DNA from: SAR86 cluster bacterium
GTDB lineage: Bacteria > Pseudomonadota > Gammaproteobacteria > Magnimaribacterales > D2472
NCBI GenBank assembly: GCA_016779505.1
Contig: JADHNM010000003.1
Span: 1-40,886 of the forward strand
Direction of reading: 5' to 3'
DNA: 40,886 nucleotides
Positions 1 to 40,886 of the stretch are shown one piece after another. The translations under genes and the position numbers were made by a program. The number at the start of each line of letters is the position of its first letter. The first letter of the stretch is position 1. The notes under the pieces are model-generated. The model saw only the letters and a list, made by a program, of their open reading frames with translations, did no database searches and had not been told where the DNA came from.

Positions 1-56
1 TGTCAGTCATGCACGTCGAGTGTAAATAGATTAAAATTATCGATTGATCAGAAGAA

Positions 57-131
57 TGGCTCCCTGACGTGGGATCGAACCACGGACCAATTGATTAACA
101 GTCAACTGCTCTACCGCTGAGCTATCAGGGA
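57..131 (-). tRNA. tRNA-Asn (anticodon GTT)
   Basis: Reverse complement TCCCTGATAGCTCAGCGGTAGAGCAGTTGACTGTTAATCAATTGGTCCGTGGTTCGATCCCACGTCAGGGAGCCA. The 7-bp acceptor stem pairs, the TTCGATC T-loop is present, the anticodon loop is CTGTTAA, and CCA is encoded. Confidence 0.95.
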
Positions 132-177
132 ACAAGTTGGGAATTATAAATTAAAATTCATAAAGTAAAACAAGATA

Positions 178-2187
178 ATGACAAAAAATTTAACCGTTAC
201 ATCTCCGTTTGAACCTGCAGGAAGTCAACCTCAAGCAATAGAAACTCTAGTTAATGGTTTAAATGATGGGTTATTGCATCAAGTTTTACTTGGTGTAACA
301 GGTTCAGGCAAAACTTATACCATGGCTAAAATTATTGAATCAACTCAAAGGCCTGCGGTGGTTATGGCCCCTAACAAGACCTTAGCAGCTCAATTATATG
401 GAGAGCTTAAAGATTTTTTTCCTCAAAACTCCGTCGAATACTTTGTTTCTTATTATGATTACTACCAGCCTGAAGCCTATGTACCTACTTCTGATACTTA
501 TATTGCTAAAGATGCATCCGTGAATGAACATATTGAGCAAATGCGTCTTTCTGCTACCAAGGCACTACTCGAAAGGAGCGATACGATTGTTGTTGCTACT
601 GTATCAGCGATATATGGCTTAGGCGCTCCTGAAGCCTATCTGAATATGATCCTTCATTTAGATAGAGGTGAAACAATCGATCAAAGAACTATTTTGCGTC
701 GCTTATCTTCGATGCAATATACCCGAAATGATATTGATTTTAGGCGTGCAACTTTTAGGGTAAGAGGTGATGTGATTGATATTTATCCCGCTGATTCAGA
801 GAGAGATGCTCTGAGAATTGAATTATTTGGAGATGAAGTAGAGCGTCTATTATGGATTGATCCATTAACTGGAGAAGTCATTAATGAGACTCCTCGAGCG
901 ACGATTTATCCAAAAACACATTACGTGACACCAAAAGAGACGGTCCTAGACTGCCTTAAAACCGTTCGGGAGGAGTTGAAAGAAAGAATTAAATTCTTAC
1001 AAGCAAACAATAAATTGGTTGAGGCTCAAAGATTGCAAGAGAGAACAACTTACGATTTAGAAATGATGCAAGAGCTTGGTTATTGTCAAGGCATCGAAAA
1101 TTATTCACGTTATCTTTCAGGTCGCAATCCTGGTGAGCCACCCCCATGTCTTTTTGATTATTTACCTAAAAATGCAATAGTCTTTATGGATGAGTCTCAT
1201 GTTTCAGTTCCTCAAATTGGAGGAATGTACAAAGGCGACCGATCACGAAAGGAAACACTGGTTGATTATGGATTTAGATTGCCATCCGCTTTAGATAACC
1301 GTCCACTCAGGTTTGAAGAATGGGAGGATGTAACGCCTCAAAAAATATATGTTTCTGCCACTCCTGGTAAGTATGAATTAGAGCATTGTGACAATATGGC
1401 AGAGCTATTGGTTAGACCAACTGGATTGATTGATCCAGAGATTGAAATTAGACCTGCAACCTCTCAAATTGATGATGTAATTGGTGAATGCAATGAAAGA
1501 GCTGCTCTGAAAGAAAGGGTTTTAATAACGACTTTAACCAAACGCATGGCCGAAGATTTAACAGACTATTTAGAAGAAAATGGAATTAGAACGCGCTACA
1601 TGCATTCTGATGTAGATACGGTAGAGAGAACTGAAATTATCAGAGATCTAAGGTTGGGTCATTTTGATGTTTTAGTTGGAATTAATTTATTAAGGGAAGG
1701 TTTAGATATTCCCGAGGTTAGCTTGGTTGCAATCTTAGATGCCGATAAAGAGGGCTTTTTACGATCAGAGGTTACCCTTATTCAAACCGTTGGACGAGCG
1801 GCAAGAAATATTCGTGGAAAGGCAATTTTGTATGCTGATAAGATCACAGGCTCCATGCAAAGGGCCATGGATGAAATGTCTAGAAGAAGAGACATCCAAG
1901 TCAAATACAATAAAGAGAATGGCATCACCCCAACATCAATTGTTAAAGATATCAAAGATATCATGGAGGGGGCTAGAGTCACCAAGCAGGCAAAGAAAAC
2001 AAAACCTCAGCACTTTGAAAAAGAGCTGCCCTTTAAAATTAATAGTGAAACTCCAGACAAGATATCAATATCAATTACCAAGCTAGAAGAGCAGATGTAT
2101 ATTTATGCAAAAGAAACTGAGTATGAAAAAGCTGCATTTTGCAGGGATCAAATTAAAAATCTTAAATGGCAGCTTCTTAATTCTTGA
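178..2187 (+). CDS. uvrB: Excinuclease ABC subunit B
   Basis: Walker A GVTGSGKT, beta-hairpin region [20 protein letters not shown] box, helicase C motifs [13 protein letters not shown] and [10 protein letters not shown]-terminal UVR domain. Confidence 0.98.
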
Positions 2188-2189
2188 TG

Positions 2190-2909
2190 CTAATTTTCTT
2201 CGCAATTTTGAGCCAACAAAAGATAATAATAATCTCTAACCCTTTCTACGAAATCAACGGTTTGTTGGCCTCTGGAATAATTCTCTGAATCCATTGAGGT
2301 CTTCAAATTAAGCAAATATTCCTCTAGATCTAACCAGGTCACCTCAACAGTTTTTTTATTTATCGCATCGATAGCATTCTTTACATTGGTGGTGCCTAAA
2401 TTATATGAAGCTAATACAAAAGCAATTTTGTCACCAGAGGACGTTCCAAAGTTTGTGCTAGCTTCTAGATCTGAGAGGTATTGCGCGCCTCCATATATAC
2501 TTTGAATCGGGTCCAGTCTATTTGTGACACCCACAGATGCCGCAGTAGGAAGTGTTAACATCATCATGCCTTTAACTTGTGTTGCTGAGCGTGCTTTTGG
2601 ATTCCATTGCGATTCTTGAAATGCAACAGCAGCTAGGAGCTCCCATTCAATATCAAATGTTTGCGCAGCCTCAACAAAATCATCCTTAAATTTTAGAAAT
2701 CTTGATTTTTTTAGCTCATCAAATTTATTTTTCTCAAAATCACTTAGCCTTGAGAAGGAATATAATTTTTCGTTAATAAGATTGCAGTAAACTGATACTG
2801 GTGTATTTATAGGCTCCTTTGTGCAAGCATAAAGACCAGATATAAGGATGAAAATTGTTAAGTTTTTTGCAAGGAATTGCATTGTTTTTATTTTTTTAAT
2901 TTTAAACAT
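2190..2909 (-). CDS. Membrane-bound lytic murein transglycosylase, MltF-like, transglycosylase domain only; probable lipoprotein
   Basis: SLT-type motifs FQESQWNPKA, GMMMLT and LASYNLG. Lipobox-like ISGLYAC. Sits beside purL as mltF does in enterobacteria. The true start may be the internal Met (MQFLAKN). Confidence 0.8.
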   Translation of the reverse strand: MFKIKKIKTMQFLAKNLTIFILISGLYACTKEPINTPVSVYCNLINEKLYSFSRLSDFEKNKFDELKKSRFLKFKDDFVEAAQTFDIEWELLAAVAFQESQWNPKARSATQVKGMMMLTLPTAASVGVTNRLDPIQSIYGGAQYLSDLEASTNFGTSSGDKIAFVLASYNLGTTNVKNAIDAINKKTVEVTWLDLEEYLLNLKTSMDSENYSRGQQTVDFVERVRDYYYLLLAQNCEEN

Positions 2910-2948
2910 CCTTATAATTAATTATTACAATATTTTACTAGAGAGCTA

Positions 2949-5900
2949 GTGTCAAAAAATCTTAACTTGCTACTTCAAGGTCCCTCTAGTTTTTCGCCGT
3001 CTAAAATTTCATCTCTCAGCGCTGATATCAAGCTCATTAATAATAATTCTTCTATTGAGCTGAATAGTTTTGAATTTTACTCAGTAGATGTAAATGAAGA
3101 TTTTGATGATCATGCGAAACTATTTGAGTTATTAAGAGCAGATGAGCCTCGTGGGTTTCCCAGTTTTTTTATTGGTCCAAGGTCTGGAACTCTTAGCCCA
3201 TGGGCGTCTAAGACAAGCGAAATAATTACCAATGTTGGCATTGATGGAGTCCTTAGTCTTGAAAAGTATTTTGGCTATTTTGTTGATAAAAATATCCATG
3301 TCAAAGATTTAGATTTGTCATGTTTATTTGATCGAATGACTCAAGAGGTTTTTATGAGCAAAAAGGCTATTGCATCTCTTGGCCCCGCTCCAAAAAGAAA
3401 ACCTTTAATACATATTGATATTTCTATATCCGCTAGTGATGCTTTGTTTAAAGCAAATCAGGATTTGGGTTTAGCATTGTCTCAAGAAGAAATTAACTAC
3501 TTAGTAGATTTCTATTCATCGGCTGAGCGCAATCCCACTGACGCCGAGCTTATGATGTTTGCACAGGCTAACTCAGAGCATTGCAGACATAAAATATTTA
3601 ACGCTGCTTGGGTATTAGGTTCTGCGGTTAAAGAAGAATCTTTATTTGATCTTATTAAAAAGACAAGCAAAGGTAATAAACCAGACTTGATCTCAGCCTA
3701 TAAGGATAATGCTGCTGTTATTGCAGGAGTTGACGTAATGACGCTCAATAGAAATTTAAAAAATAATTACAGCTTTTCCTCTGAAAAAATAAACTCAACT
3801 TTAAAAGTTGAAACACATAATCATCCTACTGCCATTTCTCCATTTCCTGGAGCAGCCACTGGATCTGGGGGAGAGATAAGAGATGAGGGAGCCACAGGTT
3901 CTGGTGCAAAGCCTAAAATGGGATTGGTGGGATTTAATGTTTCCAACCTTAGATTAAAAGACTTCCCCCGTGCTTGGGAAGGGATTTCACATAAGCCTTC
4001 AAGAATTGCTTCACCACTCCAAATCATGACAGAAGGACCAATTGGTGCCGCTGCATTTAACAATGAATTTGGTCGACCAAGTACTGTCGGTTACTTCAGA
4101 GTCTTTGAACAGCCCTTTGTTCACAATCAGGCTTACGGATATCACAAGCCAATTATGCTGGCGGGTGGTATTGGAGAGGTAAAAGATAGAAATAGCATTA
4201 AAAATCCTATTGAAGCCAATGATTTGGTAGTTGTTTTGGGTGGTCCTTCAATGCTAATAGGATTAGGTGGTGGGGCTGCTTCATCTATGTCATCTGGGGA
4301 AAGTGATGAAGATTTAGATTTTGCTTCTGTGCAAAGAGAAAATGCTGAAATGGAAAGAAGATGCCAAGAAGTTATCAATCAATGCGCATTTGAATCTCCT
4401 AACCTTATTGAATTTATTCATGATGTTGGTGCTGGTGGACTTTCAAATGCAATTCCAGAATTAGCTAAAGATTGCAATTTAGGTGTTGCCATAGATTTGA
4501 GCAAGATACCTGTTGCTGACCTCAGCCTTTCCCCAATGGAAGTTTGGTCCAATGAGTCTCAAGAGCGATACGTTTTAGCAATTAAAAAATCTAATAAAGA
4601 TATATTTGAAAATATATGTCGACGTGAGAGATGCCCAGTTGCTTTTGTTGGACAAACAACCTTATCTAATGCAGTAGAGGTTTATGACCCCGAGAGAGAT
4701 GAATATCCTGTGCAAGTTCCTTTATCAATGTTATTTGGTGATTTACCTATTTCAAATATGGTCCTTGATAATCCAAAAATTAACCAAGCAACTGACTCTT
4801 ACAATTATGATTTAGATTTACCTGAGTTAATTCAGAGAGTGCTGTCACATCCATCTGTAGCTTCAAAATCTTTTTTAATTACTATTGGTGACAGAACGGT
4901 TGGGGGGCTGGTTGCTCGAGATCAGTTGGTGGGCAGATATCAAGTGCCTACTTCAAATTATGCAATGTCTACTAAATCATTTCTTAGCAATGAAGGAGAT
5001 GCTTTATCAATTGGAGAAAAGCCAACGCTAGCAGTTAAAAACCCAGCAGCCTCACTAAGAATGGCTTTGGCTGAAGCATTAATGAACTTATGCTCTGTTC
5101 CGATTAAGAGTTTGGATCTGGTAAGGTTGTCGGCAAATTGGATGGCTGCATGTGGAGACGAAGAGGATAATTATGCTTTACTTTTAGGGGTTGAGGCATT
5201 ATCAAACATGTGTATTGAGCTCGATGTGGCTATACCGGTCGGCAAAGATTCTTTATCTATGAGAACCAAATGGAATGAAGGTGACGACGAGTATGAGGTT
5301 AAGAGCCCTTTGTCTGGTGTTATTACTGCCATGGCTCCAGTTGAAGATGTTTCATTAGGAGTAACCACTGAATTCAAAGAGAGCGGCTCAAAAAATTTAT
5401 ACCATTTATTTTTAAATAACCAATGTAGATTGGGTGGTTCAATCCTTGAAGAGGTTACCTCCTCAAGCATTCAAGACGTTCCTGATATTGACGATGTTGA
5501 ATTATTCAACAATCTTTTCCATTCAATTCAAGAGTTGATTGTGCGAGGCTGGATCGTTGCATTGCATGATGTTTCTGATGGAGGATTATTTGCCACCATC
5601 ACAGAACTATCTTTTACCAATAAGGTGGGGATAGAAATATTTATTCCAGAGAACTCTCAAAAGAAAAGCATGATTCAATATCTCTTCGCCGAAGAAACAG
5701 GGGCAGTCATTCAGTTTCATAATGAATTTGAAATTGACGCTCTTGAGTTTTTAAAACAAAACAATATTCGATATCGAAAATGCGCCACTCGAAGATCTGA
5801 TGCCCAGGTGGTAATTTCATCAAACCATAATATTGAATTTTCTCAGTCAGCAGTCAATTTAGAGAAAATCTGGAGCGAAACTTCCTACTCAATTAAGTCC

Positions 5901-6803
5901 AATAGAGATAATCCAGTTAGCGCCAAAGAAGAACATGATTTAATTGAAAAGTTCGATGATCAGGGGTTGGTGGCTATAGATAATTTTCAATTTTCTGATC
6001 AATTGCCAGCATTCAATAAGAATTTTAGGCCCAAGGTAGCAATTTTTAGAGAGCAAGGAGTTAATGGTCAAAATGAAATGGCTGCTGCTTTCATATTAGC
6101 TGGGTTTGAGGCTGTAGATGTTCATATGCAAGATTTGCTTGATAATCCCAACTTGTTATTAGAATTTCAGGGTTTGGCAGCCTGCGGTGGCTTCTCTTAC
6201 GGGGATGTACTTGGAGCTGGAGGCGGTTGGTCTTCAAGTATCAGCTATAACAATGCAGTTAGAGAATCATTTGAACACTTTTTTAATCGAGCTGAAACCT
6301 TTACCTTTGGTGTGTGCAATGGTTGTCAAATGTTATCCAATTTAAAGGATTTAATACCTGGCGCTGAAAATTGGCCTGAGTTTCTGTGGAATGAATCAGA
6401 TCAATTTGAAGCACGTTTATCTCAAGTTACTATTACCCAATCTAAGTCAGTTTTATTGGATGGTATGGAAGGATGGCAAATTCCAGTGGCTGTTGCACAT
6501 GGAGAGGGTCGAGCATCATTTAAAGAAGGAGCTTTACAGAGCCTGTCGAAACATAATCAGGTAGCCGTTCAATTTACTGATAACAAGGGAGCTGTGGCTT
6601 CATCGTATCCATTGAACCCAAATGGATCTCCTGAGGGTATTACAGGTCTTACATCTAGGGATGGTAGAGCAACCATCATGATGCCTCATCCAGAAAGAGT
6701 GTTTAGATCTCAGCAGTTATCTTGGAAGCCATCAGATTGGATGGAGTATTCTCCCTGGATGCAAATCTTTTTAAATGCCTATAAATTCACCCAAGAATCA
6801 TAA
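2949..6803 (+). CDS. purL: Phosphoribosylformylglycinamidine synthase (large single-chain form, GTG start)
   Basis: 1284 aa. FGAM synthase motifs (NSEHCRHKIFNA, VETHNHPTAISPFPGAATGSGGEIRDEGATG) and a C-terminal glutamine amidotransferase (FGVCNGCQMLS, MPHPERVFR). Confidence 0.97.
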   Translation: MSKNLNLLLQGPSSFSPSKISSLSADIKLINNNSSIELNSFEFYSVDVNEDFDDHAKLFELLRADEPRGFPSFFIGPRSGTLSPWASKTSEIITNVGIDGVLSLEKYFGYFVDKNIHVKDLDLSCLFDRMTQEVFMSKKAIASLGPAPKRKPLIHIDISISASDALFKANQDLGLALSQEEINYLVDFYSSAERNPTDAELMMFAQANSEHCRHKIFNAAWVLGSAVKEESLFDLIKKTSKGNKPDLISAYKDNAAVIAGVDVMTLNRNLKNNYSFSSEKINSTLKVETHNHPTAISPFPGAATGSGGEIRDEGATGSGAKPKMGLVGFNVSNLRLKDFPRAWEGISHKPSRIASPLQIMTEGPIGAAAFNNEFGRPSTVGYFRVFEQPFVHNQAYGYHKPIMLAGGIGEVKDRNSIKNPIEANDLVVVLGGPSMLIGLGGGAASSMSSGESDEDLDFASVQRENAEMERRCQEVINQCAFESPNLIEFIHDVGAGGLSNAIPELAKDCNLGVAIDLSKIPVADLSLSPMEVWSNESQERYVLAIKKSNKDIFENICRRERCPVAFVGQTTLSNAVEVYDPERDEYPVQVPLSMLFGDLPISNMVLDNPKINQATDSYNYDLDLPELIQRVLSHPSVASKSFLITIGDRTVGGLVARDQLVGRYQVPTSNYAMSTKSFLSNEGDALSIGEKPTLAVKNPAASLRMALAEALMNLCSVPIKSLDLVRLSANWMAACGDEEDNYALLLGVEALSNMCIELDVAIPVGKDSLSMRTKWNEGDDEYEVKSPLSGVITAMAPVEDVSLGVTTEFKESGSKNLYHLFLNNQCRLGGSILEEVTSSSIQDVPDIDDVELFNNLFHSIQELIVRGWIVALHDVSDGGLFATITELSFTNKVGIEIFIPENSQKKSMIQYLFAEETGAVIQFHNEFEIDALEFLKQNNIRYRKCATRRSDAQVVISSNHNIEFSQSAVNLEKIWSETSYSIKSNRDNPVSAKEEHDLIEKFDDQGLVAIDNFQFSDQLPAFNKNFRPKVAIFREQGVNGQNEMAAAFILAGFEAVDVHMQDLLDNPNLLLEFQGLAACGGFSYGDVLGAGGGWSSSISYNNAVRESFEHFFNRAETFTFGVCNGCQMLSNLKDLIPGAENWPEFLWNESDQFEARLSQVTITQSKSVLLDGMEGWQIPVAVAHGEGRASFKEGALQSLSKHNQVAVQFTDNKGAVASSYPLNPNGSPEGITGLTSRDGRATIMMPHPERVFRSQQLSWKPSDWMEYSPWMQIFLNAYKFTQES

Positions 6804-6815
6804 ATTTTTTCTTAA

Positions 6816-7352
6816 TTACCAAAGTTTTAGGGCTTCCTCTCTAAAGGGGAAGTTATCCGAATGCATGTCATCAAAATAATATTTCAATGTCTTGGTGACT
6901 GTTGGAAATGCAATTTCATCCCAAGGAATTTCTTCTTGAGTAAATAGTTTTACTTCAGAGCTTTCTGCAGTAGGACCAAATTTTTCATCGCCCAATTGAG
7001 CTAAATAAAAAAAGTGGACTTGACTGATATGAGTCAAACTAAATGCCGTATATGGGGCAATGATTTTTGGTGTTGCCTGAGTTTCTTCTTTCGTTTCTCT
7101 GAGCGCTCCCTCCTGAAGGGTTTCTGCATTCTCCATAAAACCAGCAGGCAATGTCCAACGACCAAAGCGAGGTTCTATATTTCTTTTGCATAAAAGCACT
7201 TGCTCATCTTTAATGCATATGGTCCCGACAATGAGATTGGGATTAGTATAAAAAATTGAGTCACAGGCAGAGCAAACATACCGCTTTAAATTATCATCAG
7301 CTGGAACTTTAAAATCAATTTGATCGCTTCCGCATTTTGAACAATATCTCAA
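6816..7352 (-). CDS. NUDIX hydrolase with N-terminal zinc ribbon (NudC-like)
   Basis: CSKCGS...CSACDS zinc ribbon; Nudix box GFMENAETLQEGALRETKEET. Confidence 0.85.
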   Translation of the reverse strand: MRYCSKCGSDQIDFKVPADDNLKRYVCSACDSIFYTNPNLIVGTICIKDEQVLLCKRNIEPRFGRWTLPAGFMENAETLQEGALRETKEETQATPKIIAPYTAFSLTHISQVHFFYLAQLGDEKFGPTAESSEVKLFTQEEIPWDEIAFPTVTKTLKYYFDDMHSDNFPFREEALKLW

Positions 7353-7403
7353 AAGTGCTCCTTTCCTAGAGAATTAAATGTCGTAAGAAGTTAAACTTAC
7401 GCA

Positions 7404-7982
7404 ATGATTGAAGACATCAAGTATAAACTAAATTTAAATAATTCTGAAAAGCCAAGCGGCAGACCTCAAGCCTCTGTATTAATAGCTATTTTAAATTATG
7501 GTGAATTTCTTAAATCCCCTGAATTAATTTATACACAACGCTCCAGTCATCTTTCAACTCATTCTGGTGAAGTGAGTTTCCCGGGAGGCAAAGCAGATAA
7601 AACAGATCCAAATCTTTTTGGAACAGCCTTGAGAGAATCTAATGAAGAAATAAGCCTGAATAGTGAGGACGTTACTGAATTGGGGAAATTAAATTATCTA
7701 ATCTCTCGTCATAAGATAGAGGTTAATCCATTTGTGGCTTCAGTTGATCAACCTCAAGCCTTTAAGCCCAATGAGGAGATTCAAGAGATATTTACTGTTC
7801 CGCTAAATTTTTTGCTTGATTCAAGAAACATTCAAAGAGAAAGCATTGAAAGACATGGCAGTGTTTGGCAAGTGCCAACATGGAACATCAAGAATCAAAA
7901 AATATGGGGTCTAACTGCAATGATTACCGTAAACTTCTTAAATGTATGTTTTGATGCGAATATAGAGATTCTAGAGGGTTAA
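7404..7982 (+). CDS. NUDIX hydrolase, CoA pyrophosphatase-like (NudL/YeaB family)
   Basis: HSGEVSFPGGKADKTDPNLFGTALRESNEEI. Confidence 0.8.
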   Translation: MIEDIKYKLNLNNSEKPSGRPQASVLIAILNYGEFLKSPELIYTQRSSHLSTHSGEVSFPGGKADKTDPNLFGTALRESNEEISLNSEDVTELGKLNYLISRHKIEVNPFVASVDQPQAFKPNEEIQEIFTVPLNFLLDSRNIQRESIERHGSVWQVPTWNIKNQKIWGLTAMITVNFLNVCFDANIEILEG

Positions 7983-7987
7983 TCGAA

Positions 7988-8503
7988 ATGATAATTGATA
8001 TTAATAATAAAAGTTTAAGCACTGAAAATGATGATTTTTGGGTAGCTCCAGATGCAACAGTTATTGGAGATGTGCAAATGGCAAAAGATTCAAGCGTTTG
8101 GTTCCATTGCACTCTTAGAGGAGATAATGAACCAATTATTTTGGGTGAAGGAACAAATATTCAGGATAATTCGGTAATACATACTGATCCAGGATTTGCA
8201 TGCACAATAGGAAAATTTGTTACTGTTGGACATATGGCAATGCTTCATGGATGTGAAATTGGCGATGGCACTCTTATTGGTATTGGTGCAGTGATTCTTA
8301 ATGGAGCAAAAATAGGAAAAAATTGCATCATAGGAGCAAAGGCATTGGTTACAGAGGGCATGGAAGTGCCTGATGGATCAATGGTATTGGGTGTTCCAGC
8401 TAAAATTAAAAAAGAGCTTAGTCCTGAAGAGCAAGCCATTCCCTCATTAAATGCTCATCATTACATTGAAAACTATAAAAGGTATAAGGCCGAGCTAGGT
8501 TAG
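7988..8503 (+). CDS. Gamma-carbonic-anhydrase-like hexapeptide-repeat protein (YrdA family)
   Basis: Left-handed beta-helix repeats; SVWFHCTLRGD, NIQDNSVIHTDPG, TVGHMAMLHGCEIGDGTLIGIGAVILNGA. Confidence 0.88.
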   Translation: MIIDINNKSLSTENDDFWVAPDATVIGDVQMAKDSSVWFHCTLRGDNEPIILGEGTNIQDNSVIHTDPGFACTIGKFVTVGHMAMLHGCEIGDGTLIGIGAVILNGAKIGKNCIIGAKALVTEGMEVPDGSMVLGVPAKIKKELSPEEQAIPSLNAHHYIENYKRYKAELG

Positions 8504-8507
8504 ATAA

Positions 8508-9227
8508 ATGTCAGGAAGAATAGTAAATTATTTTGATGAATCAACCGAGTGTGAAGGATATCTCTCTATGCCCGAATCTTCTCAGCCTGTCCCTTTGGTT
8601 TTGGTTGCTCATACTTGGAAAGGCAGATCTGAGTTTGAAGATCACAAAGCGGTGGCGCTAAATAATTTAGGCTATGCAGCTTTATCAATCGATATTTTTG
8701 GCGGTGGCATTAACGGGACCAGTGTTGAGGAGAATCAATCTTTAATTGCGCCCTTTGTTCAAGATAGACAGTTATTTAGACAACGTCTAATTAGTGCTGT
8801 TGAGTTTGGCAAAACCATTGATGGCGTTGATGCTTCAAAAATAGCATTGATTGGTTTTTGTTTTGGTGGCCTCGCCGCCATAGAACTCGCTCGTTCAGGA
8901 TATCAGCTATCAGGCTGCATAAGTTTTCATGGGCTTTTAAATCAATCCGATGAACCTTTTCAAAAGGTAAACACTAAATTATTGGTTTTGCATGGAGACA
9001 AAGATCCCATGGTATCCTCAGATCAAATACTGGCTTTGCAGAACGAAATGACAGAATCAGAGGCTGATTGGCAATTTATAAGCTATGGCAACACATACCA
9101 TGCGTTTACCAATCCTGCTGCTAACGATATTGAAATGGGAACAGTTTATAATCATGATAGTGACATGAGATCGTGGACCGCAATGTCTAATTTTTTAATG
9201 GAAGTTTTTAGCAATGTTAACAAGTGA
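8508..9227 (+). CDS. Dienelactone hydrolase family protein
   Basis: Alpha/beta hydrolase with nucleophile motif GFCFGG, acid in LHGDKDPM and a late His (YHAFT). Confidence 0.8.
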   Translation: MSGRIVNYFDESTECEGYLSMPESSQPVPLVLVAHTWKGRSEFEDHKAVALNNLGYAALSIDIFGGGINGTSVEENQSLIAPFVQDRQLFRQRLISAVEFGKTIDGVDASKIALIGFCFGGLAAIELARSGYQLSGCISFHGLLNQSDEPFQKVNTKLLVLHGDKDPMVSSDQILALQNEMTESEADWQFISYGNTYHAFTNPAANDIEMGTVYNHDSDMRSWTAMSNFLMEVFSNVNK

Positions 9228-11784
9228 ACTAAGAGCTAAGTTTTTAGAGTACTTCAGCAACAACGATCATGAAGTTGTTGAGTCTAGCCCATTGATACCA
9301 GCTAATGACGAGACGTTGTTATTTACAAATGCCGGAATGGTTCAATTTAAAGATGTCTTTTTGGGGTCTGATAAACGTTCTTATAAAAGAGCAACAACAA
9401 CTCAACGATGCATTCGGGCAGGCGGGAAGCATAATGATTTGGAGAATGTAGGTTATACCCTCAGGCATCATACGTTCTTTGAGATGTTGGGCAACTTTAG
9501 CTTTGGAGATTATTTTAAAGAAGAAGCAATTCAACTGGCATGGAATTTTTTAACAAATGAATTAAATTTAGAAAAAGAAAAATTATGGATTTCTGTTTTT
9601 AGAGAAGATGATGAGGCGGCAGAAATATGGTCATCAAAGATTGGTATTGATCCAGAGAGAATCGTACGATTGGATGAAGAAGATAATTTCTGGTCTATGG
9701 GTGATACAGGTCCCTGTGGACCTTGTTCTGAAATTTACTATGATCATGGCGAGCAATATGAAGGTACACCTCCAGGATCACCCGGGGATGATGGAGATAG
9801 ATTTGTAGAAATTTGGAATTTAGTCTTCATGCAATTTAATAGAGATGCTGCTGGTGAATTAACACCTTTACCTAAACCATCTGTTGATACCGGCATGGGC
9901 TTGGAGCGAGTTGCTGCAGTGATGCAAGGCGTAAATTCAAATTATGAAACAGATCTTTTCCTAAACCTTATTCAAGCCTCTGAAGATGCCATTCAGTCTC
10001 CTGGAGCACCATCTCATAAAGTAATTGCAGATCATATAAGAAGCGTTAGCTTTTTGATTGCCGATGGTATCACTCCTTCCAATGAAGGAAGAGGATATGT
10101 TCTCAGAAGAATCATGCGCAGAGCCATCCGTCATGGATACAAGCTTGGAGCCAAGGAACCATTTTTACATGCATTAGTGGATCCATTAGTAAAAGAAATG
10201 AACTCTGCGTTTCCAATGCTAGAATCTAATCAAAAACACATTGAGGAAACTATTCACAATGAAGAGAATAAGTTTCTTGAAACATTGGATAAAGGGATTG
10301 AAATTTTAGAAAAAGAAATTGCTGGCATGAGTTCAAAGATTATCCCTGGGGAAATTGTCTTTAAACTGCATGATACATTTGGCTTCCCTTTTGATCTAAC
10401 TGCAGATATTGCTCGTGAACAAGATTTAGAGTTAGATCAAGCAGGTTTTAAAAAATGCATGGAAGAGCAAATTAAAAATTCAAAATCCGCAAGTAAATTT
10501 AAAGGTACTCAATTAGATCTATCTGCAATTGATGAAACTCAATTTTTAGGCTATGACCGATTAAATGCAGAGGGGAAAGTTTTAGGATTATGGGATGACG
10601 ATCTGCAGGTAGATTCTGCAACTCCAGGAAAAGAATATATTCTTGCCTTGGACCAATCTCCATTTTATGCAGAGTCAGGGGGCCAGGTTGGGGATCAAGG
10701 AGAGTTTTCGGGTTCTAATGGAAGCGGGCAAGTGGTGGATTGTATTAAACAAGGAAAAATTTTTCTTCATAAGATTAATTTGGAAGAGGGCTCAATTAAC
10801 TTACATGATACTTTGAAACTTTCAGTCGCACCTATGATGAGAAGTGATGCGGCTTCTAATCATTCTGCAACTCATTTGATGCATGCAGCCTTAAAGCATG
10901 TGCTTGGCCATCATGTTGAGCAAAAAGGATCCCTTGTAGATTCTTCAAAGTTACGTTTTGATTTTTCACATCCCAAGGCTGTAACCAAAGATGAGCTTAA
11001 ACAAATAGAATTATTGGTTAATCAACAAACTCTAAGTAATGCTGAGGTAAAAACAGAATTAATGCAGCTTGATGATGCTATAGCGTCTGGTGCAGAGGCA
11101 ATGTTTGGAGAAAAATATGAGGATGAGGTCAGGGTTTTATCCATGGGCGATGGTTTCTCGGTAGAGCTTTGCGGCGGGACCCATGTATCGAGAACTGGCG
11201 ATATTGGGATGTTTACAATTTTAAGTGAATCCAGTGTTTCTTCCGGAGTGAGAAGGATTGAAGCCGTTACTGGCTTGAAAGCTGTGGAATTAATGCTAGA
11301 CATTCGATCTCAACTTCAAGATGTCCAAGGAATATTAAATGTTGGAGCTCCTCAGGTTAGCTCTAAAGTTGAAGATTTAATCAAAGAAAATAAATCTCTC
11401 AAAAAAGGAAATAAAATCAAAGACCAATCTACTGTTGAGATTAAAGAAGTCATTCATAAAATTAATAACTTTGATTTAGTCCTCATTGAAGCAGATACGC
11501 AAAACATTCAAGATCTGAGACAGTTGGTTGATAGCTCCAAAAAAGGTCAATCTGAAAGATGTGTTTTAATTTTTAGCCACCATGACTCAAAATTGCTTAT
11601 GGTCTGTGGGGTAACAGATGATATTCAAGAATCTCTTAGTGCCCATGATGTGATTCAAACAATAGCAAAAGCGACTAATGGAAAAGGGGGCGGACGTAAG
11701 GATTTTGCCCAAGGCGCAGGTGAGGCTGAAAATTTTAAAGAATTTGTTAATTCTATTCCTGATATCGTACAATCCATCGCTTAG
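9214..11784 (+). CDS. alaS: Alanyl-tRNA synthetase
   Basis: Class II aaRS opening (LRAKFLEYF...HEVVESSPLIPANDETLLFTNAGM), editing domain (HSATHLMHAAL, CGGTHV), C-terminal GGGGRKDFAQGAG-like motif. Overlaps the upstream CDS by 14 nt. Confidence 0.98.
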   Translation: MLTSELRAKFLEYFSNNDHEVVESSPLIPANDETLLFTNAGMVQFKDVFLGSDKRSYKRATTTQRCIRAGGKHNDLENVGYTLRHHTFFEMLGNFSFGDYFKEEAIQLAWNFLTNELNLEKEKLWISVFREDDEAAEIWSSKIGIDPERIVRLDEEDNFWSMGDTGPCGPCSEIYYDHGEQYEGTPPGSPGDDGDRFVEIWNLVFMQFNRDAAGELTPLPKPSVDTGMGLERVAAVMQGVNSNYETDLFLNLIQASEDAIQSPGAPSHKVIADHIRSVSFLIADGITPSNEGRGYVLRRIMRRAIRHGYKLGAKEPFLHALVDPLVKEMNSAFPMLESNQKHIEETIHNEENKFLETLDKGIEILEKEIAGMSSKIIPGEIVFKLHDTFGFPFDLTADIAREQDLELDQAGFKKCMEEQIKNSKSASKFKGTQLDLSAIDETQFLGYDRLNAEGKVLGLWDDDLQVDSATPGKEYILALDQSPFYAESGGQVGDQGEFSGSNGSGQVVDCIKQGKIFLHKINLEEGSINLHDTLKLSVAPMMRSDAASNHSATHLMHAALKHVLGHHVEQKGSLVDSSKLRFDFSHPKAVTKDELKQIELLVNQQTLSNAEVKTELMQLDDAIASGAEAMFGEKYEDEVRVLSMGDGFSVELCGGTHVSRTGDIGMFTILSESSVSSGVRRIEAVTGLKAVELMLDIRSQLQDVQGILNVGAPQVSSKVEDLIKENKSLKKGNKIKDQSTVEIKEVIHKINNFDLVLIEADTQNIQDLRQLVDSSKKGQSERCVLIFSHHDSKLLMVCGVTDDIQESLSAHDVIQTIAKATNGKGGGRKDFAQGAGEAENFKEFVNSIPDIVQSIA

Positions 11785-11802
11785 TTAGTAAGCTTCTTAA
11801 TT

Positions 11803-13014
11803 ATGGAAACGATAGTATTAAAATTTGGCGGGACTTCTGTTGGGTCACCCGATAGGATCACTGCTGTTGCAAATTTAATTAAGTCAGCCACTGAAGAAGC
11901 ATCACCTGTTGTGGTTGTTTCTGCCATGAGCGGAGAAACAAATCGTCTTATTGATTTAGCTAAATCCTTTGGTTCTGAGCCAAATAAAAGAGAATTCGAT
12001 GCGCTTGTTTCAACTGGTGAGATGGTTAGCGCGTCATTGGTTGCAATTGCCTTAAATCAATTAGGCCTTAAGGCCAAATCATTATCAGCCGCTCAATTTG
12101 GAATGAAAACAACTTCTAATTTTTCACGTGCAAAGATCCTTGATCTTGATAAAAATATTATTTTTAAAACCATCGAAGATGGCTATATCCCAATCATTAC
12201 TGGATTTCAGGGGGTTACCAACGAGGGAGATACTACTACCATGGGTAGAGGTGGCAGCGATACTACTGCAGTGGCAATAGCAGCCTCAATAAAATCTAAG
12301 CGCTGTGATATATACACCGATGTTGATGGCATCTATACAACTGATCCTAGAATAGTGCCTGATGCAAAAAAACTTGACTCAATAAGCATAGAGGAAATGT
12401 TGGAACTAGCAGGTCAGGGTGCTAAAGTTATGCAGATACGCGCTGTTGAATTTGCAAATAAATATAAAGTTTTAGTTAGAGTTTTATCAAGCTTTGAGCC
12501 AGGTTCAGGCACACTTATTTTACAGGAGGAAGATGGAATGGAAGATGCTGTTATTACAGGTATTGCTTCTCAAACAGATCAGACTAAGTTTACTCTTCAT
12601 GGAGTGGTAGATACTCCAGGGATTGCCTCTGGTATTTTAAGCCCAGTCAGCGAAGCTGGCATTGAAGTAGATGTTATTGTTCAGAATGTTAGTGTCTCGG
12701 GAAAAACAGACTTTACATTTACCGTCGGAACTTCTGATAGGGTTGAAGTGGAATCTGTTTTAAAAGAAAAAATGCAAGGTATCTCGTTTGATGAGTTAAT
12801 TATTGATGAAGGCATAGGCAAGGTTTCGTTGGTGGGTGTAGGGATGCGTTCCCATGCTGGAATAGCAAGCACAGCATTTAACGCCCTGGCTGATGCTGGT
12901 ATTAACATTCAAATGATCAGCACCTCAGAGATCAAAATTACAATTGTAATTTCTAAAGAGCAATTAGAGGATGCAGTTAAGACTTTGCACGAAGCCTTTA
13001 ATTTAGGAGACTAA
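11803..13014 (+). CDS. lysC: Aspartate kinase
   Basis: VLKFGGTSVG, FQGVTNEGDTTTMGRGGSDTTAVAIA, C-terminal ACT domains. Confidence 0.95.
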   Translation: METIVLKFGGTSVGSPDRITAVANLIKSATEEASPVVVVSAMSGETNRLIDLAKSFGSEPNKREFDALVSTGEMVSASLVAIALNQLGLKAKSLSAAQFGMKTTSNFSRAKILDLDKNIIFKTIEDGYIPIITGFQGVTNEGDTTTMGRGGSDTTAVAIAASIKSKRCDIYTDVDGIYTTDPRIVPDAKKLDSISIEEMLELAGQGAKVMQIRAVEFANKYKVLVRVLSSFEPGSGTLILQEEDGMEDAVITGIASQTDQTKFTLHGVVDTPGIASGILSPVSEAGIEVDVIVQNVSVSGKTDFTFTVGTSDRVEVESVLKEKMQGISFDELIIDEGIGKVSLVGVGMRSHAGIASTAFNALADAGINIQMISTSEIKITIVISKEQLEDAVKTLHEAFNLGD

Positions 13015-14348
13015 TGTACGATCTAATTTTAAAGAATGGAACCCTCGTAAATGAAGGGTCAATCTATGAATCTGATATTGCTATTAAAGGAGATCGAATT
13101 GAAAAAATTTCTTCTTCGATAGACGCAGAAGCAAAAAAAATAATAGACCTTGATGGCAAATATATTTTGCCAGGTTTAATCGATGATCAAGTCCACTTCA
13201 GAGAACCTGGCCTGACGCACAAAGGCAACATTCAATCTGAAAGCAGAGCAGGCTTAGCAGGAGGCGTGACTAGTTATTTTGAAATGCCTAATGTGAATCC
13301 AACTACAACCAATCGAAAGAATTTACAGGCTAAGTTTGATCTTGCAGCAACTAAATCGCATGCAAATTACTCCTTTTACATGGGGGCAAGCAATACAAAC
13401 ATTGATGAAATCAAACAATTAGACAATACCCTTGCTTGTGGGCTTAAAGTTTTCATGGGGGCTTCAACCGGAGACATGCTGGTCGATAACCAAGATACCC
13501 TTGAAGCCATATTCAGAGAAGCGCCTGTTAATATTGTTACGCATTGTGAAGACACTCCAACCATTATTGAAAATGAGAAGGCAATTATCGCTGAATATGG
13601 AGAAGACATTGATGCAAAGTTCCATCCCAGAATAAGAGATGCGGCATCGTGTCTAAAATCATCTCAATTGGCTTATGACTTAGCAACAAAACATGGCTCA
13701 AATCTTCATATCCTGCATTTAACCACTGCAGATGAGATGAAATTATTCACAGAGGGAGAAATAACAGGTAAAAAAATCACTGCTGAGGTTTGTGTGCATC
13801 ACTTATTTTTTAGTGAAGCTGATTATGAAACGCGTGGAAATTTTATTAAATGCAATCCCAGCGTAAAATCAGAGCAAGACAGGTTAGCGCTGATTGATGC
13901 TGTGCAAAAAAATAAGATTGATATTATTGCAACAGACCATGCTCCTCATACACTTGAAGAAAAACAACAACCATATTTGCAAGCTCCAAGTGGACTACCT
14001 CTCAATCAACATTCATTGCTTGTTTTATTAGATTTTTATAACAAAGGAATATTTACTCTGGAACAAATTGTTCAGAAAACCAGTCATAACATTGCTGAGC
14101 GCTTCCAAATAAAAGATAGGGGTTATATAAGAGAGGGATCTTTTGCTGACCTTGCTATCGTAGACTTAAGTGCAAACACTTTGGTTACCAATGAAAATAT
14201 TTTATATCATTGTGGTTGGTCTCCCTTCATAGACTACACTTTTCCTGCTGCTGTTGTTCATACAATAATCAATGGTGAGATTGTTTTTGAAGATGGGGTT
14301 TTGAAAGAGCAATTGCCTATTGGCAGTCGAATTGAATTTAATAGATAG
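13014..14348 (+). CDS. pyrC: Dihydroorotase / cyclic amidohydrolase
   Basis: LPGLIDDQVHFREPGLTHKG, EMPNVNPTTT, KVFMGAS, CEVCVHHL-like region, ATDHAPHT. Start overlaps the lysC stop. Confidence 0.85.
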   Translation: MYDLILKNGTLVNEGSIYESDIAIKGDRIEKISSSIDAEAKKIIDLDGKYILPGLIDDQVHFREPGLTHKGNIQSESRAGLAGGVTSYFEMPNVNPTTTNRKNLQAKFDLAATKSHANYSFYMGASNTNIDEIKQLDNTLACGLKVFMGASTGDMLVDNQDTLEAIFREAPVNIVTHCEDTPTIIENEKAIIAEYGEDIDAKFHPRIRDAASCLKSSQLAYDLATKHGSNLHILHLTTADEMKLFTEGEITGKKITAEVCVHHLFFSEADYETRGNFIKCNPSVKSEQDRLALIDAVQKNKIDIIATDHAPHTLEEKQQPYLQAPSGLPLNQHSLLVLLDFYNKGIFTLEQIVQKTSHNIAERFQIKDRGYIREGSFADLAIVDLSANTLVTNENILYHCGWSPFIDYTFPAAVVHTIINGEIVFEDGVLKEQLPIGSRIEFNR

Positions 14349-14394
14349 TATTATTTTCTTCTTTTAAAGCGTTATAATTCCTGTCCAAAAAATC

Positions 14395-14484
14395 GGAGAG
14401 TTGGCTGAGTGGTCGAAAGCGCCTCCCTGCTAAGGAGGTATACGGGCAACTGTATCGAGGGTTCGAATCCCTCACTCTCCGCCA
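14395..14484 (+). tRNA. tRNA-Ser (anticodon GCT)
   Basis: GGAGAGTTGGCTGAGTGGTCGAAAGCGCCTCCCTGCTAAGGAGGTATACGGGCAACTGTATCGAGGGTTCGAATCCCTCACTCTCCGCCA: long variable arm, GGAGAGT/ACTCTCC acceptor stem, encoded CCA. Confidence 0.96.
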
Positions 14485-14487
14485 GTT

Positions 14488-15021
14488 TTATATATCCTTT
14501 TCCATTCTAACCATTGGAACAGTTTTGCCTGATTGTGTTTGATATAAGATCTCTTCTATCGGCTGATAGCCCTTAGCTTTATATAAAAATAAACCTGATT
14601 GTGTGGCCATTAATTCACATTTCTTAAAACCCAACTTTTTTGCCGCTTGCTCTCCTAAACTCATAACTAGAGAGCCAACTCCCATTCTTATCCAGTTGGG
14701 ATGTGTATACATAGCTCTAATTCGAGCTGAATCTGTCGCCGGAATAAGAAACTTATCATCTCTATTGGGCGTATGATTGCCACCAAACAAAGTCTCTCTG
14801 TTACTCCATCCACCACATCCAACAAAATTTGTATCACTGAAGATCATAAAATAAGTTTGATCTTTGATAAGCTGATCATCCAGCCCCATGCTATCGAACG
14901 AAGCCTCTAATTGATCAGAATTAAGTAAGGGTCCCAAGAGTTGGGTGATTGATAGTTTCATCAACTTTTGGATAGCTGGAATATCATCAAGCTCGGCTAT
15001 TCTATGAGTAAACTCATGCAT
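14488..15021 (-). CDS. GNAT-family N-acetyltransferase
   Basis: IRAMYTHPNWIRMGVGSLVMSLGEQAAKKLGFKKCELMAT acetyl-CoA-binding region. Confidence 0.82.
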   Translation of the reverse strand: MHEFTHRIAELDDIPAIQKLMKLSITQLLGPLLNSDQLEASFDSMGLDDQLIKDQTYFMIFSDTNFVGCGGWSNRETLFGGNHTPNRDDKFLIPATDSARIRAMYTHPNWIRMGVGSLVMSLGEQAAKKLGFKKCELMATQSGLFLYKAKGYQPIEEILYQTQSGKTVPMVRMEKDI

Positions 15022-15099
15022 ATTTTTGTATTTTAATCTCCATGATTATTATAGTAACTGTTAAAATATTTTTATAAATTTCTCCTATTTTTTTATTGC

Positions 15100-16407
15100 A
15101 TGAGCCCATCAAATTCAGAAAGTCCTGTATCTGCATTCGATAGAACTCTTGAAGATATCTTGGAATTGCTAAATGAGGATACTCAGCATTTTATTTATCT
15201 AACTGGCGCAGCGGGAACTGGTAAAACAACTCTGATAGAGAGAGTGAAAGATGAGTGTTTGCTTAAAAAAATGGTTGTCGCTCCCACTGGAGTTGCAGCA
15301 TTAAATATTGGTGGGAGTACTATTAATTCAGCATTTAGAATTGGCTTTGATACCTTTCCGGTGATTCAAGAATCAAAGGATCCACGCTTTAAAAAATTAT
15401 TAAAAAACCTTGAGTTACTCATTATCGATGAAATTTCTATGGTTAGAGCGCCCATGCTTGATGCCATTTCAGAAACCTTACAAATACATCGTAATTCATC
15501 CAAGCCCTTTGGCGGAATCCATGTTCTGGCATGTGGTGATTTGTTTCAGTTACCCCCGGTAGTTAAAGAGAATGAGGAAACTGCAATTTTTGAAAGATAT
15601 CAATCAGTCTATTTTTTTAGTGCAGATAATTTTCAAGCCATTGAAAAGCCATCTTTTTTTGAATTGGTGAGCTCATTCAGGCAACAAGATGATAAAGAGT
15701 TTTATGATTTGTTGAATAATATTCGTCTTGGTAAGAACCTTGAAGCCTCGATCAAGAAAATTAATCAGACCTGTCATAATCCAGAATTTGATACTGAGTC
15801 ATCACTTATTATTACCTCAAGAAAGTATCGAGCCGAACAAATCAATGAGGAGATGTTAAATTTGATAGATGGTCCAGCGACTGCTGCAAAATCAAAAGAG
15901 CAAGGTGAGCTCAATGAAAATGATTTACCAGCTCCAAGAGAACTGCGTGTTAAAGAGGATGCCAAGGTTATGTTTATTAAAAATGATCCTGATGGGAGAT
16001 GGGTCAATGGAACTATTGGAGTCGTGATTGATTGTTCAGATAAAAACAAGAAAGTGATCAAGGTTAAAGTTGAAAAAGAGGTATTTAAAGTAAAAAGAGA
16101 AGAATGGAATAAAGTCAGGTATGTCTATGATGAATTTAATGATGAAATGGAAGAAGAGGTTGTCTCTTCTTTTAAACAATTTCCACTGAAACTAGGTTGG
16201 GCAGTTACCATTCATAAAGCCCAAGGTTTAACTCTTGAAAGTTGCTCTGTTGATCTTGGTGATGGAGCTTTTGCAACTGGTCAAGCATATGTTGCTCTTA
16301 GTCGATGCAAAACCTTAGACTCCTTAAATCTATATAGAGAACTTAAAGTCAGAGACGCTTTGGTTGATCCAGACATTCAAGATTTTCATGCAGAACACTT
16401 TGGATAG
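15100..16407 (+). CDS. Pif1-like/RecD-like AAA ATP-dependent helicase
   Basis: GAAGTGKTTLI, VVAPTGVAALNIGGSTINSAF, LLIIDEISMVRAPMLD, CGDLFQLPPV, GWAVTIHKAQGLTLE, YVALSRCK. Confidence 0.9.
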   Translation: MSPSNSESPVSAFDRTLEDILELLNEDTQHFIYLTGAAGTGKTTLIERVKDECLLKKMVVAPTGVAALNIGGSTINSAFRIGFDTFPVIQESKDPRFKKLLKNLELLIIDEISMVRAPMLDAISETLQIHRNSSKPFGGIHVLACGDLFQLPPVVKENEETAIFERYQSVYFFSADNFQAIEKPSFFELVSSFRQQDDKEFYDLLNNIRLGKNLEASIKKINQTCHNPEFDTESSLIITSRKYRAEQINEEMLNLIDGPATAAKSKEQGELNENDLPAPRELRVKEDAKVMFIKNDPDGRWVNGTIGVVIDCSDKNKKVIKVKVEKEVFKVKREEWNKVRYVYDEFNDEMEEEVVSSFKQFPLKLGWAVTIHKAQGLTLESCSVDLGDGAFATGQAYVALSRCKTLDSLNLYRELKVRDALVDPDIQDFHAEHFG

Positions 16408-16443
16408 TTCTACAATGGAACTTTACTTTTTACAATTGAGTCC

Positions 16444-17814
16444 ATGGAAAATCTGATATCTCACATTTCTGAATTTATTATTAAATTTTCTGATTTTGTT
16501 TGGGAGTGGAATGCTCCGTTTTTAGTTGGGGCAGGCATATACTTTCTTATTTTCTCAAAACTTACTCCTTTTAAATATATCCGTCATGCCTTCGACTTAA
16601 TTAGAGGCAAGCATACAAAACAAGAAGACATTGGAGAGGTCACTCATTTCCAAGCTTTAACTACAGCATTATCAGGCACCATTGGTCTAGGAAATATTTC
16701 TGGTGTTGCCCTTGCTATTGGTTATGGCGGTCCAGGAGTAATTTTTTGGATGTGGGTGACTGCAATTGTAGGCATAGCAACTAAATTTTTTACTTGCACT
16801 TTATCTGTCATGTATCGAGATGTGGATGAAGATGGCACAGTCCGCAGCGGACCAATGTACATTATTAAAAACGCACTTCCAAAGTCTATGATGCCATTGG
16901 CATATTTTTTTGCAGCCGCCGGCTTAATTGGTGCTTTACCAGGATTTCAAAGCAATCAAATGGTTCAAATGCTTGAAACGATACCAATATTTGATTTCAA
17001 ACATTTTAATTTAATAGCCGGAATAGTCTTGGCTGCAATCACTGGAGCTATAATTTTTGGCGGATTGGTGAGAATAGCAAAGGTTTCTCAGTGGCTTGTA
17101 CCCTTTATGAGTATCTTATATTTTGGCTCTATCATGGTTGCGCTAATATTAAATTTTGATGCGGTTATTCCTGCATTTCAAATTATTATCAAAGATGCTT
17201 TTACAGGCTCTGCAGTTGCTGGGGGAAGTGTTATAGCTGTAATTATCATGGGTGTTAAAAGAAGCGCTCATTCCAATGAAGCAGGCATAGGAACAGAGTC
17301 ACTTGTTCATGGTGCTGCAAAAACTTCAAATCCAGTTAAACAAGGCTTGGTTGCTATGCTAGGACCAATTTTTGATACTTTAATAATGTGCACATCTACT
17401 GCATTGTTAATTATTATTTCAGGTGTTTGGTTAAACATAGGCTCAGGTGTTGAGGGCGTTAAATTAACTGCCGAAGCATTTAGCGTTCTTCTTGGTCCTA
17501 TGGGATATGCAATTTTGCTTATCTGTGTCGTCAGTTTTGGAGCAAGTACTATCTTTACTTACTCATTTTATGGCTCTGCTTGCGCCCAATTTTTATTTGG
17601 TAAAAAAGGAGTAAAAGTTTATCAGTGGGTCATTATTTTCTTTGTTATCGTCTTTGCAGTCATACCCGTGAAGACCGCCATTGCTGTTATTGATCTTTCA
17701 TTTGCATTTATGGCAATACCAACATTAATTTCATCAGTTTGGTTGGCGCCGAAGGTGATTGAAAAGGCAAAAGATTATTTTGCAACTCTGGAGTCTAAAG
17801 CTTCTTCTGTTTAA
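16444..17814 (+). CDS. Alanine:cation (Na+) symporter family protein (AGCS)
   Basis: ALTTALSGTIGLGNISGVALAIGYGGPGVIFWMW and GVKRSAHSNEAGIGTESLVHGAAKTS, with multiple TM helices. Confidence 0.93.
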   Translation: MENLISHISEFIIKFSDFVWEWNAPFLVGAGIYFLIFSKLTPFKYIRHAFDLIRGKHTKQEDIGEVTHFQALTTALSGTIGLGNISGVALAIGYGGPGVIFWMWVTAIVGIATKFFTCTLSVMYRDVDEDGTVRSGPMYIIKNALPKSMMPLAYFFAAAGLIGALPGFQSNQMVQMLETIPIFDFKHFNLIAGIVLAAITGAIIFGGLVRIAKVSQWLVPFMSILYFGSIMVALILNFDAVIPAFQIIIKDAFTGSAVAGGSVIAVIIMGVKRSAHSNEAGIGTESLVHGAAKTSNPVKQGLVAMLGPIFDTLIMCTSTALLIIISGVWLNIGSGVEGVKLTAEAFSVLLGPMGYAILLICVVSFGASTIFTYSFYGSACAQFLFGKKGVKVYQWVIIFFVIVFAVIPVKTAIAVIDLSFAFMAIPTLISSVWLAPKVIEKAKDYFATLESKASSV

Positions 17815-17816
17815 GT

Positions 17817-19412
17817 TTATCCGTCTTTTAAAATTTCTCTAGCTGCATTTTTTCCAGGAAGGCCGGTAACACCGCCACCAGGATGAGTTCCTGAGCCACA
17901 CATATACAAAGATTTTAGTGGTCCCCTGTAGTTTCCATAATTCATTAAGGGTCTTGCAGCCCACATTTGATCGAGAGACATTTGCCCATGCATAATATCT
18001 CCACCAATTAATCCAAATTTTTCCTCTAAGTCTAATGGCGACAAAATCATCATTCCTAAAATAGACCCCCTAAAATTTGGTGCATGCTTTGTCACAGTTT
18101 CTATAATTGTATCTGCAGCAGCCAATCGATGATCATGCCATGAGCTGCCATCTGGTAGAGTAGGAGAGAATTGCTGACAGAATAAAGATGCAACATGTTG
18201 ACCTTCTGGAGCTAAAGTATCATCCATGGTTGAGGGAATTAACATTTCTACAATTGGTGCAGAAGACCAGCCATTAGACTTAGCATCGATATAAGCTTTG
18301 TCCATGTAATCTAGGGTAGGTGCTATAACAATACCGCTTTGATGATGCTCAGCTATTTCTTTGCCAGGTAGGGCAGAAAAATCTGGCAATTCAGAAAGAG
18401 CAACATTCATCCTAAAGGTGCCAGATCCACATTTATACCCATCCATGCTGCGATTAAACTCTGGATCTAAATCATCCTCAGAGATTAATTTTTTGTATAG
18501 GAGCTTGGGATTGAGATTTGAGATTATTTTTTTAGCTTTTCTTGTGCTTCCATCATCTAATTGAATTCCAATAGCGGCGCCATCCTCAACAATCACTTTA
18601 TCCACCGATGCATTTGTAAAGATCTCAACTCCATTTTCCCTGCATGCCTTTTCCATAGCTTGAGTGATTGCACCCATGCCACCAATAGCATGTCCCCAGG
18701 CACCTTTTTCCCCATCAACCTCGCCAAATACATGATGCAATAAGACATATGCTGATCCGGGGGTATCCGGGCTAGCAAAATTACCAACTATTGAATCAAA
18801 ACCAAAAGCAGCTTTTATGTGTTCATTTTCAAACCATGAATCAAGAAAGGATCGCGCACTTTTGGTAAAAAGATCATATACATCTCTATGCACTTGATTG
18901 CCTTTATTTGCTATTGGCCAAAGTTGCAAAGCAGCATTTAGTGCAGCCCTAATGCCTTGTTTTGGATTGGGCGGTGTTTTTATCGAAAGGCCTCTTAGCA
19001 CATCGGCCACTGCCTCTATTCGCTCATAATATTCAGGCAATCTCTCAGCATCTTTTTTAGAGAATTTTTTAAATTCGTTTTGAGTTCTCTCTAAGCCACC
19101 GCCTAATTTTAAATAGGTCTTATTATCAATGGGAAGGAAATTTGAAATAGGGCGCTTTACAACTTTCAAGCCATATTCCTTTAGTTTCATATCTTTAATG
19201 ATTTCTGGATTCAGCAAGCTAACCGTATAACTTGCAACTGAATTTCTAAATCCAGGATGAAATTCCTCAGTTACTGCTGCACCTCCTACAATAGATCTTC
19301 TTTCATAGATCTGAATTTTTAAGCCCTTTCTTGCTAAATAATAGGCGCATACCAAACCATTATGTCCGCCACCAATAATGATCGCATCTGATAAATTTTG
19401 AGAATTAGGCAT
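17817..19412 (-). CDS. FAD-dependent oxidoreductase, phytoene desaturase/PYROXD2-like
   Basis: Dinucleotide-binding IIGGGHNGLVCAYYLARKG; C-terminal MCGSGTHPGGGVTGLPGKNAA. Confidence 0.85.
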   Translation of the reverse strand: MPNSQNLSDAIIIGGGHNGLVCAYYLARKGLKIQIYERRSIVGGAAVTEEFHPGFRNSVASYTVSLLNPEIIKDMKLKEYGLKVVKRPISNFLPIDNKTYLKLGGGLERTQNEFKKFSKKDAERLPEYYERIEAVADVLRGLSIKTPPNPKQGIRAALNAALQLWPIANKGNQVHRDVYDLFTKSARSFLDSWFENEHIKAAFGFDSIVGNFASPDTPGSAYVLLHHVFGEVDGEKGAWGHAIGGMGAITQAMEKACRENGVEIFTNASVDKVIVEDGAAIGIQLDDGSTRKAKKIISNLNPKLLYKKLISEDDLDPEFNRSMDGYKCGSGTFRMNVALSELPDFSALPGKEIAEHHQSGIVIAPTLDYMDKAYIDAKSNGWSSAPIVEMLIPSTMDDTLAPEGQHVASLFCQQFSPTLPDGSSWHDHRLAAADTIIETVTKHAPNFRGSILGMMILSPLDLEEKFGLIGGDIMHGQMSLDQMWAARPLMNYGNYRGPLKSLYMCGSGTHPGGGVTGLPGKNAAREILKDG

Positions 19413-19499
19413 ACACCTATTATACCTTTCAATGAATCTTTCAAATAAATAATGTATATTTAATGGAGAAATATTTTCTTTTATTTGAGGTAATAAAAA

Positions 19500-20315
19500 A
19501 TGAATACAAAATTTAAATTAGCTCTACTGTCTGTACCTTTTTTATTTGTTATTTCGTGCTCTCAGTCAAATGAGGTACAGGAATCTAAGCCAGCTTGGGA
19601 TGCAACAAATTACACTATGTACAACGAGTTTATGCAATGCACAGCTGGAGCAGAATATAGTCAAGATGCTCTTAATAACATGATTGAATCATGGAGAGAT
19701 CTTGGATTGTCTGAATCTTTGCTTGGAGGCTGGGGTTATGTGTCAGTATCTCCTGAACAAAGTGATTTTAACAATTATTGGGAATTAAGCTGGTCTTCAA
19801 AAGAAGAAGCTGATGCAGCTTGGGCGGAATGGATAGCCAATGAAGATGCTATGGCATGGAGTGAGGGGTCCTCTAAAATTCTTCAATGTGATGGTGAAAA
19901 TAGAGATGGTTATGATTTTATTTTTCCATATGACCCTTATGCTTTTGGTGAAGCCCCAGAAGATGGTTCTTTTGCTGCAGCGTTTAGCCCTTGCACACTG
20001 AATGAGGGCATGGGGCAGGAAGACCTTAATCAAGCTTTGATTAGCTACAATGCTTGGCTTGATGCAATAGACCAATCTCAAGTAAGTGGTTTTTATGCAT
20101 ATGGACTTTATATTCCTGAAGATAAAACTCAAGCAGAAGATTTCTGGTTTGGGAATTTTCATGAAAATCTTGCAACCATGACTGAAGGCAATGAGTTATG
20201 GGAGGCTACTGGAGGTGATGCAAAGATTGAGCTCGAGTCTGTTAGTACATGTGGCGAACCTGAAGTATCTAATGGCCAGGTATTTTTTGATCCAGCTAAG
20301 CCAGATTTCTCTTAG
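19500..20315 (+). CDS. Putative secreted lipoprotein of unknown function with two similar tandem domains
   Basis: Signal peptide and lipobox-like LLSVPFLFVISC; two roughly 95-aa repeats, each starting near a Cys (QCTAGAEYSQDALN / PCTLNEGMGQEDLN). Confidence 0.7.
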   Translation: MNTKFKLALLSVPFLFVISCSQSNEVQESKPAWDATNYTMYNEFMQCTAGAEYSQDALNNMIESWRDLGLSESLLGGWGYVSVSPEQSDFNNYWELSWSSKEEADAAWAEWIANEDAMAWSEGSSKILQCDGENRDGYDFIFPYDPYAFGEAPEDGSFAAAFSPCTLNEGMGQEDLNQALISYNAWLDAIDQSQVSGFYAYGLYIPEDKTQAEDFWFGNFHENLATMTEGNELWEATGGDAKIELESVSTCGEPEVSNGQVFFDPAKPDFS

Positions 20316-20329
20316 TCTTTACATCTTAG

Positions 20330-20360
20330 AAAAAAGAGTTGCACATGCAGCTCTTTTTTT
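20330..20360. terminator. Putative bidirectional Rho-independent terminator between convergent genes
   Basis: aaaaaagagttgc-acat-gcagctctttttt: inverted repeat with one G-T mismatch, T-rich on one side and A-rich on the other; abuts the hflX stop codon. Confidence 0.75.
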
Positions 20361-21657
20361 ATGGAGAGACAGGTTTTAAATTTTTAAAAATCTCGATTTC
20401 TTCAAATTGCTCGAGCATGCTTTGAGAGATTGAAACCAATGATTGGTGTTGGCCATTTGCACTCATCTTCTCTTCCAAGATACAACCTGAATCAAATAAC
20501 TTCGAGCGTACAGATGCTTGTACGGGGGAGAAATGAACCCATCCAGATAATAACCCTCCAAATAACATCTCAGAAACTATATTTTTTAACTCTTCAAGAC
20601 CTTCGCCTGTCTCGCTTGATATTTTAATTTCAGGATGTAAATTATTTGCAGGCCATATATCTTCGTTTGTAATTAAATCAATTTTATTTAATGCTCTAAT
20701 TTGTGGCATAGAAGTAACCCCCAAATCATCAAGAATTAAATCCACTTCTTTAATTTTATAATCTCTATTCGTATCTGCAGCGTCAATAACATGAATCAAA
20801 AGATCGGCAGAGGCCAAATCATCCAATGTTGCTTTGAAGGATTCAATCAATTTGGTTGGAAGGTTAGATATAAACCCTACAGTGTCAGAAAAAAGAACTG
20901 TTTCAAGCGTTTTGAATTTAAACTCAGTACGTCTGGTGGTTGTATCTAATGTAGCAAATAATTTATCTTCAGCTTCAAGACCACCTTTTGTAAGCATGTT
21001 AAATAATGAGGTTTTGCCAGCATTTGTATAGCCAACCAAAGCGACTAATTTATTACTACTTTTTCTTCTTGAGTACCTATTTAAATTCTTTTGATTGTGT
21101 TGTTTGTCTAATTTTTTTTTGAGTTGTTTAATTCGATTACCAATTAATCTTCGATCAGTTTCAAGCTGAGTTTCTCCTGGACCTCGTAAGCCAATTCCGC
21201 CTTTTTGCCTTTCGAGATGACTCCACCCTCTGACTAATCGAGTTGATAAAAAACTGAGCTGAGCAAGCTCAACCTGCAGTTTTCCAATATCACTTTGAGC
21301 TCTAGCAGCAAAAATATCTAAGATTAGACCTGTTCTATCCAGCACTCTTGCGCATAATAATTTTTCTAAATTTCTTTCTTGAGAGGGAGAAAGCTCGCAA
21401 TCTAAAACTATTAACTTAATATTCTCTGATTCAACGATATTTTTGAGCTCATCAGCCTTGCCTTTGGTAAGAAAGTGGCTAGCAGATACAAAGTTTTGTT
21501 TTGAAAAAATATGATGTTCAACTGTCAGTCCAGATGATCTAGCAAGCTCAATGAATTCATTAGAGTTAAATTGTTCAAGATCATCTTGATTCGATCTCAG
21601 CAAATCAATTGAAACAATTATTGCTCTTCTATCTTCTGGGGCTGAAGTTTTTTCCAA
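20359..21657 (-). CDS. hflX: GTPase HflX
   Basis: GWSHLERQKGGIGLRGPGETQLETDRRLI, G1 GYTNAGKTSLFN, DTVGFISNLP, NKID. Confidence 0.95.
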   Translation of the reverse strand: MEKTSAPEDRRAIIVSIDLLRSNQDDLEQFNSNEFIELARSSGLTVEHHIFSKQNFVSASHFLTKGKADELKNIVESENIKLIVLDCELSPSQERNLEKLLCARVLDRTGLILDIFAARAQSDIGKLQVELAQLSFLSTRLVRGWSHLERQKGGIGLRGPGETQLETDRRLIGNRIKQLKKKLDKQHNQKNLNRYSRRKSSNKLVALVGYTNAGKTSLFNMLTKGGLEAEDKLFATLDTTTRRTEFKFKTLETVLFSDTVGFISNLPTKLIESFKATLDDLASADLLIHVIDAADTNRDYKIKEVDLILDDLGVTSMPQIRALNKIDLITNEDIWPANNLHPEIKISSETGEGLEELKNIVSEMLFGGLLSGWVHFSPVQASVRSKLFDSGCILEEKMSANGQHQSLVSISQSMLEQFEEIEIFKNLKPVSP

Positions 21658-21786
21658 ATTTTAAAGTTACATTATATTTTTTGAAGACTTCCATTGTACG
21701 AAATTACATTGCAAAAACATACTTTAAGATTTGCAAATCTGCTTTGATTTCTCCACAATCCATTCTTTTCATTAATAATAAAAAAT

Positions 21787-22260
21787 ATGTATGACTTATA
21801 CCCATATGTAGGTAAAACAGTGACAGTCACTAAAGACATGTGTGATTTTAATGGCCACATGAATGTTAACTATATTAAAGAGGTCTTTGAGCAAGCCTGG
21901 GAGTTTGCAAATGAAGAATTTGGTTTAAATGAAGAATATTTAGCAAGTGGTTTTTCAAGCTTTACTCTCGAAGACAACTACAGATTTCAAAAAGAATTTC
22001 TATTGGGAGATAAGATTTTTCCTAGATTTAGATTATTTAATGTTAATGAAAAACTTTTTCATATGATTGGAGTTTTGTTTGATAAGAATGGGATAATTTC
22101 AGCCATGTATGAAACAGTAGAGGGCCATATCGATATGAAACAAAGAAAAATTGCGCCCATGGACCCACAAAGACTTGCAAAGGTTTTGGCAATCAAAGAA
22201 GCACACGATCTAACTGGTAAAGTTCCTTATGACATCAGACTCAAAATTAGAGATTTATAA
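21787..22260 (+). CDS. Thioesterase-like (hot-dog fold) protein
   Basis: CDFNGHMNVNYIKEVFEQAWE resembles 4HBT/acyl-CoA thioesterase proteins. Confidence 0.6.
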   Translation: MYDLYPYVGKTVTVTKDMCDFNGHMNVNYIKEVFEQAWEFANEEFGLNEEYLASGFSSFTLEDNYRFQKEFLLGDKIFPRFRLFNVNEKLFHMIGVLFDKNGIISAMYETVEGHIDMKQRKIAPMDPQRLAKVLAIKEAHDLTGKVPYDIRLKIRDL

Positions 22261-22279
22261 ACCATCGGCAGGAGATTTT

Positions 22280-23077
22280 ATGAATAAAAAATATGCATTA
22301 ATTACAGGAGGAACTGCTGGAATAGGTCTTGATATTGCTAGAGAGCTTGCCAGGCAGGGATATAATATTCTTCTAACAGCAAGACGAGAGGAAAGACTAA
22401 TAGAAATATCTGCTTCCTTAGCAGAAGAATTTAACATTGATTGTAATTATATTGCTGCAGATTTAGCTCAAGTTTCAGCACCAGAAATCATCTATAACTT
22501 TTGCTCTGAAAATGATTTTGTAGTTGAAATATTGGTTAACAATGCTGGGTATAGCATTAATAAGAAGTTTCATGAAACTGATGAAGAGGAAGAGGAGAAA
22601 TTTCTAAGAGTATTAGGTATAGCAGTTGTGGCTCTTACGAAAAAATTTATTCCAAGTATGCTCGAGCACAAACATGGCAAAATTATGATGGTTTCCTCTC
22701 TTGCTTCTTTTGCACCTCCATCATCTGGCTGGGGCGCCCTTTATGGACCTGTCAAAACTTTTGTTAATCGATTTGGAGATGCAATAAATATTAACTATCG
22801 TTCAAAAGGAATCACTTCTACAAATGTATGCCCTGGATTCACTGTAACTGAATTTCATACAGCTAGCGGAATGCAAGATGCTATGGATAAAGTTCCAGCT
22901 TTTATGAAAAAGGACTCAAAGACTGTTGCAGTTGGGGCAGTTAAAGCAATGATGAAAGGAAGAAGTGTATGGGTGCCTGGAATATTAAATAAAATACTGG
23001 CATTTTTATGCAATATATTGCCGACAAGCATTGTAATTAAAATGAGCTCTAGCTTAGCCGGGGGTCGCTATGAATGA
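22280..23077 (+). CDS. Short-chain dehydrogenase/reductase
   Basis: ALITGGTAGIG, LVNNAG, S..YGPVK. The track ORF begins at 22229, but GGAG precedes ATG at 22280. Confidence 0.87.
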   Translation: MNKKYALITGGTAGIGLDIARELARQGYNILLTARREERLIEISASLAEEFNIDCNYIAADLAQVSAPEIIYNFCSENDFVVEILVNNAGYSINKKFHETDEEEEEKFLRVLGIAVVALTKKFIPSMLEHKHGKIMMVSSLASFAPPSSGWGALYGPVKTFVNRFGDAININYRSKGITSTNVCPGFTVTEFHTASGMQDAMDKVPAFMKKDSKTVAVGAVKAMMKGRSVWVPGILNKILAFLCNILPTSIVIKMSSSLAGGRYE

Positions 23078-23306
23078 GATCGTTAATATCTCAGAAAAAA
23101 GAATTCTACCAACTTTTTTGCTTTTTATTGTCTTGTCTTGGCCGCTAGGAGCACATAGATTTTTTTTGAGACGTTATGCCTCTGCTATTTTATTTATTAT
23201 CACAATTGGTGGTTGCGGCATTTGGTGGATAGTAGATTTTATTCTGATAGTCACCGGTTCCATGAAAGATGATCAGGGAAAATTATTGAAGCTATGGGTA
23301 GACTAG
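23070..23306 (+). CDS. Small TM2-domain-like membrane protein
   Basis: WPLGAHRFFLRRYASAILFIITIGGCGIWWIVDFILI. Confidence 0.75.
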   Translation: MNEIVNISEKRILPTFLLFIVLSWPLGAHRFFLRRYASAILFIITIGGCGIWWIVDFILIVTGSMKDDQGKLLKLWVD

Positions 23307-23959
23307 GCTGGGTTTAAGATTGAGTCAGCTACAAAAGCATTATCTTTTCTCTCTTGCCCAAATGTAGAAACTGGCCCATGGCCTGAAATAAATAAAATCT
23401 CCTCTCCAAGAGGCCAAAGTTTTTGAGTTATTGAGTCCAATAAATCTTGATGGTTACCTCTAGGCAAATCGGTTCTTCCAATTGACCCGCGAAATAACAC
23501 ATCTCCAACAGCAGCTAGTTTTGATTCAGGATGGTAAAAAACAATATGTCCCGGTGTGTGTCCTGGACAAAAAATAACTTTAAGGGTTTCATGACCTAGC
23601 TGTACCTCATCTCCATCATCAAGCCATCTATCTGGAGTGCAGTTCTGAGCTTGCATTCCAAACATTTTTCCTTGAGATTCCAGCGACTCAAGAAGAAATA
23701 AGTCTTCTCGATGGGGCCCCTCAATCTCTAAGGACAGGATGTTTGCTAGCTCATTGGCCGCACCAGCATGATCAGCATGACCATGAGTGAGAAAAATCTT
23801 TTCTGGAATTAAACCGTTGTCTTTTGCAGCTCCCAAAAGAATATCTATGTCACCACCCGGATCAATAAAGGCACATTTTTTTGATTCTTCGCAATATAAA
23901 ATAGGCGCATTTTGCTGAAATGGCGTGACCGGATGAATTAATGCTTTAATCAGAGACAT
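23303..23959 (-). CDS. MBL-fold metallo-hydrolase (glyoxalase II-like)
   Basis: THGHADHAG, FCPGHTPGHIVFYH, GDVLFRGSIGRTD, SGHGP. Confidence 0.9.
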   Translation of the reverse strand: MSLIKALIHPVTPFQQNAPILYCEESKKCAFIDPGGDIDILLGAAKDNGLIPEKIFLTHGHADHAGAANELANILSLEIEGPHREDLFLLESLESQGKMFGMQAQNCTPDRWLDDGDEVQLGHETLKVIFCPGHTPGHIVFYHPESKLAAVGDVLFRGSIGRTDLPRGNHQDLLDSITQKLWPLGEEILFISGHGPVSTFGQERKDNAFVADSILNPA

Positions 23960-24108
23960 TTGACTATTTTATAGAATTTATACATAACAATGGATACTTT
24001 TATGCTTTTCATGATAGTTCGTAATTAATAGACGAATAATTATGTATAAATAAATTGAATGATAGAATTAATAATGAAAACATAAGATATTAATTAATTT
24101 TTTTATTT

Positions 24109-24114
24109 AAGGAG
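24109..24114 (+). promoter_or_regulatory. Shine-Dalgarno AAGGAG before the first gene of the catabolic cluster
   Basis: aaggagcgacATG. Confidence 0.7.
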
Positions 24115-24118
24115 CGAC

Positions 24119-25021
24119 ATGAAAATACAATCTTTAAGTTACCTGCTAATCGAAACAACAGATCTTCAGGAATGGGCTGATTATGCAAAAGATGTCGTTG
24201 GTTTAATGAAAAATGATTCTCTCAGCGATGAGTATAATCTTTATCTTCGTATGGATGAAAAATCTTTCAGATTTCATGTGATGACTGGTGATTCAAAACG
24301 ATATCTTGCTGCCGGTTTATCTTTATCAGACAAATCTGCATTTGAAGATGCAAAAAATGAATTGGAGAAAGCAAACATTCCTTTTGAATATTTAGGTGAT
24401 GAGATAGCAAAATTAAGGTGTGTTGAGGAGTGTATTGGATTAAATGATCCTGCAGGCAACAGACTAGAGCTATCTTATGGGAGCAAGAATTCCTCTGAGC
24501 CTTTTGTCTCAACTCAGAACATCAAAGGGTTTATTACTAAAGGACTTGGTTTTGGCCATGTGGTTTTTGCTGCGCCTGATTTAGAGACTACGCACAGGTT
24601 TTACATAGATGTTTTGGGTTTTGGAGATTCTGATTATATGAATTTTCCAATGGGACCAGCTCCAGATGCACCCGAAGTTAAATTAAACTTTATGCATTGT
24701 GACAACCCAAGACATCACACGGTTGCCTTGTATGAATCCCCAATTCCACCGTCAGGACTTATACATACCATGGTAGAGGTAAACGACATTGATGAAGTTG
24801 GTTATGGGCTTGATAGAGCCATACAAAATAATATTCATATCTCTTCTTCCCTAGGCAGGCACTCTAATGACATGATGGTTTCATTTTATATGCAGACACC
24901 ATCAGGTTTTGATTTGGAATTTGGTTACGATGGATGGCAGGTAGATTGGGATAACTTTGAGACTCAAAAGAGCAAGATTCCAAGTTTTTGGGGTCATACT
25001 TTCTCACCACCAGAAAATTAG
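24119..25021 (+). CDS. hsaC: Type I extradiol dioxygenase, HsaC/BphC-like (meta-cleavage of catecholic steroid)
   Basis: Two VOC domains; C-terminal metal-ligand positions GHVVFAAPD (H), GLIHTMVEV (H), FDLEFGYDG (E). First gene of a cluster that also encodes the downstream hydrolase and HPD pathway. Confidence 0.82.
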   Translation: MKIQSLSYLLIETTDLQEWADYAKDVVGLMKNDSLSDEYNLYLRMDEKSFRFHVMTGDSKRYLAAGLSLSDKSAFEDAKNELEKANIPFEYLGDEIAKLRCVEECIGLNDPAGNRLELSYGSKNSSEPFVSTQNIKGFITKGLGFGHVVFAAPDLETTHRFYIDVLGFGDSDYMNFPMGPAPDAPEVKLNFMHCDNPRHHTVALYESPIPPSGLIHTMVEVNDIDEVGYGLDRAIQNNIHISSSLGRHSNDMMVSFYMQTPSGFDLEFGYDGWQVDWDNFETQKSKIPSFWGHTFSPPEN

Positions 25022-25023
25022 CA

Positions 25024-25893
25024 ATGAACAAAATAGTTACTTACAAAGACATAATCGATCAGATGTCCGATGGAATGACTATCGGGGTTGGGGGTTGGGG
25101 TGCCCGTAGAAAACCTATGTCTTTAATAAGAGAGATTTGCAAATCAGATTTAAAGGATTTAACTGTTGTTAGTTATGGGGGCCCTGATGTTGGGTTATTG
25201 TGTGCTCATAAAAAAGTTAAAAAATTAATTTTTGGCTTTGTTTCATTGGATATGATCCCACTGGAAGCACACTTTCGCCAAGCTCGTCAAAAAAATGAAA
25301 TTGAAGTTATGGAGCTTGATGAGGGAATGGTGCAATGGGGTCTTCGAGCTGCTGCGATGCATTTACCGTTTTTACCTACTAGGGTGGGCTTGGGAACAGA
25401 TGTTTTAACGCATAATCCAGAATTAAAATTTGTTAGTTCACCATACCCTGATGCTGAAAAACTTGTTGCGATGCCTGCTCTGAATCTTGATGTTGCCTTA
25501 CTTCATGTAAATAAATCAGATGAAAAGGGCAATACTCAGATCGTTGGACCCGATCCATTTTTTGATGAACTCTTTGCAAGAGCTGCTAGTAAAACTTTTG
25601 TTTCAACAGAAGAGGTTGTAACAACAGAAGAGTTAGGAGGTAAAGATGGAGCAATGTTCAATAGGTTTGAAAGAAGCCTAGTTACTGGGGTATTACATTC
25701 ACCCTATGGAGCTCATCCAACTTCGTGCGCACCTAATTATGGTTTTGATATGCAGCATTTAAAAGAGTATTCAGATGCAGCAAAATCTTTTGATGAATAC
25801 AGTTCTAAATATCTTAATAAGACACATGAAGACTATATCGACTCTGTTGGGGGGTCCGAAGTAATTCAAAAAATACCTTTACCGCAATTTTAA
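25024..25893 (+). CDS. ipdA: CoA-transferase family ring-opening hydrolase subunit A (IpdA-like)
   Basis: TIGVGGWGARRKPMSLIREICKSDLKDLTVVSYGGPDVGLLCAHKKVKKLIFGFVSLD, MDEGMVQ-like, HLPFLPTRVGLGTDVL; close to recalled IpdA. Start at internal ATG 25024. Confidence 0.88.
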   Translation: MNKIVTYKDIIDQMSDGMTIGVGGWGARRKPMSLIREICKSDLKDLTVVSYGGPDVGLLCAHKKVKKLIFGFVSLDMIPLEAHFRQARQKNEIEVMELDEGMVQWGLRAAAMHLPFLPTRVGLGTDVLTHNPELKFVSSPYPDAEKLVAMPALNLDVALLHVNKSDEKGNTQIVGPDPFFDELFARAASKTFVSTEEVVTTEELGGKDGAMFNRFERSLVTGVLHSPYGAHPTSCAPNYGFDMQHLKEYSDAAKSFDEYSSKYLNKTHEDYIDSVGGSEVIQKIPLPQF

Positions 25894-25894
25894 C

Positions 25895-26650
25895 ATGTCA
25901 GACTCACCTTCATTAGCAGAAATTTGTATTAGCGCATCTTCAAAGGCATGGCATGGAGATGGAGAAATTCTTGCTACGGGCATTGGTTTAATTCCAAGGA
26001 TAGCAGCAGGATTGGCAAAGTTAACACATAACCCAGATTTGATGATGACTGATGGTGAAACCTATCTTATTTCTAGGCCGGTCCCTATGGGTAAAAGGGA
26101 TGTTTCCAATGATCAGGTTGAAGGATACATGAGCTACAGTCGTGTATTTGAGAATTTATGGGGAGGTAAGAGACACGCCATGGTTACCCCAACGCAAATA
26201 GACTCTTTTGGGCAAACTAATATAAGCGCCATTGGTGATTACAATTCTCCAAAAGTTCAACTTCTTGGTGTAAGAGGTTTTCCAGGAAACTTTATTAATC
26301 ATAAAAACTCTATTTTTATACCCAATCATTCTGTAAAGACCTTTGTCGAAGGAGAGGTAGATATGGTTTCAGGAATGGGTTTTAAGAATAAAGATTTGTC
26401 AAACGGAAAGTTTGAAATCAAGCTCGTAGTTACAAACCTTGGTGTGTTTGATTTCAGTGGAGAGAACAATAATCTTCAATTACTGAGCCTGCATCCAGGT
26501 GTTAATGTTGATGATGTAGTTACAAATACTGGCTTTGATGTACTCATTAAATCAGATGAAATTACCTCAATGCCCTCTAATGAAGAACTAACTTTAATAA
26601 GAGAAGTTCTTGACCCTCAAGGCTTTCGCAATTCAATTTTTGGAGAATAA
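25895..26650 (+). CDS. ipdB: CoA-transferase family ring-opening hydrolase subunit B (IpdB-like)
   Basis: Immediately follows ipdA; GIGLIPRIAAGLAKLTHNPDLMMTDGETYLI, LLGVRGFPGN. Confidence 0.87.
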   Translation: MSDSPSLAEICISASSKAWHGDGEILATGIGLIPRIAAGLAKLTHNPDLMMTDGETYLISRPVPMGKRDVSNDQVEGYMSYSRVFENLWGGKRHAMVTPTQIDSFGQTNISAIGDYNSPKVQLLGVRGFPGNFINHKNSIFIPNHSVKTFVEGEVDMVSGMGFKNKDLSNGKFEIKLVVTNLGVFDFSGENNNLQLLSLHPGVNVDDVVTNTGFDVLIKSDEITSMPSNEELTLIREVLDPQGFRNSIFGE

Positions 26651-26654
26651 AAAC

Positions 26655-27575
26655 ATGCCTAGAAGTAAACCTACAATTACCTATAAAAAGAAAGATCAAA
26701 TTGCAATCATTTCTATGAATAGGCCTGAATACAATAATGCTCAAAATGGCAAGATGACTTATGACCTAGACAAGGCTTTTAAAAGAGCGATTGATGATGA
26801 TGAGATTAAGGTTATTGTATTAAAAGGCAATGGCAAGCATTTTTCAGCAGGCCATGACATTGGAACACCTGGAAGAGATGTTGATGTTGAATATGATCGA
26901 AAATCAATGTGGTATGACCATACAAACAAACCTGGCGGCGAGTTTTGGTATGTGAGAGAGCAAGAAGTTTACTTGAATATGTGTAGACGCTGGAGAGATA
27001 TGCCTAAACCAACAATTGCTATGGTGCATGGAGCTTGTGTTGCAGGTGGCTGCATGTTGGCTTGGGTATGCGATCTTATTATTGCTTCCGAGGATGCTTT
27101 TTTTGCTGATCCTGTTGTGCGCATGGGAATTCCAGGGGTGGAGTACTTTGCTCATCCATATGAGTTGAACCCCAGAATTGCAAAAGAATTTTTATTTTTA
27201 GGAGAGAGAATGTCCTCATCAAGAGCCTATGAAATGGGCATGGTTAATAAGGTTGTTCCAATTGAGAATCTTGAGTCAACCGTTATGGAGATGGCCAAAA
27301 AAATATCTGCAATGCCAAGACTAGGTTTAACTTTAACAAAACAGGCTATTAATCACGTAGAAGACCTTCAAGGCAAAAGGAATGGAATGGAAGCTGCATT
27401 TGCATGGCATCATTTTGCTCATGCTCATAATGACCTAACTACTGGGAATATTTTATCTGGATTTGATGCCAAAAAAATGGCTAAATCTCAGCGAACTGCA
27501 TCTAAAAAAACTTCTGCAAAAAAGCCTGCAACTAATGCAGCTAAAAAACCTGATTTAAAGAAGAAAAAAAAATAG
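26655..27575 (+). CDS. Enoyl-CoA hydratase/isomerase family protein with lysine-rich C-terminal tail
   Basis: Crotonase motifs GNGKHFSAGHDI, GACVAGGCMLAWVCDLIIASEDAFFADP. Tail KSQRTASKKTSAKKPATNAAKKPDLKKKKK. Confidence 0.88.
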   Translation: MPRSKPTITYKKKDQIAIISMNRPEYNNAQNGKMTYDLDKAFKRAIDDDEIKVIVLKGNGKHFSAGHDIGTPGRDVDVEYDRKSMWYDHTNKPGGEFWYVREQEVYLNMCRRWRDMPKPTIAMVHGACVAGGCMLAWVCDLIIASEDAFFADPVVRMGIPGVEYFAHPYELNPRIAKEFLFLGERMSSSRAYEMGMVNKVVPIENLESTVMEMAKKISAMPRLGLTLTKQAINHVEDLQGKRNGMEAAFAWHHFAHAHNDLTTGNILSGFDAKKMAKSQRTASKKTSAKKPATNAAKKPDLKKKKK

Positions 27576-27584
27576 AAGAGACAC

Positions 27585-28643
27585 ATTATCAATAAATTAA
27601 CTGACATTTTGGGTTGCGATTACCCCATTATTCAAACTGCAATGGGTTGGGTTGCTTTGCCTGAGCTCGTGGCTGCTACTTCAAATGCGGGCGCTTTTGG
27701 TTTCTTAGCATTAGCAACCGCTGGACCAAAAGAGGCAATTGAAATGATGGATCAAACTTTGAGCCTGACTGATAAACCGTTTGGCGTAAATTTTCATATG
27801 TTCCAACCTGGAGCTGATGAGATTGTCCAAGCTATCTTAGATAGAAAGATTAAAGCTGTAAGCTATTCAAGATCCCCAACACCAGATTACATTAAAGCTT
27901 TCAAGCAACAAGGAATTGTATGCATACCTACAGTGGGCGCGCTTAAACATGCGATTAAAGCTGAGCAGCTTGGTGCCGACGCATTAGTTATTCAAGGTTC
28001 AGAAGGAGGGGGACACACAGGATCAACGCCAACAACCCTGTTGCTTAGTTCTGTCCTTGAGAATGTAGAAATTCCAGTAGTTGCTGCAGGCGGATTTCGA
28101 GATGGATCTGGTCTAGCTGCTTCTCTTGCATGGGGTGCATGCGGTATTGCAATGGGAACTCGCTTTATGATGACTGAAGAAAGTCCTGTTCCCAGTAAAA
28201 CTAAAGAGGCCTATCTATCAGCGCAAGTAGAAGAAATTAAAATAACCAAAAAATTTGATGGTTTGTCTCATCGTTTAATTTTCAACAAGTACATACAAAA
28301 AATAGATCGCTCAAATCCCATATCTTTATTCATCATGTCGGTGTCTTCAGCATGGAAATACAAACAAATTACCAAGGCTTCTTTTAGCGATCTTTTTAAA
28401 TCTTTTGTTGCGATGCTCAAGGGAGATGATTTAACTATCTCGCAATCAATTATGTCCGCTAACAGCCCTGCAATTATTCAAAAAGCAATGGTAGAGGGTT
28501 CACCTCATGAAGGCGCCATGCCATCAGGTCAAGTTGCTGGAATTATATCCAATCTTCCTTCATGCCAAGATTTAATTGATCAAATCATGGATGAGTTTGG
28601 AGTTGCAGCGGATAATTTTAAAAAGATTCAGGATAAATTATGA
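27585..28643 (+). CDS. ipdC: Nitronate monooxygenase-like flavoprotein, IpdC-like; probable non-canonical start (ATT 27585 or ATC 27588) or TTG 27609
   Basis: YPIIQTAMGWVALPELVAATSNAGAFGFLA, VIQGSEGGGHTG, PVVAAGGFRDGSGLAASLAWGACGIAMGTRFMMT, SGQVAGIISNLPSC. The track ORF starts at TTG 27609, but the conserved N-terminal LTDILG lies upstream in frame. Confidence 0.85.
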   Translation: MINKLTDILGCDYPIIQTAMGWVALPELVAATSNAGAFGFLALATAGPKEAIEMMDQTLSLTDKPFGVNFHMFQPGADEIVQAILDRKIKAVSYSRSPTPDYIKAFKQQGIVCIPTVGALKHAIKAEQLGADALVIQGSEGGGHTGSTPTTLLLSSVLENVEIPVVAAGGFRDGSGLAASLAWGACGIAMGTRFMMTEESPVPSKTKEAYLSAQVEEIKITKKFDGLSHRLIFNKYIQKIDRSNPISLFIMSVSSAWKYKQITKASFSDLFKSFVAMLKGDDLTISQSIMSANSPAIIQKAMVEGSPHEGAMPSGQVAGIISNLPSCQDLIDQIMDEFGVAADNFKKIQDKL

Positions 28644-29401
28644 GTGTTGAAACTTCTATTAATGAGGGTGTTGCTGAAATTATTTTAGATTGCCCTCCTG
28701 TAAATGCTTTAACCTCAACAGAATGGCTAGATTTAGCAATAAATATTGATCATCTTGCTCACAATAATGAAGTAAGGGTTATCGTAATATCTGCTAAAGG
28801 AAAAGGTTTTTGTGCTGGCGCTGATATCAAAGAACTGCAAGAGGACCCCACTAAAATTACAGATGTTAATGATGGTTGCTGGAAAACCGCGAGAGCAATT
28901 CATGTTTCAAATGTTCCTGTAATTTCAGCTTGTCATGGATTCATACTCGGTGGTGGTATTTTACTAGCAGGCGCTTCTGATATTGTTCTAGCGACAGAGG
29001 ATTCTTATTTTGGCTTGCCTGAAATTGATAGAGGCGCTCTAGGTGGAGGCGCTCATTTAAGCCGTCTTTTTCCCTTGCAGGCAGTTCGAAAAATGATGTT
29101 TACTGGCAAACCTATTTCTGCCCAACGAGCGTATGAATATGGTTCCATTGAGTCGCTGCATCCAGATTTAGATTCTGTCCGTGAAGCTTCATTAGTTATT
29201 GCTCATGACATAGCTTCTAAGAGCCCTATAGCGATGAACTTAGCTAAAAAAGCCTTGAATGAAATTGAGAATGGTAATGTTGATGAAAATTACAAGTCTG
29301 AGCAAACGTTTACTTTAGAGCTTTATAAATCTAAAGATTCTCAAGAAGCTCGAGATGCATTCGTAGAAAAAAGAGATGCAGATTTTAAAGATGAAGATTA
29401 A
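28640..29401 (+). CDS. echA20: EchA20-like crotonase (ring D opening)
   Basis: CPPVNALTS, GFCAGADIKELQ, GFILGGGILLAGASD, FGLPEIDRGALGGGAHLSRLFP, SEQTFTLELY...RDAFV; strong resemblance to recalled mycobacterial EchA20. 4-nt overlap with the preceding gene. Confidence 0.87.
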   Translation: MSVETSINEGVAEIILDCPPVNALTSTEWLDLAINIDHLAHNNEVRVIVISAKGKGFCAGADIKELQEDPTKITDVNDGCWKTARAIHVSNVPVISACHGFILGGGILLAGASDIVLATEDSYFGLPEIDRGALGGGAHLSRLFPLQAVRKMMFTGKPISAQRAYEYGSIESLHPDLDSVREASLVIAHDIASKSPIAMNLAKKALNEIENGNVDENYKSEQTFTLELYKSKDSQEARDAFVEKRDADFKDED

Positions 29402-30542
29402 GTTCACTAAAGAAGAGAATACTTTTAGGAGAGAAGTGCGATCTTGGTTGGAGAGCCATGTTCCAAAAAAACCACTTTTATCATTAGATACAAAAGAGGG
29501 CTTTGAACAACACAGAGAGTGGGAGAGAACCCTGAATCAAGGAAATTGGGCAATGGTTACTTGGCCAAAAGAGTACGGAGGCAGAGGTTTGGATTTAATC
29601 CAATGGTTAATCTTTGAGGAGGAGTATTATCGAGCTGAAGCTCCCACAAGGGTGAATCAAAATGGAGTTTTTTTACTTGGTCCAACCTTGATGGAATTTG
29701 GAACCCATGAGCAGAAATCTAAATTTTTAAATGCCATGGCTACCGGTGATCATATATGGGCTCAAGGCTGGTCTGAGCCAGGCGCAGGAAGTGATATGGC
29801 CGCTATTAGAACAACTGCAGTGTTAGAAGGCGATCATTATAAAATTAATGGGCAAAAAACTTGGTCCTCAAGGGCAACATATGCTGATTGGACCTTTGGA
29901 TTGTTCAGAACGGATTTAGAGTCCGAAAGACACAGAGGATTATCTTTTATTTTAGTTCCATTAGATCTTCCTGGCATTACTGTCAGGCCTATTCCTCAGC
30001 TGGATGGTGAACCAGGCTTTGCTGAAATATATTTTGATGATGTAGAAGTTCCTGTAGAAAATCTTCTTGGCGGTGACGGGGACGGCTGGAAAATTGCAAT
30101 GGCAACTGCAGGTTTTGAAAGAGGTCTAATGTTAAGAAGCCCTGCTCGTTTTCAACAAACAGCTGCAAAATTAATGGAGCTTTATCTTGCCAAACAAGAT
30201 CATTGTTCCCCAATGATCCAAGCTAAGATTGTTGAAGCATGGGCTCAATCAGAATCATATGCTTTAAGCATTTACCATACGGCATCAAAAATGCTTGCTG
30301 GAGGCTCTATTGGCTCAGAATCAAGTTTAGGTAAGATTTTTTGGTCTGAGCTTGATCATATGATGCACCAAACAGCATTGAAAATCTTAGGAGCCAGCGC
30401 AGAACTTTCTCAAGAATCACAAGATGATGCAGCAAAATGGATCAAAGGCTTTATGTTTTCTTATGCTGGGCCAATCTATGCAGGCACAAATGAAATTCAA
30501 AAAAATATTATTGCAGAGAGGTTATTAGGGCTGCCCAAATAA
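29391..30542 (+). CDS. Acyl-CoA dehydrogenase, FadE/IpdE-type subunit
   Basis: VTWPKEYGGRGLD, GWSEPGAGSDMAAIRTTA, INGQKTWSS, YAGTNEIQKNIIAERLLGLP. Start at ATG 29391 overlapping the echA20 end. Confidence 0.9.
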   Translation: MKIKFTKEENTFRREVRSWLESHVPKKPLLSLDTKEGFEQHREWERTLNQGNWAMVTWPKEYGGRGLDLIQWLIFEEEYYRAEAPTRVNQNGVFLLGPTLMEFGTHEQKSKFLNAMATGDHIWAQGWSEPGAGSDMAAIRTTAVLEGDHYKINGQKTWSSRATYADWTFGLFRTDLESERHRGLSFILVPLDLPGITVRPIPQLDGEPGFAEIYFDDVEVPVENLLGGDGDGWKIAMATAGFERGLMLRSPARFQQTAAKLMELYLAKQDHCSPMIQAKIVEAWAQSESYALSIYHTASKMLAGGSIGSESSLGKIFWSELDHMMHQTALKILGASAELSQESQDDAAKWIKGFMFSYAGPIYAGTNEIQKNIIAERLLGLPK

Positions 30543-30545
30543 AAG

Positions 30546-31583
30546 ATGAACTTTATTTTTACTGAAGAACAAATGCAATTTAAGGATGCTATCAAGTCTT
30601 TTTTGATAGATGAATGCTCTCCGAAATCCATTAGAGAGGGCTGGGATACAAAAAAATCTTTCAATCCAGACAGATGGAAAGGTTTATTTGAGCTAGGTGT
30701 TTTAAATTCTAATCTTCCGGAAGATAAAGGTGGTTTAGGCATGGACCAAGTGACGCTAGCATTGATGGTTGAAGAGATGGGTTACGCTGGTCTGCCTGAG
30801 CCAGTGGCTGAACAAACTTTTTTAGTAAATGATTTGATTTCGCTTCTGCCCAAAGATATAGGTAAAGCCATTGAAGAGACTTATGATGCTGGAGCAAAAT
30901 ATATATCACTCGCTCACCCATTGGCTCCCAATCCGTTATTTATTGCTGATTCAGCTGGACTTATTTTATTTGATGATTCCCAGTGTAAGTTCATAGCTAA
31001 AGAGGATTTGAATTTTGAAATCATTGCATCCAATGATCCATCAAGGGAGATTTATAAGATAAATTCAACCAATAATGTAATTTCTTCGGCTGAAAATTTT
31101 GAAGAATTGAATTCTGCGGTTTCTGCAAGAGGAGCATTAATGACAGCAGCTTTGTTAATTGGATTGGCTCAAAAAATGATAGATTTAAGCTCAGCCTATG
31201 TCTTAGATAGAACTCAATTTGGCAAGCCAATTGGATCCTTTCAGGCTGTTAAGCATATGTTGGCTGATGTGGCAGTTAAAATTGAGTTTGCAAAACCTGC
31301 TGTTTACAGAGCAGCTTATTCTTTGTCTGAAAATAATCCGAAATCTGCTTTACATTGTGCTCACGCAAAACTTATGTGTGCTCAAGCTGCTGAACTCGCA
31401 TGTAAAAATAGTATTCAGGCTCATGGAGCAATGGGCTATACCTGGGAGATGGATCTTCATATATACATGAGAAAAGCCTGGTCGATGATGGCTTGTTGGG
31501 GCAATGAGGACAGGCAACAAGATATAATTTTTAAGACACTGTCTTCCACTAGTGAAGAGCTTGGTGTTTTATATACTTTTTAG
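30546..31583 (+). CDS. Acyl-CoA dehydrogenase, second FadE/IpdE-type subunit
   Basis: FTEEQMQFKDAIKSFL, DRTQFGKPIGSFQAVKHMLADVAVKIE, HGAMGYTWEMDLHIYMRKAW. Confidence 0.88.
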   Translation: MNFIFTEEQMQFKDAIKSFLIDECSPKSIREGWDTKKSFNPDRWKGLFELGVLNSNLPEDKGGLGMDQVTLALMVEEMGYAGLPEPVAEQTFLVNDLISLLPKDIGKAIEETYDAGAKYISLAHPLAPNPLFIADSAGLILFDDSQCKFIAKEDLNFEIIASNDPSREIYKINSTNNVISSAENFEELNSAVSARGALMTAALLIGLAQKMIDLSSAYVLDRTQFGKPIGSFQAVKHMLADVAVKIEFAKPAVYRAAYSLSENNPKSALHCAHAKLMCAQAAELACKNSIQAHGAMGYTWEMDLHIYMRKAWSMMACWGNEDRQQDIIFKTLSSTSEELGVLYTF

Positions 31584-31595
31584 GGGGACATAGGT

Positions 31596-32750
31596 ATGCG
31601 AGATGCATTCATAGTTAGCGCGTTGAGAACACCAATAGGAAAAAAGAAAGGCACTTTATCAAATATGCACCCTGCTGATTTAGGGGCTGTAGTTCTTTCT
31701 GCAACCTTTGATCAAGTAGATTTAGACTCAGGGTTAGTTGAGGATGTAATTTTTGGTTGCGTTGATACAGTTGGACCTCAAGCTGGTGACATAGCAAGGA
31801 CCTGTTGGTTGGCTGCAGGTCTTCCTGAGCATGTTCCAGGGACAACCGTTGACCGTCAATGTGGCTCATCTCAGCAAGCCGTTCATTTTGCCGCTCAAGC
31901 TATTATGTCAGGTACTTCTGATGTAGTTATTGCTGGAGGCGTTCAAAACATGAATATGATTCCTATATCTTATGCCATGATTGCTGGACAAGCGCTAGGT
32001 TTTGCAGATCCATTCTCTGGATCAAAAGGCTGGGTTAATCGCTATGGTAATAAAGAAGTAAGTCAGTTTAATTCAGCACAGATGATTGCAGAAAAATGGA
32101 ATATATCCAGATTAGAGATGGAAAACTATGCATACCAAAGCCATCAAAAAGCCATGAGCGCTATTGAAAAAGGCTTGTTTAAAGATGAAATTGTTTCAGT
32201 TCAAGATTTTGATACTGATGAGACTCCAAGAGCGGAAACTTCATTGGAAAAAATGGCTTCCTTGAATCCATTGATTGAGGGCCATGATATTACAGCCGCT
32301 ATTTCTTCGCAAAATGCAGATGCATCTTCAGCTATTTTGATTGTTTCAGAAAAAATTCTTAAAGAGCATAACCTTACCCCCTTAGCAAGAATAGCGCATA
32401 TAAGTGTTAGAGCCGATGACCCAATCTGGATGCTTACCGCGCCTATGCCTGCAACAGAATATGCAGTCAAAAAGTCAGGCATCCAATTACATGAAATTGG
32501 TTTGGTTGAGATAAATGAAGCGTTTGCATCTGTTGCTATGGCTTGGCAAAAAGAAATGGAGTACCCAATGGATCAAATTAATATAAGCGGGGGAGCAATT
32601 GCTCTTGGCCATCCACTCGGAGCAACCGGCGCCCGATTGATGACTACCATGGTTCATAATATGAAAAGAAATAATATTAAATATGGTTTGCAAACAATGT
32701 GTGAAGGCGGAGGCCAGGCAAACGTTACAATTTTAGAGAATTGCTCATGA
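31596..32750 (+). CDS. fadA6: Thiolase, FadA6-like
   Basis: TVDRQCGSSQQAVHFAAQAIMSGTSDVVIAGGVQNM, QFNSAQMIAEKWNISRLEME, INEAFASVAMAW, GGAIALGHPLGATGARLMTTM, YGLQTMCEGGGQANVTI. Confidence 0.9.
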   Translation: MRDAFIVSALRTPIGKKKGTLSNMHPADLGAVVLSATFDQVDLDSGLVEDVIFGCVDTVGPQAGDIARTCWLAAGLPEHVPGTTVDRQCGSSQQAVHFAAQAIMSGTSDVVIAGGVQNMNMIPISYAMIAGQALGFADPFSGSKGWVNRYGNKEVSQFNSAQMIAEKWNISRLEMENYAYQSHQKAMSAIEKGLFKDEIVSVQDFDTDETPRAETSLEKMASLNPLIEGHDITAAISSQNADASSAILIVSEKILKEHNLTPLARIAHISVRADDPIWMLTAPMPATEYAVKKSGIQLHEIGLVEINEAFASVAMAWQKEMEYPMDQINISGGAIALGHPLGATGARLMTTMVHNMKRNNIKYGLQTMCEGGGQANVTILENCS

Positions 32751-33529
32751 ACAATTTAATGAATCCAAAATATCCTGAGGGAAGAAATCTTTTTCAAGAT
32801 AAGAATATCTTAATAACTGCTGCTGCTGGGTCTGGAATTGGTTTTTCAACAGCTAAGCGATTTCTTGAGGAGGGAGCAAATATTTTTATTTCTGATGTTC
32901 ACCAGGGCAGATTAGATGAGGCAATAGAAAGTTTACGAAAATTGAAGATGGGTGAAGTTCAGGGTTGTCTTTGTAATGTCACGAGTGATGAAGAAATTGA
33001 AGCAATGTTCAAAGAGGCTATTGCTTGCTATTCATCTTTAAATGGAGTGATTAATAACGCTGGGCTTGGGGGAGAGTCCTTGTTAGAAAATATGACCAAC
33101 GATGCTTGGGATCTAGTAATGGACGTTACCCTTAATGGTGCGATGAAAATTATGAGAGCCGCCATTCCAGTGCTTAAAGACACACAAGGCGTAATTGTTA
33201 ACAATGCATCTGTATTAGGCTGGAGAGCGCAAGCAGGTCAATCTCACTATGCTGCCGCAAAGGCTGGAGTGATGGCTTTAACAAGGTGTGTTGCATTAGA
33301 AACCGTAGATCATGGAATTAGAATAAATGCAGTAGCTCCGAGCCTTGCAATGAATCCACATCTGTCCAAGACTAGCTCAAATGAATTGATTGCTGAATTA
33401 GAATCTAAAGAAGCTTTTGGAAGAGGGGCAGAGCCATGGGAGATTGCGAATATTATTTTATTTTTAGCATCAGATCTTTCTTCATATATGACTGGTGAGG
33501 TAATATCTGCATCATCTCAAAGGGCATAG
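32747..33529 (+). CDS. ipdF: SDR family oxidoreductase, IpdF-like
   Basis: ILITAAAGSGIGFSTAKRFLEEGANIFISDVHQGRL, NNAGLGGESLLENMTNDAWD, VIVNNASVLGWRAQAGQSHYAAAKAGVMALTRC, YMTGEVISASSQ. ATG 32747 overlaps the thiolase stop by 4 nt. Confidence 0.88.
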   Translation: MNNLMNPKYPEGRNLFQDKNILITAAAGSGIGFSTAKRFLEEGANIFISDVHQGRLDEAIESLRKLKMGEVQGCLCNVTSDEEIEAMFKEAIACYSSLNGVINNAGLGGESLLENMTNDAWDLVMDVTLNGAMKIMRAAIPVLKDTQGVIVNNASVLGWRAQAGQSHYAAAKAGVMALTRCVALETVDHGIRINAVAPSLAMNPHLSKTSSNELIAELESKEAFGRGAEPWEIANIILFLASDLSSYMTGEVISASSQRA

Positions 33530-34222
33530 ATGGAAAAGCTAGCCTATCAACTTTGGAAAAAAGATGATGATAGTCTAGAAACTTTTAAAGAATTACTTCT
33601 AAAAAACCTCAGTAAAGATATAGGAAAGTTAGTTTCAGAATTGCAAATCAATATTGCTGATGCTGATGTTTTGCCAGCAAATAATTTAGCGCAATCAAAC
33701 TATCCACCCGCGCCAAATGCAGTAATATTCATAAAAGTAAAAAGTTATTTTTTAGCAGATACACTCGAAAGTCATTTAGAAAAAATTACAAATAAAATTT
33801 ATGGCTTTGTTGTCAGTGAATCAATTATTTTAGATAACTTAAAAAAGAGTCCTTTGGGCTCAAGATCAGAAGGGTTTTCACAAGTTGTTTTTTTAGAGAA
33901 GCCAGAATCAATGTCTACATATGACTGGTTTAATCACTGGACCAATCACCACACAAACATCGCCATTCAAACCCAATCTAATTTTATTTATGTTCAAAAT
34001 ACAGTTGTTAGACCTTTGCAGAAAGCATCTCCTTCATTTATTGCAATTGTCGAGGAGTGCTTTCCATCTGAGGCCATGACAGATCCAGAGGTTTTTTATG
34101 ATGCCAAAAATAATCCAGAGCAATTGGCAAAACATGCTCAGATTATGATGGATAGTTGCGAGAAATTTATAGACTTTAATAAAATTGAGGTAATTCCTAC
34201 AAGTAGGTATAGAATAATTTAA
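33530..34222 (+). CDS. EthD-domain-like protein of unknown function
   Basis: KSPLGSRSEGFSQVVFLEKPESMSTYDWFNHWTNHHTNIAIQTQSNFIYVQNTVVRPL...CFPSEAMTDPEVFYDA. Resembles EthD-type dimeric alpha/beta barrel proteins. Start codon abuts the ipdF stop. Confidence 0.6.
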   Translation: MEKLAYQLWKKDDDSLETFKELLLKNLSKDIGKLVSELQINIADADVLPANNLAQSNYPPAPNAVIFIKVKSYFLADTLESHLEKITNKIYGFVVSESIILDNLKKSPLGSRSEGFSQVVFLEKPESMSTYDWFNHWTNHHTNIAIQTQSNFIYVQNTVVRPLQKASPSFIAIVEECFPSEAMTDPEVFYDAKNNPEQLAKHAQIMMDSCEKFIDFNKIEVIPTSRYRII

Positions 34223-34257
34223 GCGTATAAAGAAATTAAGAGAGAGGAGAAGACAAT

Positions 34258-35031
34258 ATGAATGATTTAAAAGTTGCATTGGTTACAGGAGCTGCAAGTG
34301 GGATGGGCAGAATTTCCTCTAAAAAGCTAGCTGCTGAAGGTGTGCATGTTGCAGCTGTAGATGTAAATGAAGAAGGATTAAATGAGCTCAAACAAGAATC
34401 AAATAACATTTCTATTTTTCCATGTGATTTATCGGATTCAAATGCCGTCAAGACTATGGTTCAGCAGGTTCAATCAGAGGTAGGTTCAATTGATAGAGTT
34501 ACCCAAGCAGGCGCAGTAATGCCAATGGCAAGAATTCAAGATTTAGACGCATCTTCAATAAATAATTTAATGAGAATTAATTATGAGGGTACTGTAAACA
34601 TTGTGAGTAATGTTTTGCCATCAATGCTTGAAAAAAATAATGGGCAAATAATACTTTTTGGTTCCATTGCAGGAATGTGCCCTCTCGAAAAAATGTCCGC
34701 TTATTGTGCTTCTAAAGCAGCCGTAAATATTTTTGGCGAAATCTTGGCTAAAGAGGTTAAAGATACAAATATTAGAGTTATGGTAGTTTGTCCAGCTCAA
34801 ACCGATACTCCTTTGATGAGATTTGTTGATGAGACTGATGCGCCTGATGCAATTAATACTGCAGTGAAAAAAGGAATGCTTTGCGATCCAGAGGAAGTGG
34901 TTAATCAAATCGAAAAAGACTTACTGACTGATAAAATTATTTGTTATCCTTCAAAAGAAGCTGTATATGCCACCAGGATAAGAAGATTTTTCCCAAATTA
35001 TTGGTGGAAATTAGTTCAAAAAAACTCATAA
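34258..35031 (+). CDS. Short-chain dehydrogenase/reductase with atypical NNAG motif
   Basis: ALVTGAASGMG, TQAGAV in place of NNAG, GSIAGM..MSAYCASKAA. GAGAGGAGAAG ribosome-binding region upstream. Confidence 0.85.
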   Translation: MNDLKVALVTGAASGMGRISSKKLAAEGVHVAAVDVNEEGLNELKQESNNISIFPCDLSDSNAVKTMVQQVQSEVGSIDRVTQAGAVMPMARIQDLDASSINNLMRINYEGTVNIVSNVLPSMLEKNNGQIILFGSIAGMCPLEKMSAYCASKAAVNIFGEILAKEVKDTNIRVMVVCPAQTDTPLMRFVDETDAPDAINTAVKKGMLCDPEEVVNQIEKDLLTDKIICYPSKEAVYATRIRRFFPNYWWKLVQKNS

Positions 35032-35042
35032 TAAAATAGACC

Positions 35043-36392
35043 ATGGAATATATTAATAAATTACCTCCTGATAATAGAGATCTTTCTATGTTCCCGGGGC
35101 AATATGGCTGGCCTTTTCTTGGCAAGACAGTCGAGCTAGTTAAAGATACCTTGGCAATGTGCAACAAGCACTATGATAGATATGGTCCTGTTTCTAGGTT
35201 AGACATGGTTCGTAATCAAAGAGTTTTAATGTGTCTAGGTCCAGAATTTAATGAGGCAGCTTTATTTGATCCCAATGGTAATTTTAGTGTTGCTGGTGGT
35301 TATGCAAGTTCGCTAGGCACCTTATACCCTGAGGGTATGTTGCTTAGGGATGACAAAAAACATAAAAAAACAAGAAGGGCATCCCAACCAGCTTTCAAGA
35401 CTGATGCACTTAAATCCTATGTGGATATGTTAATTCCTATTCAAGAGCGTCGCATTCAGGCGCTTCCCGTTGAAGAGGAGTTTGTATTCTATGACAATAT
35501 TCAAGAAACATTAATGGATGTCGCTGCAAGAGTGTTCATAGGCTTAGATGAAAAAAGTCCAGAAGCACAAAGATTGAGTTACCTTTTTTCAACAATTAAT
35601 GAGGGCCTGGTAACTCCCTTGCCCTATGATCTGCCATTTTTAAAATTTAGAAAATCTATGCAGGCTCGCGAAGAGCTTAGAGAATTTTTTATTTCAAATA
35701 TTCCTAAAAGAAGGGGCTCTGATGCTCAAGATATGTTTACAAGATATTGCAATGCTCAAGATGAGGATGGTGAGTATCTAGAAGATGTCGATATTGATGG
35801 GCATATGGCATTTTTATTATTTGCAGCATTTGATACCACAACAAGTGCACTGACAAATATCCTTTATTACCTAGGTAAAAATCCTCAATGGCAGGAAAAG
35901 GTTCGGAATGAAATTTTTAGTGTCAGCAATGAAATGCCTACATTTGAAGACATGGCGGAGATGACTATGACCGAATATGTTTTTCAAGAGACGTTGAGAT
36001 TCTATCCATCAGTTATGATTTTAAATAGGCGTACTACCAGAGATGTAAATGTTGCTGGATATGACATACCTGCAAATACTGTTGTTATGCTTAGCCCACC
36101 ATTTACTCACCGTATGGAAGAATGGTGGTCAAACCCTTTAGAGTTTGATCCTATGAGATTTTCTCCAGAAAGAGCCGAACATAAAAAACATGGTTTTAGT
36201 TATGTGCCATTTGGTGGCGGTGCGCATAAATGTATTGGTATGCATTTTGCAATGATGAATGCAAAACTTTATTTATTTAGATTGCTTAAAAATTATAAAG
36301 TGAATCTTAGATCTAATTACGATCCTGCATTCATGCATGTGCATCTGCCAAGGCCAATAGATGGCTTGCCATTAACTTTAACTAGGATTTAG
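35043..36392 (+). CDS. Cytochrome P450 (CYP120/CYP26/CYP51-clan-like)
   Basis: FPGQYGWPFLGKTVELVKD N-terminus, I-helix FAAFDTTTSAL, K-helix ETLR, heme loop FGGGAHKCIGMHFA. Confidence 0.93.
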   Translation: MEYINKLPPDNRDLSMFPGQYGWPFLGKTVELVKDTLAMCNKHYDRYGPVSRLDMVRNQRVLMCLGPEFNEAALFDPNGNFSVAGGYASSLGTLYPEGMLLRDDKKHKKTRRASQPAFKTDALKSYVDMLIPIQERRIQALPVEEEFVFYDNIQETLMDVAARVFIGLDEKSPEAQRLSYLFSTINEGLVTPLPYDLPFLKFRKSMQAREELREFFISNIPKRRGSDAQDMFTRYCNAQDEDGEYLEDVDIDGHMAFLLFAAFDTTTSALTNILYYLGKNPQWQEKVRNEIFSVSNEMPTFEDMAEMTMTEYVFQETLRFYPSVMILNRRTTRDVNVAGYDIPANTVVMLSPPFTHRMEEWWSNPLEFDPMRFSPERAEHKKHGFSYVPFGGGAHKCIGMHFAMMNAKLYLFRLLKNYKVNLRSNYDPAFMHVHLPRPIDGLPLTLTRI

Positions 36393-36396
36393 TTCG

Positions 36397-37206
36397 ATGA
36401 TTCCTCAAGGCTCCTATTTAGAAGTCGAGAATGACTTTAATTTTCATTATTATGACGAGGGAGATGGGGATGTTGTGGTTTTATTGCATGGCAGTGGAAC
36501 TGGTGCATCCGGGCATACAAATTTTAAAAATAATTTTATAGCTTTGAAAGAAGCAGGATATAGAGTAATTTTGCCTGACCTTCCTGGGTATGGTTTCTCA
36601 AGCAAGCCAGAGGATGAAACCTATTCACTGGAATATTTTAATACTAAAATACTCCAGCTCCTCGATGCACTAAAAGTTGAATCATTCTCGTTAATTGGAA
36701 ATAGTTTAGGTGGGGCACTGGCCTTAGGTCTTGCTTTGAGTCATCCCAAAAGAGTAGAGAAATTAATTCTTATGGCTCCTGGCGGTGTTGAAGACCAAGA
36801 TACTTATAACAAAATGCCAGGCATACAGAAACTTCTTGCTGATTTCTTGGGTGGAGAGATGAATCAAGAAAAAATAGAGGGCTTGCTTTCGCTTTTTCCA
36901 TATGACTCTTCAATTATTTCTGATGAAATGGTGTCAGATAGAATGGAAATACTTCCATTGATGAATTCGCAAGTTTTAGCTTCAATGACGATACCAAATA
37001 TGGAAAAAGATCTTTTTAAGATTCAACATCCTATTCTTGCTTTTTGGGGCATCAATGATCAGTTTATTCCCGTATCAGGCTCGATGAAGATTGGTGAAAA
37101 ATGTCCAAATGCTCAGATCATGCTTTTTAGCCAATGTGGACATTGGGTTATGATTGAGAAAGAGCAAATTTTTAATGAGGCCTGCATTAATTTCTTATCA
37201 GCTTAA
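36397..37206 (+). CDS. hsaD: Meta-cleavage product hydrolase, HsaD/TesD/BphD-like
   Basis: LLHGSGTGASGHTNF, nucleophile GNSLGGALALGLAL, acid GINDQFIP, histidine CGHWVMIEK. Confidence 0.85.
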   Translation: MIPQGSYLEVENDFNFHYYDEGDGDVVVLLHGSGTGASGHTNFKNNFIALKEAGYRVILPDLPGYGFSSKPEDETYSLEYFNTKILQLLDALKVESFSLIGNSLGGALALGLALSHPKRVEKLILMAPGGVEDQDTYNKMPGIQKLLADFLGGEMNQEKIEGLLSLFPYDSSIISDEMVSDRMEILPLMNSQVLASMTIPNMEKDLFKIQHPILAFWGINDQFIPVSGSMKIGEKCPNAQIMLFSQCGHWVMIEKEQIFNEACINFLSA

Positions 37207-37208
37207 AT

Positions 37209-37994
37209 ATGAATTTAAACACTATAAATGATATAGCTTCAGAGCTGTTTTTGGCTTTAAAAAACCAAGAAACAGTTCAGCCACTTTCTGACAAATATGA
37301 TGAGATAGATATTAATGATGCTTATCAAATTTCTCGAAAGTTTCTTTCCTTAAGAGAAGACCAAGGTGAAAAGGTTATTGGAAAGAAAATCGGTGTTACA
37401 AGTCCAGTTGTTCAAGAAATGCTTGGGGTCAACCAACCAGATTTTGGTTTTTTAACAGACAATATGCAAGTTAAAAATAAATCGAATTTCTCAATAAAAA
37501 ATTCTTTGATTCAACCTAGAGCAGAAGCTGAAATTGCTTTTATTTTAAAAGAAGATATTTCAGGACCTGGAATTTCAAAGGAAGATGTCATTCTCGCAAC
37601 TGATAAAATTGTTCCATGTTTTGAAATTGTTGACTCAAGAATTGATGATTGGAAAATTAAAATTCAAGATACTATTGCTGATAATGCATCATGTGGAATT
37701 TTTGTTTTAGGAGAAGGATCATCTTCCCCTGAAAAGTTTCCAATGGATGAGTTGGAGGTAATTGTTCATAAGAATGGAGAATTTTTGTCATCAGGCTTTG
37801 GTTCTGCGGTTCAAGGTCATCCAGCAGAAGCAGTTGCGTGGCTTGCTAATACTTTGGGTGAATATGACATCCCATTACTCAAAGGTGAGTTTATTTTATC
37901 AGGATCTCTGGTTCCTCTAGAGCCAGCAATTGCTGGCGATAGTTTTTCATTAGAGCTCAAGGGTGTTGGAACCTGCGAAATTAATTTTATCTAA
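37209..37994 (+). CDS. hsaE: 2-hydroxypenta-2,4-dienoate hydratase, HsaE/TesE-like
   Basis: [71 protein letters not shown]. Confidence 0.88.
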
Positions 37995-37996
37995 TT

Positions 37997-38920
37997 ATGA
38001 GCAAAGTCAAATGTGCAATTATTGGATCTGGAAATATCGGCACAGATCTGATGTTAAAAATTATTAAAACCTCTCAATCATTATCTTTAAATGGAGTGAT
38101 TGGCATTGACCCTGAGTCTGAAGGTCTAGCAATGGCAAAATCTCATAATATTGCGATTTCATCAACCGGCTTGCAGGGCTTTATGGAAATGGATGAGTAT
38201 CGAGATACTGAAATATTTTTTGATGCAACTTCTGCTGGTGCCCATAAAAATCATCATGATTTAATTATTAATGATGGCAAGCAGATGATAGACCTTACCC
38301 CAGCAGCAATAGGCCCATATTGCGTCCCAGTTGTTAATTTAACGGAACATTTAAAAGAAAAGAATGTAAACATGGTGACCTGCGGAGGCCAAGCTACCAT
38401 CCCAATGGTTGCAGCGGTTAATCAAGTTTCTAGCGTTAAATATGCTGAGATAGTTGCATCTGTTTCTTCAAAGTCTGCTGGACCAGGAACAAGGGCGAAC
38501 ATTGATGAATTTACTCAAACAACTAAGCTAGGGCTTGAAAAAGTTGGAGGGGCAGACAGAGCTAAAGCAATCATAGTGCTTAATCCTGCTGAGCCCCCTT
38601 TATTAATGAGAAATACTGTTTTTACTTTATGTGATCCTGTTGATCAAGAGTTAGTTAAAGATAGCATTGAGGCAATGGTAGACCGTGTTCAGTCTTATGT
38701 ACCTGGCTATAGATTAAAGCAAGAAGTTCAATTTGAAAGATTTGGCTCTAATAATCCATGCCTTATTCCTGGCTATGGTGAGTTTGAGGGACTAAAAGCA
38801 TCGATTTTCTTAGAAGTGGAGGGTGCTGGACACTATTTGCCTACTTATGCAGGGAATCTAGATATTATGACCTCTGCTGCTATGGGAACCGCACAGGAAT
38901 TAATTAAACTTAACTCATGA
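37997..38920 (+). CDS. hsaG: Acetaldehyde/propionaldehyde dehydrogenase (acylating), HsaG/TesF-like
   Basis: [53 protein letters not shown]. Confidence 0.92.
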
Positions 38921-39933
38921 GTAAGCTTTATATACAAGATGTCACGTTGAGAGATGGTATGCACGCAATAAGACATCAATATGGTTTAGATCATGTAATT
39001 GAGATTGCAAAGGCATTAGATGAAGCTAAAGTTGATGCCATTGAGGTCGCTCATGGAGATGGTTTGTCTGGGTCTTCTTTTAATTATGGTTTTGGAGCTC
39101 ATACAGATAAAGAATGGATTGGAGCAGTTGCTGAGAAATTAAATTATGCAAAACTTACAACTCTTATTTTGCCTGGAATTGCAATTAAAGAAGATCTTAA
39201 GTGGGCATGGGATCTTGGGGTTAGATCGGTCAGAGTTGCAACTCACTGCACCGAGGCAGATGTTTCAAAGCAGCACATAGAGTTTGCAAGAGAATTAGGT
39301 ATGGATACCATTGGTTTTTTGATGATGTCACATATGACCTCACCATCCAACTTAGCAGAACAGGCCAAATTGATGGAGTCCTATGGAGCTGAATGTGTAT
39401 ATGTTGTTGATTCGGGCGGCGCATTGAGCATGGAAGATGTAGCAGATAGATTTAAAGCTTTTAAAGATACCTTGGATTCTTCAACCCAAACAGGCATGCA
39501 TGCGCATCATAATTTATCTTTAGGAGTTGCTAATTCAATTGTTGCTGTTGAAAATGGAGCAAATCGAGTTGATGCAAGTCTTGCGGGTATGGGGGCTGGA
39601 GCAGGAAATGCCCCTCTTGAAGTTTTTATTGCTGCAATTGATAGATTGGGGTGGGAACATGGAACAGATCTCTTTAAATTAATGGATGCTGCTGAAGAGC
39701 TGGTTCGCCCATTGCAGGATAGGCCCGTAAGAGTCGATAGAGAAACATTAACATTGGGTTATGCTGGCGTTTACTCATCCTTCCTCAGGCATGCTGAATC
39801 AGCTGCTGAAACTTATGATCTTGATACAAGAGAAATTCTTGTTGAGCTAGGAAAGAGAAAGATGGTTGGCGGTCAAGAAGATATGATTGTCGATGTAGCC
39901 TTGGATTTATTAAAAAAGAAATCTCAATCATGA
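38917..39933 (+). CDS. hsaF: 4-hydroxy-2-oxovalerate aldolase, HsaF/TesG-like
   Basis: [33 protein letters not shown]-like, [35 protein letters not shown]. 4-nt overlap with hsaG. Confidence 0.93.
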
Positions 39934-40802
39934 AAATTGGCATGACCCTTCCGGTCATGGAGCCTGATTTATCCAGGCAAGACTTAGAGGATTGGACGTT
40001 GAGAATAGATGCTGGTCCATGGTCGCATATTGCCTTGGGAGAAAGAATTTTATTTCCCAACCCTGAATTCATCTCTACTTTAAGTGCAGTCGCTGCCTGG
40101 ACCAAGCGTGTGGAGATCATTGCAACCATATCTGTTTTGACAATGCATAACCCAATATTGAGCGCTAAACAGTTTGCAACAATTGATATGATCTCAGAGG
40201 GTAGGTTTACCCTTGGTGTAGGGGTTGGGGGTAGAGAAGAAGACTATAATGCTATTGGCTCCACATGGTCTGATAGAAGGTGGGCTACACTTTCTGATCG
40301 TGTTAAAACCATGCAATCAGTTTGGTCAAAGGAATATCATCCTAGTTTAGGGCCAACACCCTTTTCTATGAATGGACCTCAAATATTGGCAGGCGCAGTA
40401 GGTCCTAAGGCCATGGAAATGTCGGCTGATTTTGCAGATGGCTTGGCTGGATTTTCATTTAATGCAGATATTGAAGAAATCAAAGATTCATTTAATCGAG
40501 TGCAAAAAGCATTTGAAGAAAAAAATAAATCTCCTAGGTTGGTCACCAGTTTCTGGTTTGGGCTAGGTAAATCTGCTCGATCAGACATTCAAACCCACCT
40601 TGAAAGGTATTTAAGTTGGATGGGAGATGATCTTGCAAGAGATTTAGCAAAAACAGCAGGTTTTTCAGGTAGTCAAAGTGATTTGAACGATTTTCTCTTA
40701 TTGGTCAAGGCTGCTGGCGCAACAGATGTAATTTTGGTGCCTACATCAAAAAACATTGAACAATTAATCTTGGCAGAAGAGGTGATTGCTGGATTTGGCT
40801 AA
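39930..40802 (+). CDS. LLM-class (luciferase-like) flavin-dependent oxidoreductase
   Basis: [12 protein letters not shown]..., [46 protein letters not shown]. 4-nt overlap with hsaF. Confidence 0.83.
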
Positions 40803-40886
40803 AAAATAATTATTTTTATAAAAATTGACAAATTAAATCCATCTGTTACTCGTTGATTATTTAATGTATTTATATAATAGTTATTA

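Follow-up and report, generated by a model that had tools for sequence, protein, structure and literature searches.

A cytochrome P450 encoded within an 18-gene steroid-type operon of a SAR86 bacterium has, together with the EthD-domain protein and the short-chain dehydrogenase (SDR2) encoded upstream of it (33530-36392), an evolutionary history different from that of the other operon genes, and in one clade the P450 gene has undergone a replacement whose breakpoints coincide with the ends of the gene. This pattern of gene exchange is well supported, and no description of it was found in the literature searched. The P450 itself fits none of the families tested and probably carries out a real but undescribed step of marine sterol breakdown. 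As a tentative overall reading, to which we give somewhat less than even weight, a P450 of an uncharacterised family and SDR2 would together perform a nuclear oxidation in SAR86 steroid catabolism.

The P450 and its operon

The stretch of DNA analysed (40,886 nucleotides, the window) is the whole of contig C3 in the source assembly, G000. The earlier note had placed a 449-residue P450 at 35043-36392, and this is confirmed by an open reading frame that is intact from ATG to stop at exactly these coordinates, by a match to the Pfam model p450 (PF00067, E 1.1e-69; score 235.8 bits, cut-off 22.8) and by the presence of the strings FPGQYGWPFLGKTVELVKD, FAAFDTTTSAL and FGGGAHKCIGMHFA. Besides the PF00067 match, the protein has the other marks of the cytochrome P450 superfamily, the ExxR motif (E316-R319) and the FxxGxxxCxG heme loop (FGGGxHKCIG, with Cys397), and its I helix carries D264-T265. 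Since E316, R319, C397, D264 and T265 are invariant across 43 homologues, the P450 should be catalytically competent and is predicted to be a working heme-thiolate monooxygenase. Its AlphaFold2 model reaches a pLDDT of 89.7 and a pTM of 0.90, and no other P450 was found in the source assembly, which is 75% complete (947,742 bases). Directly ahead of the I-helix acid, residue 263 (window 35829-35831) is Phe in all operon P450s of SAR86 family f1 and His in nearly all relatives; the I-helix sequence is accordingly AAFDTTTS for the operon clade, as against AAHDTTTS for almost every relative.

The operon runs from 24119 to 40802 with all genes on the + strand and little or no spacing between them:

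24119-25021, +, HsaC/BphC-like extradiol dioxygenase (BphC model 280 bits, HsaC model 258 bits, both under the cut-off)
24988-25893, +, IpdA-like CoA-transferase-fold subunit (PF01144), used as the marker of steroid ring C/D degradation
25895-26650, +, IpdB-like CoA-transferase-fold subunit (PF01144)
26610-27575, +, enoyl-CoA hydratase family protein (PRK08290, 446 bits, above the cut-off)
27609-28643, +, IpdC-like NMO-family flavoprotein (PF03060; named IpdC from position and established pathway knowledge)
28640-29401, +, EchA20-like enoyl-CoA hydratase (PRK07938, 308 bits, above the cut-off; putatively EchA20)
29376-30542, +, acyl-CoA dehydrogenase, IpdE1-like by position
30546-31583, +, acyl-CoA dehydrogenase (best model IpdE2, NF050027, 120 bits, cut-off 450)
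31596-32750, +, FadA6-like thiolase (PRK07801, 641 bits, above the cut-off)
32741-33529, +, IpdF-like SDR (PRK07831, 384 bits, above the cut-off)
33530-34222, +, EthD-domain protein (PF07110), third gene of the exchangeable block
34258-35031, +, SDR2, short-chain dehydrogenase (PF00106) directly upstream of the P450, a conserved neighbour
35043-36392, +, cytochrome P450, 449 aa, CYP120/CYP51/CYP204-like without a family fit (ORF, PF00067, identities, motifs, AF2, Foldseek)
36397-37206, +, HsaD/BphD-like meta-cleavage-product hydrolase (HsaD model 183 bits, under the cut-off of 400)
37209-37994, +, HsaE/DmpE-like 2-hydroxydienoate hydratase (TIGR03220, 350 bits, cut-off 408.8)
37997-38920, +, HsaG-like acetaldehyde (propanal) dehydrogenase (TIGR03215, 442 bits, above the cut-off)
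38917-39933, +, HsaF-like 4-hydroxy-2-oxovalerate aldolase (TIGR03217, 586 bits, above the cut-off)
39930-40802, +, luciferase-like (LLM) oxidoreductase (PF00296)

Since the HsaC and HsaD scores lie under the curated cut-offs, these two names denote type only, not proven orthologues. Collinear genes of the HsaC, HsaD, HsaE-G, IpdA/B, IpdC, IpdF, FadA6 and EchA20 types identify the cluster as a 9,10-seco steroid (hsa/ipd) operon, in which the P450 is flanked by SDR2 and the HsaD-like hydrolase. The order HsaC-IpdA-IpdB-ECH-IpdC-ECH-FadE-FadE-FadA6-IpdF-EthD-SDR2-P450-HsaD-HsaE-HsaG-HsaF-LLM is common to about 30 SAR86 loci from at least three genera. Thus the conserved synteny with ipd/hsa genes on which the earlier interpretation depended is indeed found in relatives, with the P450 in the same operon position throughout. 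Beyond the point at which this contig ends, relatives encode a Rieske protein, a KshA-type protein, two Lrp-type regulators and an acyl-CoA ligase, and the KshA family is present in the source assembly as well as in relatives. The KshA behind the operon is split in five SAR86 genomes of two genera (L040 6380-7678; L033 3121-4426; L034 5505-6772; L041 2527-3821; L145 11158-12456) into a Rieske-only protein of 134-149 aa and a KshA_C protein of 281-290 aa, the latter lacking the Rieske ligands.

That the window encodes neither ferredoxin nor reductase, as had been noted, holds for the [2Fe-2S] ferredoxin and FNR-type reductase families, Fer2 (PF00111) and NAD_binding_1 (PF00175), neither of which has a match on this contig. 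With these two families, a dedicated redox partner for the P450 was also sought elsewhere, and the candidates were rejected: the small [2Fe-2S] ferredoxin of G000, G009 and G010 follows iscS-iscU-iscA-type genes and thus falls in an isc operon, and the PF00175 matches are an NqrF-like protein and a fragment. The main PF00175 protein of G000, G009, G010, G022 and G032 is NqrF-like by size (413 aa) and domains, one further match in G022 is a 66-aa fragment, and PF00175 revealed no KshB-type reductase in these five genomes despite their Rieske oxygenases and P450s.

Family placement and distribution of the P450

In searches of the PDB sequences with the P450, CYP204A3 (9wat), CYP120A1 and Methylococcus capsulatus CYP51 rank at the top, while CYP125, CYP142 and CYP124 are absent from the best 60 sequences by both phmmer and profile, and no CYP26 occurs among the best 60 matches. 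CYP204A3 scores highest (154 bits for the single query and 204 for the profile), yet is only 27.8% identical over the aligned part. CYP120A1 (2ve3), the retinoic acid hydroxylase of Synechocystis, is the second-best sequence match and the nearest fold by Foldseek (TM 0.85-0.87), but it is 27.0% identical and not known from a steroid operon. M. capsulatus CYP51 (6mi0, 6mcw), a member of a family whose substrate class is sterols, belongs to the same sequence neighbourhood and ranks second by fold; however, it is 25.7% identical, its I-helix His is an Asp in the operon P450 and it carries a fused ferredoxin that the operon P450 lacks. The CYP125 and CYP142 steroid C26-monooxygenases share with the operon P450 a location within a steroid-degradation cluster, but the operon P450 is only 21.0% identical to CYP125MRCA, an ancestral reconstruction, and falls in a separate clade. 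In the literature searched we found nothing on the function of CYP204, nor on function for Zhongshania or BD1-7.

In a quick tree whose long reference branches leave the branching order of the references unsure, long and fully supported branches part the operon P450 from a CYP125 pair, and the SAR86 operon P450s form a group (99% SH-aLRT) with relatives of 52-54% identity, one of which belongs to another SAR86 family. Next outward come proteins of Spongiibacteraceae, Halieaceae and other gammaproteobacteria with 37-45% identity. The claim that the P450 is not CYP125-like is therefore borne out by the PDB sequence ranking, the Foldseek ranking and the tree. Its description as CYP120/CYP51-like stands as a neighbourhood in sequence, fold and tree but fails as a family assignment, given identities of 21-28% and the missing CYP51 I-helix signature: the P450 stays below the 40% identity rule for CYP51, CYP120, CYP204 and CYP125 alike. 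An identity as CYP51 in particular is ruled out by the low identity and by Asp-Thr (AAFDTTTS) in place of the His-Thr of CYP51 (AGHHTSSG). Judged from these comparisons, the P450 lies outside every family tested. The earlier interpretation is supported in part; the attack on an unusual sterol or terpenoid that it proposed for the P450 is conjectural.

The host's kin are named SAR86 cluster bacteria, the closest being SAR86E (P450 identity 99%). Among 60 SAR86 genomes, orthologues of the P450 (52-100% identity) occur only where IpdA and/or KshA is present. Among the genomes at least 90% complete, G009, G032 and G036 have the P450, and the same three have IpdA and KshA. IpdA without the P450 was seen in G007, G017 and G020, all incomplete, and at least two of these loci look cut by contig ends. 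Beyond close kin, all 10 tested genomes holding a P450 relative of 40-54% also hold IpdA (55-60% identity), although these genomes are related and the count is not one of independent events; the eleventh genome of this search, G070, is the SAR86 positive control and stands outside it. A steroid link of such relatives is also favoured by the copies in the isolate SB11_3 and by the MAG M0112, both taken up below. In a class-wide draw of 320 genomes, IpdA was found in four and together with a P450 relative in one, while two (G212 and G324) hold 36% relatives without IpdA, indicating that the wider P450 clan is not steroid-only. Most Spongiibacteraceae relatives do not adjoin hsa/ipd genes, and clustering of their neighbours returned mainly TetR, LLM and housekeeping genes, with no recurrent steroid genes. 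Plasmid-borne relatives (32-34%) show no steroid cluster, and M. chubuense has a cluster of lipid type. The 54% relative at L073 adjoins an iron alcohol dehydrogenase, so that the pairing of P450 and dehydrogenase, represented in the operon by SDR2, recurs.

Exchange of the EthD-SDR2-P450 block

For each operon gene of loci L043-L074, pairwise identities were set against the median over the other genes. The correlation is 0.85-0.98 for every gene except EthD (0.63), SDR2 (0.58) and the P450 (0.60). The replacement of the P450 is clearest where L049, L051, L054 and L056 are compared with L065 and L067: the operon median is about 97-99%, the P450 75-76%. Between L049 and L065, the flanks of the replaced gene are 97-100% identical, and at the start of the P450 the DNA of the two loci diverges, with about 98% identity ahead of it and about 70% within, before converging again past its stop. 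The L049-type P450 is 94% identical to that of L047 and L074, against 61-84% for most flanks and 87-88% for SDR2. Whereas the backbone tree unites the six loci at 100%, the P450 data reject this grouping (AU p 8e-10). Among the source's close kin (L058, L061, L069), too, the P450 is at 84% within a background of about 88-97%. Such a clean replacement means that the operon undergoes editing of individual genes in nature.

It is possible that the apparent replacement is a product of assembly chimerism. Indeed, the MAG TMED104 yields both P450 allele types (L056, L066), so mixing within MAGs does exist. However, both alleles are also backed by records of the AG- and AH- series (L051 and L054 versus L065 and L067), which we take from their names to be single-cell genomes, and these show the same breakpoints at the gene ends. 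We therefore regard chimerism as a very improbable source of the pattern. TMED104 contains two versions of the same operon, and the bin probably mixes strains.

A re-tuning of substrate specificity by the allele exchange was considered and rejected: of 98 fixed differences between alleles, 16 fall in the substrate-recognition segments, approximate as these are, versus about 20 expected. Since the differences are not concentrated there, they do not point to a change of substrate. In single lineages, HsaD also looks replaced in L045, L060 and L068 (71-79% versus about 75-97% for most flanks), as does HsaC at L032 6368-7264 (57% versus about 75-97%).

Possible roles in steroid catabolism

SAR86 bacteria are among the most abundant bacteria of the surface ocean, and to our knowledge such a P450 has no place in the standard seco pathway. 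Thus, either a further oxidation is required for marine sterols or a P450 clan not expected in this role opens their side chain. Steroid-ring degradation in SAR86, with the same hsa/ksh-type genes in the same organisms, has already been published (PMC4810484, PMC11582366), and the more recent report calls its occurrence in part of SAR86 surprising (PMC11582366, 2024). The term 'P450' does not occur in the main text of PMC11582366, where cyp125 homologues are mentioned only in another SAR86 family, and neither the operon P450 nor its exchange nor the split KshA appears in the searched text of the two papers, although their supplements may list the gene.

We infer a steroid substrate, SDR2 as the partner and a nuclear rather than a side-chain site. 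The P450 would add a hydroxyl group to the nucleus of a sterol-derived substrate or to a substituent of that nucleus, SDR2 would oxidise the resulting alcohol, and phytoplankton-type steroids would thereby gain access to the ring A/B (hsa) and ring C/D (ipd) steps that the flanking genes encode. That the P450 forms part of steroid catabolism in ring-degrading SAR86 and hydroxylates the nucleus or a substituent of it is, taken jointly, a possibility that we rate a little below even. A bolder version, in which a new P450 family, SDR2 and EthD form a module that can be exchanged and that supplies the SAR86 seco-steroid pathway with a nuclear oxidation not yet described, the P450 moving between lineages by precise single-gene replacement and the remainder of the operon keeping its place, must be considered unlikely, if worth entertaining.

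CYP125 and CYP142 sit within the actinobacterial steroid cluster, much as the P450 sits within the hsa/ipd cluster here, and it could stand in for them as a C26(27) sterol side-chain hydroxylase of another P450 clan that starts side-chain beta-oxidation. Among the proteobacterial steroid degraders that they surveyed, Bergstrand et al. reported no orthologues of CYP125 or CYP142. At least three P450 relatives are encoded by the BD1-7 isolate SB11_3, apparently, judging from the name, the same strain as SB113, which was isolated on cholesterol and grew on it (Holert et al., PMC5790920). In the MAG M0112, a 42% relative ends an ipd-like cluster on a contig that also carries IpdA, about 12 kb away, and lies beside a series of acyl-CoA dehydrogenase genes, an SDR gene and a thiolase gene, but these side-chain genes are weakly typed. 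Moreover, a second SAR86 P450, with CYP125MRCA as its best match (275 bits), lies apart from the operon in 46 of the 60 SAR86 genomes, among them members of families that have neither IpdA nor KshA, and is present in all but a few incomplete ring-degrading assemblies (39-100% identity to the copy in G002). Since this gene is widespread even where rings are not degraded, C26 hydroxylation need not fall to the operon P450, which alone tracks ring degradation; together, the two distributions favour a nuclear or nucleus-dependent step, an argument drawn mainly from the presence of another P450. A side-chain role is thus unlikely in our view, if only slightly more so than the module just described.

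Two further scenarios seem to us about equally improbable, and considerably more so than the side-chain role. Methylated sterols are found in phytoplankton, and with CYP51 among the nearest sequences and folds the P450 might oxidise the C-4 or C-14 methyl group of such sterols, a CYP51-like demethylation put to catabolic use; yet at 26% identity to the M. capsulatus enzyme and with D-T for His-Thr in the I helix it is no member of CYP51. The P450 might also act on a non-steroid lipid (a retinoid, a carotenoid fragment or another terpenoid) and lie in the operon incidentally, as the retinoic-acid-bound CYP120A1 is the nearest solved fold and some distant relatives occur without IpdA. However, its strict limitation to ring-degrading SAR86 and its fixed operon position argue against this.

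The SAR86 genome G002 carries further candidate catabolic genes: adjacent KstD-, KshA- and HsaA-like ORFs, recognised by eye, lie apart from its hsa/ipd operon (L148 554-4580), and a second catabolic cluster (L146 7502-8695 and 14393-15385) contains a different P450, a BphC-like dioxygenase, and acyl-CoA and thiolase genes.
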